DNA from: a virus | Reading direction: 5' to 3' (one strand) | Length of the DNA: 58,422 nt | Virus record (IMG/VR): IMGVR_UViG_3300017756_001473 | Span: 1-58,422 of that record | Shown: one piece after another, positions 1 to 58,422 of the stretch | Position numbering within the stretch: the stretch's first letter is position 1 | How the letters are laid out: each line of letters starts with the position of its first letter | The notes under the pieces: generated by a model | What the model saw: only the letters and a program-made list of their open reading frames with translations | What the model was told of the DNA's origin: nothing | Databases searched by the model: none | Position numbers and translations under genes: made by a program

Positions 1-37
1 GGGGGGTTATCCGTGGGGTCTTTGTCGGTTTTTTCAT
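1..37 (-). CDS. Possible 5' end of a CDS running off the left edge
   Basis: An ATG at 37-35 is followed by 12 open codons (MKKPTKTPRITP) up to the edge, and a purine-rich GAGGGG lies just upstream. A type A promoter at 97-126 points at it. Too short to identify, and it could be chance. Confidence 0.4.
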   Translation of the reverse strand, partial: MKKPTKTPRITP

Positions 38-96
38 GACCCCTCTACCGTTACTCTATGTTAATTCATTCTTTTGTTTTCCTCATCAACATTATA

Positions 97-126
97 AGGC
101 TAACACTATATGGGGGTCATTGTCAA
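97..126 (-). promoter_or_regulatory. Type A promoter, TTGACA-18-TAGCCT (copy 1)
   Basis: On the minus strand TTGACA (126-121), an 18-base spacer ending in TGT, and TAGCCT (102-97). It shares TTGACAnTGAC and TGTTAGCCT with the promoters at 10490-10519 and 56366-56395. The TG before the -10 makes it an extended -10 promoter. It reads toward the left edge and is probably recognised by the host sigma-70-type polymerase. Confidence 0.75.
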
Positions 127-130
127 CAGC

Positions 131-553
131 TAATTCGTAATTAATTCAAGTTTTTTTACGTGCTACGACATAGTGTGTCGCACCGCATAGCACTGTTGTT
201 ACTCAGAGGTGCTCTGAAACGTTGCAGCCATAGGGGTTTCAGAGGGTCACTGAGGGCTTGCAAGCGTGTTCTCAGGGTGGTAAGCTCGGAGAATTTCAAA
301 AAAAATCCTTGACATCTCCCAATATATACATAGGCTAAGTTCTCCTAACAGCACCACCAAAACCCACTTTTTACCACTATCTCTCTTATATCTCAAATAC
401 GAATATAATTACACACTCTCTCACACTATTACACACAATATATTCATAGCACTCCGTACCACGTTAGAATTATATTCGTAGTAATAAAGAAGCAGGTAAT
501 AACACCCACTATCTCATAGAAATATACCCATTTATCTCGTTTATTCATAATAT
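131..553. other. Non-coding structured region with nested hairpins and a long inverted repeat
   Basis: No credible ORF in about 420 bases. Between 150 and 300 the sequence is G+C-richer and full of pairing potential: GTGCTA/TAGCAC (160-165/188-193) enclosing CGACA/TGTCG (166-170/176-180); CTCTGAAAC/GTTTCAGAG (212-220/236-244); CTGAG/CTCAG (250-254/271-275) around the palindrome GCTTGCAAGC (256-265). Farther right is a perfect 13-base inverted repeat, TACGAATATAATT at 398-410 and its complement at 468-480. It could be an untranslated RNA, a replication or recombination site, or a domain boundary. I recognise no known RNA family. Confidence 0.6.
398..480. repeat. Perfect 13-bp inverted repeat with 57-base spacer
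   Basis: Arms at 398-410 and 468-480 are exact reverse complements. The spacer is rich in alternating pyrimidine/CA steps. No gene overlaps it. It could form a cruciform or a long RNA hairpin, or bind a dimeric protein. Confidence 0.7.
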
Positions 554-630
554 TGGCGTTCCTGAGAGGACTCGAACCTCTAACCTAGTGCTTAGAAGGC
601 ACTTGTTCTATCCAGTTGAACTACAGGAAC
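554..630 (-). tRNA. tRNA-Arg (anticodon UCU)
   Basis: A full cloverleaf reads on the minus strand: acceptor GTTCCTG/CAGGAAC, D-stem GTTC/GAAC with GG in the D-loop, anticodon stem AGTGC/GCACT around CTTCTAA (anticodon TCT), T-arm AGAGG-TTCGAGT-CCTCT, discriminator G and an encoded CCA. It reads AGA codons, which are common in this A+T-rich genome. The tertiary positions look normal, unlike the tRNA-Gly at 41620-41693. Confidence 0.95.
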
Positions 631-638
631 ATATCTCC

Positions 639-827
639 TTACACCGTATAGTTAACTGAATGGTTGTTTGTATAGGTCTTAAGTACACCGTTTATATCGT
701 ATACTACTACACTCCAATACGTTTGATTGATACTCTTACCCCCTTCGGCGGCGTAGTGTATCTTCGTAATGGTGTGATTGTATGTGACTGGTGGTATATT
801 ACTTACTGGGGGTATCTCTACCGACAC
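639..827 (-). CDS. Hypothetical 62-aa protein
   Basis: GTG start at 827 with GGAG nine bases upstream, overlapping the end of the oxygenase gene at 799 by 29 bases. The product has a proline-rich start (VEIPPVSNIPPV) followed by an alternating hydrophobic/polar segment typical of a small beta-fold. No family recognised. It is the last protein gene before tRNA-Arg. Confidence 0.6.
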   Translation of the reverse strand: MSVEIPPVSNIPPVTYNHTITKIHYAAEGGKSINQTYWSVVVYDINGVLKTYTNNHSVNYTV

Positions 828-1359
828 TAGTATATGCTCCTGTATCCTGTATGTTGTACATAAAAACCCATCTTATTGTCTCTTGCGTATTCCAGTAACT
901 ATGCCATGGTTGACTATCCCTATCGAACCAATATCCAGCGTTCGGCGTAAATGTGTCTACGGTAGGGTTGATTCCCCATTCTGCCTTAGGACAACCTTCG
1001 TTCCATGTCTCATGGTGTTTACCCTTTACGTCTTCGTAGAATGTTGTGCCTTCCTTACCTTTTACGTATATTAATAGGGTTACTACCTTACTAGGCGTAT
1101 CCTTATGTGGTTTGTATTCTGCACCTGGCTTTGTACCTTGTAGTCTACAGGTACTTTTTTCTGTATTATATCCTAATTCGTCAAAGAATTTATCTATGTA
1201 GTCGTGTATTTTTGTACCCTTATTATAACTATCTACGTCCAATATAAGGGGCATATCAGGGTGTTCCATAGTGGTTTCTGTCCCATTTTCGGCGTTGTGT
1301 AGTATCTCCGTAAACAGGTCTTCGGGAAAGAAGTCATATAGTTTGGTATAGGTGGTCAT
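799..1359 (-). CDS. 2OG-Fe(II) oxygenase-like protein
   Basis: A 186-aa protein with the double-stranded beta-helix pattern of 2-oxoglutarate/Fe(II) dioxygenases. The facial triad appears to be H85-x-D87 (KPHKDTPS) and H153 (PWHSYW), with R163 suited to bind the 2OG carboxylate. Such enzymes hydroxylate proteins, nucleic acids or small molecules, and the substrate cannot be read from the sequence. Its ATG overlaps the stop of the preceding membrane-protein gene by four bases (ATGA). It is one of seven members of this superfamily in the window. Confidence 0.75.
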   Translation of the reverse strand: MTTYTKLYDFFPEDLFTEILHNAENGTETTMEHPDMPLILDVDSYNKGTKIHDYIDKFFDELGYNTEKSTCRLQGTKPGAEYKPHKDTPSKVVTLLIYVKGKEGTTFYEDVKGKHHETWNEGCPKAEWGINPTVDTFTPNAGYWFDRDSQPWHSYWNTQETIRWVFMYNIQDTGAYTSVGRDTPSK

Positions 1360-1655
1360 GTTAGATATTCTACTGTATTACGTATGAGAAATAATAATCC
1401 TGCACCATTTAATATAATGAGAGCACGGTCATTCCATAATACGGACACCACTAACCACAGTGTAATACCCACCATGGACAATATTAAATCATATAATGCC
1501 ATGCCTTCTACACCTCGTAGTGACATTGCACTTAATACAAATATAGAGGCTACCCATTTAATATACCAATCAGGTGTATATTTGGGTGTTGCAGATTTAA
1601 ATATTCTTTTGCTGTTTTCTAGTTCTGCTTTGTTGAACTCGTTTTTTCTTGTCAC
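1356..1655 (-). CDS. Small membrane protein (99 aa)
   Basis: A charged N-terminus (about 30 residues) is followed by hydrophobic segments near residues 33-50, 55-72 and 74-92, so two to three membrane spans are likely. The start is GTG at 1655, which lies inside the end of the microgene at 1597-1725. No family recognised. It is translationally coupled to the downstream oxygenase gene through an ATGA overlap. Confidence 0.7.
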   Translation of the reverse strand: MTRKNEFNKAELENSKRIFKSATPKYTPDWYIKWVASIFVLSAMSLRGVEGMALYDLILSMVGITLWLVVSVLWNDRALIILNGAGLLFLIRNTVEYLT

Positions 1656-1725
1656 CGAATATTTTCTCCCAATTCTCTTGATATTTACCGTCTTTCTCAG
1701 GGCGTCTTTTACTGCCTTTACCCAT
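1597..1725 (-). CDS. Conserved phage microprotein, MGKGSxRRP type (42 aa)
   Basis: A short gene with the pattern MGKGSKRRP...NWEKIFG, followed by a very basic tail. I recall small phage proteins with a GKGSxxRP start and an N-W-x-x-I-F-G core in many tailed phages; their function is unknown to me. It starts two bases after the preceding stop (TAAATATG) and its last 59 bases overlap the next gene in another frame. The basic tail suggests nucleic-acid or membrane-surface binding (inference). Confidence 0.7.
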   Translation of the reverse strand: MGKGSKRRPEKDGKYQENWEKIFGDKKKRVQQSRTRKQQKNI

Positions 1726-1727
1726 AT

Positions 1728-1868
1728 TTACCAACCACCATCATTCATTTCTTTCTTTTTCTCTCGACTGAATGTTTTTTGTAGTCCGCCTGATAGTCCC
1801 CATGCTAGAAATAGATATATTAGAGTAATTAACCCTACCATAGATAATAATGCTGTTATGTATTCCAT
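1728..1868 (-). CDS. Single-span membrane microprotein (46 aa)
   Basis: ATG at 1868. A hydrophobic stretch at residues 5-25 is followed by a charged tail (FSREKKKEMNDGGW). It overlaps the preceding gene by 13 bases and lies just before the MGKGS gene. Layout and codon use fit a real gene in this dense block. Function unknown. Confidence 0.6.
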   Translation of the reverse strand: MEYITALLSMVGLITLIYLFLAWGLSGGLQKTFSREKKKEMNDGGW

Positions 1869-1993
1869 TTTCTATTCTTACTCTTTAAATAACGTAGGTA
1901 TCTACGAGTATTTTTCTCTATTATATATTCCTTGTACCATTTAGCCCATAATAAAAAGGCAAACATACCGAATAATAATATAAAGGTTACCAC
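1856..1993 (-). CDS. Membrane microprotein (45 aa, GTG start)
   Basis: A GTG at 1993 lies within the end of the preceding gene (stop 1987), and an internal ATG (codon 10) is an alternative start. Residues 2-18 are strongly hydrophobic and the rest is basic and aromatic (YLRYLKSKNRK), which suggests a membrane anchor with a cytoplasmic positive tail. No family recognised. Confidence 0.5.
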   Translation of the reverse strand: MVTFILLFGMFAFLLWAKWYKEYIIEKNTRRYLRYLKSKNRKWNT

Positions 1994-2289
1994 TTATCTA
2001 GATTAACACCACGTGTGTTAAAGTTACCCATTGCTCTATTCTTTCTATAATCAAATGGTACTGACACTGCAAATGGGTCTGATATACCAGTACCTACCCA
2101 TTCTGCTGTATTATATAATGTAGAAGGATTGACATGGTCTAGGTACTTGTCTACCCACATATCATTTTTCTCACACCATGCCTCTATTTCTTCGTATGTA
2201 CCATAGACCAGTGTGCCCATTTTATATGAACTATGGTCTGCATGTAATACTTTTGCCACTTCTTGGTGGGATATGCAATTTGAACTCAT
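1987..2289 (-). CDS. Hypothetical 100-aa protein
   Basis: I place the start at ATG 2289 (MSSNCISHQE), six bases after a TATAAT box. The frame stays open to 2304 but would then begin inside the promoter. The protein is acidic and aromatic, with an EVAKVLHADH helix and a region that could fold as a small alpha/beta domain. No family recognised. The promoter geometry predicts a leaderless mRNA. Confidence 0.65.
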   Translation of the reverse strand: MSSNCISHQEVAKVLHADHSSYKMGTLVYGTYEEIEAWCEKNDMWVDKYLDHVNPSTLYNTAEWVGTGISDPFAVSVPFDYRKNRAMGNFNTRGVNLDKW

Positions 2290-2295
2290 GTATAT

Positions 2296-2325
2296 ATTAT
2301 ACAATAACAGGAATGTTACTGTCTA
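2296..2325 (-). promoter_or_regulatory. Type B promoter, TAGACA-18-TATAAT
   Basis: TATAAT at 2301-2296 and TAGACA at 2325-2320, preceded by AAAAAACCCTC. The 14-base string AAAACCCTCTAGAC recurs in the promoter at 55032-55060. The ATG at 2289 lies six bases after the -10, where transcription should begin. Confidence 0.65.
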
Positions 2326-2343
2326 GAGGGTTTTTTAGAAAGT

Positions 2344-2370
2344 ATATGTGCCTATTCGTCAGGCACATAT
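2344..2370 (-). terminator. Strong hairpin over a stop codon, possible terminator
   Basis: A perfect 10-bp stem, ATATGTGCCT/AGGCACATAT (2344-2353/2361-2370), with a 7-base loop. The TAG stop of the 54-aa gene lies at the stem-loop junction. The following bases ACTTTCT form only a weak U-tract. It lies between a gene end and a type B promoter, which suits a transcription-unit boundary. Confidence 0.5.
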
Positions 2371-2516
2371 CTCTCTAAATCACGTGGTGTTATAACGTTG
2401 TCGTCTATTAACATTTGTAATACACGTTGGGCACCTTCTTTGCGTCCCCAATACCAACTCGTACCTACACAGGCAAGTATAAAAACCACATGAATAATAA
2501 TTAAATCAGCAGTCAT
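2352..2516 (-). CDS. Membrane microprotein (54 aa)
   Basis: The start is coupled to the preceding stop as TAATG at 2518-2514. A single hydrophobic N-terminal span (residues 3-22) is followed by a soluble amphipathic part (REGAQRVLQMLIDDN...). The gene ends inside the hairpin at 2344-2370. It is probably co-expressed with the outer-membrane protein upstream. Function unknown. Confidence 0.65.
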   Translation of the reverse strand: MTADLIIIHVVFILACVGTSWYWGRKEGAQRVLQMLIDDNVITPRDLERYVPDE

Positions 2517-3112
2517 TAGAAATGATAGTTATAACCGACTGATATGCTGTCCATGGACTGTCCGTCCATTACAGTTTCTAACATAATCTCTGCAAAGAAA
2601 TTATTATATCCAACTCTTAGTGCTGAGAAATCATTATCTTTATCATGATATCCATATAATAGATTCACGTCTAGCACTGGTACAATATTGGATACGTCAA
2701 GACCTAGTTCTGCATAGGTATCATCAGTATCTGTATCTTGGAATCCACGTATGGATAAACCACCGTAGGTAAGACCAGCAAATACTTCCTCTACCATTTC
2801 ATAGTCACCTGCGTCATATCTGTACTGGATTACTCCTAGTTCGACTGACATATTGTCCATGACATTCATTTTGTAACCTGCAAATAGGTCATATTCATAG
2901 TCTGCTTCGTCACCGAAGTCTACTGTACCGACCCATGCACCAGCATGAAATCCGTTCCATTCACCGATTGCAGTTAAATTAACGTGTGGTTGGTCTGTTT
3001 GACTTACTCCTCTAAAGAAATAGTCACTGGCGACTCCCACTGAAACTCCACTTCCTGCATATGTTGTTAAAGGCATAGCGAAAAGCATAGCAATTAATAA
3101 AAATCTTTTCAT
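2516..3112 (-). CDS. TorF-like outer-membrane beta-barrel protein
   Basis: A 198-aa protein with a clear Sec signal peptide (about residues 1-19, ending TTYA) and a mature part made of alternating aromatic beta-strands that ends in F (YNYHF), the usual barrel-assembly signal. The start of the mature part, ASDYFFRGVSQTDQ, matches the hallmark of the TorF/Gcw_chp (TIGR02001) family of proteobacterial putative porins. A phage gene of this type would insert a protein into the host outer membrane, so nutrient uptake, receptor masking or superinfection exclusion are possible (inference). Good SD, AGGAG. Confidence 0.8.
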   Translation of the reverse strand: MKRFLLIAMLFAMPLTTYAGSGVSVGVASDYFFRGVSQTDQPHVNLTAIGEWNGFHAGAWVGTVDFGDEADYEYDLFAGYKMNVMDNMSVELGVIQYRYDAGDYEMVEEVFAGLTYGGLSIRGFQDTDTDDTYAELGLDVSNIVPVLDVNLLYGYHDKDNDFSALRVGYNNFFAEIMLETVMDGQSMDSISVGYNYHF

Positions 3113-3131
3113 AAGATTCTCCTAGTTGTTA

Positions 3132-3344
3132 TTAATAATAGTTATCGACATCATCTAAGTGGTCTTTCTTCTTACCCTTCCTATTATATTTAAATAGGTC
3201 GTATAAGTCTATCAGTGCCTTATAAGCAAATGATAGTATGAACCACCATATGATGATTGATATACCCCACCCAATTAAATAAGCGGGTAGGTAGAATAAT
3301 GTAATTAACCATTCCATATGTGTTATCAATCCCATGTCATACAT
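3132..3344 (-). CDS. Membrane protein (70 aa)
   Basis: Two hydrophobic spans (about residues 11-25 and 26-45) are followed by a basic then acidic tail (KYNRKGKKKDHLDDVDNYY). ATG 3344 and ATG 3317 are both possible starts, and neither has a good SD. It lies directly before the outer-membrane barrel gene. Function unknown. Confidence 0.6.
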   Translation of the reverse strand: MYDMGLITHMEWLITLFYLPAYLIGWGISIIIWWFILSFAYKALIDLYDLFKYNRKGKKKDHLDDVDNYY

Positions 3345-3347
3345 TGT

Positions 3348-3398
3348 TTATGCATTGTGTCTGCGTTTCCACTTGGTCATTATTAATATATTACGCAT
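3348..3398 (-). CDS. Possible 16-aa basic peptide
   Basis: ATG at 3398 lies four bases after a TATAAATA late-type box. The peptide MRNILIMTKWKRRHNA is basic. The promoter-to-ATG spacing equals that of iscU at 9651. With no other support it may instead be an untranslated leader. Confidence 0.3.
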   Translation of the reverse strand: MRNILIMTKWKRRHNA

Positions 3399-3402
3399 GT
3401 TA

Positions 3403-3410
3403 TATTTATA
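3403..3410 (-). promoter_or_regulatory. Type C (late-type) TATAAATA box
   Basis: A perfect match to the T4 late promoter core on the minus strand, just after the stop of the 273-aa gene (3406). It would drive the small membrane protein and the TorF-like barrel as late genes. Confidence 0.55.
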
Positions 3411-4227
3411 ACGGCATATCCCCGACTCTTGTATAATCGTCAAAGAATACCATACTTACGTGTTGGTTTAATCCGTCTTCTAATGAGAAGAATGGTTTGT
3501 GCATTTCTTCACTATATTCAATAGCAGTAGCAAACTTATCTCTTGGATTAAACTCATTAGGGAACTCAGGGATAATTTTATCTATCCACTGCTGTTCCTT
3601 ACTGTTGTCGTTCTGTATATCTACAACAGAACCTTTTACTGTGGGCCATATTACGCCCTTGAATTCGTTAGAGTAGAACTCGTCACTGGTTTCATACTCA
3701 GTGTCGATTTGACATAACTCTTTTGTATCTCCATATCTAAATGATACAATACCTGTAAATATCTTAGGTTCGTCTTCCCACCACGCAATAGGACAATTTA
3801 GATATGAAAAGTTATTCTCTTCTATCTGTGTTCTTATATCTGCAAGTGCCTCGTTCTTCTTTACAATTTCCCTGTTAACTTCTGGCCCCCACTTATCTGT
3901 TTCTGACATGAGAAATGGTTCAACAGAACCTTTTTCAGGAATTGCCTGTTGTAATATCTCTCTGCAATTATCGTGTAGCACCACGTTATCTTGTAGCAGT
4001 ATTATCTCAGTGCCTGGCTGTATTCTGTCATAGATATCGTCACCACCACGCATATTTGCCTTATCTAAATCATGAAATCCTAGTACAGTTTTCCAATCAT
4101 ATTGTTCTGCCTCTATGATATGTGCAACCTTGTCAGATAACATATCTAACATTGCTCGTTCTGATTCTTCTGTTTTTAATCCAGTATTGACTATTACTAC
4201 TACTGGGTCTTGTTTTCTATTCAACAT
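3406..4227 (-). CDS. Unknown 273-aa protein
   Basis: A mixed alpha/beta soluble protein. Residues 6-16 (DPVVVIVNTGL) look like a first beta-strand and loop, and residues 60-85 (GGDDIYDR..GTEIILLQDN) resemble a nucleotide-sugar or glycosyltransferase-like core. That resemblance is too weak to assign a function. It overlaps the end of thyX by 11 bases. Confidence 0.6.
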   Translation of the reverse strand: MLNRKQDPVVVIVNTGLKTEESERAMLDMLSDKVAHIIEAEQYDWKTVLGFHDLDKANMRGGDDIYDRIQPGTEIILLQDNVVLHDNCREILQQAIPEKGSVEPFLMSETDKWGPEVNREIVKKNEALADIRTQIEENNFSYLNCPIAWWEDEPKIFTGIVSFRYGDTKELCQIDTEYETSDEFYSNEFKGVIWPTVKGSVVDIQNDNSKEQQWIDKIIPEFPNEFNPRDKFATAIEYSEEMHKPFFSLEDGLNQHVSMVFFDDYTRVGDMPL

Positions 4228-4864
4228 TTATTACTGGGAATATTTTACTAATTACTCTTCCTACCTCTTTTGCAATTTCCATGTGTTCTAATTGTGTGCC
4301 ATTTTCACTGCGTAGTTCTATGTAGTGTATCCAAGAACGAAGTGTTCCATTGACATACATGGTAGACGCAGTAAGACCTTCGGGTAATACCGCACGTGCT
4401 TGTTCTTTTGCAATACCAAGTTCTAATGCACGATTATAGGCCGCACTGGTCAATTCAATTACATTGTCCTGTATCTTATCCCACTCTGATAATATATTTT
4501 CGTCTGTTGTGGGTATACTGTTCTGTCTATTGACTGGGTCTTGCATACGTGCTTCACGTGTTTCAAAATCTGTTGCAACAGCATATCTCTGACTGAACTC
4601 TTGGAATGAAAATGACCTGTGTCTTAGTATCTGTCTGGCTATATCACGTGTTGTCTTTATCTCTAGACATGCACTTACCATTTCAAATGGTGACCAGTGT
4701 TTGTGCTTGATAAGATATTTTATCAATCCGTCACTAGACTCACTATTCATTTGATTATCAGGATTACTGACTCTCGCACAAAAGGCTACCATTTCCTGTG
4801 CACTGGTGGTATCGATAAGATAATCACCGTCTGCCTGACTGTAGTTTATTAGTTTTACTTTCAT
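4217..4864 (-). CDS. thyX: Flavin-dependent thymidylate synthase ThyX
   Basis: Methylates dUMP to dTMP using methylene-tetrahydrofolate, FAD and NADPH. The ThyX signature RHRxxSxNExSxRY is present at residues 81-94 as RHRSFSFQEFSQRY, with Gln in the usual Asn position. Length (215 aa) is typical. With nrdA/nrdB it supplies deoxynucleotides for phage DNA synthesis. The ATG overlaps the preceding stop (TAATG). Confidence 0.95.
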   Translation of the reverse strand: MKVKLINYSQADGDYLIDTTSAQEMVAFCARVSNPDNQMNSESSDGLIKYLIKHKHWSPFEMVSACLEIKTTRDIARQILRHRSFSFQEFSQRYAVATDFETREARMQDPVNRQNSIPTTDENILSEWDKIQDNVIELTSAAYNRALELGIAKEQARAVLPEGLTASTMYVNGTLRSWIHYIELRSENGTQLEHMEIAKEVGRVISKIFPVINVE

Positions 4865-5391
4865 TAATCGTCCTTATATGACATGTATGTTGTTAGTATG
4901 TATTTTGGATTACTCACAGGTGGTTCTGCCAAATGTGGGTGTGTCCATATTGGTGGAAATGCAATTGCCTGTCCACGTGTTGGTTTAAATCTGTGGTTAT
5001 GGTATTGGAATATTGTTTCACCACCCTCTTCCACGTCATTAAGATAAGACTGTATAGCAAGATATCGTGTTGCAGTATCATAATTGACTACGTCAATATG
5101 TTCGTCAAAATAATCATCACCACCAGTCTCATATTTCTTTATGCAAAACATTTCCATACATTCTAGTGGTGGTAAGAATTGACCTATCTCTATACTGCGT
5201 ATGTAATCTTTTATCACTCTTATAGTTGCCTGTTCTAATTCAGCATGTATCTTTGGATAATTGTGTAACCAAAGTTTACCGAATTGTCCACCATGATTGG
5301 CTCTCTCATGGTCTTGAGGGTTATTGTCATATAGGTCGATAAGATAATCACATAACTTATCTTTGATATGACTCTCACCCTTGTATATCAT
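4864..5391 (-). CDS. 2OG-Fe(II) oxygenase, prolyl 4-hydroxylase type
   Basis: 175 aa. The triad is visible: H98-I-D100 (DEHIDVVNY), H151 or H153 (WTHPHLAEPP), and K163 for 2OG binding (NPKYILTTY). The motif LNDVEEGGETIF is typical of P4H-like phage oxygenases. Probable hydroxylation of a peptide or other substrate, unknown which. It overlaps the SET gene by four bases and abuts thyX. Confidence 0.85.
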   Translation of the reverse strand: MIYKGESHIKDKLCDYLIDLYDNNPQDHERANHGGQFGKLWLHNYPKIHAELEQATIRVIKDYIRSIEIGQFLPPLECMEMFCIKKYETGGDDYFDEHIDVVNYDTATRYLAIQSYLNDVEEGGETIFQYHNHRFKPTRGQAIAFPPIWTHPHLAEPPVSNPKYILTTYMSYKDD

Positions 5392-5711
5392 GCAAACACT
5401 CCTTGGTACTCATTCAGTGTATAGAAGAATGTTATCTCTTCCCCTGCTTTGATATTTCTTATGACAGTTAACATTCTGTAATCAGTTCCGTCTGCATTCT
5501 TTATTACGCCTTTGGCGTTAGGATTATTAGCATGATTAATAAAACCACCAAGTGGTGTTCTAATCCACTTACCCATTGCCCATACGTGAGTAATACCCAG
5601 TTCTGTATCTTTTGATATATCTTCTTTTGCAAAAATACCATATCCGTCTATCTCTGATTGTTTAATTATAACCTCTTTTGGTAGAGGGCGATAGTGGTTT
5701 TCTGAGAACAT
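5388..5711 (-). CDS. SET-domain protein (putative lysine methyltransferase)
   Basis: About 107 aa from the ATG at 5711, which lies one base after the upstream stop; upstream in-frame ATGs lie inside the neighbour. SET motifs are visible: GYGIFAKEDI, FINHANNPNA (the NH motif that binds AdoMet) and AGEEITFFYTL (GEE...Y). The family transfers methyl groups from AdoMet to lysine. The fold is minimal, with no pre- or post-SET region. The target is unknown and may be a host or virion protein (inference). Confidence 0.8.
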   Translation of the reverse strand: MFSENHYRPLPKEVIIKQSEIDGYGIFAKEDISKDTELGITHVWAMGKWIRTPLGGFINHANNPNAKGVIKNADGTDYRMLTVIRNIKAGEEITFFYTLNEYQGVFA

Positions 5712-5712
5712 T

Positions 5713-5928
5713 TTAAGTATCGAAAGTTTTGGGAACTTTAACAATCTTGATACCTCGTCTCAATAGTTCATTACGTATTTTACGTTTGACCTTTGGTTTA
5801 GTATTGTCAGCGTTTAACATTTCAAATGCTTCTTTTTGTGATAGTTGTTTTACATAGAAATGTTCTATAGAAACTTTCTTAGTTGCTCTATCTACTTTCA
5901 CTGCACTTTCTTTATATTTTGTAGGCAT
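5713..5928 (-). CDS. Conserved T4-like hypothetical protein (71 aa)
   Basis: Small basic protein with an alternating-charge C-terminus (KPKVKRKIRNELLRRGIKIV). From memory, similar short proteins beginning MPTKYKxS occur in marine T4-like phages; their function is unknown. The basic helix suggests nucleic-acid binding (inference). Confidence 0.7.
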   Translation of the reverse strand: MPTKYKESAVKVDRATKKVSIEHFYVKQLSQKEAFEMLNADNTKPKVKRKIRNELLRRGIKIVKVPKTFDT

Positions 5929-5935
5929 AATTATC

Positions 5936-6616
5936 TCATATTGGGTGAAAAAATGTTACTTGAGTATATCTCCAATTGTCACCCATATATTTGGAGTAAT
6001 CCTCTATGTATCCACCATGCAATTGATTGCCAGGAAACATAACCAATCTATTGAATTCTGCAGGTATGATTTCTTTGATATCAAATAGTTCTTCTACAGG
6101 ATATAATAAATTCTTTTCTTCTTCGTTTGTGACCCATGTACCTTCGTATATAGCAGTGCCACCGTTTGCTACCTTATCCATGTATGTAATACAATTTATC
6201 ACTGAGTCTTTGTCTAAACAATCTAGTGCACTGTCAATATGTGGATAGTGTTGAATATCTTTACCATGGTCTTTCAGTGATTGGAATGCATTAAACTCAT
6301 AACACTCGTCCCATTGATAGTCATGAGACCACCAATATTTTCTACAAATATCAGTCAGCATCTTCATTTGCATTTGATATAATCTTGTAGGGAATCCTAT
6401 TTTGTGTATCACTCTGCAGTCAAGGTAGTCCTGCGTATTTCTTGATTGTCTTTCTTCACTGTATTTCCATAGTGCTACGTCTTGTTTCTCTAACCAATCG
6501 TATATTGCGTCAGGATTTTCATACAGATTATCAATGTAGACAACACCATTCTCCATACGTGGTTCTAGTTTCTCACTAAATCTAAAAAGTGTGTCGTTGC
6601 TATATACTCTACTCAT
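5936..6616 (-). CDS. 2OG-Fe(II) oxygenase-like protein (226 aa)
   Basis: Probable triad H126-I-D128 (HYPHIDSALD), H200 (GNQLHGGYI), and R216 near the end. The pattern NGGTAIYE between them is the strand expected in this fold. The NPDAIYDWLEKQD segment near residue 35 resembles the DUF6445-type phage oxygenase-like proteins. Substrate unknown. It overlaps the next oxygenase gene by eight bases, so the two are probably made together. Confidence 0.75.
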   Translation of the reverse strand: MSRVYSNDTLFRFSEKLEPRMENGVVYIDNLYENPDAIYDWLEKQDVALWKYSEERQSRNTQDYLDCRVIHKIGFPTRLYQMQMKMLTDICRKYWWSHDYQWDECYEFNAFQSLKDHGKDIQHYPHIDSALDCLDKDSVINCITYMDKVANGGTAIYEGTWVTNEEEKNLLYPVEELFDIKEIIPAEFNRLVMFPGNQLHGGYIEDYSKYMGDNWRYTQVTFFHPI

Positions 6617-7364
6617 GGTGTAAAAATCCGTAGTCTAGTCTATCTAGCACTTCGTCTGAGTATCCATAACCTAAATTGTCATGGTGGTCTAGATTAAAAC
6701 TGATTGATATTCGTTCTTTTTGGTCGTCTTGTCTTGGTACGTGGTGATACAAATAAGCAGGCCACATTGCTATGTCACCATTGTTTGGTTGATAGTGCAT
6801 TTCCTTCTGCACTGCAGGTGTACCGAAATGACTCATTTGGCCTTCTTCTATCTGTAAATCTTTTGTAGCAAATAACATGTTTGCATATTCTGTAGGACTC
6901 TCAAATACAATGGGTGCACATGGTTGACCTGTTTTTACATAGAATGTCCCTGATATCTTAGAACCCTTATGATTGTGTGCAGTGTGGACATGGTCTTCTG
7001 TGTATCTATTTACCCACAACATTAAATGCACTTTATCCCTTGTTAGTTGTAATTCTCTTGGACTGAACAAGAATTCTTTATGCATTAAATCGACATAGGT
7101 ATCTTTGAGTGTGGTTGCTAGATTCTTGCACCACTCTTTATCTGTAATGAATCTGTCGTGGAGTTCCCTATTGAAATAGGTAGTGTAGTTTCTTGATTTA
7201 TCGTCACCAAATTCTAGTTCAACTTCTTTGATTGCTCTACGAACATCTCTAACTATCTCTTCGTAGTCTGCTATGAACTTCATAGTATAAAACGGAGTTG
7301 TGAATAACTCCGTCTTTCTAACGTCTAATGGTCTGTAATCTCTAGTCTGTCTTTGACTTTTCAT
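6609..7364 (-). CDS. 2OG-Fe(II) oxygenase-like protein (251 aa)
   Basis: Resembles the phage 2OG-Fe(II) oxygenase group typified by PF13759: HTAHNHKGSKISGTFYV at residues 127-143, a G-D-I-A-M-W-P strand near 196-202, H207/H208 (YLYHHVP), and R218 in ERISISFNL. The first metal ligands may be H130/H132 rather than a classical HxD. It overlaps the spanin-like lipoprotein gene by 23 bases. Confidence 0.75.
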   Translation of the reverse strand: MKSQRQTRDYRPLDVRKTELFTTPFYTMKFIADYEEIVRDVRRAIKEVELEFGDDKSRNYTTYFNRELHDRFITDKEWCKNLATTLKDTYVDLMHKEFLFSPRELQLTRDKVHLMLWVNRYTEDHVHTAHNHKGSKISGTFYVKTGQPCAPIVFESPTEYANMLFATKDLQIEEGQMSHFGTPAVQKEMHYQPNNGDIAMWPAYLYHHVPRQDDQKERISISFNLDHHDNLGYGYSDEVLDRLDYGFLHHE

Positions 7365-7890
7365 TCTTTTTCACACCTACACCCACTCCTTTGTCTCCGT
7401 TGGGCATAGTTACATTACGATAATAAATTATTACTTCACCTAATTGATTAATATATCTTTTGATTTCTTGCATATCTTCTGCCATGATTTCGTAATCACC
7501 GATAGTAGTTGCAACAAACAATACTTCACCATTATTTTGTTCCTTCATTTCATCTAGGAATCTATCTAAGTATGTATAACCGTCAGGCCAATCAGGATTT
7601 TCTGTCTCTGACTTATCACATGACTTAGGTCTCTTGAGTTGTTCTACACCTTTATCATCAAACTTCTTAGGGTCAAATGATATAGTCTTCCTACATGGAT
7701 TTGTTATCTTAGCTGTTGATACTACCCACCATTGAGGTGCTGTCAAATTAACAGGACGTGGTAAATCAGGTTGCATAATATCAATCTGAATTGGTTTGGA
7801 AGATATTTCTATCTGTTTCGTTGGTATTAGTGAACAACCACTAATCGCTATTGTCAGGAACAGTAAGCTTATAAAGTTCTTCTGTATCAT
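7342..7890 (-). CDS. Lipoprotein, candidate outer-membrane spanin (182 aa)
   Basis: The signal sequence ends in the lipobox ISGC with Cys19, predicting an outer-membrane lipoprotein. A proline-rich segment follows (QPDLPRPVNLTAPQWW), then an alpha-helical C-terminus. The gene begins inside the end of the upstream coiled-coil membrane protein gene (50-base overlap), the arrangement seen in phage Rz/Rz1 spanin pairs that fuse inner and outer membranes at lysis. It is longer than most o-spanins, so the assignment is inference. Confidence 0.6.
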   Translation of the reverse strand: MIQKNFISLLFLTIAISGCSLIPTKQIEISSKPIQIDIMQPDLPRPVNLTAPQWWVVSTAKITNPCRKTISFDPKKFDDKGVEQLKRPKSCDKSETENPDWPDGYTYLDRFLDEMKEQNNGEVLFVATTIGDYEIMAEDMQEIKRYINQLGEVIIYYRNVTMPNGDKGVGVGVKKNEKSKTD

Positions 7891-8224
7891 CTTCCATACT
7901 CTCCATTACTTTTTCACTTCCATTGTTAAACCTGTTGGTTATCAACCCTGGCTTTTTCAATGCAAGCATATCTAGATTATGTCTAGCAAAGATTGCTAAG
8001 TATTCAGCTTTCTCTGCCTCTATTTCCGCATTTCTACGACTCATGTTCATAAGAGATTTACCTTGTCTCTCATATGACTCTCTCAAGGCGTCCATAGCCT
8101 GTTTCTGTTCTTCTACTGCACTTTCTAACTTGATATTGTTAGCAGTCAAGGTCTGATTCTGATTGTACATATAATAACTGAACAATCCTAGTGCAACCAA
8201 CAGACCAATTAATAAATTCTGCAT
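7841..8224 (-). CDS. Candidate inner-membrane spanin (Rz-like, 127 aa)
   Basis: An N-terminal membrane span (residues 4-20) is followed by a long coiled coil (about 25-85, with regularly spaced L/A and E/K/Q). This is the usual architecture of i-spanins. Its 3' end overlaps the lipoprotein gene. The T4-type lysozyme at 39402-39848 would act before it at lysis. Confidence 0.6.
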   Translation of the reverse strand: MQNLLIGLLVALGLFSYYMYNQNQTLTANNIKLESAVEEQKQAMDALRESYERQGKSLMNMSRRNAEIEAEKAEYLAIFARHNLDMLALKKPGLITNRFNNGSEKVMESMEDDTEELYKLTVPDNSD

Positions 8225-8469
8225 TAGTCCTCTACCTCTATTTTATAATTGAGTCCAGCAGCTCCACGAATCTCTACTGGTCTCTTATCCGAATCAATGA
8301 AAGATAGAAATTTCTCTTTCTTCGTGATTATCTTTCTTACACCAGTGTAAACTCTATCGTCTTTATCACCCCATTCGGCGTTATACGATACAGACACAAT
8401 GTAACGTGTCATGAATAATGATTTTATCCATGACCATAGGTTCCAAAATTGTCGTTTTAAAAAATCCAT
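8224..8469 (-). CDS. Conserved hypothetical protein (about 81 aa)
   Basis: I choose ATG 8469 (MDFLKRQFWNLW); the frame is open to 8514. An amphipathic or membrane-associated N-terminus precedes a beta-rich domain containing RGAAGLNYKIE near the end. I recall similar small proteins in marine T4-like phages, without known function. It overlaps the neighbours at both ends (13 bases and 1 base). Confidence 0.65.
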   Translation of the reverse strand: MDFLKRQFWNLWSWIKSLFMTRYIVSVSYNAEWGDKDDRVYTGVRKIITKKEKFLSFIDSDKRPVEIRGAAGLNYKIEVED

Positions 8470-8603
8470 ACTAATAATAATGCCAATAAGAATCCTTTTG
8501 CAAATGATATCCACATTGCGTGGTATTCACTAATGTTAAAGAAGTCCATATATTTGTATACTTGTTGTTCATGCCAATCTAGAAATTTATGTAAATGTTC
8601 CAT
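8457..8603 (-). CDS. Membrane microprotein (48 aa)
   Basis: ATG 8603 with a strong SD (AGGAG, six bases away). The N-terminal half is soluble and His/aromatic-rich (MEHLHKFLDWHEQQ), and the C-terminal half is a membrane span (FAKGFLLALLLVWIF). A C-terminal anchor close to the spanin-like genes could be holin-related, but nothing proves this. Confidence 0.6.
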   Translation of the reverse strand: MEHLHKFLDWHEQQVYKYMDFFNISEYHAMWISFAKGFLLALLLVWIF

Positions 8604-8612
8604 ATGTTTCTC

Positions 8613-9242
8613 CTATGACCACTCAATCCAACCAGTGGTTATATATTTATGCCCTGAGATAGGTGGATTACCTCTGTGGACGTGTGTAAAGTAGCCTGGC
8701 CATACCAAGAAGTCACCCTTCTTTGGTTTGTATCTACAATGTTGATATAAGAATTCTGTTTCACCACCCTCGTCAACGTCATTAAGATATAACATATATG
8801 CTAATACTCTATCACGTGTTTCTCTACCCATTGTCTCACAATGCCATAAATGATATCCTTCGCCTGGTTCTGTTCGTTGTACCTTCGGAGGCTCAATCAC
8901 TTTTATAAGGTCTCTTAGTTCTTGAAAGTAATGTTCTGTATATATTGGTAATATGTCGTCTTGAATCTTTCTTACTAATTCAGAATTGCGGTCTGAGAAT
9001 CTAGCTTCTTCGGTGGGTGGTAGTTTAGCATAAGACGGAGTTGAAGTATCTGATTTTTCTAACTGGTTGTTTGTGTCATATTGTCCACGTACATTAATCT
9101 GACCATTATCTTTTACACAATGCCAATATTCAATTAATGAATCGCATTCTCTGTCGTCAAAGAATCCTCTGCAGTGCATTATAAAATTATTGTTAAGTTC
9201 TACGGATTCCCCGTTAGGAAAGTCCTTCGTCACTGTTTGCAT
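8613..9242 (-). CDS. 2OG-Fe(II) oxygenase, prolyl 4-hydroxylase type (209 aa)
   Basis: Start ATG 9242 has AGGA upstream; a frame start at 9263 lies deeper in iscU. Probable ligands are H134-C-E136 (LWHCETMG), H187/H189 (FTHVHRGNPP) and K199 (GHKYITTGW). Glu in the second ligand position is unusual, since most P4H enzymes have Asp. The LNDVDEGGETEF motif is shared with the enzyme at 4864-5391, so the two are paralogues. It overlaps iscU by 29 bases. Confidence 0.8.
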   Translation of the reverse strand: MQTVTKDFPNGESVELNNNFIMHCRGFFDDRECDSLIEYWHCVKDNGQINVRGQYDTNNQLEKSDTSTPSYAKLPPTEEARFSDRNSELVRKIQDDILPIYTEHYFQELRDLIKVIEPPKVQRTEPGEGYHLWHCETMGRETRDRVLAYMLYLNDVDEGGETEFLYQHCRYKPKKGDFLVWPGYFTHVHRGNPPISGHKYITTGWIEWS

Positions 9243-9651
9243 AATTATGTTTCCTATGGGCAAGTTTTTCTTCCCAGTTTTCTATTGCTTTATGGATTCC
9301 TTCCTCAGCAAGGACAGAACAATGGAGTTTGATGGCAGGCAACTCAAGAGCCTCTGCAATATCTTTATCTTTAATTTGTTTTGCCTGTTCAATTGTTCTA
9401 CCTTTGAGCATTTCAACAAACATGGTTGATGATGCGATAGCAGAACCGCATCCATAAGTTTTGAATTTGACATCTTCTATAATATCCCCATTCATTTTTA
9501 GGTCAAGTTTCATAACGTCACCACATGCTGGTGCACCTACTAGTCCTGTTGCAACATTAGGGTCTTTAGGGTCGAACCTACCGACTGCATGTTTCTCAGG
9601 ATTAGCTAATACGTCTTCAAATCTGTCTACTACCTTTTTACTATATGCCAT
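9214..9651 (-). CDS. iscU: Iron-sulfur cluster scaffold IscU
   Basis: Assembles [2Fe-2S] clusters for transfer to client proteins. All key residues are present: C43 and D45 in GAPACGD, C68 in TYGCGSA, H110-C111 in the LPxIKLHCSxLAE motif recognised by the HscA chaperone. Length (145 aa) is usual. No iscS, iscA or ferredoxin gene lies nearby, so host partners are needed. A late-type TATAAATA box ends four bases before the ATG, predicting leaderless late expression. Possible clients in the phage proteome include the radical SAM enzyme at 40688-41611. Confidence 0.93.
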   Translation of the reverse strand: MAYSKKVVDRFEDVLANPEKHAVGRFDPKDPNVATGLVGAPACGDVMKLDLKMNGDIIEDVKFKTYGCGSAIASSTMFVEMLKGRTIEQAKQIKDKDIAEALELPAIKLHCSVLAEEGIHKAIENWEEKLAHRKHNYANSDEGLS

Positions 9652-9655
9652 GTTT

Positions 9656-9663
9656 TATTTATA
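9656..9663 (-). promoter_or_regulatory. Type C (late-type) TATAAATA box before iscU
   Basis: TATAAATA four bases upstream of the iscU ATG, immediately after a terminator. No SD sequence fits between box and start codon. Confidence 0.65.
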
Positions 9664-9701
9664 TAAAAAAATAGGGGAGTTTCTTTAAAGACTAAACTCC
9701 C
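9664..9701 (-). terminator. Rho-independent terminator
   Basis: On the minus strand an 8-bp stem GGGAGTTT/AAACTCCC (9701-9694/9682-9675) is followed by a U-rich run (CTATTTTTTT). It ends the transcript coming from the HAD gene and the non-coding segment, and iscU has its own promoter just beyond. Confidence 0.85.
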
Positions 9702-9928
9702 ACACCGAAAAATCGTCTCGCAATTTCAGTTATTGTATTTTTTCCTACGGACGTATAACTGGGCGCACATGCTCAAGACCCGTCCAAGAGAGTGTGGATT
9801 CAACCACTATTCAATACCCCTAAGCATATTGACCCCTCAAAATTGGTGAGTACAACGGGCGGTTTTCTGTTGCTTCTTGTGCTTATAGTCATCTTCGCAA
9901 TGAAGGTTCCACACACCACTCACACCAA
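9702..9928 (-). ncRNA. Candidate structured non-coding RNA or long 3' UTR
   Basis: About 227 bases between the HAD-gene stop and the terminator. Pairing potential includes GTGTGGAACC with GGTTGAATCCACAC (a long-range stem), the local hairpin GTGG-TTGAAT-CCAC at 9794-9807, and TCAATA/TATTGA (about 9817-9838). The string ACAGAAAACCGCCC resembles conserved RNase P RNA segments but the required order of elements is absent. A 30-codon ORF (9892-9800, starting MTISTRSNRK) lies inside with only a weak SD. No known RNA family recognised. Confidence 0.5.
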
Positions 9929-10483
9929 TCAAACGTGGTTAGTAACCGCAACTTCCTTTTGAAAGTCAAGGATATTACCACCATTTCTTAATGCTTTAAG
10001 TTGTTCGATAGTGTTAGCGGCACTAGTGTGAACTATACCGATACCACCCGCTTCAACCCAAGCGTCAATGTTCTTTTGTCTGTCGTCAATCAAGACTGCA
10101 CCTTCAATAGCAAAGGCAGCTTTCTGACTACCACTGTATGTACAAGTAGTAACAACAAATGGGTCAACCCACTGTTTAATCCACTCTTGCTTATCATACA
10201 CAACTGTTCTTCTGTTTATCGCACCAGCGGCTGTCAAGATTTCCCAAGGAACACCAGTATGTTTTACATATCCGATTAGTTCATGGTAATCAACCATTGG
10301 TGGTAAGTTTCTGAACAGTCTTTTGTCAGTTAATTCTTGTTTTCTTTCGTCATATTCAGTGTGACCTTTAGCGTCAGCAGTAAGGGGTTTTCCTATCATT
10401 TCAGATACACCCTTAATGAAGTCAACTAGGACTCCGTCCATGTCAATAAAGATTGTTTCTAATTTCACTTCTTTTTTCATCAT
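9929..10483 (-). CDS. HAD-superfamily phosphatase, 5'-nucleotidase-like
   Basis: 184 aa. HAD motif I is FIDMDGVLVDF (residues 12-22, D-x-D nucleophile and acid), with a conserved T in ILTAAG as motif II and VLIDDRQKN as motif IV (DD). The fold resembles deoxyribonucleotidases (NT5C type), so nucleotide dephosphorylation is plausible. The start is ATG 10483 (or ATG 10480). The type A promoter places its predicted transcription start at this ATG, so the mRNA should be leaderless. Transcription ends at 9664-9701. Confidence 0.75.
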   Translation of the reverse strand: MMKKEVKLETIFIDMDGVLVDFIKGVSEMIGKPLTADAKGHTEYDERKQELTDKRLFRNLPPMVDYHELIGYVKHTGVPWEILTAAGAINRRTVVYDKQEWIKQWVDPFVVTTCTYSGSQKAAFAIEGAVLIDDRQKNIDAWVEAGGIGIVHTSAANTIEQLKALRNGGNILDFQKEVAVTNHV

Positions 10484-10489
10484 GTGTAT

Positions 10490-10519
10490 AGGCTAACATT
10501 AAAATAGGGTCATTGTCAA
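10490..10519 (-). promoter_or_regulatory. Type A promoter, TTGACA-18-TAGCCT (copy 2)
   Basis: TTGACA (10519-10514), 18 bases, TAGCCT (10495-10490), then six bases to ATG 10483. A 21-base block covering the -10 region, TGTTAGCC to ATGATG, is identical to copy 3 at 56354-56374. It overlaps the last codons of the metallopeptidase gene. Confidence 0.8.
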
Positions 10520-10828
10520 GCGCTTTTCCGCTATTTTTTGACCTATTTTCTCTGCTTCAACCTCGTCTATCCCTTGCCTGGCAAGGACTTGACGGACATG
10601 CACCATTTCATGTGCAAGGGTTATCTCCCTTTCATCGTCTAATTTGACATATATTGATATATCTCTTAGTTTTCCGTGTATTGGGTACTCAATATAACCT
10701 TGTTTTGGGTGTGGGTGTGGTAGGCGATAGATATGTACACGAATCTTCCGAGAATCCTGAATACCTAACTCTCTTGCGTAGTAACAAGCACTCTCTTTCA
10801 GTGCTTTATATCTACTGTAGACCCTCAT
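10499..10828 (-). CDS. HExxH metallopeptidase-like protein (SprT-like)
   Basis: 109 aa with the zinc-protease motif HEMVH near residue 75, preceded by a hydrophobic helix start (REITLAHEMVHVRQ), and a possible third ligand among the following Glu residues (DEVEAEK). Small SprT/DUF-type zinc peptidases of this size are common in T4-like phages. The substrate is unknown. Its 3' end carries the type A promoter of the next gene. Confidence 0.7.
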   Translation of the reverse strand: MRVYSRYKALKESACYYARELGIQDSRKIRVHIYRLPHPHPKQGYIEYPIHGKLRDISIYVKLDDEREITLAHEMVHVRQVLARQGIDEVEAEKIGQKIAEKRLTMTLF

Positions 10829-10991
10829 TTAACTCAATCACTCTTTCTTTCTTATACCATATTTTACTGTAAACTTTTGTACTTCTCCACTTTCCGTCTA
10901 CCATTTCTTCTATGACCCACCTAGGAGTTCCGAATGGACTCCTGTCACGCATAAGACGTGCTTTCTCTTTCTGTAATATCAATAATCTCAT
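10812..10991 (-). CDS. Hypothetical basic protein (59 aa)
   Basis: Start coupled to the preceding stop (TAATG at 10993-10989). A basic, Trp-containing sequence (GTPRWVIEEMVDGKWRSTKVYSKIWYKKER) has the look of a small beta-sheet nucleic-acid or protein binding domain. It overlaps the metallopeptidase start by 17 bases. No family recognised. Confidence 0.65.
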   Translation of the reverse strand: MRLLILQKEKARLMRDRSPFGTPRWVIEEMVDGKWRSTKVYSKIWYKKERVIELNEGLQ

Positions 10992-11695
10992 TAGAAATAT
11001 CTACCTAACCATTTGCTTAATCTTTTGAATGATTCGTCTTCGGGATTGTATACTTTAACAGGTGGTATTTGTGCTACCTCTTTTTTGACATAGTCATATG
11101 GTTTGTCTAAGTAATCAAACCAATTTATCATGTACATATCATCACATAATTTTGCACGTTGTTGTGCTTCTCTGATATATCTTCTGACTTTACGGAATCT
11201 TTTGAAACTGAGGGACATGACTTTTAGTTGAAATAACCATGAGATAATTTTAAATCCTCTTTGGTATGCTTGATTTATCTCAAATTCTATTCTACAAAGT
11301 TCACCTATTCCGTCCTGTCCATAATCTGTCATTATGTGTGATACGTCATGTAAATCCATATTCCAATAAGCATATGCCATGTTTGGATTAGGTGGTACAT
11401 GTAAACTTGTTATGTCACTTGTTTTATCCCAGTTACCAAGAAACTCTTGTCTTACTGCACCAACTGTACCTTTCTTAAATTTCTTATTTAATGGTAGTCT
11501 CTCACCTTTTAGATATCTTTTACCTTGAGGAGTTTCTTGCCATTCCTCAATTATCTTTTTATATCCCTTACCGTTAAATGCGACATTTATCTCAACATAG
11601 GCCTGTGTGTCACCTTTGTTTTTTATAAGACGTTTGATTGCAGATATCCCTGCAGGTATATTAATTTCGTAGGCTTTGTAGACTTTTTCAGGCAT
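10991..11695 (-). CDS. COQ4-like protein
   Basis: 234 aa. The COQ4 signature HDxxH-x11-E is present exactly: H116-D117-V-S-H120, then eleven residues to E132 (LHDVSHIMTDYGQDGIGE), preceded by the Tyr/Trp-rich strand YAYWNMD. COQ4 binds a metal through this motif and acts in ubiquinone synthesis, in C1 decarboxylation and hydroxylation of the ring (known for COQ4; assumed here). It is downstream of the alternative oxidase and cytochrome c genes, so a role in supporting quinone-linked respiration is attractive. Overall similarity outside the motif could not be tested. Confidence 0.7.
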   Translation of the reverse strand: MPEKVYKAYEINIPAGISAIKRLIKNKGDTQAYVEINVAFNGKGYKKIIEEWQETPQGKRYLKGERLPLNKKFKKGTVGAVRQEFLGNWDKTSDITSLHVPPNPNMAYAYWNMDLHDVSHIMTDYGQDGIGELCRIEFEINQAYQRGFKIISWLFQLKVMSLSFKRFRKVRRYIREAQQRAKLCDDMYMINWFDYLDKPYDYVKKEVAQIPPVKVYNPEDESFKRLSKWLGRYF

Positions 11696-11852
11696 TTCTT
11701 AACTTTTCTCCACACTTTGGACACTTCAATGGGATATCAAGCAGTTTTGTGGCCGCATAATGTTTATCCCATTCCTCATCTATATTTATGACTGGTATGT
11801 CATGGAACATTTCTGACGGTAACGGGAATCCTATATGCTCAGTCTTCTTCAT
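11688..11852 (-). CDS. Small CxxC zinc-knuckle protein (54 aa)
   Basis: ATG 11852 lies inside the preceding gene's end. The C-terminus carries CPKCGEK, half of a zinc ribbon, and the N-terminal part is acidic/aromatic. The stop overlaps the start of the COQ4-like gene (ATGCCTGA), implying translational coupling. Possibly dimerises to complete a zinc site (inference). Confidence 0.6.
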   Translation of the reverse strand: MKKTEHIGFPLPSEMFHDIPVINIDEEWDKHYAATKLLDIPLKCPKCGEKLRNA

Positions 11853-11991
11853 CTATTTCTTCGAGTTGACCTTCGTCAATCTCAGCACCACAATAAGGAC
11901 AATGCTGGATTGGATAATGGTGTTCGTCCATTTCAGAATATATCTCACATTCTGATTGACAATCTGTACAAAAAAGTTTAATTAAACTCAC
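11839..11991 (-). CDS. Zinc-ribbon microprotein (50 aa, GTG start)
   Basis: Two CxxC pairs (C8-T-D-C11 and C31-P-Y-C34) plus C15 form a clear zinc ribbon, followed by a very acidic tail (DEGQLEEIDEED). The GTG start lies in the last codons of the gene ending at 11978. Zinc-ribbon proteins with acidic tails often bind RNA polymerase or nucleic-acid enzymes; this is only a possibility here. Confidence 0.65.
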   Translation of the reverse strand: MSLIKLFCTDCQSECEIYSEMDEHHYPIQHCPYCGAEIDEGQLEEIDEED

Positions 11992-12319
11992 TGTTGTATG
12001 TTCCCTCTTCTTTTACTAGGTAATTAGGTTTGTTGATTAAATGTGGCAATTCTAAATGTTTGCATATATTCTCGTAAGACTTAACCTTCCCATTCAATGT
12101 CACGAATGGTAAAGGCGTTTCCCCAATATCTTTGTATGTAAAATCTAAACCGCATATGTAAATCCTTACTTCGTTTTCTACCCTATCTACGGTATCAAGC
12201 ATATGTCTGTATCTGTCACAGTATACGTCTTGTTCCCTTTCAGTAGGAAGATATAATTTATAACTGTCCACCTTTATGTAGTCCTTCAAGTTCAGTGTAT
12301 CCACCGATATTTTCTTCAT
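11978..12319 (-). CDS. Hypothetical protein (113 aa)
   Basis: The first ATG (12319) overlaps the glutaredoxin gene by 62 bases, and a GTG at 12271 after AAAG would shorten the product by 16 residues. Alpha/beta composition with TPLPFVTLNGK near residue 68, reminiscent of the cis-Pro strand of thioredoxin folds, and LELPHLINKPNYL near the end. It may be a diverged glutaredoxin-like partner (weak inference). Confidence 0.6.
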   Translation of the reverse strand: MKKISVDTLNLKDYIKVDSYKLYLPTEREQDVYCDRYRHMLDTVDRVENEVRIYICGLDFTYKDIGETPLPFVTLNGKVKSYENICKHLELPHLINKPNYLVKEEGTYNSEFN

Positions 12320-12488
12320 TAACTATAATTTGTGGAAAGGTTCTGGCGCCAGGAAATTGTTCCAATACGTCTTCTCTCTGAAAGTCTTCTCCTAACTGAT
12401 TATATATAAAATCATATCCATTAGTTTCACATAGTCTCTTTGCCATGTCACAGTATGGACACTGTGTTTTTCCCCATATCTCTATCAT
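12258..12488 (-). CDS. grx: Glutaredoxin
   Basis: 76 aa, the usual length. Active site CPYC at residues 10-13, the cis-Pro motif TFPQI near 50-54, and GGYTEL for glutathione binding. Reduces disulfides with glutathione and is a likely electron donor for the phage ribonucleotide reductase (nrdA/nrdB lie upstream). Its ATG overlaps the alternative oxidase stop by four bases. Confidence 0.92.
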   Translation of the reverse strand: MIEIWGKTQCPYCDMAKRLCETNGYDFIYNQLGEDFQREDVLEQFPGARTFPQIIVNEENIGGYTELEGLHKGGQL

Positions 12489-13051
12489 TTGTTACTGTAC
12501 TCCATGTTTATTTTAGAATGGTGTTCTTCGTCTGCTCTAACTTTCTTAATTAAGTCAGATAGTTTAGCACTCTTCTTCATTTTATAATAATCGATAGCGA
12601 GTTGTGGTGCAGGTATATTCTCTACTTCTCCACTCTCTACCAGTCTTAAATACTCAGTGTATGATTTGACTGCTTCTTGTTCAAAGTATGCAATCATTCT
12701 ATGTGCAGTTCTAAAGTCCACTATGTAAACTAAGAAGTAAAACAACATAAAAATCATTTGTGCAAACAAAACTAGGTATCTTTCAAACCAGTTTGGATTT
12801 GCAATTTCTATGAAAAACATTAGGTGCATTCTTTCATTCTCTGCTTCTGCTAACATTTCTCGTATCTGAGGCCCCCAACCAGTCTTCATTTTCCTGAGAC
12901 TTTTGAGGTGTAACCACATACCAGCAACCATGCCTGGCACTCCTGCAACTGTTTCTAATACAACTGCTCTGTGTCCGTATCTATTTGCAAAAAATGTATC
13001 CGCAATGAAACGGAAAAACTTGGTCATGGATTTTGCAAATATATCTCTCAT
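12485..13051 (-). CDS. Alternative oxidase (AOX family)
   Basis: 188 aa. Diiron-carboxylate motifs of AOX are all present: E33 in LETVAG, E73 and H76 in NERMHL, E124/E126 in FEQEAVKSYTEYL, and E175/H178 in RADEEHH. A hydrophobic segment at about 92-113 would dip into the membrane. AOX oxidises ubiquinol and reduces oxygen to water without pumping protons. Cyanophage PTOX is a relative; here the neighbours are respiratory. Translational coupling to the cytochrome c gene (overlap at 13048-13051) links the two. Confidence 0.9.
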   Translation of the reverse strand: MRDIFAKSMTKFFRFIADTFFANRYGHRAVVLETVAGVPGMVAGMWLHLKSLRKMKTGWGPQIREMLAEAENERMHLMFFIEIANPNWFERYLVLFAQMIFMLFYFLVYIVDFRTAHRMIAYFEQEAVKSYTEYLRLVESGEVENIPAPQLAIDYYKMKKSAKLSDLIKKVRADEEHHSKINMEYSNK

Positions 13052-13491
13052 TTCAATTCTGTTTCTATAAATTTACCGAGAGTTTGTATGTCTTGTTCTG
13101 ATAACATTCCTGCCTGTCCCCACATAGTGGCTGACATAGCACCAACTTGTTCCCCATTCTTATACTGAGTCAATCTATTTATTATGTAATCTGAACTCTG
13201 TCCTGCGAGTCTAGGGAATGATGCGATACCTTGTCCTTCTTGACCATGACAGGCGGCACAACCTGCCCATAAACTTCTAATTGAACTGAACTCGTCTGCG
13301 TTTGCGAGTTCTTGTTTTGCTCTGAGTTGTTCTACTAATGTTCCATTGACTCTTACATACTCTTCATAACATTCACCTGAACAATTACTGTTTCTTGAAT
13401 AACCTTTATATTCTAAGTCGGGATAGATAACCGTAGCGAAAAAGAGTGCAAGCAAAGTGCACCCAAATAATACCATTCCTAATTCTCTCAT
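13048..13491 (-). CDS. Membrane-anchored c-type cytochrome
   Basis: 147 aa. An N-terminal hydrophobic anchor (residues 4-23) leads to a periplasmic class I cytochrome c domain with heme motif C78-A-A-C81-H82 and a Met-rich region (GAMSATMWGQAGM, 117-129) offering the axial Met. C37 and C41 precede it. It would carry electrons in the periplasm and needs host cytochrome c maturation. Joined to the AOX gene by an ATGA-type overlap. Confidence 0.88.
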   Translation of the reverse strand: MRELGMVLFGCTLLALFFATVIYPDLEYKGYSRNSNCSGECYEEYVRVNGTLVEQLRAKQELANADEFSSIRSLWAGCAACHGQEGQGIASFPRLAGQSSDYIINRLTQYKNGEQVGAMSATMWGQAGMLSEQDIQTLGKFIETELK

Positions 13492-13640
13492 ATGATTTGT
13501 AATATTATGTATATCAGTCCGATAACAAGTCCTAAAAATGCCACCAATAATATGATAGCGGTTGTAAATAAGTTTAAAGGTGTTGGGTTAAAGTCTTCTT
13601 TACTCCCTGCACCCAGTAATAATTTAAATATCAATCTCAT
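13488..13640 (-). CDS. Membrane microprotein (50 aa)
   Basis: ATG 13640, stop overlapping the cytochrome c ATG (ATATGA). A single long hydrophobic segment (residues 25-49, FTTAIILLVAFLGLVIGLIY) ends the protein. Tight coupling with the cytochrome suggests a small subunit or assembly factor of the respiratory module (inference). Confidence 0.6.
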   Translation of the reverse strand: MRLIFKLLLGAGSKEDFNPTPLNLFTTAIILLVAFLGLVIGLIYIILQII

Positions 13641-13891
13641 GCGACATTTCTATATTTAGAATCGACACAATGACCATGCCAAGTTTTCATATCGTCATTA
13701 CAGACATCGTCTTCAATCTTATCAATCCATTCTTTCATTTCTTCTTCGGGTTGTTTTCTTTTTCTCTCTGGCTTATCGCACATATATGTACCGTCTTTTT
13801 CATTGAAACACAATCCGTCAAGAGTTTCGATTGTGCTTACACAACCTGCAAGATATACTGTAATCAGTGTTGTAAAAATTATTCTAGTCAT
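13637..13891 (-). CDS. Small lipoprotein (84 aa)
   Basis: Lipobox LAGC (Cys17) after a short hydrophobic leader; the mature part is charged with five further Cys residues that could form disulfides (C28, C38, C63, C75). Periplasm-exposed, membrane-tethered. Overlaps both neighbours by four to eight bases. Could be an accessory of the respiratory cluster or a lysis lipoprotein; unresolved. Confidence 0.65.
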   Translation of the reverse strand: MTRIIFTTLITVYLAGCVSTIETLDGLCFNEKDGTYMCDKPERKRKQPEEEMKEWIDKIEDDVCNDDMKTWHGHCVDSKYRNVA

Positions 13892-14444
13892 AAAATATTC
13901 CCATTGTAAATCTGTACATTGGAGCTTCTGTACTTGGTGGTCTTATTGCGTGAGTTACTCCTTCTCCTAACCATAGTACAGCTCCTGGCACGTATGGTAC
14001 AGCGGCGTGGAATGTCTCTCCGTCATTTTCATAAATTATAGTTTCACCACCCCATTTATTATGCCACTCAAGGTTTGCATAGTAAACTATAGAAGTTTGT
14101 TTTCTATGTGTATGAGGCCAAAACTGTTGTCCTTGATAAACCAAATTGACTGAACAATATGTTGGTTTCTTATCCCCCATGATATCATGATATTCTTGAC
14201 AGAACTCATCAGGTATACCTAAATCTCCGAAGTAATCAAATTTTGTTTTACCATGTCTATCTCTTTCACCTTTTCTTGCTACGTGAGCAAGATAGTATGA
14301 TTTTGAGAATGGTGCTTCAACTCCGTCATAATCATTCCAACCAAGGCGATAGTCCTTCTTAAGTAATTCCTGCCACACTGCAACCCTTAAGTTCATAGGT
14401 AAAGCATTTGGTATCAGTTTATATAAATCACTTTCTAATTTCAT
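13884..14444 (-). CDS. 2OG-Fe(II) oxygenase-like protein (186 aa)
   Basis: Beta-helix features: H111-T-H113 (WPHTHRKQTS), WGGETIIYEN at 131-140, GAVLWLGEGVTH with H165, and an Arg near 178. The first ligand pair is HxH rather than HxD, so either the chemistry or the ligand assignment differs from the classical enzymes. No SD-rich start; ATG 14444. Substrate unknown. Confidence 0.7.
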   Translation of the reverse strand: MKLESDLYKLIPNALPMNLRVAVWQELLKKDYRLGWNDYDGVEAPFSKSYYLAHVARKGERDRHGKTKFDYFGDLGIPDEFCQEYHDIMGDKKPTYCSVNLVYQGQQFWPHTHRKQTSIVYYANLEWHNKWGGETIIYENDGETFHAAVPYVPGAVLWLGEGVTHAIRPPSTEAPMYRFTMGIFYD

Positions 14445-14459
14445 AATATAAAATATATC

Positions 14460-15557
14460 TTACAGTTTAAATCCTTCAAATGTATCTTCTTGGATATCTT
14501 GTTTGATACCACCTATGACATAAGATTCAATCTCTGTCTCCTGTGGTGCGTTCTGTAGTCCTCTACTGTTGAACCAGTGTTTAGTCCAAGGCAATGGATT
14601 ATTTGCACTAGAGATATCATACATTGCATTCAGGCCTATTGCTCTAAGTCTTTTGTTTGCTATGTACTCTACATATTGTCCAAGAAGTGGTACAGATAAT
14701 CCTATCATAGAACCTTCTTTAAACAAGAACTCTGCCCATTCTTTCTCTTGATTCACTGCGTCCTCATACATTGAGTAAACTTCTTTCTCACAATCTTTCA
14801 TAACCTTATGCATGATTTTATCTTTCTCATGGTTTGCATAACATTTTAGTATGTGTTGTGATACAGCAAGGTGTTGTGCTTCGTCTCTTGCAATAAGAGA
14901 TAGTATCTTTGCACTGCCTTCCATGACTTTCAGTTCACCGAAAGCGAAGGAACACGCAAAGGATACAAAGAAGCGTATTCCCTCTAATATATTCACACTG
15001 ATAAGTGCGAGATATAATGCTTTGTATAGTTCATAGTCGTCAACTTTTTGACCTAATAACTTCCTACGTCCTAGTTCAATGAAATGGTCGTATTTTTCCG
15101 TGACCATATCTGCCCTCTTAATGATTGCTTCTTCGTCTAATATGGTGTCAAATACGTCACTTGGGTCTGAGTATACATTCTTTATGATATGTGTATAACT
15201 TCTACTATGGATAGTCTCAAAGAAGTCCCATGTAATAATGCAAGACTCAAGTTCAGGAAGGGTCACGAATGGTAAGAACGATAATGCTGGTGCCCTACCC
15301 TGAACTGAGTCTAGCAAAGTCTGATACCTCAGATTAGAGGTGAATATATGTTTCTGTGATTTATTCAAAGAGGCATAGTCGTTCCTATCTTTCTGTAAAG
15401 ATACCTCTTCGGGTCTCCAAAAGAATCCTAATTGTTTCTGTGTCAGTTTATCAAATATAGGATACTTGAAGTCGTCAAATCGTTGTGTGTTTAAGGCTTC
15501 ACCAAAGAATATCTTCTCCTTGGTGTAGTCTACTTTGTTCCTGTTAAATACTGTCAT
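14460..15557 (-). CDS. nrdB: Ribonucleotide reductase class Ia, beta subunit
   Basis: 365 aa. Holds the diferric-tyrosyl radical. The block ETIHSRSYTHI carries the Glu and His ligands and the radical Tyr, DEAQH gives the second Glu/His pair, and SMIGLSVPLLGQYVEYI and the acidic C-terminus match E. coli NrdB closely. Works with NrdA to reduce ribonucleotides. The ATGA overlap with the upstream oxygenase gene (15554-15557) suggests one mRNA. Confidence 0.95.
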   Translation of the reverse strand: MTVFNRNKVDYTKEKIFFGEALNTQRFDDFKYPIFDKLTQKQLGFFWRPEEVSLQKDRNDYASLNKSQKHIFTSNLRYQTLLDSVQGRAPALSFLPFVTLPELESCIITWDFFETIHSRSYTHIIKNVYSDPSDVFDTILDEEAIIKRADMVTEKYDHFIELGRRKLLGQKVDDYELYKALYLALISVNILEGIRFFVSFACSFAFGELKVMEGSAKILSLIARDEAQHLAVSQHILKCYANHEKDKIMHKVMKDCEKEVYSMYEDAVNQEKEWAEFLFKEGSMIGLSVPLLGQYVEYIANKRLRAIGLNAMYDISSANNPLPWTKHWFNSRGLQNAPQETEIESYVIGGIKQDIQEDTFEGFKL

Positions 15558-16543
15558 TCTTCTATCTTCGTAAATTCTAAGTGTTCGTAATTGTTTACAA
15601 AAAATGATTTATTGTGTGTCACTTCCCAACCTTTGACCCAATTCGTCATTTTTTCATGTTCCATGCTATCAATGTCTTGTTGCATGTACGGATTCTCTCT
15701 TCCGTCATATCTCAAGACACCTATCTTTTCCCTTGACCATTCACTTGCTTCATAGTGAAACTCAGCACCTGACTGACCACAATGACTCAATTTACTTGCG
15801 TCTTTTGTATAGTAGTGCAAAAACATATGATATGAATAGTCACCCATAAAAGTATCTCGCCAGTGTACCACATTTGGGCCATGATACAAGAGGATATCTC
15901 CAACTTCTAAGTCTACATCAATAGCATTCTTTCTTTTTCTAATAGGAATGCCTTGAGTTTGTTCAAAGACTTTGTTTTCATTCATTGCAGGGTCACTAGA
16001 TGTATCCACCCAGTTCCTAGTGTTATCTAACCATATTTTCCATGGTTTGTCATTATCTGATTGATATCCTAAACAGATAGTGGCACTTATTTCACATGAG
16101 GGTCTATCAGAATGTGCTCTTAGATATGCACCTCTATCATATTTTCTAGTGAAAGAATAAGTTTGTTCCAACTCTATATCAAGTCTTTTATCTAATTCTT
16201 TATGTAACCACCTATGCATTGCAACTCCCATAGGTGTGGTATGTCCACCTCTAGAAGTATTGTGTGAAGAAACAGGACTATTTGGTATTGGTTCTAATTC
16301 TTCGTCAAAGACAGCTGCGTATGCGTCAGGCCATGGTTCAATTGTTTTCCATGTATCTAATGCAAAATCTGTTATTTCTTTTGGTATAACATTACGTAAG
16401 ACTAAGTAACGGTCTTTTATGAGTTTGACTGTATCGTCATTCATAAATCCGTGTGCGTCTTTCCCGTAATTCGGGCCGTCTTTATATGTTACTCTATATG
16501 GCACAAGCGTCACAATCCTCTTCATCGAATGGGTCATACCCAC
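15554..16543 (-). CDS. 2OG-Fe(II) oxygenase-like protein (329 aa)
   Basis: Inserted between nrdA and nrdB. HxD at H144-S-D146 (LRAHSDRPSCE), distal H227 and R229 in LYHGPNVVHWRD. The N-terminus overlaps nrdA by 50 bases; ATG 16543, 16537 and 16525 are all possible starts. Position suggests co-expression with deoxynucleotide synthesis, so a nucleotide or DNA substrate is possible but unproven. Confidence 0.75.
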   Translation of the reverse strand: MGMTHSMKRIVTLVPYRVTYKDGPNYGKDAHGFMNDDTVKLIKDRYLVLRNVIPKEITDFALDTWKTIEPWPDAYAAVFDEELEPIPNSPVSSHNTSRGGHTTPMGVAMHRWLHKELDKRLDIELEQTYSFTRKYDRGAYLRAHSDRPSCEISATICLGYQSDNDKPWKIWLDNTRNWVDTSSDPAMNENKVFEQTQGIPIRKRKNAIDVDLEVGDILLYHGPNVVHWRDTFMGDYSYHMFLHYYTKDASKLSHCGQSGAEFHYEASEWSREKIGVLRYDGRENPYMQQDIDSMEHEKMTNWVKGWEVTHNKSFFVNNYEHLEFTKIEE

Positions 16544-18836
16544 TCATTACATTAGCTGCGTCATCTACTGCGGAAGGCAATTCTTCTTTCACAACGTCTT
16601 CTTCTTTACCGTCCATAGTATTATGGTAGTAAGAAGTTTTCCACCCATATTTATATGTATTGAGCAAGTCATTTGCCATAACAGACACAGGAACTTCACC
16701 ATTTTCATAGTTCTCAGGGTTGTATGACCAGTTACCACTAATACCTTGGTCAAAGAACTTTTGCATAACTGCAACTACTTTGATATATCCAAGATTATCT
16801 TTCATATCCCATAGCAATGTATAGAAGTTCTTGAGTTGTGTATACTGAGGTACAACCTGTTTAAGTGTTCCCTTCTTACTCTTCTTAACTGACAAGTGGT
16901 CTCTAGGTGGTTCAATACCATTTGTCGCATTTGATACAACACTAGACGATTCACTAGGCATTTGTGCACTAAGTGTAGAATGTCTCATACCATGTTCTAG
17001 GACTTCGCCACGTAGCGCCTCCCAGTCTTTCTTATACTTTATAGTTACTAGGTCGTCCACGTCCTTTTTGTACGTATCTATGGGTAATATGCCCTTCGCA
17101 TACTTAGTTTTATGGTGCCAATCATTCTTACCCTTCTCTTTTGCAACGTTAATAGACGCTTTGATAAGTGAATATTGAAACTCTTCTGTTAGTTCATGGA
17201 TTAACTGTAAAGATTCTTCACTTCCATATTGTGCTTTGTTCTTTGCAAGATAATGTGCGAGACCAATATATCCTATACCAAGACTTCTTCTCTTGATTGT
17301 TGATATCTCAGCGGCTTTCACAGGGTATTCTTGATAGTCAATCAATTCGTCAAGTGCTCTGACTGATAGGTCACATAAGTGTTCTATCTCGTCCAACTTA
17401 ACAATACCTACGTTGACTGCACTTAAAATACACAATGCAATCTCACCTTTATAATCGTCAATAGATTGTATAGGTTTTGTAGGTAGAGTGATTTCCTGAC
17501 AAAGATTACTCATGTTCACTTTGTCAAGGAAAGCACTATGTGTGTTGCAGTGGTCTATATTCATGATATAGATTCTGCCAGTCTCTGCTCTTTCTTTTAG
17601 TAAATCTGTTATCAATTCTCTAGCATTTACCTTAGTCTTTGGAATACTAGTTGCACGTTCATACTTCTCGTACAATTCGTCAAACTCAGGCGTTCCAAAT
17701 GCGTCATATAGACCTTCTACAACGTGTGGTGAGAACAATGTAATGTCCTCGTTTTTGAGGAATCTCTGATAAAAGAGTTCACTCATTTGAATAGAGTAGT
17801 CTAGTTTCCTAACTCTATTGTCTTCTGTTCCCTTGTTATTCTTGAGAACAATAATATCGTTAATCTCTTGGTGCCAGATAGGAAAGTGTACTGTTGCACT
17901 CCCACCTCTTACACCGTTTTGTGTACAACAACGAACTGTAGATTCAAACTTCTTGAGGAATGGTATAACTCCTGTGTGTTGTACTTCACCACCACGAATC
18001 TTTGCACCTAATCCTCTGATACGTCCTGCGTTGATACCAATACCAGCACGTTGTGCTACATATTTTCCAATCGCCATATCACTTGAGAAAATAGAATCAA
18101 GAGAATCGTCACTGTCAACCAATACACAACTTGCAAATTGTTTGAGTGGTGTCCTTACACCTGCCATAATAGGTGTAGGAATATTAATCTTAAATGTAGA
18201 AATTGCGTCATAGTAATTCTTTACATACCATAACCTGTTCTTCTCACCATGACCATTGTATTTTTGAAACAATGTCATAGCAATCATCATATACATAAAC
18301 TGTGGTGTCTCATACAGTTCACCTGTACTTCTATCTTGTACAAGATACTTGTCTACTATCTGTTGTAAACCTGCATAAGTAAAATCAAAATCTCTTTGGT
18401 GTCTTATATAACTATTGCACGTATCGATTTCTTCTTCTGTATAATGTTTTAGAATCTCTTTGGTGTAAACACCTTGCTCTATGTTCTTTCCAATCATATC
18501 ATACAGTCTAGGATATATGTCTTTACCGTCTTTCCATTTAGTTCCAAAAACTTGTTTCTGTAGTGCAAACAATAAAAGTCTAGACGCTACAAACTGATAG
18601 TTAGGACTTTGTAATGAAATCAAATCTGAGGCTGACCTAATAAGGATACTCTGAATGTCCTTGGTTGTGATTCCGTCATAGAATTGAAGACCACTATTCA
18701 TTTCAACTAATGATTCAGAAACACCTGTAACGTTTTTACAAGCGGCTGTAACCATAACATGAATTTTTTCTAGATTAATTTCTACACGTGAACCATCGCT
18801 CTTTACTACCTTAATATCTCCATTGTCATGTGTCAT
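16494..18836 (-). CDS. nrdA: Ribonucleotide reductase class Ia, alpha subunit
   Basis: 780 aa. An N-terminal ATP-cone (VVKSDGSRVEINLEKIH) for allosteric control is followed by the barrel with active-site cysteines (SCVLVDSDDSLDSIF, NLCQEITLP), the GSATVHFPIWH segment, and the C-terminal redox pair in CDACAI that is re-reduced by thioredoxin or glutaredoxin. Full length, so no intron or split as in T4 nrdB or Aeh1 nrdA. Overlaps the primase stop by four bases. Confidence 0.95.
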   Translation of the reverse strand: MTHDNGDIKVVKSDGSRVEINLEKIHVMVTAACKNVTGVSESLVEMNSGLQFYDGITTKDIQSILIRSASDLISLQSPNYQFVASRLLLFALQKQVFGTKWKDGKDIYPRLYDMIGKNIEQGVYTKEILKHYTEEEIDTCNSYIRHQRDFDFTYAGLQQIVDKYLVQDRSTGELYETPQFMYMMIAMTLFQKYNGHGEKNRLWYVKNYYDAISTFKINIPTPIMAGVRTPLKQFASCVLVDSDDSLDSIFSSDMAIGKYVAQRAGIGINAGRIRGLGAKIRGGEVQHTGVIPFLKKFESTVRCCTQNGVRGGSATVHFPIWHQEINDIIVLKNNKGTEDNRVRKLDYSIQMSELFYQRFLKNEDITLFSPHVVEGLYDAFGTPEFDELYEKYERATSIPKTKVNARELITDLLKERAETGRIYIMNIDHCNTHSAFLDKVNMSNLCQEITLPTKPIQSIDDYKGEIALCILSAVNVGIVKLDEIEHLCDLSVRALDELIDYQEYPVKAAEISTIKRRSLGIGYIGLAHYLAKNKAQYGSEESLQLIHELTEEFQYSLIKASINVAKEKGKNDWHHKTKYAKGILPIDTYKKDVDDLVTIKYKKDWEALRGEVLEHGMRHSTLSAQMPSESSSVVSNATNGIEPPRDHLSVKKSKKGTLKQVVPQYTQLKNFYTLLWDMKDNLGYIKVVAVMQKFFDQGISGNWSYNPENYENGEVPVSVMANDLLNTYKYGWKTSYYHNTMDGKEEDVVKEELPSAVDDAANVMSGYDPFDEEDCDACAI

Positions 18837-19858
18837 GTTTTTTTATACTCCTGTAACTTAAGTTTAGCAGAAAGGCCTGAATAAGTGCAAGAGTTTATAA
18901 CTTCCACGATTTCATTTTGTGTCATGCCGTTCATTATCATATCATTAATATCTTTGAGTCCTTCGACTCTTTTATCACCCCAAATACATACGGTAAATCC
19001 GAGGTCAATAACCTCGTCAATCTTTTTAACTATCTCAGTGTTTCGTGGTTCGTTATCATAAATTATTATTGCATTCTCTTTTAGATTTTGTATCTTTTTA
19101 AAATCACTACCGCCAACTGCTATAGAGTTAGGTAGGAATAGACTATCTATCGGCCCTTCTGTGACATAGATTGTCTTTGACTTGTCCACATTGTTGATGT
19201 TGTAGATGAGTGGTACGTCATCTACGAATCTCATGGTTAAGTATCTCAAGGGCGTGTCGTTGATTGCCCTGCCACTTACACCAATCAATTCACCATTCTC
19301 TGAATAAAATGGGAAAACTATTCTAGGGTCTTTGCCTAATTCTCTATTTCTGTACTTACTACTTAAGAAAGACAGACTTTGTGCTTGAGTAACATACCAT
19401 AGTTCTCTGATAATAGAGTCGTCTAACTGTCGGTCTTGAAGGTATTCTCTTGATTCCGTCTTTTCCCATGCACGAACAGCGACTGCTGACAAATCGTCCC
19501 TAGTCGTATTTAGAATGTTCTTACTTTTAAACTTAAAGTCGTTTGCACTTGGCATTTTCTGTTTCTTGACTTTAACTTTACCGCCTTTTTCCTGTAGATA
19601 TTCTTTCAGATATTCTCTGTGGATATCAGGAAAGTGGTCTTTTAAGAAGTGGACGGACGAAGTAGACTTGCCACAATTGTGACATTTGTATATAAAGTTT
19701 TGGTCTACCTGAAAGTGATATCCCCTTGCCTTGTGTTTATTCTTTTGTGAATCACCACAATAGGGACACCTGTGATTTAGTGTCTTATCGTTCTTCCACT
19801 TGCAGACATCGAGTCTCGATGCCACCATAGACAAATATTTGCGTTCTAACCATATCAT
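18833..19858 (-). CDS. DNA primase, T4 gp61-like
   Basis: 341 aa. Zinc finger with C31-P-Y-C34 and C59-H-N-C62, then a TOPRIM domain: EGPIDS at 234-239 (Glu motif) and YDNE at 267-270 (DxD-like motif). Makes RNA primers for lagging-strand synthesis with the gp41-like helicase at 33532-34935. ATG 19858 is eight bases after TATAAT, so the mRNA is probably leaderless or nearly so. Confidence 0.9.
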   Translation of the reverse strand: MIWLERKYLSMVASRLDVCKWKNDKTLNHRCPYCGDSQKNKHKARGYHFQVDQNFIYKCHNCGKSTSSVHFLKDHFPDIHREYLKEYLQEKGGKVKVKKQKMPSANDFKFKSKNILNTTRDDLSAVAVRAWEKTESREYLQDRQLDDSIIRELWYVTQAQSLSFLSSKYRNRELGKDPRIVFPFYSENGELIGVSGRAINDTPLRYLTMRFVDDVPLIYNINNVDKSKTIYVTEGPIDSLFLPNSIAVGGSDFKKIQNLKENAIIIYDNEPRNTEIVKKIDEVIDLGFTVCIWGDKRVEGLKDINDMIMNGMTQNEIVEVINSCTYSGLSAKLKLQEYKKT

Positions 19859-19866
19859 GTCTAGCC

Positions 19867-19895
19867 ATTATACTAGATAGATATGGTTTGAACAA
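19867..19895 (-). promoter_or_regulatory. Type B promoter, TTGTTC-17-TATAAT, before primase
   Basis: TATAAT (19872-19867), 17-base spacer, TTGTTC (19895-19890), preceded by AAAACACC, resembling the AAAACCC block of other type B promoters. ATG 19858 follows eight bases after the -10. Confidence 0.6.
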
Positions 19896-19901
19896 GGTGT
19901 T

Positions 19902-20144
19902 TTATTCAGAATCTTCTAGAGGTTCTTCTTTAGTTCCGCCTTCACCGTCAGGCACGACATGGTAGTCAATCCCTGCGACTTCTTCTCCTGCTAACCATTT
20001 CTCTAGTTTTTCATTGTACTCTACCATAGCACCTTCATATGATTTCATCATAAGTTTGTACCCTTCACTGTTTTTATCAGTTTTAGGTGATGGCCCTAGG
20101 TCAGGTTTTACTAGTGGAAAGTCTTCTGCTTTTCTATCACTCAT
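19902..20144 (-). CDS. Hypothetical acidic protein (80 aa)
   Basis: Low-complexity acidic protein with a helical core (SYEGAMVEYNEKLEKWLAGEE) and a Gly/Glu-rich tail. It overlaps the upstream membrane gene by eight bases. I recognise no family. Confidence 0.6.
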   Translation of the reverse strand: MSDRKAEDFPLVKPDLGPSPKTDKNSEGYKLMMKSYEGAMVEYNEKLEKWLAGEEVAGIDYHVVPDGEGGTKEEPLEDSE

Positions 20145-20949
20145 TTCTATCTCCTAAGAATGTAGTTTTATTTAGGTTTTTTTTCGGCACTCTAACAACA
20201 ATTCTAGGTTGTTCTGGCGCTTTATAATTTGCTATCAAACTCGTAGCAGTTATTAACAACAATAGTGCGAGAGGGTCAAATACAAATATCAATGCAATGA
20301 TTACCCACCTTACCGCATTGTCCAAATAGTTTTGTGCCTCGTCTTGTCCGTATAACATTTCTGCAACGTACTTAATTGGCCCAATCTCCCCTTCTTGTTC
20401 TAACTGCAATCTTTGAAAAGGTAATTTCTCTTCATTCAATTGTACTATATCATCTACGACTGTGTCAATATCATTTCCGATTTCTTGTCGTTCTTCTTTC
20501 TGTCGTCTATCAATATAGTTTCTATCTTGAGGTCTAGCAGTTGCAATAATGTTATCTAGGTTTGCAATCCTATCTTCCAGTCTCTGTAATTCGTTGTTTT
20601 TTGCGTCAAGTCTTTTCTCTATGATAGACATTTCTAGTGAGTATGAATCACCCTGTAGTGTTTGTTCTATGTTTGCTTTAGATAGGAAACCAAATATACC
20701 CAGTGAGGTAATCAACATGAGAACAAATACTGAAAATGCAAGATAATATTTCATATAGTTCAATTGATTCCAAAACAAATGAACATAAGCCGCTGTGACT
20801 ATCTTACCAAATTCTAGTGCACTCATCATGACTATCGTGGACATATACGCACCAGCAAATATAATCCCCATACCTATTACTGAAAAATAGGCGGCGATAC
20901 CTGCTATCATTAGACTGGTGGCTAATGCCAAATAGTTTAGAAATTTCAT
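20137..20949 (-). CDS. Multi-span membrane protein with periplasmic or cytoplasmic coiled coil (270 aa)
   Basis: Hydrophobic spans near residues 5-25, 27-45, 68-90 and 213-242 flank a long coiled coil (about 95-185, with regular Leu/Ile and charged residues). The ALEFGKIVTAAYVHLFW segment near residue 45-60 recalls conserved membrane proteins of marine T4-like phages. It may sense or remodel the host membrane; function unknown. Confidence 0.65.
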   Translation of the reverse strand: MKFLNYLALATSLMIAGIAAYFSVIGMGIIFAGAYMSTIVMMSALEFGKIVTAAYVHLFWNQLNYMKYYLAFSVFVLMLITSLGIFGFLSKANIEQTLQGDSYSLEMSIIEKRLDAKNNELQRLEDRIANLDNIIATARPQDRNYIDRRQKEERQEIGNDIDTVVDDIVQLNEEKLPFQRLQLEQEGEIGPIKYVAEMLYGQDEAQNYLDNAVRWVIIALIFVFDPLALLLLITATSLIANYKAPEQPRIVVRVPKKNLNKTTFLGDRNE

Positions 20950-20952
20950 AAT

Positions 20953-21714
20953 TTATTTTGGTTTTCTAGTCCAAAGCTCAAAAAATCTTTTGTCTTGTTT
21001 CCTTTTCTTTCTCATTGTGGGTGGCATTGCAATGCCTGGCCCTGTTGCGTTCACTGGTGCATCTTCATTTAATTTATCTTCTCTCATGTATCCCATTAAA
21101 TCATCTGCAAGTTGAATACCTGCGGAATAATCGGAAGGATAATGTAGACCTGCTTCTACTCGTCCCCAACCACATATATATGCACCTTTGAATAATCCTT
21201 CTCTATGGTCAGGATATTTACTTGCATAGTAATTAGCAACAACTCTAGACTGCACTGCGTGTCCACTTGGATATGCAGGACTTTTTGCAGTTGTTGTTAC
21301 ATATGGTTTAAATTCCATATTTAATGCTTCTGCTAATTGGTATGGTCTTGGTCGGTTAAAGAAGTTTTTGTAATGTTTGATAACGGGACTGCACTGGTCT
21401 TCCATGTATTCAATCGTATCAACATTAAACTCTAAATCATTTTGTTCCATATATGCTTTGATATAGTAAGAACCGTCTTCGTCACAATCTACGTATTGTC
21501 TTTTAGTTATTGCGGTAGTATTTTTTAGAAGTTCTTGTATCTTCTTAATGTCATCTACCGTAGCAGTTGAATTGTTTGCTGGTGGCGGTGCAGTCATTAT
21601 TTTCTGCCAACCAGTATCCCATAAATCTATTTTATTGTATTTTGGTTTCTTCAACTCCGCTTGGTGTTTGAAGACCATGTCATTTACTTTTGTAACTTCC
21701 TCAATAAACATCAT
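20953..21714 (-). CDS. PAP2-family acid phosphatase
   Basis: 253 aa. The three PAP2 motifs are present: K116-x6-R123-P124 (KNFFNRPRP), P149-S-G-H152 (YPSGHAVQSR), and R185...G...H191-Y-P-S-D195 (RVEAGLHYPSD). Class A acid phosphatases and vanadium haloperoxidases share this fold; dephosphorylation of nucleotides or lipids is likely. No signal peptide, so it acts in the cytoplasm or inside the virion (inference). Confidence 0.85.
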   Translation of the reverse strand: MMFIEEVTKVNDMVFKHQAELKKPKYNKIDLWDTGWQKIMTAPPPANNSTATVDDIKKIQELLKNTTAITKRQYVDCDEDGSYYIKAYMEQNDLEFNVDTIEYMEDQCSPVIKHYKNFFNRPRPYQLAEALNMEFKPYVTTTAKSPAYPSGHAVQSRVVANYYASKYPDHREGLFKGAYICGWGRVEAGLHYPSDYSAGIQLADDLMGYMREDKLNEDAPVNATGPGIAMPPTMRKKRKQDKRFFELWTRKPK

Positions 21715-22300
21715 CTGCTGTTACCAATACTCTGTGTTCTTCTAGAAATCCTATGTAAACAGGAACACCATACACTATACTATGTTCTGCTACAATCTTT
21801 ATAGGTGATTTTGGTCTATATCTATTATCATTTTGATAGATGGCAAGTCTAAGATTGTATGTGACTCCCACACGTAAGTCTGCAAGATTTATAGTTTCTT
21901 GTAGTGTCTCAGACGTGACTAAATTTTTCTCCTTTAAGTGTCTGTAAAACTTTTCACATAACTCGTCTGCTTGGTCTTCTGTTAATCTTGTTTCTTCTTT
22001 GAGTAATGCGAGTGCTACTGCGTATGAGGCAAATGCTGATTTACCAAATGGTATTTTTTCTATAAGTTTTTTTAGATTGAATACCAATCTATGTAATGGT
22101 GTAAGTGACGCTTTCTCATCAGACGTAGTAGGTTTGTTTTCTAGTTTTACTGCAGGATTCTTTGGGTCGGGTTTATGCGTGATTCTTTTACCGTTCTTAT
22201 CAATGAAACCGAACTTGTATGCTTGCGTTTTCACGAAAGGTGTTGTTAACATCTTAAGTATACGGAATACAATTAGCGTGTCTATTATTCGGGTGGCCAT
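21701..22300 (-). CDS. Conserved T4-like protein (199 aa)
   Basis: Begins MATRIIDTLIVFRILKMLTTPF, a pattern I recall in marine T4-like phage proteins with TPFxxTxAxKxGxID, possibly virion-associated. An alpha-helical middle (IEKIPFGKSAFASYAVALALLKEE) and a beta-rich end (GVTYNLRLAIYQ). A TATAAATA box five bases before the ATG predicts late, leaderless expression, in line with a structural or assembly role. Confidence 0.7.
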   Translation of the reverse strand: MATRIIDTLIVFRILKMLTTPFVKTQAYKFGFIDKNGKRITHKPDPKNPAVKLENKPTTSDEKASLTPLHRLVFNLKKLIEKIPFGKSAFASYAVALALLKEETRLTEDQADELCEKFYRHLKEKNLVTSETLQETINLADLRVGVTYNLRLAIYQNDNRYRPKSPIKIVAEHSIVYGVPVYIGFLEEHRVLVTADDVY

Positions 22301-22305
22301 ATATC

Positions 22306-22313
22306 TATTTATA
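22306..22313 (-). promoter_or_regulatory. Type C (late-type) TATAAATA box
   Basis: Perfect late core five bases before ATG 22300, with no SD between. Confidence 0.65.
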
Positions 22314-22680
22314 CCTCTCGAAGGGTCATTGCAAGAGTTTCGTCTATTGGAACCTCTACTTCAAATCCCTCTTCAACGTATCCAAGATATATAAGCATTG
22401 TTTTGATTGACGACCAATAACCTTGGTCTTTGATTTTAAACTTTAACATTCTCATTGACGCTTCATATCCAAAGACATTGAAAATACAAATGAGGTGATT
22501 AAGCATGAGACGTTCTCTAAGTTCTCCGTGTTGATAGTATCTAAAGAGAAGTCTTTTAAGGTATCGGAACCTACGTAAGTCTTCATAAAAATCTTCCATG
22601 TCCTCACACTGAGGGTCATCATAGTGTTTTATTGCGTAGGCGGCGAAGTTCTTAGCTGTAAGTTTGTCAAATAGACTCAT
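22309..22680 (-). CDS. Conserved T4-like helical protein (123 aa)
   Basis: Nearly all-alpha: DFYEDLRRFRYLKRLLFRYY and ELRERLMLNHLICIFNVFG. Recalls the small DUF7207-like proteins conserved in T4-like phages (from memory, low certainty). Its start region follows a hairpin at 22697-22717. Function unknown. Confidence 0.65.
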   Translation of the reverse strand: MSLFDKLTAKNFAAYAIKHYDDPQCEDMEDFYEDLRRFRYLKRLLFRYYQHGELRERLMLNHLICIFNVFGYEASMRMLKFKIKDQGYWSSIKTMLIYLGYVEEGFEVEVPIDETLAMTLREV

Positions 22681-22696
22681 AATAATATATTTTTGT

Positions 22697-22717
22697 TTAC
22701 ACTAGTATATAGTGTAA
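22697..22717 (-). other. Hairpin upstream of the 123-aa gene
   Basis: TTACACTA/TAGTGTAA, 8-bp stem with a 5-base loop, in the short gap between two genes. No U-tract follows on the minus strand, so a processing site or translational element is as likely as a terminator. Confidence 0.45.
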
Positions 22718-22726
22718 GGAAGAAGA

Positions 22727-23125
22727 TTAGACTAATGAACCGTATACTTTAAATGAACCTGATTCTAATTTCTCAGTTCTGATTTTCATAGTATAGTTCA
22801 TAGATTCTTCTTCAATTTCGTCATGAGGAGTATCTACTGATTTACCCATGATATCTCCGTAACGTTTGAAAGAGATTTCAAACTCTCCACTTTCGTTCAT
22901 GTCCATGTCGTTTATATTTCCGTCATGTGACAATCCAAGTAAAGCAAGTTTTGCTTCCATTTGTGCAACAGCAGCTTTTGGATTTATGTATTCCATAGAA
23001 GCAGTGTGACCTAAAATTGCATTGAGTCTTGTTTTAATTTCTGCGTCATCTATGTTGTGTTCCCCACCCATTCCTTCGTATGAATGGTCAAGGTCTTCTA
23101 CTAGATATGTTTTAAAAGTTTTCAT
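22727..23125 (-). CDS. Probable prohead/virion-associated protein (132 aa)
   Basis: I choose ATG 23125 (MKTFKTYLVEDLDHS); upstream in-frame codons would begin inside the neighbour. The N-terminus resembles the T4 capsid-targeting sequence MKTYQEFIAEA, with a potential prohead-protease site after LVE (inference). A GATAAATA box five bases before the ATG suggests late expression. The rest is an acidic alpha/beta protein of unknown function. Confidence 0.65.
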   Translation of the reverse strand: MKTFKTYLVEDLDHSYEGMGGEHNIDDAEIKTRLNAILGHTASMEYINPKAAVAQMEAKLALLGLSHDGNINDMDMNESGEFEISFKRYGDIMGKSVDTPHDEIEEESMNYTMKIRTEKLESGSFKVYGSLV

Positions 23126-23130
23126 ATGTG

Positions 23131-23138
23131 TATTTATC
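23131..23138 (-). promoter_or_regulatory. Late-type box GATAAATA
   Basis: One mismatch to TATAAATA, five bases before ATG 23125, with the same geometry as the boxes at 22306 and 50588. Confidence 0.45.
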
Positions 23139-23139
23139 C

Positions 23140-24039
23140 TTATTTTGTGCCTGGCCAACCATAATCCTGAATTATTTCAAGCCCATTGACAATAGCGTCT
23201 TCACAATTTAAATAGCCTGACAGAACGAATATATTTTCATTACCAGTTACGTCTGACATGCCATATTGCCATGGCCAAGGGAAATCACTTGGTGCTTCCC
23301 TTCTGTCTTTTCCATTGATTGTTTTTATACCCTTTTTATTTTCTGTACCTACTTCTAACATTTCAGTAACTTCTTTAGGTTTCTGACCTACAATGAAATG
23401 TCCATGGTGAGATACACCAATTGATTTAAAGAATTGGATTAAAGGAACCATAGATATCTTAGTAGGGTCTGAGGCAAATCCTTTTTCATGCGGTAATAAT
23501 TTCCAACGGTTTAATATATCTGCACTTGTTTCACCAGTAGCTGGATTATCATTCCACATTGCATGATTTGTAAGACCTAGTTTGTCTCTAAAGTCTCCGC
23601 TTCCACCGTTAATTTTCCAGTCGTTTTCTAACTGTTCCGTTATTGATTCTGAACAACCCCACCAGTATTTTGGAGATACCAATGCACCGTCTCCTTCGTT
23701 TATTGTTGAATTGCAGGGGTGACAGAAACTAGTAAAGATTATAGGGCAAGTATTTTCTGTAGGGTGTGCTTCAAGGCCTAATGGGTCATCGGGATTTATT
23801 TTTGCGTTACCTACAGAGGCGTCACCTGTTGATTGGTCTTGCCAACGAATGTTTCTAAATCTACCACTAGGAAAATTATCTTGAACTTTTTTTAATGAAG
23901 CTTTCCATTCGGTTACAAATTCTTCGTTTGATTCTTCTGTGAAACGAGTATTGTATTTTCTACGACTTAATTCAGACTGAACCAGTCTGTCTATTTCACT
24001 TTCGGACAGGGTTCTGTCCATCGTAACTTGATACGCCAT
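23140..24039 (-). CDS. Unknown protein, probably virion-related (299 aa)
   Basis: Soluble and Trp/Gly-rich, with repeated short blocks (NGGSGDFRDKLGLTNHAMW, WPWQYGMSDV). Six Cys residues including CHPC. It shares a length and the pattern W-x2-NG-x-SGD-F/Y-R-D/N with the protein at 24328-25218, so the pair may be distant duplicates. In a late block; fibre, whisker or decoration roles are open. Confidence 0.6.
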   Translation of the reverse strand: MAYQVTMDRTLSESEIDRLVQSELSRRKYNTRFTEESNEEFVTEWKASLKKVQDNFPSGRFRNIRWQDQSTGDASVGNAKINPDDPLGLEAHPTENTCPIIFTSFCHPCNSTINEGDGALVSPKYWWGCSESITEQLENDWKINGGSGDFRDKLGLTNHAMWNDNPATGETSADILNRWKLLPHEKGFASDPTKISMVPLIQFFKSIGVSHHGHFIVGQKPKEVTEMLEVGTENKKGIKTINGKDRREAPSDFPWPWQYGMSDVTGNENIFVLSGYLNCEDAIVNGLEIIQDYGWPGTK

Positions 24040-24053
24040 AATATATGTTTACC

Positions 24054-24317
24054 TTATGTAGTTATTGCAACACCAACACCTAAAACTGAAGCGTGGGCGG
24101 CAAAGATTTCATCTGACGGGTCTTTCTGTACAAACTCAACTCCATTTGCTTTTAGAGTGAATGTACCGATAAGTGCATTTGCAGATGTTTCTATTGATAC
24201 GAGTCTGTCTGTAGCACCACTATTGCATAGTCTAACTACAGTTGAACTGCCAAAGTTAGAACCATTAGTAGTAGATGTACCGCAAGCAGCTTCTGAACCT
24301 AATACTTTAATTTTCAT
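24054..24317 (-). CDS. Small probable virion protein (87 aa)
   Basis: Beta-rich: MKIKVLGSEAACGTST, VVRLCNSGATDRLVSIET, GTFTLKANGVEFVQKDPSDEI. Short proteins of this VVR(V/L)xNxG...KDPxD pattern occur among structural proteins of marine T4-like phages (recollection). SD-type start AGAGGTAATCAATG. Confidence 0.65.
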   Translation of the reverse strand: MKIKVLGSEAACGTSTTNGSNFGSSTVVRLCNSGATDRLVSIETSANALIGTFTLKANGVEFVQKDPSDEIFAAHASVLGVGVAITT

Positions 24318-24327
24318 TGATTACCTC

Positions 24328-25218
24328 TTAATCATAAGGTGGATACTTTCCACCAAGTTTTATTGAACTTATTGGCCAACCACATGGTTTAATGTCATCG
24401 GGTAAAGCCGCATAATGAGGGTCATTTTGTCGGATTCCTGTTGTAAATGCAGGTGTTGTGTTATCGTCAACATATCCAAATACTGGAGCTGCTTCTACAG
24501 TTTGACCTGCCATTGAACCTCTTGGTATAGTACCCTCGTCACCATACTGTTTCATCATGTCAAAGACTGATTTTATCCAGTTCTTTTGAATGGTTCCACT
24601 AAATTGATTCAATATTTTTTTGTACCCGTCTAAACCAATTGTTCTGTGTATTTTTTCAAAGGTAGTGTTTTGTACATACCAAGAATAATACCATGAGCTT
24701 GACGTTGTACCGTCTGATAAAGGTAAATTCAAAGATAAATCAGTAATGATACAATCGTTTCTGTAGTCTCCTGATTGACCATTAGCTTCCCAAAGTTTCT
24801 TTAAGTCAGCGTCTTCTCTAATCAAGTATGCGTCCGAATCTTCATAAGTTTTCGGATTCGTATCTTCTTTAAATTTACATGCAATCAACAACAGTAAAGC
24901 ACGAATATCAGAACCTTCATATACTCTAAGGAAGTAACAATCTACTAAATCCTTAAGATATCCAGTTCTGAAATCCGTTAAATACTGTTTCAGTTTTACT
25001 TTAGCGTCTGCTTCGTCTGTGCAAACATACGGATTCTTTTCCGCATCTCCAAAAAGATTAGGCCACGCTTGGTGTTTATAAAACCTATTCTTATTTGCTT
25101 CCCACAGAGCGTCATATTCCGCATCACTAATCATAGTGGTTTTATCCATTTCACTAGTTAGTGTGGATACGTCACAGTTTCCTAGTTCTGCGTCTCCCGA
25201 CTTATCAAAATTTGCCAT
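24328..25218 (-). CDS. Unknown protein, probably virion-related (296 aa)
   Basis: Possible paralogue of the 23140-24039 product by length and a shared WxxNGxSGD(F/Y)R block. Rich in Asp, Tyr and Trp, with a helical N-terminal half. No catalytic motif visible. Located between small structural-type genes. Confidence 0.6.
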   Translation of the reverse strand: MANFDKSGDAELGNCDVSTLTSEMDKTTMISDAEYDALWEANKNRFYKHQAWPNLFGDAEKNPYVCTDEADAKVKLKQYLTDFRTGYLKDLVDCYFLRVYEGSDIRALLLLIACKFKEDTNPKTYEDSDAYLIREDADLKKLWEANGQSGDYRNDCIITDLSLNLPLSDGTTSSSWYYSWYVQNTTFEKIHRTIGLDGYKKILNQFSGTIQKNWIKSVFDMMKQYGDEGTIPRGSMAGQTVEAAPVFGYVDDNTTPAFTTGIRQNDPHYAALPDDIKPCGWPISSIKLGGKYPPYD

Positions 25219-25236
25219 AATATATTCCCTTTATTG

Positions 25237-25788
25237 TTAAGCTGTAACAGTTATTGTTCCAGCAGCTGTTCCTATTCCTGCAACATTAGTGATAGTTGCG
25301 TTACCACCACCTGCTGTGTCAACAATAGTTCCACTATTTAACGACATTGCGTTTGCACCAATACTTAGTACGTCACCTGCGTCTGTAGCTGCGTTTGCGG
25401 CTCCAATTGCAAGACTGAATACAAGTTCGTTAGTGGTTGAACCACTAGCATACGATAATGTATGGTTTGCATTGTTGTCATTAACAACAGTTAGTTGTGG
25501 TGTTCCACTTACAGTCACATTCTCGTTGAAGAATACTTTAACTGATAATGTTCCACCATCTGATTTATCAAATGCTGTTGTAACAAAATCAATTTCTGTA
25601 ATGTCTGCCTGCCCAATACCAACGGCAAGGTCTGCACCAGTAGCAACCAAAATCTCTTCTAGATTTCTAGAACCTACAGTTTTTTTAAGAACCCAACCTT
25701 CTGGCTTAGCAATAGTGTTTTTCTTATCGGCGTCTGAAAGATACTTTGGTTTACTTTCATCGCTATCTGATACTCCCCATAGTGCCAT
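25237..25788 (-). CDS. Virion protein with Ig-like/SwmB-type domain (183 aa)
   Basis: The N-terminus MALWGVSDSDESKPKYL is typical, in my recollection, of T4-like marine virion proteins. Residues 60-165 form an Ig-like or SwmB-type beta-sandwich (TLSVKVFFNENVTVSGTPQL; SGSTTNELVFSL). Such domains decorate capsids or fibres and bind surface carbohydrates. The C-terminus is Gly/Thr-rich. Confidence 0.75.
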   Translation of the reverse strand: MALWGVSDSDESKPKYLSDADKKNTIAKPEGWVLKKTVGSRNLEEILVATGADLAVGIGQADITEIDFVTTAFDKSDGGTLSVKVFFNENVTVSGTPQLTVVNDNNANHTLSYASGSTTNELVFSLAIGAANAATDAGDVLSIGANAMSLNSGTIVDTAGGGNATITNVAGIGTAAGTITVTA

Positions 25789-25804
25789 TTTTATTTCCTC
25801 TCGT

Positions 25805-26362
25805 TTATTTATTCGCTACCTTTAAGACAGCGTCAAATGCTTTCTTGAACCCTTTCGAGTCCTTCTGCATCATGTTTAAGTATTTAGACCTGAGTGGCGC
25901 TTTGATACTCATTAAAGCATTATATACTTTACTTGCATCACCTGCCTTGACTTTCGTCTTTTTCATGTCATCTGTTCTCACGTCTGTATCTTTACCTGTA
26001 TCGTCTATAGACGCAAGTTGTACCATAACATTCGCATCTGCGTGTTTCTGTGTACCCTTTGCACCATAGTCTAAGGCGTTGACCGCTCTCATGATAACTT
26101 CATCTTCACTTGCTTCGACATATTTTCCACCAGCCATTTTGCTGAGTTTCTCTAGTCTTGCTCGTAAATCCTTTTCGTTTTTACTCTGTGCAACTGCACG
26201 AGCAACTTTCTTGTTCCCTGCGTCAGACATCATACCAAAGTCACCGACCTTTTCGATTACTTTGTTTACCTTTTTAGCATTGTCTTTTATGTAACCAAGT
26301 TTTTTGATTCTCTCTTTAAAAGACTTATACCTTGCGTCTAAGCTTACGTTCTTATCTGACAT
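25805..26362 (-). CDS. Hypothetical basic protein (185 aa)
   Basis: Very Lys/Ala-rich and helical (SDKNVSLDARYKSFKERIKK...). The last base overlaps the next upstream stop (TAATG). Compatible with an internal capsid or core protein because it lies among such genes; not proven. Confidence 0.6.
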   Translation of the reverse strand: MSDKNVSLDARYKSFKERIKKLGYIKDNAKKVNKVIEKVGDFGMMSDAGNKKVARAVAQSKNEKDLRARLEKLSKMAGGKYVEASEDEVIMRAVNALDYGAKGTQKHADANVMVQLASIDDTGKDTDVRTDDMKKTKVKAGDASKVYNALMSIKAPLRSKYLNMMQKDSKGFKKAFDAVLKVANK

Positions 26363-27684
26363 TAGAATGCACCATTAATTTCTTTGTGATTCTTGTACAT
26401 TTTTTTAGACTTTTTCATAAGTTCATCATAGATTCCCTTACGCATTGCCATCATGTCAGAACTCATTGAACCATTTGCTTTATGCATTTGTGATAACAAC
26501 TCTAACATTTTTCCTGCTTTCTTTTCTTTCATTGCAGCTGCGAGTGCAATAAATGAACCATTATGGTCATTCCTATCAGTCATTTGTTCAATACGTTTGA
26601 TAAGTTCAGGTGGTGCCATTTTAGAAGCTTCTTCTATAGTTTCTTCTTTCTTGTTCTTAAGAGACTTACCTTCTTTATCATATCCAGGCTTTCCTGCTTT
26701 CTCTTTCTTGGATATTGCGATAGCAGCTCTTTGCGCGGCTGATACTGCACCTTCCTCTACTTGTTCCATAGCAGGTAGTTCACCCATTTTAGCAGCCATT
26801 CTTTTGAAACCTTTTGGATTCTGTTTCATCATAGATTGAAGGACTTTGGTACTTGTCATGTTCATAAGATTTGCAATACCGTCAATCTCTTTCTTATCTT
26901 TAGTCTTAAAGATTTTACTGATTGATTCACCAGTTCCTACAATCTTTTCTGAGATAACTTCTTCTTTGATACCAAGTTTCTTCATCTCTTTTTCAATCTC
27001 TTTGTTGATTGCTTTAAGAGCATTTAGTGAAGGATTCGCAACCTTTGACTTGTTTTGTGCTTTATCGATTGCTTGCATTTCTCTTGCTTTCTTTAAGAGT
27101 AAGTCTGAGTATTTTGCATACTTACCTTCGTCTAGGTCTTCTTTCATACCCATAACTTTATGTGCAAGTTTAACTAAAATGTTTATGTTTGCTTTTTCCA
27201 TTTTAGCTTTGTTAGAGTCGTTGACTGAATCATAGGCTTTTACAATAACACTTGCAGTGAACATGTCTAACATAACTCCACCGACTTTCTGTGCTTGTTT
27301 GTCTGATACAATCTTTTGTATTGCAGGCATTAAATTCTTTTCAATTAGATATGCTTCGTGGATTTGATTTAGTTCTTGGTTTAGTACGAATGATTCGTTT
27401 GCAAATTTGAGTGCTTTCATAACGTCTTTGTTTTTAAGCATTGCGTTACCATAGAACTTTGCAATTTCTTTAGTTGCAACTGAATGTGCACCACTAAGGT
27501 CTAAAGCAACTTCTACTGCTTTCTTGACTTTAGCGTCTTTGACTTTGTTCTTTTTGAAATAATTATTTACTTCCATACCAGTAAGTTTTGACTTACCGTA
27601 TGGGCCGAGTGCGTCAACTTTTCCGTCTTTATCTAAGACTTTCTTTTCTTTTAATTCTTGGAATATATTACCTTGAAAATGCAT
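26362..27684 (-). CDS. Large Lys-rich helical protein, prohead-core-like (440 aa)
   Basis: Start at ATG 27684 with GGAG seven bases upstream; the frame reaches 27753 but overlaps the neighbour. Almost entirely alpha-helical with many Lys, Ala and Met, and segments such as EEVISEKIVGTGE. Composition resembles scaffolding or internal proteins. The gene lies in a late block. No domain recognised. Confidence 0.65.
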   Translation of the reverse strand: MHFQGNIFQELKEKKVLDKDGKVDALGPYGKSKLTGMEVNNYFKKNKVKDAKVKKAVEVALDLSGAHSVATKEIAKFYGNAMLKNKDVMKALKFANESFVLNQELNQIHEAYLIEKNLMPAIQKIVSDKQAQKVGGVMLDMFTASVIVKAYDSVNDSNKAKMEKANINILVKLAHKVMGMKEDLDEGKYAKYSDLLLKKAREMQAIDKAQNKSKVANPSLNALKAINKEIEKEMKKLGIKEEVISEKIVGTGESISKIFKTKDKKEIDGIANLMNMTSTKVLQSMMKQNPKGFKRMAAKMGELPAMEQVEEGAVSAAQRAAIAISKKEKAGKPGYDKEGKSLKNKKEETIEEASKMAPPELIKRIEQMTDRNDHNGSFIALAAAMKEKKAGKMLELLSQMHKANGSMSSDMMAMRKGIYDELMKKSKKMYKNHKEINGAF

Positions 27685-27685
27685 G

Positions 27686-28009
27686 TTACTCTCCAGCAGA
27701 CTCTTCCCACATACCTCTGACCACGTCTTCGACTTTAGTTTTTCTAGAGTCACCTTCTTTTACTCTACGTCTGTCACCACCAGCGGCAATCCACTCTTGC
27801 ATTTTACTGATATCTTCGGATTTACCTTTATAATTCTTGTCGATATAATCAAAGAACTTCTTCTTCTCTTCGTCTGATTTGAAATCAGCAGGTGAATTTA
27901 CCTTAAATTTCTTAAGTGCCTTTGCGAAGAATTCTTTGTATTCTTCTTCTGCGGTCATGACTTTCTTAGTTGCTTCAACTAAGTCATTTGATAATTTGTT
28001 TATGCTCAT
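27686..28009 (-). CDS. Hypothetical helical protein (107 aa)
   Basis: Charged helical protein with an N-terminal MSINKLSNDLVEATKKV, in which LVE|A resembles a T4 prohead-protease cleavage site. ATGA overlap with the gene upstream (28006-28009). Possibly packaged in the capsid (inference). Confidence 0.6.
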   Translation of the reverse strand: MSINKLSNDLVEATKKVMTAEEEYKEFFAKALKKFKVNSPADFKSDEEKKKFFDYIDKNYKGKSEDISKMQEWIAAGGDRRRVKEGDSRKTKVEDVVRGMWEESAGE

Positions 28010-28299
28010 TGGATTAACTCTCCCTTTTCAAAATAATTAAAAAGCATTGATTTTTTCTCTTCGTTTAAGTCCAATGATTTAGCTAAACGTCCTAACATGT
28101 TCTTTTCAAGAAGTTTATTGTTTACATCGGATTCTTGAGTGTCTTCAATGATTGGTTCCTCGAAACCTTCTAACAATGCGTCAATTTCTTCCGCAATTAT
28201 ATCGTCCTGTGTCTTTTCTTCAACGACAGGTTCAGCTGCTTCCTTAACGAAAGAACGAACTTTGGCTAATTCCGATTTCCAATCTTGTATATTACTCAT
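28006..28299 (-). CDS. Hypothetical acidic protein (97 aa)
   Basis: N-terminus SNIQDWKSELAKVRSFVKEA precedes an acidic, low-complexity middle. FVKE|A again fits a prohead-protease-like site. A TATAAATA box lies eight bases before the ATG, so this is probably the first gene of a late transcript. Confidence 0.6.
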   Translation of the reverse strand: MSNIQDWKSELAKVRSFVKEAAEPVVEEKTQDDIIAEEIDALLEGFEEPIIEDTQESDVNNKLLEKNMLGRLAKSLDLNEEKKSMLFNYFEKGELIQ

Positions 28300-28307
28300 A
28301 CTACCTT

Positions 28308-28315
28308 TATTTATA
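28308..28315 (-). promoter_or_regulatory. Type C (late-type) TATAAATA box
   Basis: Perfect core eight bases before ATG 28299, with AAGG between as a weak SD. Confidence 0.6.
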
Positions 28316-28598
28316 TAAACTCAATCTTGAGAACCAACTTTGAATCTATATTCTCCTTATTTAAAATTTTATATTTCACATTATCAGGTAACATAAACTT
28401 AGTGCCTGGCACTAACTTATTACCTGTCCCATATTCTTCGTCACGTTTATACAGGATTTGCCACCCATTGCCCGCAAGGGCATAAACCATTTCTTTTTTG
28501 GTAGTATCTATCCAGTCTGTTGTTGAATCATACGTTCTAATGACGTATTGTTCATGAGTTCCGTGTTTACTTAACCAGTCCTCATTGACCATGACCAC
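28311..28598 (-). CDS. Hypothetical protein (95 aa)
   Basis: Small beta-rich protein (DWIDTTKKEMVYALAGNGW; NKLVPGTKFMLPDN). No family recognised. Its 3' end carries the late box of the following gene. Confidence 0.55.
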   Translation of the reverse strand: MVMVNEDWLSKHGTHEQYVIRTYDSTTDWIDTTKKEMVYALAGNGWQILYKRDEEYGTGNKLVPGTKFMLPDNVKYKILNKENIDSKLVLKIEFI

Positions 28599-28611
28599 TT
28601 ACTCCATTATG

Positions 28612-29088
28612 TTACTTCTTTGAACCTCTGACTTTGTCCGCTAAATCTGAGTCTGCTTTACCCCAAGTACCTTTACCCTTGGTAATAAAACTATTGACTC
28701 TTGCCATTGCCCATTGTGGAGCAGTAGCGCCTGGTCTGTGACCAGTTTTATAAGCGGCAAGTCCCCTGTTGTATACTTGTTTTAGAATACCTAGAGATAT
28801 TCCTGACTTTTCTGCTTTGTTTTTAAGTCCTTCTTCGTTCTCAAATACTTCTTGATTTTCTTTGATTTCTTTGACTTCAAATGCTTCGTTGTGAGGATAA
28901 CCCTGTAAAGGATTACCAAATACCTGTGAGAAATGTTTCTTAGTTCTATCTTTCTCTTCGTGGAATGCTTTCTCTTGTTCCTTTATGTAATTCTCTACGT
29001 CTTGGCCAGGCGTATCATGTTGGTAAGTCAGACGTATATCGTCTGTCCCAATTTCATGAACTCCGTTATCTGTTTTATTACCTATCAT
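28612..29088 (-). CDS. DUF5824-like conserved phage protein (158 aa)
   Basis: The C-terminal half has the pattern GISLGILKQVYNRGLAAY..TGHRPGATAPQWAMARVNSF, which I associate with the DUF5824 family of T4-like and other marine phages. The function is unknown; the RG-P-G and Trp spacing suggest a DNA- or capsid-binding helical module. SD AGGGG. N-terminal 80 residues are charged and disordered-looking. Confidence 0.7.
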   Translation of the reverse strand: MIGNKTDNGVHEIGTDDIRLTYQHDTPGQDVENYIKEQEKAFHEEKDRTKKHFSQVFGNPLQGYPHNEAFEVKEIKENQEVFENEEGLKNKAEKSGISLGILKQVYNRGLAAYKTGHRPGATAPQWAMARVNSFITKGKGTWGKADSDLADKVRGSKK

Positions 29089-29097
29089 ATCTTTCCC

Positions 29098-29139
29098 CTA
29101 ACAACATGTACAATTACAACATTTACAACATGTGCACAT
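29098..29139 (-). CDS. Cysteine-rich 13-residue peptide gene
   Basis: ATG at 29139 with AAGGA seven bases upstream, stop TAG at 29100-29098. The product MCTCCKCCNCTCC has nine cysteines in 13 residues. The DNA contains repeated ATGTTGT units, so it might be a repeat rather than a gene. The SD, the compact spacing between neighbours and the absence of non-Cys hydrophobics support a metal-binding micropeptide. Confidence 0.45.
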   Translation of the reverse strand: MCTCCKCCNCTCC

Positions 29140-29149
29140 ATATTTATCC

Positions 29150-29947
29150 TTAGTTCTTTCCGAACATTTTATCAAACTTTTTAGTATGAACTGATTTTTT
29201 AGTCTTTGTAGGTTCGCCATCTTCGTCTTCATCGCCAGGCGCAGGCCCAGTTAGTCCTTTCTTGAAGTGTGCGTCCCTTTTTTCTTTGGTTTTTTTATCT
29301 AAACCTTTGTAATACTTTTTAGGTTGAGTACCTTCTTTATCTTTTACGTCTTTATCCTGTTCTTCTTTGTCTTCCTGTGCTCTTTGAATTTGGTCTTGGG
29401 TTGGAGCTCCTTTTTCACCCTTCTTTCTCATCTTTTCACCACGAGCTCTTTTCTTTCTGATATTGTCCCAAAGTCCTTCTTCTAATTCATCACCTTGTTT
29501 TAAGAACAATCTGTTTTTCCCTTGTTTCTTATCAGATACTACAATTCCTACCATTTTTGCTATAGAACTAATAAATGTTATTCCGTCTTTTGCATCTTTC
29601 TTATATCTTTTACCCATTTCAGATTTAAGTTTTTTAACAATAATATCAAGTACATTGTCTACACTACTAACTAACTTACCTTCGTCAACAGCGTCTTGTA
29701 AATATTTTGAATCTTCGATATCAGGTAAAGTATCTTCTTGTTGTGATTCTCTTTCAGCTTCTGCTTCGTCTTTTTTTGATTGTCTTTCCGACTCTCTTTC
29801 GTGTTTCAGTTTTAAATTTTCAACTTCGTCTTCGTGTCTTCGTTTTAAATCTTCAACTTCACGTGCTTGGTCTGCTTTAAGAGAGGCTGCTTCTTCGGGG
29901 CCTTCTACTAACCATTCAGATTGTTTGTAAGTTTTTGTTACTCTCAT
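29150..29947 (-). CDS. Charged coiled-coil protein, possibly capsid-internal (265 aa)
   Basis: Residues 20-80 are a repetitive Glu/Arg/Lys coiled coil (EAASLKADQAREVEDLKRR); the C-terminal 130 residues are Lys-rich. The N-terminus has LVE|G, a possible prohead-protease site. The extreme charge suggests a packaged nucleoid-type or core protein. No enzyme motif. Confidence 0.65.
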   Translation of the reverse strand: MRVTKTYKQSEWLVEGPEEAASLKADQAREVEDLKRRHEDEVENLKLKHERESERQSKKDEAEAERESQQEDTLPDIEDSKYLQDAVDEGKLVSSVDNVLDIIVKKLKSEMGKRYKKDAKDGITFISSIAKMVGIVVSDKKQGKNRLFLKQGDELEEGLWDNIRKKRARGEKMRKKGEKGAPTQDQIQRAQEDKEEQDKDVKDKEGTQPKKYYKGLDKKTKEKRDAHFKKGLTGPAPGDEDEDGEPTKTKKSVHTKKFDKMFGKN

Positions 29948-29951
29948 ATGT

Positions 29952-31238
29952 TTATTTAGACTTCTTTTTAAGAAGTTCTTGTTCTCTCCATGCCATTGCC
30001 ATTTTGTTACTAGGGAACTTACTTGTCCATGTCAGTAGTTTACTATACAACTGGTCTGCTTTCTTTTCTAATGATTTAACATCATCATTATTTGTTATCT
30101 CTACAAAATCTTTCTTGAACATTGCTCTAAATTTACTTGCATTTTTTTGTGAGGCGTCCCAATCACCCTTTACTATTTCAGGTGGTAGTTTTCTTGCTCT
30201 CATATCGTTTCTTGCTTGTGCGTTATCTAAAGAAGTATTTACGAATACCATTTTATAATCGTATCCTAGTTTGTCTAACATCTTTTTATAGTTTGCAATC
30301 TTGCTTGACTTAGCAGCTGTGGTATCAAATATAAGTCCTAGTCTTCCTTCAATATAATTATCTAGATTCATACCTGTAATCTTCTTTGCTTTCGCACGTA
30401 CAGGGTCAACTTTAGAGAAGTCTGCACCTCTTAAGTCAAGTCCCAAACCTGCTTTCTTTAGTCCCACTTCAAATGCTTTGTCCGTGTTTACAAGTTTTAA
30501 ACCTAGTGGTTTTAGTGCAAGTCTATCTACAACTGTGGATTTACCACTGCCTGGCCCACCCATAAGAAATACTGCTTTGAATATTCCTTGGTCATAAACA
30601 CCTTCCATAATCAAATCTTCTCTGATATACCAAGGTATAGTTTCTTCTTTGATACCCATACCAGTTCTAACGTCTTTATATAATGACTGTGCCAATCTTT
30701 TGTTTTTACTTGGAACACCTTCTTGGAATGCGTCAAAGTCTCCTTCACCAGCAAGTGCTCTCATTTTACTTGCACTCATTCCTGATACGTCATCTGCGTC
30801 AGGGTCACGTTCACCAGCAGATATAATGTCGATTGAATTGAATTTGTAGAAACCGTGTCTTCCTTTTTTTCCGTTATACTTCTTAACAAGCATATCAAAC
30901 TCTTTGACTCTATCTGAACCTACAACCATACGTACATTCGTATATCCTTTGTTGTGTAGGTCTACTACAATTTCAAAGATAGTTCGTGCAGGTGTATTGA
31001 TAACACCAATCTTAGGAAAGAACTTCTTGAGGTATGTAATTTTTTGTTTGTAACTAAGAGGATTCTTTTTAGGGTCACTTGAATGTGAAGTGTAAATTAA
31101 AGGCACATAACCACCTTTGGAAGATTGTTCCAACTTCTTGACTAGTTTTGCGTGACCAGTGGTGGGTGGATTGAATCTACCAAATGTAAATGTAGCACCC
31201 TTTTCTTTTGCCTCGTTAAATGACCTAAAAGATTTCAC
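29952..31238 (-). CDS. Nucleotidyltransferase-kinase fusion (NadR-like architecture)
   Basis: 428 aa. The N-terminal cytidylyltransferase-like domain has GRFNPPTTGHAKL (T26-T-G-H29, an HxGH variant) and GMSASKMRALA (the ISSTxxR-type motif, near 153-163). The C-terminal P-loop kinase has GGPGSGKST at 227-234. This order resembles NadR (NMN adenylyltransferase plus nicotinamide riboside kinase) or a zeta-toxin-like kinase. The first residues MKSFRSFNEA resemble the T4 capsid-targeting sequence, so it may be packaged and injected (inference). NAD synthesis is one possible role. Confidence 0.75.
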   Translation of the reverse strand: MKSFRSFNEAKEKGATFTFGRFNPPTTGHAKLVKKLEQSSKGGYVPLIYTSHSSDPKKNPLSYKQKITYLKKFFPKIGVINTPARTIFEIVVDLHNKGYTNVRMVVGSDRVKEFDMLVKKYNGKKGRHGFYKFNSIDIISAGERDPDADDVSGMSASKMRALAGEGDFDAFQEGVPSKNKRLAQSLYKDVRTGMGIKEETIPWYIREDLIMEGVYDQGIFKAVFLMGGPGSGKSTVVDRLALKPLGLKLVNTDKAFEVGLKKAGLGLDLRGADFSKVDPVRAKAKKITGMNLDNYIEGRLGLIFDTTAAKSSKIANYKKMLDKLGYDYKMVFVNTSLDNAQARNDMRARKLPPEIVKGDWDASQKNASKFRAMFKKDFVEITNNDDVKSLEKKADQLYSKLLTWTSKFPSNKMAMAWREQELLKKKSK

Positions 31239-32071
31239 TTCATTGTCTCCCTTTCTTTATCCACCAAGTCATTCATGATTTCCATGTTTTGGTCACCAGT
31301 CTTAGAGGTGTCATACTCATATCCCTTTTCAGGGTCACCAATTACCCAATCATCCTCTTTAAATTTGATATCAGTTTGTGCTGGATATTTTGGTAATGCA
31401 AACTCTTCATTCACACCCCCAAGTTTCTTTTTGATTTTTGCTTTCTCTTTTGCGATTACGTCTTTACGTATCTTCATAGCAATCTTCTTGATTGCTTTTT
31501 GTTTCTTCGCCATTTGTTTTTCAAGGGCTGCTTTTGCACCAACACCTAAATCTTTCTTGGATTTACCTTTAAGAATTTTCTTTTCTATTGCTTTACGTGC
31601 CTGTAATTCTGCTTTCTTTTCTATCTGACCTTTCTGTAGTTGTGGTTTCTTAGCAGCTTTCTTTCTTGCTCTTAGTATCTTTGCTTTGTTCTTCTTGAAT
31701 GCCTGTTTCATTTTCAGTCTAGTTTTCATTGATACTACTTCACCTAAGAAATATTCAAAGTCATATTTGACATCGTCATCTACTGGTGCGTTTGCTCTCC
31801 ATTGCCAACAAGACCAATAGTTTGCTTTCCATTTTGGGCCTGGGTCTGTATCACAGTTCATTCTAGCACGATATGCTTTTAATCTCTTGGGGTCGTCACG
31901 TTTGATTTCCATATTAGGGTCACCAAACTCAACCTTAACGACATTATCTTTATCGTTCTTAACGTAGACCTTGAACTTCTTTTTACTACCACTAGGGTTT
32001 CTGATAGGGTCATTCAGTTTGACCTTCTTACCTTGGTATTCTGCGTCTTCTATTATTAAATCGTCATACAT
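31235..32071 (-). CDS. Conserved T4-like basic protein (278 aa)
   Basis: ATG 32071 directly follows the upstream stop (32076). The first 110 residues contain a compact domain (KKVKLNDPIRNPSG..., NCDTDPGPKWKANYWSCWQWR) that I recall from marine T4-like phages; the middle is a long Lys/Ala helix; the C-terminus is acidic (YPAQTDIKFKEDDW). Cys and Trp residues in the first domain are conserved-looking. Role unknown, likely virion-associated. Confidence 0.65.
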   Translation of the reverse strand: MYDDLIIEDAEYQGKKVKLNDPIRNPSGSKKKFKVYVKNDKDNVVKVEFGDPNMEIKRDDPKRLKAYRARMNCDTDPGPKWKANYWSCWQWRANAPVDDDVKYDFEYFLGEVVSMKTRLKMKQAFKKNKAKILRARKKAAKKPQLQKGQIEKKAELQARKAIEKKILKGKSKKDLGVGAKAALEKQMAKKQKAIKKIAMKIRKDVIAKEKAKIKKKLGGVNEEFALPKYPAQTDIKFKEDDWVIGDPEKGYEYDTSKTGDQNMEIMNDLVDKERETMK

Positions 32072-32075
32072 ACTT

Positions 32076-33281
32076 CTATTTATCCCAATTCTTTTGTGCA
32101 GTGAAGTTATTATAGGCAAATTCCATACGGTCTACCAGTTTAACAGCACCACCTTCTTTATCGATTGCTACGTAACCTTCGGGATTTACTACTTCAAATC
32201 CCTTGTTTGTTTTCTTGAATGTTCCTATACCCTTAACTCTGTTAAGACAATTGATAATTAACATTTTACCTTCTACCAAATATGATTGGAAAGCAGTAAG
32301 ATTATCAATCATTTTTCTTAATCCATTTAATTCTTTAATTAAATCTTGTCCAATCTCTCTTTTGATATTCTTAGTCTTTTCTTGTTTTACTTTTGCAACT
32401 ATTTTTTCTTCCCAATATTTACCAACATAGTTTATGTAGTCTTGAGAGTTTGGTTTGAATTTACCACCTGTACGTATAAGTGAGTTAGCATATGTTTTAT
32501 ATGTTGCCCCCGAAGCACCTTTTGATTCCATAGTTGCCATAACTTTTTGGAACTTAGTTAAATCATTTTTCTTGATTCCATGGAATGCTTTACCTGTTGC
32601 GGTTAGTATCTTAGATAAATGCATTGCTTCTTTAGCAGTCATTGAACCTGTACCACTAACGTCTTTATATGTTGCGTCATCTATCCAAACGTTACCTTGT
32701 TTTAGTCCACTTATATTTGCACCAAATTTAGCACCTAATCCTTCTATGGTAGAACCACTGTATGTGGTATGAAATACGATACCCATTTTTGATTTCTTAA
32801 TCCTTTTACCTAAGTCTGAATCTTCTTTGACTGCGTATAGAATTGTATTAGGTTGGAATGTAATGTACTTACCGTCATCAAATTTAGTAGAACCTTTATC
32901 ATTAGTATACATTAAATCACCTTGTAGGATTTCTTTCATGCCTACTTTTGAAAGATATCTAAATGAAGTAAGGAATTTTTCTTCTAGGTCACCTGTAAGT
33001 TCAGGTGCGTCTTTGATTTCTTGTTCTGATTTATAGTGTAATTGTTTTTGGGTGAATAAAGATTTCTTTGCAACAAAGAACTCACCTGATTCGGGGTGAG
33101 GCCCTGCCCATATAGCAGGTGCACCGTCCCATTTGACAGTCATGTTAACACGTGAACTACTATTACCCTTGAGCATTTTGCGTAGTTCCATAAGGAAATA
33201 GATAGCAGAACGTCCACCATCAATACCATTATTGATAATCTCGTCTTCTAAATGTTCTAAATGTAAATTTTTAACTGCCAT
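32076..33281 (-). CDS. Ligase-like nucleotidyltransferase fold protein (401 aa)
   Basis: K50-W-D-G53-A-P matches motif I (KxDG) of ATP-dependent DNA/RNA ligases, with the strands EILQGDLMYTN and ITFQPNTILYAV following at suitable distances. It appears related to the DUF6267-type phage proteins (recollection). Nucleotidyl transfer or RNA/DNA ligation is possible, but motifs III-V need alignment. A type A-like promoter sits before the ATG (TAGCCT then six bases), predicting a leaderless mRNA. Confidence 0.65.
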   Translation of the reverse strand: MAVKNLHLEHLEDEIINNGIDGGRSAIYFLMELRKMLKGNSSSRVNMTVKWDGAPAIWAGPHPESGEFFVAKKSLFTQKQLHYKSEQEIKDAPELTGDLEEKFLTSFRYLSKVGMKEILQGDLMYTNDKGSTKFDDGKYITFQPNTILYAVKEDSDLGKRIKKSKMGIVFHTTYSGSTIEGLGAKFGANISGLKQGNVWIDDATYKDVSGTGSMTAKEAMHLSKILTATGKAFHGIKKNDLTKFQKVMATMESKGASGATYKTYANSLIRTGGKFKPNSQDYINYVGKYWEEKIVAKVKQEKTKNIKREIGQDLIKELNGLRKMIDNLTAFQSYLVEGKMLIINCLNRVKGIGTFKKTNKGFEVVNPEGYVAIDKEGGAVKLVDRMEFAYNNFTAQKNWDK

Positions 33282-33287
33282 AATAGT

Positions 33288-33316
33288 AGGCTACCACCTT
33301 TTGAAGTGTTTGTCTA
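33288..33316 (-). promoter_or_regulatory. Type A-like promoter, TAGACA-17-TAGCCT
   Basis: TAGCCT (33293-33288) and TAGACA (33316-33311) with 17 bases between, directly after the stop of the 58-aa gene. ATG 33281 follows six bases after the -10, the same distance as in copies 2 and 3, though the spacer and -35 differ from the consensus. Confidence 0.45.
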
Positions 33317-33320
33317 CTAT

Positions 33321-33497
33321 TTATGATTTCTGTAATGGTGTCGAACTAAGGTGTTTGTCAATAGAAGATATGGCACCATTGAGGCGTTGCACCTCATTAG
33401 AGTCTTTTTGTTTTCTTGCAAGTCTTAATTCCTTTTTCAAACTAACTTTCTGTTGTAGTAAGTCTAGAACTTCTTGCGATTTCAAATTCTTTGCCAT
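33321..33497 (-). CDS. Helical microprotein (58 aa)
   Basis: A continuous coiled-coil helix (KNLKSQEVLDLLQQKVSLKK) with a charged C-terminus. It follows the helicase gene by a 34-base gap and ends at the promoter at 33288. No family recognised. Confidence 0.6.
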   Translation of the reverse strand: MAKNLKSQEVLDLLQQKVSLKKELRLARKQKDSNEVQRLNGAISSIDKHLSSTPLQKS

Positions 33498-33531
33498 AAT
33501 AATACCATACTGTCTTACTATTTAGGTATTT

Positions 33532-34935
33532 TTATATTTTAAAGTCCTTGAATTTCTCATTTCTGTCCATTACAGGCGTGTCGTCTTCCTGTGCAATTGC
33601 ACTATCAACGAGTTCTTCCTGTGCTTCTTGTTCACAGTCATAGAATTTCATACGACTTCTATCAACACCCAAAACAAATCTTTTGAATACTGTAGGGTCG
33701 TTGTATCTGTTTTTCAATTGTTTGACCACCATTTGGTCTAACTCTTCTAGTTCCTCAGACGTAATCAAAGCAAACATAAAGTCTGCTGTTGCAGGTAATC
33801 CAAATGATTCTGAGGTATCTTCTAAACCAATATCGGTAGAACCAAAACCACTTCTTGTAGTTTGTGTTGCACTCATAATGGGCACGTCATATTCAACCGC
33901 AAGACCACGCATTTCTTCAGCAATACTCTTGACCAATGTGTAAGAGTTTGCACCAGCGCCAGGTCTGATACGTAATGACCCACATATGTTTAGATAATCG
34001 ATATAGATTATATCGGGTTTAAAATCTTTCTTGAGTTCTAGTTCTTGTAGTAAGTGTCTAAAGTGTCCAACATGAGCAGCTGCTGTAGGATATTCTTTAA
34101 TGAATACTCTACCTTTTGTTTTGTCTTTTAGTTTTTCAATCTTCTTACCATACATTGACTTAGACATATCAGGCAGTTCTTTGATTGGTACATTCATAAT
34201 GTTTGAATCGATTCTTTCTGCGATTCTTTCTTCTGCCATTTCCATGGTAATGTACAATACATTCTTACCCATAAGTAAGTGAGCAGAAGCACAGTGACAC
34301 ATGAATAGTGATTTACCAACACCTGTTCCTGCGAGACAAATGTTCAAAGTTTTGTTTGGTAATCCACCCTTAGTCACTTTGTTGAAGTATTCCAAATCAA
34401 ATGGTATCTTCTCTTCTTCTGTAGTATAAAACTCAAATCTTTTCTCCGAGTCTTCTAATACATTATGACCTACGTTTGCGTCAAATGTAACTGATAAGGC
34501 GTCTTTCAATAATTCAGGAATCTCACCTGTAGACCTTTGAGACTTTTTGTCTACGACTTCAATACTGTCCATAAGTGCAAGATAGATTGCTCTGTCTTGG
34601 CACCACTTCTCAGTTTCTTCCGTCAACCATTCTACAGGAGTATCTTCCTCAAAAGAACCGAACCCCGCTACAACTGATTTTGCTGAACCTAGAATGTTAT
34701 CAGATAACTCTTCATTACTATCTAGATTTATGAGAAGTGCCTCAGTTGTAGGGGGCTGGTTGAACTTTAAAAAGTAATCAGATATCTCTGAGAAGACAGT
34801 CCTTTCGTCCATCTCAGTGAAATACGAACCCTTAATGTAGGGTAATACTTTTCTACTAAATGTTTCGTTAAGAACTAGATTCTTGAGAATCGTCTGTTCC
34901 AGTCTCGCTTGATTTTCCATACTTAAAATACTCAT
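33532..34935 (-). CDS. Replicative DNA helicase, T4 gp41-like (DnaB family)
   Basis: 467 aa from ATG 34935, or 462 aa from ATG 34920. RecA-fold helicase with Walker A GTGVGKS at 203-209, Walker B-type hydrophobic strand and Asp ([13 protein letters not shown]), and an arginine finger region near the end. Unwinds DNA at the fork together with the primase. It overlaps uvsX by 68 bases, implying one message and translational coupling. Confidence 0.92.
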
Positions 34936-35923
34936 TAACTACTTCTTCTAATTTATCCATAACGTCTTCTGTAAAATACTTTTCAGGATTGTTATTGATT
35001 GTCTTACCATATTCTGTTTTACCTGTTGGTAAAAGAACTCTCGTTCCTTGTTTTTTGAATACGTCAAAGGCAAGTGCAAGGTCAAGTAACCCATAGTATC
35101 TATCAAGACCTTTATCATATGTAAGTCTGACATCTACCATTCTGTTTTCCACAGTCAATCTTGATTTAGCATTCTTACAATGAATGATATTACCAATGAT
35201 TTCTGTACCGTCCTTCTCTTTCCTTTTTGACAAGAATATAATTGAAGAGGCCGCATACTTAAGACCTGAACCACCACCCATTTCTTTTTGTGGGAACATG
35301 GAACCTATAACGTCATAAGTGTGATTGGTTACAATCATTGGCACTTTTGCACGTCCAAGTTTAAGAGTTAGAACTCTGAATGCACCCTTAGTAATTTGTG
35401 CTCGAGTCATATCTCTTGTCTCTTTTCCTTCTGCAGTATCTTCAATCTCTTTAGTAGTTGATAGCATACCAAGAGAATCAAGTACAAACATCATAGGTGG
35501 ACGTTCTGACTCTTCTGTCTCAAGATACTTATCAAGTATATTCAGCGATTGGTTTCTGAATTCTTGAACCGTCACTACAGGCACGATAACTATACGATTG
35601 GAATCGATTCCTCTTTCCTCAATCATATCTTTCGTTAGTGCAGATTCTGATTCAAAGTAAATCACAGCAGCTTCAGGGTGGTCTTCCAAGAATTGTTTGA
35701 CCATACCCAATGCAAAGAAAGTCTTACCAGTGGCAGACTCACCTGCAAGTGCAGTGATTTTGTTTTTAGGTAATCCACCTTTTAGTGAACCACTCAATAA
35801 GGCGTTGAAGATATAAGAACCCGTATCAATAAACGAGTCAACGTCTCCAGCAGCCACGCCATCGGAAACAACACTAGCGTATTCGTTCCCAGTGGACTTT
35901 ACTAAGTCTTTAATAAATGACAT
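34868..35923 (-). CDS. uvsX: UvsX RecA-like recombinase
   Basis: 351 aa. Walker A GESATGKT at 61-68; the strand [11 protein letters not shown] ends in the Walker B Asp. Forms filaments for strand exchange in recombination-dependent replication. Start ATG 35923 with GGAG eight bases upstream, so it has a normal leader. Preceded by a type B promoter. Confidence 0.93.
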
Positions 35924-35947
35924 AACACTTCTCCATAATGTATACCT

Positions 35948-35976
35948 ATTATACTATGTATAATAAATTTCTGTAA
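35948..35976 (-). promoter_or_regulatory. Type B promoter, TTACAG-17-TATAAT, before uvsX
   Basis: TATAAT (35953-35948), TTACAG (35976-35971), preceded by AAAACCCC. Unlike the other type B promoters it leaves a 24-base leader with an SD before ATG 35923. Confidence 0.6.
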
Positions 35977-35984
35977 GGGGTTTT

Positions 35985-36155
35985 CTAATCTTTTTTATGC
36001 CCGTTACCGTTTTTAATTCTTTTAGACTCATCAAACTTTATGACTTCTTCAATCATAGTCTTAATCGTATGGAGTTCTGTTTCAATGTGAATTATGAATG
36101 CAAATATTATACCTATCATGGTTATATAAAATACGTCCATCCACTCAATTAACAT
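35985..36155 (-). CDS. Membrane microprotein (56 aa)
   Basis: ATG 36155 overlaps the stop of the nuclease gene (TAATG). A hydrophobic N-terminal segment (MLIEWMDVFYITMIGIIFAF) precedes an amphipathic charged tail. Function unknown. Confidence 0.65.
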   Translation of the reverse strand: MLIEWMDVFYITMIGIIFAFIIHIETELHTIKTMIEEVIKFDESKRIKNGNGHKKD

Positions 36156-36616
36156 TATTGAACTCCTGCTTTATCATAAGACATTATTACAACTTCTTCG
36201 TCAATTAATCTTTTTCTATTAATCATATGTTGTTCTCGAATCTCTTCTTTTGAACCACCAAAATAAGGAACTGCATGTCCCTCTTCTACTAATACTTGGG
36301 TAGCAAGTTTAGTTTCACCGTCAATTTCAATTTGGAAGTCACCTAATATTCTACCGAACTTCCCCTTCATATCTTCGCCATTTCTATTAATTTGCGTTTG
36401 TAATATAGTTTCTTTGCCTAAAATTTCAATCAGACGTGCCTTTGAAGCTTTACCAAAAGTTTTTTCAACTTTATCTCTAGTACGGCTTTCGGGTGTATCG
36501 ATGCCCATCATTCTGACTCTTTCGTCTGTTAAGACTACGCCAAAACCTAGGTCGATATCCACATCAACAGTGTCACCATCTATGACTTTTAAAATTTTTG
36601 CTCTATATTCATACAT
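36155..36616 (-). CDS. Micrococcal-type nuclease (SNase fold)
   Basis: 153 aa. SNase core: VIDGDTVDVDIDLGFG, RVRMMGIDTPESR (catalytic Arg and Asp in GIDTPE), GKASKARL and a YGR-like element (KGKFGRILGDF). Calcium-dependent cleavage of nucleic acids is typical of the family. Without a signal peptide it would act in the cytoplasm, for instance in host DNA turnover (inference). Confidence 0.85.
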   Translation of the reverse strand: MYEYRAKILKVIDGDTVDVDIDLGFGVVLTDERVRMMGIDTPESRTRDKVEKTFGKASKARLIEILGKETILQTQINRNGEDMKGKFGRILGDFQIEIDGETKLATQVLVEEGHAVPYFGGSKEEIREQHMINRKRLIDEEVVIMSYDKAGVQ

Positions 36617-36645
36617 ACCCTTTATTTATGAAAAGGGTCTATTTA

Positions 36646-39144
36646 TTATGTAAAGAAACTATCTAAACTTGCAACTGGTTCAGGATTCCAACCTACTAGT
36701 CCAATGACTGCTTTTAGTGGTTCAACAAATGCTTTATCAAACTGTTTGTCATGGTCAATAAATCTATGCAGGTCAAATTCTTTTGGTAACGCTCCAATGA
36801 AAGATATCACATTCTCATTGATAGGATTCGGTGTAGTCAAATATGAGAAATGTAATTGTTCTGCTTCTTTGATTACTTCGTATCTCATGTCAAGATTCTT
36901 CTGTGTAAGTAAATGATTGTATAACAATGCACCTCTCACATGTATTGGTGTTCCTTTACTGTAGATAGTTGTTCTATCTGAGTATTGTCTGAGACCACGG
37001 CAACCTCTAGGGAATGCAACGTCCTCAGGCGGTAGCGTTCTAAAGTCTCTTCGTGCTTTTTCTACAAACTCCCATAGGTCTTGTTCTGTTCCATTCATGA
37101 CAACATTAAATGCGTCTGTAAGTTTACCTCTAACCCATTGTGGTGTAGAAGACTTTGCAGTTTCTATGCCCATCATTTTCAGTTTAGGTTCTCTGAGTCT
37201 GACTCCTTCGTTATCATGTACGTTAAGAATGTATCTCTTCTTAGCAGTCCAAATACCTCTGTCTGCAATTACCTCACGACCCATTTGCATTTTCTGTTGG
37301 AATGCATTTGTATCTTTTGCAAGTTTATCATATCCTTTTGCAAGTACAGGTTCAATAGTATCTTCTGAGATAGTATTAATGAAGTCAATAATTTTTGCCT
37401 TCGGTGTATCTTCGGGAAAGACTTGTTTCACTAAATCGTCAAGAGTGATATACAATGAATCAGTATCGATTGCAATCACATAGTCTTTGTCTTCTGTCTT
37501 GAGAACTTGATTCAACCAATCATTGATTGTTTTCTCACCCCACTGAATAATCAACTGACCCGAAGTCGTAATTGCTTCTGCAAGGTCTACAGAAAAGAAT
37601 GCAAACCACTGATTAGCAAGAGCACCATAAGCACTGTTCAATGCAATCTTACGAACTTGTTGGTTGTTATACGCACGTTTGATTTTTGTTTCTAAAACTG
37701 TACGTTGTTTCTTATCCGAAACACTTTCCAGTTCAATTTGATATCCAATCATTTTCTTCTTCCATAACTTTCTTTCGTCATAGAATTGTTCCATGAGTTC
37801 AGGAAGAAAACCTTGTTTGTCTTTTTTGAATTGTGCACCGTTTGGTGTTACAGCATAATCACCTTTGATTGTCTGTTTACCAGTAAGTAATTTTTCTACA
37901 GAAGTATCTACCTTACCCCTAATCATTTTCTCAGGCGAGATATTATACTGCATAATAATATGTGGATACAATGAGTTCAAGTCGAAACTTACAACCCAGT
38001 CATGACCGCCAACCAATGGTTCTTTTACGTAAGCACCCTCAATCTTATTGGTCTTTTCTTGTCCACGTAATTTCTGTGGTGGTGTTTGGATTCCTTGTTC
38101 CTTGAGGAAGTTGTAAATAATGGTTTCCCAATATTTCACCATTCCAAATGTGTCTGCATAATTACACTTAGCAGTATACGCCATTGATTGAATCAACTCA
38201 ATGAAACCAAGTTTGTCTTCCAGTTCTTCAATCAGTTCTACGTCACGGACATTGTATTCTAAGAACAACGGATAATTAGTTCTGTATAATGTGTGTAAAG
38301 AACCGTACTCTGAATAATCTAGTTTTCCTTTACCCAGTTCAACTTGTGCTATGTGGTCAAGTTTGTAACTCTCTTGTTTGATAAATGTATTTTTTCTATA
38401 CAGTTCAAGATAGTCAAGAACATTCACACCATAGAGATTGTATACTTGATTCTTTTGATATCCATACTGAGTGAATTCTCTTACGTCTGACATTCTCCAA
38501 GGCGAAAGTTTTTTGTGATACCCGTCACCAAATAATCTATCAATACGATTACAAAGATATGTAATATCAAATGAGTTTACATTCCAACCAGTTATGATAT
38601 CAAATGATTGTTTGTCCCAATACTTTATAAATGCTTCTAGTAAGAATGCTTCATCTTGACAATCGACATAGTCAACATTGTCAGGTGCGTCCCATGGGCC
38701 GATTCCAAATGTAACTGAGTTCTTACCGAATGGTTTGATTGTGATTGCGTTGACTTTCTCTTTCGCTTCCATAGGGTCAGGAAACCCTTCTTCACACTCA
38801 CACTCAATATCAAGTGAGGCGACACGAATGAGTTTGGTATTAGGTTCTATTGTACCTTGAAACTTATCTGCAATATAAGTGTAGACATAACGGTCATAAC
38901 CGTGGATATCAAATCCTTCCACTTGTTCATATTGTTCTCTGAACTTACGTGCACCACCCATAGAATTTAGATTCACAACCTCAAGTGGTTGTCCGTCTAA
39001 AGACCTATAAGCGGTTTGTCCTTTCTTAGATTTGACGTAGTGATTAGGTCGATAGGCAACTTGAAGTTTTACCTTCTTATTGCCTTGATAACCTGTTACT
39101 AATATCTTGTCTCGTGTGCGTGCTACATTAGTGTAAAAATCCAT
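36646..39144 (-). CDS. DNA polymerase, family B (T4 gp43-like)
   Basis: 832 aa. The 3'-5' exonuclease Exo I motif is D112-I-E114; polymerase motifs SLYPH (motif A), KIALNSAYGALANQ (motif B) and DTDS (motif C) follow in order. Complete, with no intron. ATG 39144 is six bases after TATAAT, predicting a leaderless message. It interacts with the gp45-like clamp through its C-terminus in T4; the C-terminal tail here ends LDSFFT, a plausible clamp-binding peptide. Confidence 0.95.
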   Translation of the reverse strand: MDFYTNVARTRDKILVTGYQGNKKVKLQVAYRPNHYVKSKKGQTAYRSLDGQPLEVVNLNSMGGARKFREQYEQVEGFDIHGYDRYVYTYIADKFQGTIEPNTKLIRVASLDIECECEEGFPDPMEAKEKVNAITIKPFGKNSVTFGIGPWDAPDNVDYVDCQDEAFLLEAFIKYWDKQSFDIITGWNVNSFDITYLCNRIDRLFGDGYHKKLSPWRMSDVREFTQYGYQKNQVYNLYGVNVLDYLELYRKNTFIKQESYKLDHIAQVELGKGKLDYSEYGSLHTLYRTNYPLFLEYNVRDVELIEELEDKLGFIELIQSMAYTAKCNYADTFGMVKYWETIIYNFLKEQGIQTPPQKLRGQEKTNKIEGAYVKEPLVGGHDWVVSFDLNSLYPHIIMQYNISPEKMIRGKVDTSVEKLLTGKQTIKGDYAVTPNGAQFKKDKQGFLPELMEQFYDERKLWKKKMIGYQIELESVSDKKQRTVLETKIKRAYNNQQVRKIALNSAYGALANQWFAFFSVDLAEAITTSGQLIIQWGEKTINDWLNQVLKTEDKDYVIAIDTDSLYITLDDLVKQVFPEDTPKAKIIDFINTISEDTIEPVLAKGYDKLAKDTNAFQQKMQMGREVIADRGIWTAKKRYILNVHDNEGVRLREPKLKMMGIETAKSSTPQWVRGKLTDAFNVVMNGTEQDLWEFVEKARRDFRTLPPEDVAFPRGCRGLRQYSDRTTIYSKGTPIHVRGALLYNHLLTQKNLDMRYEVIKEAEQLHFSYLTTPNPINENVISFIGALPKEFDLHRFIDHDKQFDKAFVEPLKAVIGLVGWNPEPVASLDSFFT

Positions 39145-39150
39145 ACTGTA

Positions 39151-39179
39151 ATTATACTACAGTTTGTTCTATTCTACAA
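39151..39179 (-). promoter_or_regulatory. Type B promoter, TTGTAG-17-TATAAT, before DNA polymerase
   Basis: TATAAT (39156-39151), 17 bases, TTGTAG (39179-39174). ATG 39144 six bases after the -10 and no SD. The -35 lies within the last codons of the upstream 78-aa gene. Confidence 0.65.
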
Positions 39180-39405
39180 GATTCTTTTTAGAATGAAAAT
39201 CAAAGTTATTGATTGCAACGTCCTTAATATCCTTCCAGTGTGCTATTTGAGATAACTCATCTTCCACTGTCTTCATTAAGTCAGGGTGTTCTGCAACACC
39301 ACTTGCATTCTTTGTTAATACCTCAACATTAATTTTGTGTTTTGAAATCATTGCGTCTGCTTGTTGCACAATCGCATTTAATACTTTGTCGTGAAAATCA
39401 ATCAT
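39169..39405 (-). CDS. Hypothetical protein (78 aa)
   Basis: Helical with many charged residues (DFHDKVLNAIVQQADAMISK). Overlaps the lysozyme gene by four bases (ATGA). No family recognised. Confidence 0.6.
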   Translation of the reverse strand: MIDFHDKVLNAIVQQADAMISKHKINVEVLTKNASGVAEHPDLMKTVEDELSQIAHWKDIKDVAINNFDFHSKKNLVE

Positions 39406-39848
39406 ACATTCCTAACTGTTTCTTGTAGTTCTACACTCCTGCGTCCTACTTGTTTAAACCAACGACTATCTTCCATTTCAACAGCCATTCTTTCCCAATC
39501 ATGGTCTTCAACTGCATTCAACATATTCTTGAATTTACCCAGTCTAGTTCCACCTAAGTTGAAACACATGTTAACCAAGACTTCTCTAATGTCGCCTGGC
39601 AAATCGTACCAAACGTCTTCTCCGATAACATGAACTGTTTCGTCCATATGTTTATCAAAGTCTGAGTCATAGTATGCGTCTACAACTTCTTGCGAAACTG
39701 CAGTACCAACTTCCCAATCGTACTCAGGGTCTTCGGGTTGACATAAATGTCCAACACCGAGAGTTTTAAATCCCAATGAGTCAATATAAATTTCTAGCAC
39801 TTCACCTTCGTGCCTCTTAATCGCTTCTTTACATCTTTCTACGTTCAT
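39402..39848 (-). CDS. T4-type lysozyme (endolysin, GH24)
   Basis: 148 aa. The catalytic trio E14, D23 and T29 has exactly the spacing of T4 lysozyme (E11, D20, T26) and lies in KRHEGEVLEIYIDSLG and TLGVGHL. Cleaves peptidoglycan between MurNAc and GlcNAc. No signal peptide, so it should need a holin; holin candidates here are the small membrane proteins at 49988-51373. Confidence 0.92.
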   Translation of the reverse strand: MNVERCKEAIKRHEGEVLEIYIDSLGFKTLGVGHLCQPEDPEYDWEVGTAVSQEVVDAYYDSDFDKHMDETVHVIGEDVWYDLPGDIREVLVNMCFNLGGTRLGKFKNMLNAVEDHDWERMAVEMEDSRWFKQVGRRSVELQETVRNV

Positions 39849-40150
39849 TTTTTCTCCTCGCTTCTTGCGACTTGTTCTTCTAGGAGTTCTACTAGAATAT
39901 CTCCCATGAGGTTATTTAGGTCATTGTCTTTTTCTAAATCTGACAAGTCCATACCTTCGGGAACTCTTCTAATAGTTCTCTGAAAATTTAGTTCAGGTTT
40001 TCCTTCTACGAATTCCACCTTTCCATATTGATAAACGGTGTCTTTGAATTCACCCTTTATAATTTCTATAGCATAGTGTTCTTCGTCCCTTTGATTAGGA
40101 TTCTCTACTACTCTATACATTTCACCAATTAAATGTGGTCTGTTACTCAA
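39845..40150 (-). CDS. Conserved T4-like hypothetical protein (101 aa)
   Basis: Acidic, beta-rich protein (HLIGEMYRVVENPNQRDEEH). ATGA overlaps with both neighbours. Recalls small proteins near replication genes in marine T4-like phages; no function known to me. Confidence 0.6.
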   Translation of the reverse strand: MSNRPHLIGEMYRVVENPNQRDEEHYAIEIIKGEFKDTVYQYGKVEFVEGKPELNFQRTIRRVPEGMDLSDLEKDNDLNNLMGDILVELLEEQVARSEEKK

Positions 40151-40713
40151 TGCAATTCTCCTTTTTGAAATGACTTCATTTCCTGTACACCTTTATAATT
40201 ATGGTGTGCTTGAATTGTCATGTCTGCTATTTCTATTTCAGGATAACTTGTAATCAACTTATAAACCAGTCCAGCAACTTCTTGACGTGAGATACTAGGC
40301 ATAGGTGAATTAAGAAGACCTAGATTTAAAGTTGTCATTTTGTATTTTTTATCTGAGTTGTATTGTAGGTTATTTGCTAAATGATTGAGAGACGCTTTAG
40401 CAGCTGAATAGAGATAACCTTTTGATATGTTTGGTTGAGCAGCTCTTGAAGAAAAATTAATAATATATTTGTTTCCTTTATCTACCCAAGAATCATGTGC
40501 GTATTGAAGTATCTTTGTTTGTTCAAATTCGTCATGTGCAAAATTAATCAAAACGTCAACATTAGCCCAACCCCACCAGTTCATACCATTCATTGTGATA
40601 TCTTCCATACGTGGTGTATGTACTTCTATAGTATCACCTTTAAATGGTGTTGCTTCTAGTGTGTCTTTAATTGTCTTTGCTAGACCACTACTTCCTGTTA
40701 TTGCTACTTTCAT
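40147..40713 (-). CDS. Short-chain dehydrogenase/reductase-like protein (188 aa)
   Basis: An N-terminal Rossmann motif (MKVAITGSSGLAKTI, GxxGxA) and the SDR catalytic pair Y-x3-K in LYSAAKASLNHLA, near residues 99-103. Shorter than classical SDRs. The partner radical SAM gene upstream overlaps by 26 bases, so the two may modify the same molecule, possibly a sugar or nucleotide. Substrate unknown. Confidence 0.75.
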   Translation of the reverse strand: MKVAITGSSGLAKTIKDTLEATPFKGDTIEVHTPRMEDITMNGMNWWGWANVDVLINFAHDEFEQTKILQYAHDSWVDKGNKYIINFSSRAAQPNISKGYLYSAAKASLNHLANNLQYNSDKKYKMTTLNLGLLNSPMPSISRQEVAGLVYKLITSYPEIEIADMTIQAHHNYKGVQEMKSFQKGELH

Positions 40714-41611
40714 AATATTCTTTTACCAAATCAAAAGACGGTTTGCCGAACAGTGAACCGTCTACACTGCATTTATTACAAGGTGATTGACTTCTATCAC
40801 CTTTCATTAATCTTTTACGAATCTTTGTCATAGGTTTACTGAACCAAACGTCATGTAATGTTGACTGTAGCAAGTTACCTACAACATGTTCTCTCCCCCA
40901 ATCGTTTGAACAAAATAGAACATCACCGTTCCAATCAACAAACATTTTGTAGAAGGGGTAATGACAAGGTTTGCCTTTCAAAGAAGTAATGTCTGTTTCT
41001 TCTATCCCAACCCAGTCAATTACCCCACTACGGTTATTGAGAATCAATCCATGTTTCTCAAAGTCTCCCCAATGCATTCTAAATTTATACATATCTTCTC
41101 TGACATTCTTTAGCATTTTTTCAAAGTGTGTCATTTGTTCTATACCGTCATACAAATTTATGTACAGTAAATCTAGTCCTGCTTTATACAATCTTTCAAC
41201 ATACTTTTCTGTAAGTTTGTCTCCATTTGTATTACATTCAATTGTTGCCATTGGTAAATTAAATCTAAACTCTTTAACTATCTCTACAAAGTTTGGATTC
41301 AATAAATTTTCTCCGAACCCACTGAATGATATTTTACCTGAATACTGATTTTCTCCTAATTCTTCTGCAATGGTTCTAGCACCTTTAATCGTAAGATGGA
41401 GATTCCTGTTGGGAAATACTGTTGGGTCATGTCTTGGACAAAAGACACATGTCCTGTTGCACAACTCAGTAGTATTAATTTCAACTGTAAGAATCGAGTC
41501 AAGAGGTTTGAGTTCATTACTTTTTTTATTCCAATGTTTTTCTTCTTGTTTCCTTCTGTGTTCTAGGAAATCATATTGGTCAACTGCCTGTGTTGGTATG
41601 TTTCTACTCAT
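40688..41611 (-). CDS. Radical SAM protein with SPASM-like C-terminus
   Basis: 307 aa. The CxxxCxxC motif in TELCNRTCVFCPR (about residues 51-58) binds the 4Fe-4S cluster and AdoMet. The C-terminus has further Cys (CHYPFYKMF, LFCSND, SPCNKCSVDG), which fit an auxiliary cluster of the SPASM/Twitch type. It could modify a peptide, tRNA or sugar. It begins eight bases after tRNA-Gly, and the phage IscU could supply its clusters (inference). Confidence 0.82.
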   Translation of the reverse strand: MSRNIPTQAVDQYDFLEHRRKQEEKHWNKKSNELKPLDSILTVEINTTELCNRTCVFCPRHDPTVFPNRNLHLTIKGARTIAEELGENQYSGKISFSGFGENLLNPNFVEIVKEFRFNLPMATIECNTNGDKLTEKYVERLYKAGLDLLYINLYDGIEQMTHFEKMLKNVREDMYKFRMHWGDFEKHGLILNNRSGVIDWVGIEETDITSLKGKPCHYPFYKMFVDWNGDVLFCSNDWGREHVVGNLLQSTLHDVWFSKPMTKIRKRLMKGDRSQSPCNKCSVDGSLFGKPSFDLVKEYYESSNNRK

Positions 41612-41619
41612 ATTGAAAC

Positions 41620-41693
41620 TGGAGCGGAGAGATAGGATTGCACTATCGTCTCTGTGGTGGAACCACAGCGTGTTGCTATTACACTATCTCCGC
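41620..41693 (-). tRNA. tRNA-Gly (anticodon UCC) with altered D-loop and T-loop
   Basis: Cloverleaf on the minus strand: acceptor GCGGAGA/TCTCCGC, D-stem GTGT/ACAC, anticodon stem CTGTG/CACAG around GTTCCAC (anticodon TCC), T-arm GATAG-TGCAATC-CTATC, discriminator T and encoded CCA. The usual GG of the D-loop is AG, the T-loop begins TG instead of TT, and loop bases 32/38 (G/C) could pair to shrink the anticodon loop. It may still decode GGA, or may be impaired in elongation. Confidence 0.85.
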
Positions 41694-41698
41694 TTAAC

Positions 41699-42835
41699 TT
41701 ATCGGATAATGTCAATGTTTTCTGCATTAACATTCCATGTTTCTAGTTCAGTTCTGAGTCTGTTTTCGGATTTAAGTTTGTCATATCTTTTACCAGCAAG
41801 TTTTTTCCACCAGTCAACTACACCTTCTAACTCGTATCTATCATAGTTGGGTGCTTTCTTTAATTCGTCTGTTTCTAGATTTAAATAATCCACTACATTC
41901 TCATAACCATAATTTGAAAAGTATTGTCTCTTCTGTTCCGTTAGACCTTTTGCATTTTCAAATGCTTGATTGAATTCTTTTAACTTTTCTTTGTCGTGTA
42001 TATTTAGTGAGTTCTTTATCATAGAAATTTGTTTCTGAATAGTCTTCATTTTTCTTGACGAAGCGTCATCATGAACTAATGGTTTACCGTCATTTTTAGT
42101 TTCAAACCAATACTTCAAGTCTCTATAGTTTTGGTCATTAATAGAAGGCACAAAATCTGATACGGTCAATCCTTTAAATCTTAAGAAAGGTTTCATACCG
42201 TCATACTGTGAAGAAGTCTTTGACGAACCGTATAAAGAAGTTGTTTCAAAACCACAAAATTTTGTATTGTATTTTTTGTTTAATGTTCTTCTAGCATGGT
42301 GTGAACAACATATAGCTGCAAGTAACTTACCACCAAGATAATTATATCCAAATGGTTGAGTAGGGACAATGGTGAATCCCATAATAACCGAATCATTGAA
42401 CCTCTTCATTGTATCTTTACACATAGTATCTAAAGGTTTACCTAACATAACATTTCTAGGTTTAGAATTAATTGTTGGTGAACCGAATCTAATAAAACCC
42501 ATAATCTTGTTTGTGTTTTTTTCATACACAACCCACTTCAATGTCTTGCCAGGAATTGACTTCTCTAAAGCATGAGACGTGGTGATTTCTAGGTAGTTAT
42601 CATATAGGTCATTTGATAAGACTCTACATTCAAATTCCATGTCATGAGGGTGCATTGTGAAGTCACTAAACATATCATCTTCTGGCCCCATGCCAGGCAA
42701 TGACGTTGGTAGATTAGCAACACGTTCTAATTTGATTTTACGTAGATAATCGTCAATACGGTCAAACCCATTATAGAAATCTATATAGATTTGCGAGGCG
42801 TAAAGAGAATCTTCTTTAGATAGAATTACAGACAT
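41699..42835 (-). CDS. DUF4338 (DruA-like) family protein
   Basis: 378 aa. The core GFIRFGSPTINSKPRNVMLG, then FNDSVIMGFTIVPTQPFGYN, YLGGKLLAAICCSHHARRTL and FETTSLYGSSKTSSQYDGMK, fits my memory of DUF4338 proteins, the group that includes DruA of the Druantia defence system. Phage members are common in marine T4-like genomes. Role unknown; nucleic-acid or nucleotide binding is plausible. Type B promoter with the ATG six bases after TATAAT. Confidence 0.7.
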   Translation of the reverse strand: MSVILSKEDSLYASQIYIDFYNGFDRIDDYLRKIKLERVANLPTSLPGMGPEDDMFSDFTMHPHDMEFECRVLSNDLYDNYLEITTSHALEKSIPGKTLKWVVYEKNTNKIMGFIRFGSPTINSKPRNVMLGKPLDTMCKDTMKRFNDSVIMGFTIVPTQPFGYNYLGGKLLAAICCSHHARRTLNKKYNTKFCGFETTSLYGSSKTSSQYDGMKPFLRFKGLTVSDFVPSINDQNYRDLKYWFETKNDGKPLVHDDASSRKMKTIQKQISMIKNSLNIHDKEKLKEFNQAFENAKGLTEQKRQYFSNYGYENVVDYLNLETDELKKAPNYDRYELEGVVDWWKKLAGKRYDKLKSENRLRTELETWNVNAENIDIIR

Positions 42836-42841
42836 ACACCT

Positions 42842-42870
42842 ATTATACTAAACAAGCGTATGTCTGTATA
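42842..42870 (-). promoter_or_regulatory. Type B promoter, TATACA-17-TATAAT
   Basis: TATAAT (42847-42842), TATACA (42870-42865), preceded by AAAAACCCAC. ATG 42835 six bases after the -10; no SD. Confidence 0.65.
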
Positions 42871-42878
42871 GTGGGTTT

Positions 42879-43298
42879 TTAAGAAATTTTGATTTCTTGA
42901 GGTTTGTCTTCTTCGGGTATTTCCCTAATCAACTGAACACTCAAAATACCGTTATCACACCAAGCAGAATCAATTACAATATCGTCTGCTAAAGTGAAAC
43001 TTCTTTTGAATGAACGAGTAGCAAGTCCTTTATGGACATACTCTATTTCCTCGTCTGCTTCCTTTTTACCCTCAATGATAAGTTGGTTCTTCTCTTTAGT
43101 AACAGAGATTTCCGTCTTGTCAAAACCAGCAACTGCAAGTTGAACTGAAAAGTCCTCATCGTCATTTTTTATAATGTTGTATGGCGGGTAGTTTGTTGAA
43201 TCATGCATGTTTTCTGCACGATTTAATAGTTGAAGAGTTCTGTCGAACCCGATTGCGAATGGGAATGATTTCCCGAAGACATCGTCATAGATAGTCAT
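42879..43298 (-). CDS. Small heat shock protein Hsp20
   Basis: 139 aa. Alpha-crystallin domain with AVAGFDKTEISVTKEKNQLIIEGK, ATRSFKRSFTLADDI, and the G-I-L-S-V strand near the end, followed by a C-terminal I-x-I tail (EIKIS). An ATP-independent holdase; phage copies are common in marine T4-like genomes. SD AAGGAG, preceded by a late-type box 60 bases upstream. Confidence 0.93.
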   Translation of the reverse strand: MTIYDDVFGKSFPFAIGFDRTLQLLNRAENMHDSTNYPPYNIIKNDDEDFSVQLAVAGFDKTEISVTKEKNQLIIEGKKEADEEIEYVHKGLATRSFKRSFTLADDIVIDSAWCDNGILSVQLIREIPEEDKPQEIKIS

Positions 43299-43357
43299 AG
43301 TTTTCTCCTTTATTAAGCAAGTTTATATTATGCAACCCCTAATGGGCATTGCAAAAG

Positions 43358-43365
43358 TATTTATA
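43358..43365 (-). promoter_or_regulatory. Type C (late-type) TATAAATA box before hsp20
   Basis: TATAAATA in the 84-base gap between the 72-aa gene and hsp20. The leader contains a possible hairpin, GCAAtgCCC/GGGgtTGC, about 15 bases downstream, and then an SD. Confidence 0.5.
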
Positions 43366-43382
43366 CATTATATAATGCTGAA

Positions 43383-43601
43383 TTATAATTTTTCAAGGGG
43401 TTTTATTGAAATAATTGTATTTATTTCAATATCATGATATGTAGGTTCGTGTATGCCCATAACTACAATCTTATCTCCCATAGTCTGAAACTTTTTTTCT
43501 ACAGTGCAGGCAAGGGTGTGTATTTTGTTTGAAGTTAATGATTGATATTCTACTGTCATTTCTTTTTGATATAATTTGTCTTGGACTTCTTTGAATGTCA
43601 T
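43383..43601 (-). CDS. Hypothetical protein (72 aa)
   Basis: Compact beta-rich protein (MTVEYQSLTSNKIHTLACTVEKK). ATGA-type overlap with the cyclase gene (43598-43601). No family recognised; it could be a partner of the cyclase by operon position. Confidence 0.6.
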   Translation of the reverse strand: MTFKEVQDKLYQKEMTVEYQSLTSNKIHTLACTVEKKFQTMGDKIVVMGIHEPTYHDIEINTIISIKPLEKL

Positions 43602-45448
43602 TTCTTTAGTTTTCTAATTGTGCGTTTAAAGTATGGTGCGTAAATGGTAACAGGTTCTTCTTTACCTTTTACAGTTATTTTATCAAGTTCTTTTACTTTG
43701 ATATCGTCAGGCAATTGGTCAAGTGTGTATTGTGAAAGGATAATAGGTGTATCAAATGTTCTTGTTTGAACTTCAAGACGTGCACCTAGATTAACTGCAT
43801 CACCGACAACTGAATAATCGAATCTTGCCTCACTTCCCATGTTTCCTACGATGCATGGGCCAGTATTTATTCCTGTGCCAATTACAACGGGTGGTAAATC
43901 ATATCCCTGTTCTTTGAGTTCCTTGTTCATTTGTTCAGTAAGCAGTTCAATTTCCATAGCACTTCTAACCGCCATTTCAGCGTGGTTTGGACAATCCAAA
44001 GGGGCATTCCAAAATGCCATCAAACAATCGCCCATATATTTGTCGATGGTTCCGCCATGTGCAAGAACGACTTTTGACATTGCGTCTAGGAATTTGTTGA
44101 TAAGTTCAACCAATCCTTCGGGGTCATCTTCTTTCATATACTTTTCGCTTATGGGAGTGAAGCCAACAATGTCGGCAAAAAGGAAGGAAAGTTCCTTTCT
44201 ATCTCCACCTAATTTCAATAGTTCAGGATTTTTCTGTAGTTCTTCAACCATGTCAGGTGATAAATATTTTTGGAACTGTTTCTTTATTTGTTCTTTCAAT
44301 TGATACGTAGTGAAGTATTTGTTGAAAGATGCGTGACCAAAAACTAACAATGAGGCAACTGATGAGTAAAAGACATCGAGCAAAATCAAGTTCTCAATCC
44401 AAACGTAATACCCCGTATACGCCTGCAATCCAACGACACTTAGACTCCCTATCCCCGAAAGAACTGTGGGAAGTCTGTAGACCATTGCCAGTATTACTAG
44501 AGACGAAAACAGAACAAGAAAAATTTCAAGAAATTCAAGATAGTAGAATCGTTGTATTTGGAATCCTGTCAAGACGGTCTGAATTAAATTCGCTTGTACT
44601 TCATGGGGATACATTGCACCCATTGGGGTTGAAACTGGATTACTCAGACCTGAAGCAGTCAAACCCCATATAAGGATTTTATCTGCAGGGATTTTGTCCA
44701 CTGCACTGACACGTTCAAACTGATTCCAAAATGCAATATTAAAGTCTGCATTAGGTTGTACTGTTAATGGTGGTAGTCTACCTATCCTAACCCATTCTAC
44801 ACCAACCTCAGGCGTAATCTTTATATTGTAGGACTGTTGACCATTCATAACTCTCAATGTTTCTAGTGCGAGAGAAGGATATATCTGTCCATTCGCCATG
44901 ACAGCGAGTGGAACTGCACGTACAGTTCCGTCTATAGAAGGCGAAGCACTTACAGTACCTACACCGTAAACCGCCTCCTGTAGGGGTTGTATGGGACTAG
45001 AGATACCCTCATAACTGTATAACCAGTTTGCAGGGTCACCTTTACCTAACTTTGCAATACCAATATATGGTGCACTTCCAGTATCTTTTTGATTAGTTGG
45101 TGAGGCAGAAAGAAGGGAAAGTCTGTTTCCTAATGCTTGTCTAAGTTCTTCGTCTTCCCCGAATCTATCAGGTTGTGCAAATGTAGCAGTAAGGACGGAA
45201 GGATTTGTTTCGGACGTTTGATTTATCATGTCTGCCCATACGCCTCTAGGGAATGGGAACTGTCCGTATTTTTCTAATGTCTTTTCGTCTATGTCAACTA
45301 ATACAATATCGTCAACCTGTATAGGTTCCTTTTGAGTTTGTAAAAAGTCAAAATAGTTGAGTCGGATTGACTCCATGAGAAACGGGTCTGATATACGAAG
45401 ACCTGCTAGAAGAGCGATGGTTATTAAAACCGTCCACCATTTATACAT
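43598..45448 (-). CDS. CHASE2-domain class III adenylate cyclase
   Basis: 616 aa. An extracytoplasmic CHASE2 sensor (about 25-300) after an N-terminal span, three membrane segments (about 302-372), then a class III cyclase domain (about 418-600). Metal ligands D426 (FADIVGF) and D474 (KYMGDCLMAFW), base-selecting K470 and D544 (FDYSVVGD) typical for ATP, and catalytic N553 and R557 (AVNLGARLE) are all present, so cAMP production is predicted. It lies just downstream of the SleB-type hydrolase. A sensor cyclase is unusual for a phage. Confidence 0.9.
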   Translation of the reverse strand: MYKWWTVLITIALLAGLRISDPFLMESIRLNYFDFLQTQKEPIQVDDIVLVDIDEKTLEKYGQFPFPRGVWADMINQTSETNPSVLTATFAQPDRFGEDEELRQALGNRLSLLSASPTNQKDTGSAPYIGIAKLGKGDPANWLYSYEGISSPIQPLQEAVYGVGTVSASPSIDGTVRAVPLAVMANGQIYPSLALETLRVMNGQQSYNIKITPEVGVEWVRIGRLPPLTVQPNADFNIAFWNQFERVSAVDKIPADKILIWGLTASGLSNPVSTPMGAMYPHEVQANLIQTVLTGFQIQRFYYLEFLEIFLVLFSSLVILAMVYRLPTVLSGIGSLSVVGLQAYTGYYVWIENLILLDVFYSSVASLLVFGHASFNKYFTTYQLKEQIKKQFQKYLSPDMVEELQKNPELLKLGGDRKELSFLFADIVGFTPISEKYMKEDDPEGLVELINKFLDAMSKVVLAHGGTIDKYMGDCLMAFWNAPLDCPNHAEMAVRSAMEIELLTEQMNKELKEQGYDLPPVVIGTGINTGPCIVGNMGSEARFDYSVVGDAVNLGARLEVQTRTFDTPIILSQYTLDQLPDDIKVKELDKITVKGKEEPVTIYAPYFKRTIRKLKK

Positions 45449-45453
45449 AGATT

Positions 45454-45942
45454 TTACCTATAGAATATATGTGCGGATATTTGTACTGTCTCGTTTAAAT
45501 GTTGACTCCAATATGGTTGTATATAATACGCATGATACCACATTGCACCTTCTGTCAAATCAAAATACTGACCGTCCAGTATTTCGTCTGCAAGTTTTAA
45601 ACTCTCCGCCCAAGTTTTACTGTCTTTTGGTTTGTCTGATTTGCCATCACAAAACCAAGAGAACTGACACATTCCTAATTTAGGAATGGTCTTACCTGTC
45701 CAAGAGGTTCGCCATTCTTTTGTTTGATAAACTACTCCACAAATTGAATCGGGAAATTTATCATGTTCTACACGATTTAAAACTACGTTAGCAACTGCAA
45801 TCTGTCCTGCAAGAGGTTGATTACCTGCTTCAAAATATATGTTTTGAGCAAGACAATGAGTGTCCATCTCTAGTTCTAAACCTTCCACTTTTGTAGCTCC
45901 TAAAAGAAGCGCACAAAATACTAAGATATTTATTAGTTTCAT
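45454..45942 (-). CDS. SleB-type cell-wall hydrolase
   Basis: About 162 aa from ATG 45942, seven bases after TATAAT; a GTG at 45948 is also in frame. Signal peptide (residues 1-20), then the Hydrolase_2 domain: LAQNIYFEAGNQP (catalytic Glu), AVANVVLNRV, CQFSWFCDGKSD, and AMWYHAYYIQPYW near the end. Exported and cleaves peptidoglycan. Next to a cyclase and a secretion system, it could open the wall for the curli-like proteins (inference). Confidence 0.85.
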   Translation of the reverse strand: MKLINILVFCALLLGATKVEGLELEMDTHCLAQNIYFEAGNQPLAGQIAVANVVLNRVEHDKFPDSICGVVYQTKEWRTSWTGKTIPKLGMCQFSWFCDGKSDKPKDSKTWAESLKLADEILDGQYFDLTEGAMWYHAYYIQPYWSQHLNETVQISAHIFYR

Positions 45943-45949
45943 ACACACT

Positions 45950-45978
45950 ATTATACCTCAATGTTTGAGTAATTATAA
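45950..45978 (-). promoter_or_regulatory. Type B promoter, TTATAA-17-TATAAT, before the SleB-type gene
   Basis: TATAAT (45955-45950), TTATAA (45978-45973), preceded by AAAAAACCCTC. The ATG at 45942 is seven bases after the -10. It separates the hydrolase-cyclase genes from the curli-like genes. Confidence 0.6.
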
Positions 45979-45991
45979 GAGGGTTTTTTAT

Positions 45992-46660
45992 TTAGTTGCC
46001 CTGAGAAACGTTTATACTGCAACCACCTACTGTATGGCAGGTATTTGTTATATTGTATGACTGATTAGTCGAACCTTGTTGTAATAGATTTAAATTAGTA
46101 TGTTCTGAACCTTGTAGTGTTATTCTTGCTTGATGACTACCACTTCCTTTTTGTTCAATATCTGTGATTGAATCATGTGAATTTTGATAATAGTATATGT
46201 GTGCGTAATGACTTCCTGAACCTTCTTGCCAGTTTTCGTGTTCTACACCATTAACGTGAATGTCTAAATTGAATTCGTGAGTTCCATTTTGGTAAACGTC
46301 AACTTCGTTATTGTTACCCCATATGTGTCTACCGTATGTAGCACCGTCAATCTGTGTTACTGTTTCTGTGTTACCAGTACCGTCAACATCACCACCCCAA
46401 GTTCTTCCTGAACCCCAGTATGATACCCAAGAGATTGAGTTACCATTCCCTGATTGGGATAGAGTAAAAGTGTTGTTAGCATGTGCAAAAGTAAAATCGA
46501 TATGGTTATCATATCCTATCTGCGTAATGTTAACATTTGCATTATCACCGTCAGCAACTTGGTCTATGTGCACATGATTATGTTCGTCACCAGCAAAGCA
46601 CTGTCCTACAAAGAACAATAAAATTACTGCAATCCCTAAATGAGTTCCAGTTATTTTCAT
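45992..46660 (-). CDS. Curlin-repeat protein 2 (CsgA/CsgB-like, about 222 aa)
   Basis: Signal peptide (about 1-22, ending QCFA). The mature protein has imperfect curlin-type repeats: VNITQIGYDNHIDF, FTLSQSGNGNSISW, IEQKGSGSHQARITL, LLQQGSTNQSYNIT, each with an N/Q-rich turn and a G-x-x-N step. It ends with the Cys pair TCHTVGGC, which could form a disulfide. A phage-encoded amyloid subunit is likely. Start at ATG 46660 overlaps the coiled-coil peptide stop. Confidence 0.75.
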   Translation of the reverse strand: MKITGTHLGIAVILLFFVGQCFAGDEHNHVHIDQVADGDNANVNITQIGYDNHIDFTFAHANNTFTLSQSGNGNSISWVSYWGSGRTWGGDVDGTGNTETVTQIDGATYGRHIWGNNNEVDVYQNGTHEFNLDIHVNGVEHENWQEGSGSHYAHIYYYQNSHDSITDIEQKGSGSHQARITLQGSEHTNLNLLQQGSTNQSYNITNTCHTVGGCSINVSQGN

Positions 46661-46797
46661 TCTTGATTGTGACGTGGGTCTTGTTGTTGTTTTATCCACT
46701 CTTCTATTCTTTTTTGTTGTTCTGCAATTGTTTCTGCTTGGTCTTTAATTTTCTTTTCTTGAAATCTAAGTCTTTGCTGTTGTTGTTTTTGGCTCAT
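46657..46797 (-). CDS. Gln-rich coiled-coil micropeptide (46 aa)
   Basis: TAATG start coupled to the FecR-type gene; stop overlaps the ATG of the second curlin gene. The sequence is nearly a single helix (QQQQRLRFQEKKIKDQAETI). No signal peptide. A cytoplasmic role, such as a chaperone or gatekeeper for the amyloid subunits, is possible. Confidence 0.6.
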   Translation of the reverse strand: MSQKQQQQRLRFQEKKIKDQAETIAEQQKRIEEWIKQQQDPRHNQE

Positions 46798-47930
46798 TAA
46801 TTTTGTTGTGTAATAATAATATTGATTGCTTGGTCGCCACCCATATTAATTACACTCTCCTTTTCGTTAGTTACGGTCACTATTTGTGCCATTGCGTCTA
46901 CTGGTAATTTAATACTTATGGTTCCGTTTACTTCACGATAGAACGTAACCAATCCACTTCCTGTATCAACTATTGTATTGTACTGCGTGTCTTTATCAAA
47001 ACCTATAGCAGTACCTTCTATTCCAAATGTATTTCCACCACTGTCTGCAGTTCTGTTTATCCCTACTTTCCTATCTAACTCTTCTACAATATCAAGTAAG
47101 TCCTGTAAAAAGTCAACATCTAATAGGTCTATATCTAATTCAGTAAATTCTAATTCACCTTCTGAGTCTTTCAATGCGTCTGCATCAAGACCGTCAAACT
47201 CTAAAAAGTCTACGTCCAAGATACCACCGTCATTTGATTCTATAGCAGACTCCTCTATCACCCTAGAAATATCTTTGGGTTGACTCACAATAAACATATT
47301 ATTAATCAAACTTGATGTAATATTGTTTATTACTACAGGTGCAGTTGGGTATGAATTTAAAGTAGATACCATTGTGGCTTGATATGCTTCTTCTAATACT
47401 ACGTCTGTACCCGATTCATTACTAACTGTAATCGAACCTGATGCGTCACCATTTGCGTCAGGCAAAAGTATAATAAGACTTCGCCCGAGTTCATCGATGG
47501 TTGTCGTAAAATCTGTGCCATTAATCGCTATGTTAGCAGTTGGCGTAGAAATCGCAATGTTCGATTTATTCATTTTACCTAGTTTACCTGAGGCAAAACG
47601 AGCTGTACCCATTACCATTCTCATCGACATTTTCGATAAGTCGGGATTAGGGTCATAATATACTTCGTCTATGTAGACCAGTGTATGTTCTGTTAATGCA
47701 AGTTCTTCTTCGTCTAAGAACTCAATTAGCATTCTCCCATTCCCAGTTTCCGCCTCGTCATAGAGGTTTATACTAGGAAAATCAGTAGAGGGTATTTTAT
47801 TACCTTCTCTGATAATGTTTCCAATACCAGTTTGTTCGACTATGTCTCCTATCGTATCCGCATAAGAGGGATACGACAGAAGTATAGCACTAATCGTTAG
47901 TATCTTTTTGGTTAATTGTAACTGTAGCAT
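46797..47930 (-). CDS. FecR-domain exported protein (377 aa)
   Basis: Signal peptide (about 1-24). A FecR-like beta domain: GNGRMLIEFLDEEELALTEH, MSMRMVMGTARFASGKLGK, ISTPTANIAINGTDFTTTID. A repetitive acidic middle (LDVDFLEFDGLDADALKDSE) and a C-terminal beta-rich region follow. FecR-domain proteins are often periplasmic partners of secreted or sensory systems; here the gene lies between two curlin-repeat genes. The role in anchoring or nucleating fibres is inference. Confidence 0.75.
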   Translation of the reverse strand: MLQLQLTKKILTISAILLSYPSYADTIGDIVEQTGIGNIIREGNKIPSTDFPSINLYDEAETGNGRMLIEFLDEEELALTEHTLVYIDEVYYDPNPDLSKMSMRMVMGTARFASGKLGKMNKSNIAISTPTANIAINGTDFTTTIDELGRSLIILLPDANGDASGSITVSNESGTDVVLEEAYQATMVSTLNSYPTAPVVINNITSSLINNMFIVSQPKDISRVIEESAIESNDGGILDVDFLEFDGLDADALKDSEGELEFTELDIDLLDVDFLQDLLDIVEELDRKVGINRTADSGGNTFGIEGTAIGFDKDTQYNTIVDTGSGLVTFYREVNGTISIKLPVDAMAQIVTVTNEKESVINMGGDQAINIIITQQN

Positions 47931-48615
47931 TATCAGAACTCAACTGTAAGTCAATCTTGCCTGGGCATGTTTTATTTCCACATGTACCTGACTGTTGAAT
48001 AATATCCATATTGATACTATCACCCGTATGAACCACTTTTAATTCATGGTCAGATGCGTCAAGTTGTTTTGTGTCAACGTTATTACTGTCACCAGTAATT
48101 TCCATTTCCCATTTAGCTTGGTCTGAATCTATGTCTATAAAGAAATCGTTTGAATCTCCTATTAGCGTTAAATCAAAATCCAAATAGTTAGCACTAGCGG
48201 CATAACCTTGGTCATAATCCCAAGTGTTACTGCTACCTGTAACTGCGACATTGATGTTTGAGTTATCAGAATCACCAGTATCGCCTATATTCCAATCAAA
48301 GATATTACTGTCACCAGTGAATACCATATTAATGGTAGAACTATCTAACACAACAGGCCCGAATAGTTGGTTGCTGTTACCGATTTGGTCAAGGTTGAAC
48401 GTATTCGTTGTACCTGTCAAAATCATATCAGTAGCAACCTGACCGTTTACTATAGTTCCACCGAATTTATTTCCGTAACCAACTTGGTCAATCGTTAATG
48501 TTAACGTATCACCTGATTGTTGCAAAAATATTTCGTTGTCGTCATCAGCTAAAAGAGGCATTACAGACATTGCAAACAATAAACCTAAACATAATTTTAG
48601 TTTATTCATTTTCAT
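47890..48615 (-). CDS. Curlin-repeat protein 1 (CsgA/CsgB-like, about 241 aa)
   Basis: ATG 48615 overlaps csgG by 14 bases. Signal peptide (residues 1-23). Repeats of about 22-26 residues end in T-G-D-S-N or T-G-x-x-N blocks (LTGTTNTFNLDQIGNSNQ, FTGDSNIFDW, ITGDSNNVDTK, HTGDSINMDI), as expected for a beta-solenoid amyloid. C-terminal Cys pair in GTCGNKTC. Matches the family by repeat logic rather than by close sequence identity to E. coli CsgA. Confidence 0.75.
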   Translation of the reverse strand: MKMNKLKLCLGLLFAMSVMPLLADDDNEIFLQQSGDTLTLTIDQVGYGNKFGGTIVNGQVATDMILTGTTNTFNLDQIGNSNQLFGPVVLDSSTINMVFTGDSNIFDWNIGDTGDSDNSNINVAVTGSSNTWDYDQGYAASANYLDFDLTLIGDSNDFFIDIDSDQAKWEMEITGDSNNVDTKQLDASDHELKVVHTGDSINMDIIQQSGTCGNKTCPGKIDLQLSSDNATVTINQKDTND

Positions 48616-49510
48616 ATTCGTCTTTATTCTCCTCGATGGCATGTCTTTCATTACCGCCATCTATTTTATGAGGGTGTCTATGTCGGCCGTCAATTGTCCA
48701 GTATTTTCTATCGTGTCCTTGATAAATCATTTCTAGAACAGCAGCTTCTATAGCAGCCCTCGTTGCAAAAGTCACCGACTCATTCTCTGTCACACCGTCC
48801 TCAATTTCAATGAGTTGGGTATCCATATCTACAAATTTAAATACATCGAATCCTTGCGATACACTTAGTACAGTCTTCTTGGTCTGAACGTTCATAAGAA
48901 CTTCACCAGTAAGTGTACTAACTGCTCTTAAAGAAACGACAATCGTATCTCTACGATAAGCAGTCGAGTGTCCAATCCCTAATGTTCTTGCACCTCGGCC
49001 ACCAGTTTCCATATTGGTATCATACCCTATAATTCCACCTTCGAGTATGATGCCAGCAAATAAAAGAGGTTGAATAGTTTCTTTACTTTCACCCTCTTCT
49101 TGAAATTGTTCTCTTGTACTTCTGACTATTTGTCTTTCACGTACAAGATTATCTAATCCTTCTCTTTCAACTACACGGAACCAACTTCCACCCCCTGCAG
49201 TTTTGAGTGCGTCTATCAACATTGCAGTCACTCCTTGACTGACTGCTGTACTAAATGTTGCGACACCGTCTTGTCTTTTTCTTTGTCCTGTTAGGTCTTT
49301 AAACCCATAAACAGCAACCACTGGCATAACCTCAGCGGCTGGTAAATCTAATAATAATGCATATGCTGGAAGTTTGATTGCTTCAGGCTCTTCAATACAT
49401 TCTCCGTACTCATTCATTATCAGAGATGTACAGGAATCTTTCATGTGCGGTATCCCTGCACAACTAGATAGCAAGAGTCCGAGCACTCCAACTAATAAAA
49501 GATTCTTCAC
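48602..49510 (-). CDS. csgG: Curli secretion channel CsgG
   Basis: 302 aa lipoprotein (lipobox with C17). CsgG motifs are clear: VAVYGFKDLTGQRK, then GGRGARTLGIGHSTAYRRD and VSLRAVSTLTGEVL. CsgG forms a nonameric outer-membrane pore that secretes curlin subunits. It overlaps csgF and curlin gene 1 at either end, so the three are co-translated. A C-terminal His/Glu extension is beyond the usual length. In pelagimyophage genomes CsgG/CsgF have been noted before (recollection). Confidence 0.92.
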   Translation of the reverse strand: MKNLLLVGVLGLLLSSCAGIPHMKDSCTSLIMNEYGECIEEPEAIKLPAYALLLDLPAAEVMPVVAVYGFKDLTGQRKRQDGVATFSTAVSQGVTAMLIDALKTAGGGSWFRVVEREGLDNLVRERQIVRSTREQFQEEGESKETIQPLLFAGIILEGGIIGYDTNMETGGRGARTLGIGHSTAYRRDTIVVSLRAVSTLTGEVLMNVQTKKTVLSVSQGFDVFKFVDMDTQLIEIEDGVTENESVTFATRAAIEAAVLEMIYQGHDRKYWTIDGRHRHPHKIDGGNERHAIEENKDEYENE

Positions 49511-50001
49511 TAAAAACCCCCAGTACCAATTGGAATTTCAATAGTTGTTGTAGTTCCGTCACTACCGACAATTGTCATTACAATCCAATCGTCACATAGT
49601 CCGTCATCAGTACATATGTTCTTCCTTTCGTAAGTAATTGTATTTCCTTCCAGTGTAAACGTTCCGTAGTTTGCACCTTCTTCGTTTGAGAACATGTTTT
49701 CAACTAACTGTTTTGATAGCTGAGCATAGATTCTCGATTCCAAATTCCTTATGAATTTGGCTAAAACTGTATTTTCTGCTTCTCTTTGCTGTTTCAAAAG
49801 AGCTGCCCTAATGTCCTCAGCAATCTTGTCTGTCCTAGACTTCTCCTGATTCTCAATTGTCAAGTAATGGGCAGAAGTTCCCACGCCACTAAAGCTGGGG
49901 TTTTTAAATTTATGTACCAGTTCGTCTGATTGTACTGTCGGAGAAATGACACATAGTGTTATCATTGCAAATGTTATACCAAAAATTTTACTTCTTTTCA
50001 T
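49510..50001 (-). CDS. csgF: Curli assembly factor CsgF
   Basis: 163 aa with a signal peptide (about 1-25). The CsgF N-terminal motif is recognisable after cleavage: LVHKFKNPSFSGVGTSAHYL (F-x-N-P-x-F-x-G) and LTIENQE. In E. coli CsgF caps CsgG at the cell surface and couples it to the nucleator. A one-base overlap with csgG fits a fixed ratio of the two. Confidence 0.88.
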   Translation of the reverse strand: MKRSKIFGITFAMITLCVISPTVQSDELVHKFKNPSFSGVGTSAHYLTIENQEKSRTDKIAEDIRAALLKQQREAENTVLAKFIRNLESRIYAQLSKQLVENMFSNEEGANYGTFTLEGNTITYERKNICTDDGLCDDWIVMTIVGSDGTTTTIEIPIGTGGF

Positions 50002-50284
50002 TTGTTACCTCTTCGAGTGCCTGCTTTTCTTTTGCGTCCTGCAAAAGTTCTTGGCGCTCACGATATTCCAAAACAGTGTTCACCTTTTCTTGAAGACGAA
50101 GCATGTCTTGGTCTAGCATTCTTAGCTGGTCAGTCAATTTTATACTTGCTGTAAACATGCGTCCGAGTGCTGGTTTAACTTCAATGGTAATGAATTTCCA
50201 AACATACCATATGAAGTATCCCATACCCATAGACATTACAACTGGAAACCCAAACTCTGCGATTAATTGAGCAAGATTTTCCAT
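49988..50284 (-). CDS. Small membrane protein with coiled coil (98 aa)
   Basis: Residues 13-33 form one membrane span; a helical charged tail follows with a heptad-like pattern (TDQLRMLDQDMLRLQEKVNTV). It resembles the neighbouring product at 50289-50582, so the two are probably paralogues. Holin-like or secretion-accessory functions are both possible. Confidence 0.65.
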   Translation of the reverse strand: MENLAQLIAEFGFPVVMSMGMGYFIWYVWKFITIEVKPALGRMFTASIKLTDQLRMLDQDMLRLQEKVNTVLEYRERQELLQDAKEKQALEEVTNEKK

Positions 50285-50288
50285 GGTC

Positions 50289-50582
50289 TTAGTCTCGTCT
50301 GGCGTCTATACTTCCATCCTCAACAAAGTTTTCTGCTCTAGCAACACGGTCAATTGGTGGTGCTAGTTCTAATGCACTACTTACTAATAAATCTATTTTA
50401 ATAATATCATTATTCATAACACGTGCTCGTGTTTCGAGCATGCTTATAATGTTTTCGGTGGACGAAATCTGACCCAGTACAGACTCAAAAATATATTTTA
50501 AGGTCAGATAGATAAAGAAAGCCATCACTACCGCAGTCCCGATAGGGATTCCGACTTCACTTAAAAATTGAAATATGTCCAT
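50289..50582 (-). CDS. Small membrane protein with coiled coil (97 aa)
   Basis: One membrane span (about 12-34) and a helical C-terminal domain. First gene of the csgF-csgG transcript; a TATAAATA box lies five bases before the ATG, which suggests late, leaderless expression of the whole cluster. Paralogue of the downstream gene. Confidence 0.65.
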   Translation of the reverse strand: MDIFQFLSEVGIPIGTAVVMAFFIYLTLKYIFESVLGQISSTENIISMLETRARVMNNDIIKIDLLVSSALELAPPIDRVARAENFVEDGSIDARRD

Positions 50583-50587
50583 ACGAC

Positions 50588-50595
50588 TATTTATA
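50588..50595 (-). promoter_or_regulatory. Type C (late-type) TATAAATA box before the csg cluster
   Basis: Perfect late core five bases upstream of ATG 50582, with no SD. It places the curli-like genes under late control. Confidence 0.65.
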
Positions 50596-50649
50596 GATAT
50601 GGACGGTTGGAAGTTGTATTTAGGGCAGAATAATTTCCACCCTTAATAC

Positions 50650-50910
50650 TTATTTTTTTCTGATTTGTTTGATAATCTCAGACTTGGTTTTGGAAGGTGT
50701 AACAACAATGTTGTTGTTTTCCGCAAACTCAATAAGTTCTTTTTTAGTAAACTTCATAAGTTTGTTAGCAGAAGGCGCTTTAAAAGTTGGTTCTTCTGCA
50801 GGTGCTGGTGGTTTACCCACTGCACTATCAATCCAACCATACTTATCGTTTAAAACGAATAGTACAGGTACTGCGATAATCAAAAGTATCACCCACGTAG
50901 ATAGTTCCAT
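50650..50910 (-). CDS. Membrane protein with C-terminal SAP/Rho-N-like helical domain (about 86 aa)
   Basis: Start ATG 50910 with GGAG upstream; a first in-frame ATG at 50922 contains that SD. A membrane span at residues 3-22, a Pro-rich linker (KPPAPAEEPTFKAPS), and a helical C-terminus with the pattern FTKKELIEFAENNNIVV..TKSEIIKQI, like Rho-N/SAP motifs that bind nucleic acids. A membrane-tethered DNA or RNA binder is possible. Confidence 0.65.
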   Translation of the reverse strand: MELSTWVILLIIAVPVLFVLNDKYGWIDSAVGKPPAPAEEPTFKAPSANKLMKFTKKELIEFAENNNIVVTPSKTKSEIIKQIRKK

Positions 50911-50938
50911 GATATTCTCCATTATTTAATTATATTTA

Positions 50939-51133
50939 TTACACTAAATTCTCTTCTTTGCAAAGAGTATAAATTCCATAAGCTAAAGCGGGCCAAGCCA
51001 ATAGTTTAACAATCGGTGCAGCTACGAGCACTAACACTGATATTGCTATAATCGTAGCACCGTCCCATGAGGTACGTTCTCCGATTCTTGATTTTACCCA
51101 ACTCATTACTAAATCTAGTTTTGCTTTTAACAT
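50939..51133 (-). CDS. Small membrane protein (64 aa)
   Basis: An amphipathic N-terminal helix (LDLVMSWVKSRIGERTS) and a hydrophobic hairpin (residues 27-57). SD AAGGAG. Holin candidate by size and topology, not by sequence family. Confidence 0.6.
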   Translation of the reverse strand: MLKAKLDLVMSWVKSRIGERTSWDGATIIAISVLVLVAAPIVKLLAWPALAYGIYTLCKEENLV

Positions 51134-51142
51134 AGATTCTCC

Positions 51143-51373
51143 TTATTTTTGAGATTGAAGGTCTTCTACTTTAGACTCTAAAACCTCAATTCTTTTTTTG
51201 AGCAGTGGATACTTCTCAAACCACCTCTGCTCTTGTTTAATAATATCTAATCCAATTTTCTCTTCACACCACTTGTCTACTTTTAGTAGAGTCGGCATCA
51301 TAAAGTTGAATGCTCCAGTTGTTGCTAACTTAAGCACGATATTCTTTAAAATCGTTAAAATAAATCCAAACAT
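51143..51373 (-). CDS. Small membrane-associated protein (76 aa)
   Basis: An N-terminal hydrophobic segment (about 1-20) and a C-terminal coiled coil (LKKRIEVLESKVEDLQSQK). Lies between regA and the small membrane genes. Function unknown. Confidence 0.55.
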   Translation of the reverse strand: MFGFILTILKNIVLKLATTGAFNFMMPTLLKVDKWCEEKIGLDIIKQEQRWFEKYPLLKKRIEVLESKVEDLQSQK

Positions 51374-51400
51374 GTAATGTATCCTTGTAGGGATATTTAT

Positions 51401-51817
51401 CTATTCGGGTGCTTTATTGTTACCGATATTGTATTTAGGTGTGAGAATCCATTCCTTTTTCTCTTTAAAAGGAATGATTTTAATCTGTGATAGAGGTGCG
51501 GTAGGTTCTTTGATACTGTCAGGATTCAATACTTTAAGTAGGCTCCATTGTTGTAGAAGGTTGATAATGGTATTCCTTCTACCAATATCATTCTCGTCTA
51601 GGTTACTAGGTTTACCGTCCAGTATGAATAGTTCTTTGAAGTGGGTTATGTAATACTTCCCACGTTTGTGTAGGATATGGCAAGACTGATATAACTCTTG
51701 TTCTTTACGTGACGCTACACCAATCCTAGTGAGAGTCTCACGTATCTTTAAAAAATCGTCTTTTTCGGGGAATGTAACTTCAATTAAGTCTTTGACTTCA
51801 TTCTCATAACTTTCCAT
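51401..51817 (-). CDS. regA: RegA translational repressor
   Basis: About 138 aa from ATG 51817; GTG 51829 is also in frame. RegA motifs: FLKIRETLTRIGVASRK, LYQSCHILHKRGKYYITHF and RRNTIINLLQQW. In T4 it binds ribosome-binding sites of early mRNAs and lowers their translation. If many genes here are leaderless, its targets may differ from T4. Confidence 0.92.
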   Translation of the reverse strand: MESYENEVKDLIEVTFPEKDDFLKIRETLTRIGVASRKEQELYQSCHILHKRGKYYITHFKELFILDGKPSNLDENDIGRRNTIINLLQQWSLLKVLNPDSIKEPTAPLSQIKIIPFKEKKEWILTPKYNIGNNKAPE

Positions 51818-52202
51818 TATCCTTGCCACCTTTTGTCATTCTTTTTTTCAATTCACGAACCTGCTTATCAGTAAGAACTTCCAAATATTCCTTTGCTTTT
51901 AAGTTACTTACTTGATAGTAGTCCTTGATTGTATCTAACTTTTTACTAATATAGGGTTTAGACCAAGTTGAAAATCTTTGTCTTTTCCTTAGTATATTTA
52001 GATAAAAAAGGTATTGAAGGCGGTTATCTACACCATGACGTATGTTCATTTCATTTGCAAAATAAACTGCGTCTTGGTGATAGGATAATGCTTTATTAGT
52101 TATGAATGGTGCATACTGCTTCTCAGCAATATCGTCCACCATAATATCTTTTTTGGTATGGGATACAGATTTAACAAAATCAAACGGATTAGTTTTCTTC
52201 AT
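51804..52202 (-). CDS. Clamp loader small subunit, T4 gp62-like
   Basis: 132 aa. NPFDFVKSVSHTKKD at the start and the Tyr-rich helix (YLFYLNILRKRQRF, WSKPYISKKLDTI) fit gp62. Part of the gp44/62 loader. It lies in the T4 order gp44 ... gp62 - regA, with two extra genes between gp44 and gp62. Overlaps regA by 14 bases. Confidence 0.88.
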   Translation of the reverse strand: MKKTNPFDFVKSVSHTKKDIMVDDIAEKQYAPFITNKALSYHQDAVYFANEMNIRHGVDNRLQYLFYLNILRKRQRFSTWSKPYISKKLDTIKDYYQVSNLKAKEYLEVLTDKQVRELKKRMTKGGKDNGKL

Positions 52203-52474
52203 GCAGTGTGACTTCTAAAAGAATCTACAAGGTCTTCACCTTTCAATTCTTCTCCAAATTTGTATACCTCTTTTCCATTTTGTTCTCTTATGGTTACGCC
52301 ACTGTTATATGTAATATCAGTAACATAACCGTTATCGAGAAATTTTTCGGATTCTTCTGTTTCATAGAACATGGAATACAACCTATGTATTTGTAAGGTA
52401 TGTACTCCTTTCGCCCACTCTTCTGCTTCGAGAAGTTCTCGTTGACGTTGTACTATTTCATCAAACTCACTCAT
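52199..52474 (-). CDS. Hypothetical acidic protein (91 aa)
   Basis: Start ATG 52474 overlaps the peroxiredoxin stop (ATGA). Helical N-terminus (EFDEIVQRQRELLEAEEW), then a beta segment (GYVTDITYNSGVTI). Position between peroxiredoxin and gp62 in the clamp-loader operon suggests a replication role, but the family is unknown. Confidence 0.65.
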   Translation of the reverse strand: MSEFDEIVQRQRELLEAEEWAKGVHTLQIHRLYSMFYETEESEKFLDNGYVTDITYNSGVTIREQNGKEVYKFGEELKGEDLVDSFRSHTA

Positions 52475-53001
52475 GCAACGAAATCGTCTCCTTCGTTCCA
52501 TTCACAACCAGTCAATCCACCAGCTTGAATTGCTTTCAAAGTTCTAAGAACTTCTTGAGCATTTCTACCAGTAGATAATCCATTGACTGATACGTGTTGA
52601 ATGACTCTATCTTTATCAAAGATAAATGTTGCACGATTACAGACACCTTGTTCTTCATTGACAATGCCAAGTTCAGAAGATAATTTGAGTCCACAATCAG
52701 CCGCAAGTGTGTGTTTGATTTCTCTAATAACACCATTCGCTTGTTTCCAAGCAGACTTACAGAATTCATTATCACCTGAAATACCAATCACGTTTGCATG
52801 GTCAACTAATATGTCCATACCAGCAATCTCAGTTGGACAGATAAAAGTAAAGTCTTTTGGATAAAAGTAAACTACTGTCCACTCATGTTTGAGTGGCGTA
52901 TAACCCTCAGCGATTTGAACTTCAACGAAGTCATTGTTAGCGTCAATTCCATTTAATTTTACAGGCGGGAATTGGTCACCTACAGTTAGCATTCCTAACA
53001 T
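52471..53001 (-). CDS. 2-Cys peroxiredoxin (AhpC/TSA family)
   Basis: 176 aa. Peroxidatic C55 in DFTFICPTE, and resolving C166 near the end (LTGCEWNEGDD). Reduces hydrogen peroxide or organic peroxides and needs a thiol donor such as thioredoxin. ATG 53001 with SD AGGAG six bases away. Its place inside the clamp-loader operon means it is made together with the replisome. Confidence 0.92.
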   Translation of the reverse strand: MLGMLTVGDQFPPVKLNGIDANNDFVEVQIAEGYTPLKHEWTVVYFYPKDFTFICPTEIAGMDILVDHANVIGISGDNEFCKSAWKQANGVIREIKHTLAADCGLKLSSELGIVNEEQGVCNRATFIFDKDRVIQHVSVNGLSTGRNAQEVLRTLKAIQAGGLTGCEWNEGDDFVA

Positions 53002-53948
53002 TACTTACTCCTAAATTTACACTCCGACATAATCTCGGTCAAACATGCAACTAAATTAATTTCAGAATCAGCTGCAAATGCAGTCTTGTACTGATAGTCT
53101 GCTATGATTAAAACACATGCAGGTATTGAGGCAGGTTCGAGTTTATGTTCGAGTGCGTTAAAAATCTTTCTATACATTACAGATAAATCATTGTCAGAAT
53201 TTTCACCGACCCACTTACGCATTTCAGTCCACTTCTTTTCTTTGAGTGTATTTATCAATGGCGTAATCTTCTCTTCTGCAAGAGTAGAAAGTAATCCAGT
53301 ATCGATTTCACCACCGATACCATATCTTTGAACCTCATTTAGACAACGTCTAAAGTCGGGAAAGAATTTCATGATAAGTTCAGCAAGTACGTCCTTGTTG
53401 AACTTGATTTCTTCTAGCGTACATATCTCCATGAGTCTTGCTAAGAACACACTTGCAAGTCTAGGTTTTTCACTACTAGGAATCTTGAAGTCAATCACAG
53501 TACATCTTGAATGCAAAGGATTGATAATTCTGTTCTTGAAATTACAAGTCATAATGAACCTGCAATTAGAACTGAACTCTTCAATGAATCCACGCAGAGC
53601 AGGTTGCACAGATTCGGCACTAATGTAGTCTGCTTCGTCTAGAATAACTACTTTAGGGCCGCCAGACAAACTGGTGGTGAACGCAAAGTTTTTGATTTTG
53701 GTTCTCAAGGTATCAATCAATCTACCTTCATCAGAACCGTTGACAACTATAAAGTCTGCACCTAGTTCATTACAAAGTGCCTTCGCTACAGTTGTTTTAC
53801 CACAACCTGCAGTACCATTCAACATAAGATTAGGTATCTCACCCGTTTCTACTATGTCTTTGAATGTGGCATACAGGTCACTTGGAAGTATACAGTCGTC
53901 AATCTTTTGAGGACGATACTTCTCTACAAATAAAAATTCATTGTTCAT
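53001..53948 (-). CDS. Clamp loader large subunit, T4 gp44-like
   Basis: 315 aa AAA+ ATPase. Walker A GTAGCGKT (about 45-52), Walker B VVILDEADYIS (about 97), and the SRC sensor-type motif (LHSRCTVIDF). Hydrolyses ATP to open and load the gp45-like clamp. Its 5' region carries the structured 137-base spacer at 53949-54085. Confidence 0.95.
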   Translation of the reverse strand: MNNEFLFVEKYRPQKIDDCILPSDLYATFKDIVETGEIPNLMLNGTAGCGKTTVAKALCNELGADFIVVNGSDEGRLIDTLRTKIKNFAFTTSLSGGPKVVILDEADYISAESVQPALRGFIEEFSSNCRFIMTCNFKNRIINPLHSRCTVIDFKIPSSEKPRLASVFLARLMEICTLEEIKFNKDVLAELIMKFFPDFRRCLNEVQRYGIGGEIDTGLLSTLAEEKITPLINTLKEKKWTEMRKWVGENSDNDLSVMYRKIFNALEHKLEPASIPACVLIIADYQYKTAFAADSEINLVACLTEIMSECKFRSK

Positions 53949-54085
53949 AATTTAGTCTCGTTAAAAGGTTGTAAAATCCCCACCGATTTTACGGCGTGAC
54001 CCACCCTAGTTGTGTGATGAGAAGGGGTCACTCCCGAAAGTATTACAGAGACTGGCATAACACTAACACATTATTATATATGCCT
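53949..54085 (-). other. Structured spacer between sliding clamp and clamp loader genes
   Basis: Non-coding and rich in inverted repeats. GTAAAATC/GATTTTAC (53971-53978/53985-53992) forms an 8-bp hairpin just before gp44. GTGACCC/GGGTCAC (53996-54002/54025-54031) forms a 7-bp stem. The clamp stop codon lies in the loop of TGCC-TTTA-GGCA (54081-54092). It could be a translational operator, an mRNA processing site, or a transcript attenuator that lowers loader relative to clamp. Confidence 0.6.
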
Positions 54086-54751
54086 TTAGGCACTATATTT
54101 TGAATCAGGTTCCAGTGCAATAAAATACTCTAGGTCAATATCCTTATTCTTGAAATGGGATATACCTTTACTTGATACAGATACTGTATAGTTACCTGCA
54201 AGAACTTTTAGGTTCTCAATCTTAAAGTTCATAGAGAACGAAGCACCATTTCCAGTGCCCACGATTCTACTGAACGTGTTTGTAGTCGTGTTCTTTTTAT
54301 CCTTGACGGTCAATGATATATTTGTACCGTCTGATTCAAGAACCAAATCACTAACACCCAAAACACTTGACGCTTTGTTCAAGTCACTCAATAGTGTGCT
54401 ACTGATATCGAATACAATTTCTGCCTCTGGCATTGTAATCATTTTCTCAGGTGAAGTTACCATTCCTTCGGAAGCATAGAAATATGACATTGACGAATTG
54501 TTATCCGTAATAGTCATAGCTGCATCGTTGAATTGAAAGTCGGGGTCTTCAAATAAAGACGTTGCACCCAAAAATTCAGGCAGGTTATACACAGAAAATC
54601 CTTGAGGGAACGATTCATTTACCGTTGCCACTGCAAGAATATTTTTCATATTAGAGATAGTCTCCAATTTGTTTCCAGCACCTACTTTGATGCCAGAGTT
54701 TATAGTTGAGAAGTTCTTTAGAACTTCCTTAGTTTCATTACTTATCTTCAT
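54086..54751 (-). CDS. Sliding clamp, T4 gp45-like
   Basis: 221-222 aa; start ATG 54751, or GTG 54754. Two clamp domains with MKISNETKEVLKNFSTI at the start and repeating beta-strands; ends PDSKYSA just before the hairpin stop. Ring protein that tethers polymerase and, in T4, activates late transcription. The late-type TATAAATA boxes here are consistent with clamp-dependent late transcription. Confidence 0.9.
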   Translation of the reverse strand: MKISNETKEVLKNFSTINSGIKVGAGNKLETISNMKNILAVATVNESFPQGFSVYNLPEFLGATSLFEDPDFQFNDAAMTITDNNSSMSYFYASEGMVTSPEKMITMPEAEIVFDISSTLLSDLNKASSVLGVSDLVLESDGTNISLTVKDKKNTTTNTFSRIVGTGNGASFSMNFKIENLKVLAGNYTVSVSSKGISHFKNKDIDLEYFIALEPDSKYSA

Positions 54752-55025
54752 CACTTTTTAGTCTCCTATCATGATTGTTTAGAGCAAGGAATCCATAGTG
54801 GATTACTTTCAAAAGGTCTGCTCTGTTATACCCATCTTTTTTTCCGTATCGTTGTGCATATTTCATAATGTTCCCGATACAAAATCCCTCACCATGACCA
54901 CTGTCCATAATAAATTCAGTCGCCTGAAATTGATTATGACTATAGTGTTGGTCATAAGTCTTGTCTATATACGAAGAGAACTCCTTTAAGAGTTCTCTCT
55001 CGTTGTATTTGTAATTAATACTCAT
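54738..55025 (-). CDS. DUF3310-family protein (95 aa)
   Basis: Contains the DUF3310-type core EFIMDSGHGEGFCIGNIMKYA..YGKKDGYNRADLLK (family function unknown; may bind nucleotides). Type B promoter with the ATG six bases after TATAAT. Overlaps the clamp gene by 14-17 bases. Confidence 0.75.
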   Translation of the reverse strand: MSINYKYNERELLKEFSSYIDKTYDQHYSHNQFQATEFIMDSGHGEGFCIGNIMKYAQRYGKKDGYNRADLLKVIHYGFLALNNHDRRLKSDEDK

Positions 55026-55031
55026 ACCATT

Positions 55032-55060
55032 ATTATATGTCTAGAAGTCAACTTCGTCTA
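55032..55060 (-). promoter_or_regulatory. Type B promoter, TAGACG-17-TATAAT
   Basis: TATAAT (55037-55032), TAGACG (55060-55055), preceded by AAAACCCTC. The string AAAACCCTCTAGAC is identical to the promoter at 2296-2325. It lies within the last codons of the ATPase gene. ATG 55025 six bases after the -10. Confidence 0.65.
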
Positions 55061-56324
55061 GAGGGTTTTCAGAATTTTCTTCTGAACCCTCTTCAACAAC
55101 CTCTTCAAAAGGATTAACACCAGCGTCAATCTTAGTGTAGAGGTCAAGGATAGACATTCTAGTCTCTTCATCGAACCTAGATATGCACATCTCAATAGAC
55201 TTGAGTTTGTCACCAAACATTCTGAAAGCATTCACAATGTGAACCAACCTTCTAGTAGTCACAACATCATCAATCGCACCTTCATAGAAAGTTTTTCTGA
55301 TAACGTCCGCCCAGTCAACCAACTTCTCACAGAAGTCCATATCAACATCACCACTTAGAGCCATTTCCTTAGAAAGGATTTTTCTCTCAGTCACTACAGG
55401 TGGATATTCCTGTTGCATTGTGACCGCAAATCTTTCAAGCATTGCTTCGTTCATGATTTGAGTCCCTACAAACTTACCGTCATCAGAACCTTGTCCTTTG
55501 GTATTTGCAGTAGCAAGAATAGTGAAACCTTTAGCAGGAGTAACCCACTCACCAGTTTTCTTGATTAGGTATCCTTTACCCTCAAGAACTGATTGAAGAC
55601 ACATCAACTTGTTTGAACCCAAGTCAACTTCGTCAAGAAGAAGGACAGCGCCTTTTCTCATTGCCTTGATAACAGGGCCTTCTCTGTAGACAATGTTACC
55701 ATTGACAAGAGTGTGACCACCCATTAAATCATCTTCGTCAGTCTCAATCGTAATGTTGACCCTGTAAAGTTCCTTCTTCAATTGAGCACAAACTTGTTCA
55801 ACCATTAAGGTTTTACCGTTACCACTCAATCCAGTAACAAATACTGGAAAGAAAATATCAGACTTGATTATGTTCTTAACGTCAGAAAAGTGACCAAAAG
55901 GAACATAGTTAGACATTTTCTCAGGAATGATTTTTACATTATCATTCAAGAGGTTGATATCTGCCATTTCAGTCTTCATTGCGACTGGTGACTGCTGGGG
56001 TTTTGCAACCGCAGGAATCGGGGCAGATTTAACTGGTGCGATAGGAACCACTGTCTCAGGTTCATAACCACCATTGTAACCACTCACAACTGCTTCAAGA
56101 TTGAAGATAGTCCCGTTGTCGGTGGACGTTTTGAACGGATACCTTTTGGTATTGTTCAACCAGTAAGGTACGTGTCCTAGTGTCTCAATCTCTTCCTTCG
56201 TAAAGGAAGTCTGATTAGGATACTTACCTATTAGACCTTCTAGGAACTCTTTCCTGTCAGGCGTGTAATGAAACGATTTACCGTCAACGGAAATCGACTC
56301 ATTTTTATCATAAGATGCGCTCAT
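55041..56324 (-). CDS. MoxR/CobS-like AAA+ ATPase
   Basis: 427 aa. Walker A GLSGNGKT, a Walker B VLLLDEVDLG and sensor residues in TILATANTKGQG. It matches the CobS-type ATPase found in T4-like marine phages; CobS is a cobaltochelatase subunit, though phage copies have unknown partners. An N-terminal region of about 120 residues with Pro/Ala linker precedes the ATPase. Translation is coupled to a 12-codon upstream ORF (56359-56321). Confidence 0.88.
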   Translation of the reverse strand: MSASYDKNESISVDGKSFHYTPDRKEFLEGLIGKYPNQTSFTKEEIETLGHVPYWLNNTKRYPFKTSTDNGTIFNLEAVVSGYNGGYEPETVVPIAPVKSAPIPAVAKPQQSPVAMKTEMADINLLNDNVKIIPEKMSNYVPFGHFSDVKNIIKSDIFFPVFVTGLSGNGKTLMVEQVCAQLKKELYRVNITIETDEDDLMGGHTLVNGNIVYREGPVIKAMRKGAVLLLDEVDLGSNKLMCLQSVLEGKGYLIKKTGEWVTPAKGFTILATANTKGQGSDDGKFVGTQIMNEAMLERFAVTMQQEYPPVVTERKILSKEMALSGDVDMDFCEKLVDWADVIRKTFYEGAIDDVVTTRRLVHIVNAFRMFGDKLKSIEMCISRFDEETRMSILDLYTKIDAGVNPFEEVVEEGSEENSENPLDEVDF

Positions 56325-56359
56325 ATAGTCTCCTTAGTTATTAATTTATTTCTCATCAT
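56321..56359 (-). CDS. Possible 12-codon leader ORF
   Basis: ATG 56359 lies six bases after the type A -10 box, at the predicted transcription start. It encodes MMRNKLITKETI and its TGA overlaps the ATPase ATG (ATGA). The SD of the ATPase gene (AAGGAG) lies inside it, so translation of the leader could control ATPase initiation. Confidence 0.45.
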   Translation of the reverse strand: MMRNKLITKETI

Positions 56360-56365
56360 GTGTAT

Positions 56366-56395
56366 AGGCTAACAAAAAATGCATGTCACTGTCAA
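56366..56395 (-). promoter_or_regulatory. Type A promoter, TTGACA-18-TAGCCT (copy 3)
   Basis: TTGACA (56395-56390), 18 bases, TAGCCT (56371-56366). The stretch from TGTTAGCC to ATGATG is identical to copy 2 over 21 bases. It lies just downstream of the stop at 56399. Confidence 0.8.
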
Positions 56396-56398
56396 CAG

Positions 56399-56656
56399 CT
56401 ATTTGCATGGTTGAAGTAATTTTCCCATTTTTTTGACCTGTTTTTCGTTCAAATCACCACCATTATTGACCCATATCCTGAATGCGAAGCACTCTACACC
56501 CTCTTCAGCACATTTGGATACCCTATCGCAGTCATTCGCTACGCAGGGCGGGTCTCCTACGTCCATAACAGCGTCTGCGAAAGCAGAATGATTCATACCG
56601 TCAATGTTGATATAGTAAATTGGGTCTACCCTCAATGGGTCTCTAGTCTTAAGCAT
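56399..56656 (-). CDS. Hypothetical Cys-rich protein (85 aa)
   Basis: ATG 56656 with GGAG eight bases upstream; a GTG at 56665 is also in frame. Contains five to six Cys (PPCVANDCDRVSKC, GVECFAF, LLQPCK), suggesting metal binding or disulfides. Lies between the CobT-like and CobS-like genes. Family unknown. Confidence 0.65.
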   Translation of the reverse strand: MLKTRDPLRVDPIYYINIDGMNHSAFADAVMDVGDPPCVANDCDRVSKCAEEGVECFAFRIWVNNGGDLNEKQVKKMGKLLQPCK

Positions 56657-56804
56657 ATTTCTCACTCCATAGTTTTACGAGGAAACTTGAGTTAGTTCCC
56701 CACGAATAATATTCACTCACGTCAGCAAAAGGTTTCTCACCCCATGCTTTCCTTTCCATACAGTTCTCAACGAACATGTGTTTTACAAATTCTTCAAAAG
56801 TCAT
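56649..56804 (-). CDS. Hypothetical protein (51 aa)
   Basis: ATG 56804 overlaps the stop of the VWA gene (TAATG). Aromatic and acidic (MTFEEFVKHMFVENC; EYYSWGTNSSFLVKLW). Its 3' end overlaps the next gene by eight bases. No family recognised. Confidence 0.65.
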   Translation of the reverse strand: MTFEEFVKHMFVENCMERKAWGEKPFADVSEYYSWGTNSSFLVKLWSEKYA

Positions 56805-58422
56805 TATGCAATCTCCTTTATAAATTCATTAGTTAAAAATCTTGAACCAACTTTGCCACTTCTGTTTTTCTTGAAGTTAGATAGCAGTGTTGATTTCTTA
56901 GCACCTATCAAGTCATCTGACAATTCGTCATTGATAGTTTTCAAGTTCGAGGAACAGCAAACAAAAAGTTTTCCGTAACCATGAGTCTTGAATACCAAAC
57001 CTTCTTTTCTGATTTGACCCCAAGTTTTTCTGTAACCGTCATCGTATCCGAACTTGTTTTCGATTTCTTTTTTCAAGTCATTACATGCATTGTGAAGACC
57101 GTAGAAATCTTGTTTTCTGTCAAGAGCAAAGTATCCAGTAACCGTGACACCAGTTTCTTCATGCAACCAGTGAAGCAGGTTAGCAGTTTTGTCCCAGTCA
57201 TTTCTTTCGTATCTACTATAGTTAGAATTTTTTCTAGGAACATTGTATTCATAAGTTTTTCTTGAATAAGGGTCAACAATGTAAGTGTGTTTTTCTATAT
57301 CCCAAGTGTCTTCGCCTTCTTTCAATTGGTCTTTCAAACCTTCCATACCGTAACCACTTCTTAGGTGGTCACTCTCATGAGAAAACCCGTCAGTAATTAC
57401 TGTAAGAATTAGTTTCTCTAATTGATTGTCATTTCTAAACTCAGGAAGAATTTTTCTCATTGCAAGAAGTGAATTGTTAAGTGGTGTTCCACCAAGTCTG
57501 ACTTTGTATGGGGCGTCCAAACCATTTACATAACCCCAAAATGATTTACCTTCAAACAACTTACCAAACCATTCTTGAAGAATCTCTTCTGACTTGTTCC
57601 AGTTTCTAGTCTCAGCAGTAATGTACTGGTTGTAGATAATTCCAAACACTGTTTGCATTTCTTTTTGAGTCATTTTACTTTTACCATTAGAAAACAGTTC
57701 AAGTAAAGCACTATCTCTTCTTCCGTATTCTTTTTCAGCAGTTTTCCATTGGTCAGAGAAAGCATACACTTTGTAAGGAATGTTTACCTTTTTACAGAAC
57801 TCAGCAAGAATGAAAGATTGTTCCAGTAAGTTTTTGACGGAAGAATGAATAGAACCACTCCAATCAAGAAGAACTACGACACCATGGTTTTTACCGTCAG
57901 GAAGGTAAGTAACCCTCTTGAAGATATCGTCCATAACTTGATACTTAGCAACAGCATTCATATCAAGTTTTCCAGTCTTACCTTGAAACGCTTTAACGCT
58001 TCTCATTGCATTCTGTTTCATCTCAAATTCTTTCGCCATGTGAGAGATTAGAGATTTGTTTTTGTCTACGATTTTCTTGTAAGAGAAGTTAGCAGCTTCA
58101 ATAGTGAAACCTATGTCTGCATGTTCTTCTTCATACCAAGATTTGAATTCTTTGACAATTTCCTCAGAAGACACAACCATGTGTTCTGCTTCGCCATCTT
58201 TCCCGAACATTTTAGAGTCTCCGAGATTGATAGTTTGTCTAACAATCGGAGCGTCTTCTAGAAACTCACCTTCATTGTTGTGTGCATTGTATTCAGTGAT
58301 TGATTCCCTTGCACCGTCTTCATCATCAGAATGAGAACCTTCGGGAATGTTTGCAGATGTACCACCTTGTTTAGCAGAGATATCACCTTGTCCACCTTCT
58401 TCTTCTTCTGACTCTTCATCAC
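56804..58422 (-). CDS. CobT-like VWA-domain protein, 5' end missing
   Basis: The frame is open to the right edge, so the true start lies outside. An acidic low-complexity region (EESEEEEGGQGD) precedes the ATG at 58210, typical of the CobT acidic linker. The VWA domain has a MIDAS-like DWSGSIHSS motif, a Thr in GGTPLNNSL and VITDGFSHE. CobT-type VWA proteins partner with CobS-type ATPases; here the two are separated by two small genes. The target, a chelatase-like remodelling, is unknown. Confidence 0.85.
   Translation of the reverse strand, partial: DEESEEEEGGQGDISAKQGGTSANIPEGSHSDDEDGARESITEYNAHNNEGEFLEDAPIVRQTINLGDSKMFGKDGEAEHMVVSSEEIVKEFKSWYEEEHADIGFTIEAANFSYKKIVDKNKSLISHMAKEFEMKQNAMRSVKAFQGKTGKLDMNAVAKYQVMDDIFKRVTYLPDGKNHGVVVLLDWSGSIHSSVKNLLEQSFILAEFCKKVNIPYKVYAFSDQWKTAEKEYGRRDSALLELFSNGKSKMTQKEMQTVFGIIYNQYITAETRNWNKSEEILQEWFGKLFEGKSFWGYVNGLDAPYKVRLGGTPLNNSLLAMRKILPEFRNDNQLEKLILTVITDGFSHESDHLRSGYGMEGLKDQLKEGEDTWDIEKHTYIVDPYSRKTYEYNVPRKNSNYSRYERNDWDKTANLLHWLHEETGVTVTGYFALDRKQDFYGLHNACNDLKKEIENKFGYDDGYRKTWGQIRKEGLVFKTHGYGKLFVCCSSNLKTINDELSDDLIGAKKSTLLSNFKKNRSGKVGSRFLTNEFIKEIA

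Follow-up and report, generated by a model that had tools for sequence, protein, structure and literature searches.

Introduction

A type VIII (curli) secretion module of pelagiphages was first mentioned by Zaragoza-Solas et al. 2020 (PMC7029224) and was described by Wittmers et al. 2022 (PMC9599517) as a series of genes for CsgF, CsgG, a curlin (CsgA/B), FecR, a second curlin and an adenylate cyclase. In the latter account one or two histidine kinases always stand ahead of the module, which is without CsgE, CsgC and CsgD, FecR is read as an iron-dependent regulator, the cyclase is regarded as foreign to bacterial curli operons, and the viral genes are reported to be expressed in metatranscriptomes. 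CsgE increases curli release in E. coli (PMC7029224). Buchholz et al. (PMC9004378), who observed no clumping in OM43 cultures infected with phage Melnitz, advanced a role in lysis that was partly based on the curlins being assumed missing; the Melnitz record itself annotates two curlin-repeat proteins.

The DNA analysed here (hereafter the window) is a 58,422-base virus record from IMG/VR and belongs to a marine phage whose clamp loader, sliding clamp and translation repressor genes are T4-like. A first-pass annotation of this DNA had noted a curli-like gene cluster, which is not new but matches the pelagiphage module of Wittmers et al. The system is real, well conserved and of a published kind, to which the window contributes one more member, a variant with SleB; what is new is the late promoter, the two membrane partners and the probable pairing of FecR with the cyclase as a sensor.

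Results

Organisation of the module

The module spans positions 43598-50595 on the minus strand and is read from 50595 down to 43598. In that direction, a TATAAATA box is followed by two small membrane/coiled-coil genes, csgF, csgG, curlin 1, fecR, a Gln-rich open reading frame (ORF), curlin 2, a SleB-type hydrolase gene and a CHASE2 adenylate cyclase gene, which nearly touch or overlap, as in a single transcription unit. CsgF, CsgG, FecR, curlin 2, SleB and the cyclase all score above curated Pfam cut-offs, which bears out the gene calls and coordinates given at first pass and, together with profile comparison, the presence of a phage-borne curli-like cluster with CsgF, CsgG, two curlins and FecR. 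The cluster then proposed, 45454-50595, stopped short of the cyclase (43598-45448), and the two membrane genes (49988-50582) had not been counted among its members. In line with the first pass, no CsgE, CsgC or CsgD was recognised; among the module ORFs, none is named CsgE by Pfam or NCBIfam. An Hsp20-type heat shock protein (42879-43298, minus strand; phrog_432, 2.5e-40) adjoins the module, and an ORF that by eye resembles an AhpC-type peroxiredoxin lies beside the clamp-loader genes (52471-53001, minus strand), its PHROG match being weak and its function unassigned.

The window shares the order CsgF, CsgG, curlin, FecR, second curlin and adenylate cyclase with the published pelagiphage module and differs from it by the SleB endolysin and the Gln-rich ORF inside. 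HTVC008M (KC465899) and Melnitz (MZ577097) carry the whole module, with about 28-48% protein identity in the main components, but have no SleB in it and have different leader sequences. Compared with E. coli csgBAC/csgDEFG, CsgG and CsgF homologues and curlin-type repeats are held in common, whereas CsgC, CsgD and CsgE were not recognised in the module, which has FecR, the cyclase and the membrane pair in addition.

Conservation in viruses and in cellular loci

We fetched 156 viral loci whose CsgG and FecR resemble those of the window, a set that describes the window's lineage and not the frequency of the module across all phages. Full context and a non-identical CsgG define 49 of these, the window, HTVC008M and Melnitz included, and the order TM-TM-CsgF-CsgG-curlin-FecR-curlin-(SleB)-cyclase is found in every one (49/49).

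A similar arrangement, CsgF-CsgG-curlin-FecR-CHASE2-cyclase, occurs on a 705 kb contig of a Hyphomonas sp. TMED17 MAG (L167), where it has bacterial flanking genes and differs from the window in its single 504-aa curlin and its lack of the membrane pair; at least one bacterial operon therefore holds FecR and the cyclase together with CsgF-CsgG-curlin. In the remaining sampled csgG loci that are clearly cellular, profiles built from viral sequences detected no FecR-cyclase pair within about 9 kb, and phage-type FecR was absent from the other 104 genomes of the Hyphomonas MAG's family. The Hyphomonas locus falls inside the viral group of the CsgG tree on a long branch, but a tree constrained to keep the viral sequences as one group is not rejected (AU p 0.34), so that we do not take Hyphomonas as a proven donor; it may have been donor or recipient. 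Separately, viral-type modules are present on contigs titled Saprospirales, Sphingobacteriales, Rhodobacteraceae, Synechococcus, Flavobacteria or Pelagibacter (L161-L166, L168, L171, L174 and L179), which resemble phage contigs that ended up in bacterial MAGs through binning.

A predicted late promoter at a fixed position

A T4-type late promoter box, TATAAATA, lies at 50588-50595 (minus strand), 5 nt ahead of the first ATG and covering -13 to -6. The T4 late promoter box sits at about -13 to -6, so transcription would start at or next to this ATG and the module transcript is probably leaderless. The abundance of TATAAATA had to be rejected as promoter evidence, its count in the window being at chance (7 against 6.2 expected). 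What makes the box convincing is its fixed position in relatives: among 93 viral loci, which are related and do not represent independent events, it occurs without mismatch at exactly -13 of the first gene in 33 and as a perfect box within 60 nt of the first gene in 65, while other relatives have it at -27 with a leader. HTVC008M and Melnitz, which are in culture on HTCC1062 and H5P1, respectively, both lack the -13 spacing. The late promoter assigned at first pass is thus upheld by its retention in relatives, predicting that the module is transcribed late. Three more TATAAATA boxes on the minus strand (22306-22313, 9656-9663 and 3403-3410) have an ATG 4-5 bases on, and short leaders or leaderless late messages may be common in this phage.

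Two membrane proteins open the module

The first two genes encode predicted transmembrane/coiled-coil proteins of 97 aa (50289-50582, minus strand; phrog_18771, 4.5e-23; ending DARRD) and 98 aa (49988-50284, minus strand; phrog_18771, 2.1e-24), and none of the 49 full-context viral loci lacks such a pair. Ahead of CsgF, the window, HTVC008M and Melnitz alike encode proteins of 92-115 aa that belong to phrog_18771 and have a single N-terminal hydrophobic stretch with a coiled-coil-like tail. A tblastn search with the second protein against 50,697 phage records matched the HTVC008M and Melnitz records only.

Compared by position and description, the pair probably corresponds to the genes published as histidine kinases. 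The kinase label is doubtful for these genes because the proteins are too short and contain no kinase domain above the Pfam cut-off; indeed, no Pfam family, kinases included, reaches its cut-off on either protein. Judging from the sequences at hand and not from those of the authors, we infer that the label is false here. The second protein has a weak N-terminal match to a holin family (phrog_4898, 9e-4 over 21 residues), and on this single match a holin-like role of the pair is possible.

CsgF and the CsgG pore

CsgF (49510-50001, minus strand; Pfam 2.3e-14) carries the CsgG-binding N-terminal peptide F-x-N/S-P-x-F-x-G, of which F, P and F are invariant across 109 sequences and one position is N or S. 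CsgG, the outer-membrane secretion pore (48602-49510, minus strand; Pfam 1.7e-53), begins with GTG, has the lipoprotein signal LSSC and matches E. coli CsgG (4uv3) at 9e-47; its constriction residue Phe56 is conserved in 110 of 112 sequences. Both the pore and the CsgF that would bind it, two components of type VIII secretion, are encoded in the window. A CsgG 43% identical to that of the window is also found on OR851715.1 (L004), a 1.5 kb unverified 'Salmonella phage' contig of doubtful origin.

Two curlin subunits and a Gln-rich ORF

Two proteins with signal peptides were proposed at first pass as curlin subunits, and both assignments are supported, although by different evidence. Curlin 2 (45992-46660, minus strand) exceeds the cut-off of Pfam Curlin_rpt (8.8e-7, 3 stretches). 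Its repeat-motif count is not above shuffling (3 against 1.2, p 0.12), so its identity rests on Pfam. Curlin 1 (47890-48615, minus strand) goes unmatched in Pfam and matches NCBIfam CsgA only weakly (7e-4), and is recognised through profile comparison: its profile aligns with that of curlin 2 at 99.8% (hhalign, E 6e-28). Its repeat-motif count is 8 against 1.9 in shuffled sequences, with 0 of 2000 shuffles reaching this value, and its homologues, which occupy the corresponding position in HTVC008M and Melnitz, are annotated as curlin.

The first-pass annotation had suggested structure prediction of both subunits as a check for beta-solenoids. The AlphaFold2 model of curlin 1, for which alignments were built without phage-record rows, is beta-rich (13 strands, pLDDT 83, pTM 0.79), in keeping with that suggestion, but gave no significant fold match to the PDB in Foldseek that would prove a solenoid; the weak hits include solenoids and FapC and CsgA fibrils. 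A profile search of the PDB was discarded, its sole match being a curlin-repeat protein at E 10. We regard curlin 1 as a likely curlin-like beta-solenoid. Both subunits, whose absence from all related phages had been named as grounds for abandoning the curli reading, are present in 49/49 full-context viral loci.

The Gln-rich ORF, a predicted helix of 46 aa (46657-46797, minus strand), overlaps both neighbours and is kept with substitutions in close relatives of the window's clade; HTVC008M and Melnitz have no annotation for it.

The SleB hydrolase varies in position

The SleB-type Hydrolase_2 protein (45454-45948, minus strand; Pfam 3.3e-28, PHROG endolysin 2.8e-21) has a signal peptide and was thought at first pass to make room in the cell wall for curli. 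Its gene lies inside the module, before the cyclase, in 6 of the 49 full-context loci, all from the window's clade, and of 12 related records, 8 encode a Hydrolase_2; the Melnitz copy is not part of the module but lies about 8 kb upstream of csgF. This variable position leads us to prefer an endolysin over a curli device: SleB is probably a mobile phage endolysin that was placed in the module in the window's clade.

A FecR protein probably paired with a CHASE2 adenylate cyclase

The FecR-domain protein (46797-47930, minus strand; Pfam 2.5e-6) consists of a signal peptide, the FecR domain, a low-confidence linker (about 214-300) and a C-terminal beta domain ending IxIxQxN, of which Q-x-N is found in 77 of 105 sequences. 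Its model matches PupR and other FecR-type anti-sigma domains in Foldseek, but the traits of an iron-citrate sigma regulator are missing: in sequence and model alike, the signal peptide stands directly ahead of the FecR domain and there is no cytoplasmic part. Its neighbours in the module are curlins and the cyclase instead of a partner sigma factor and receptor. The C-terminal domain scored no better against curlin 2 (hhalign E 0.011) than the FecR N-terminal control (0.0065); we therefore reject it as a true curlin repeat and claim only the short IxIxQxN ending. A periplasmic plug of the adhesin retention module type was likewise set aside, with Foldseek 5ix9 at E 0.014 kept as a lead.

The last gene of the module (43598-45448, minus strand) encodes a CHASE2 membrane sensor fused to a predicted class III adenylate cyclase (Pfam CHASE2 3e-32, Guanylate_cyc 4.4e-19) with the full set of catalytic residues; D426, K470, D474, D550 and R557 are kept in 77/77 sequences and N553 in 76/77. 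The exception is the Melnitz cyclase (L003, 11499-13550), in which Ser replaces this Asn and which may be impaired. Conservation of the CsgF motif, the CsgG Phe and the cyclase active site argues for selection on secretion and cAMP synthesis.

In 115 alphaproteobacterial genomes, 38 of 112 CHASE2 hits, counted irrespective of a cyclase domain, have a FecR hit within 5 kb, against about 1.1 expected. Because the FecR-CHASE2 pair is common in bacteria, the FecR of the phage most likely goes with the cyclase and is probably its partner, a reading based on gene proximity, which does not prove interaction.

No CRP-type cAMP receptor or cNMP-binding domain was detected in the 12 related phage records, some of them partial. 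Among 101 sampled genomes from the genus of a Pelagibacter-named MAG, which are possibly incomplete and may not represent the window's host, 10 have cNMP-binding hits, always in an 870-aa frame and not CRP-sized; CsgG occurs once in these genomes, on the short viral-looking contig behind L179. With no CRP-type receptor detected in these phage records and no CRP-sized one in the sampled Pelagibacter genomes, the purpose of phage cAMP is the most puzzling point of the system.

Discussion

On balance, we favour a phage type VIII secretion module that is expressed late and coupled to a sensor cassette in the inner membrane. Once infection is well advanced, transcription from the T4-type late promoter would begin with the first membrane gene; CsgG would form the outer-membrane pore, with CsgF seated on it via its conserved N-terminal peptide; and curlins 1 and 2 would be exported by Sec, leave the infected cell through CsgG and polymerise on its surface. 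FecR would stay in the periplasm as partner of the CHASE2 cyclase, which would respond to conditions in the periplasm, or to how fibre export is proceeding, by making cAMP. We place the likeliest benefit at the end of infection, with fibres holding infected cells, debris, new virions and fresh hosts together, which is the published 'sibling capture' idea; alternatively, fibres might shield the dying cell from competing phages. We prefer late amyloid secretion because all the parts that it needs are conserved together, whereas lysis and import leave the curlins unexplained. Against an amyloid stand the non-clumping Melnitz cultures (PMC9004378), under the conditions of that study, the apparent absence of CsgE and the lack of a significant PDB fold match for curlin 1, and against cAMP signalling the missing CRP-type receptor.

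The lysis idea of Buchholz et al. (PMC9004378), in which the CsgGF pore opens the envelope or acts in a pinholin-like manner with the small membrane proteins and the endolysin, the curlins being secondary, seems to us unlikely. The late box, the endolysin inside the module in the window's clade, the weak holin match of membrane protein 2 and the same non-clumping cultures would all fit. Yet the curlins are present in every full-context locus, Melnitz included, CsgF keeps its CsgG-binding motif, contrary to the proposal that CsgF and CsgG no longer pair, and SleB lies outside the module in 43 of 49 loci; moreover, CsgG is an outer-membrane lipoprotein pore, whereas pinholins work in the inner membrane.

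We consider it improbable that the module serves to block superinfection, as put forward in PMC9599517, with CsgG, CsgF and fibres altering or covering the host surface so that other phages fail to adsorb; conservation of surface-acting products across many phages is consistent with this, but the promoter points to expression at a stage that would be late for excluding other phages, and no cyclase sensor would be needed. Little credence can be given to nutrient import (PMC7029224, PMC9599517), in which a CsgG pore left ungated by the absence of CsgE admits large solutes such as cofactors and siderophores to the periplasm and FecR is an iron regulator, since it gives no use to the curlins and CsgF, which are nevertheless retained, and FecR has a signal peptide, lacks a cytoplasmic anti-sigma part and adjoins CHASE2, as in bacteria.

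Late amyloid secretion could be extended to a self-contained secretion-signalling device in a host without a CRP-type receptor, in which cAMP made by the FecR-CHASE2 pair is sensed by another receptor or, released on lysis, signals to neighbouring cells, and FecR, with its curlin-like C-terminal ending, serves as a cap or anchor of the fibre; this we regard as a long shot.

The details added here make the system testable: the late promoter predicts timing, the invariant membrane pair and the cyclase offer obvious genes to delete, and the missing CRP receptor poses a sharp question about the role of phage cAMP. If the module is functional, planktonic hosts without curli genes acquire a surface amyloid from lytic marine phages as infection ends, and this would alter aggregation and sinking.
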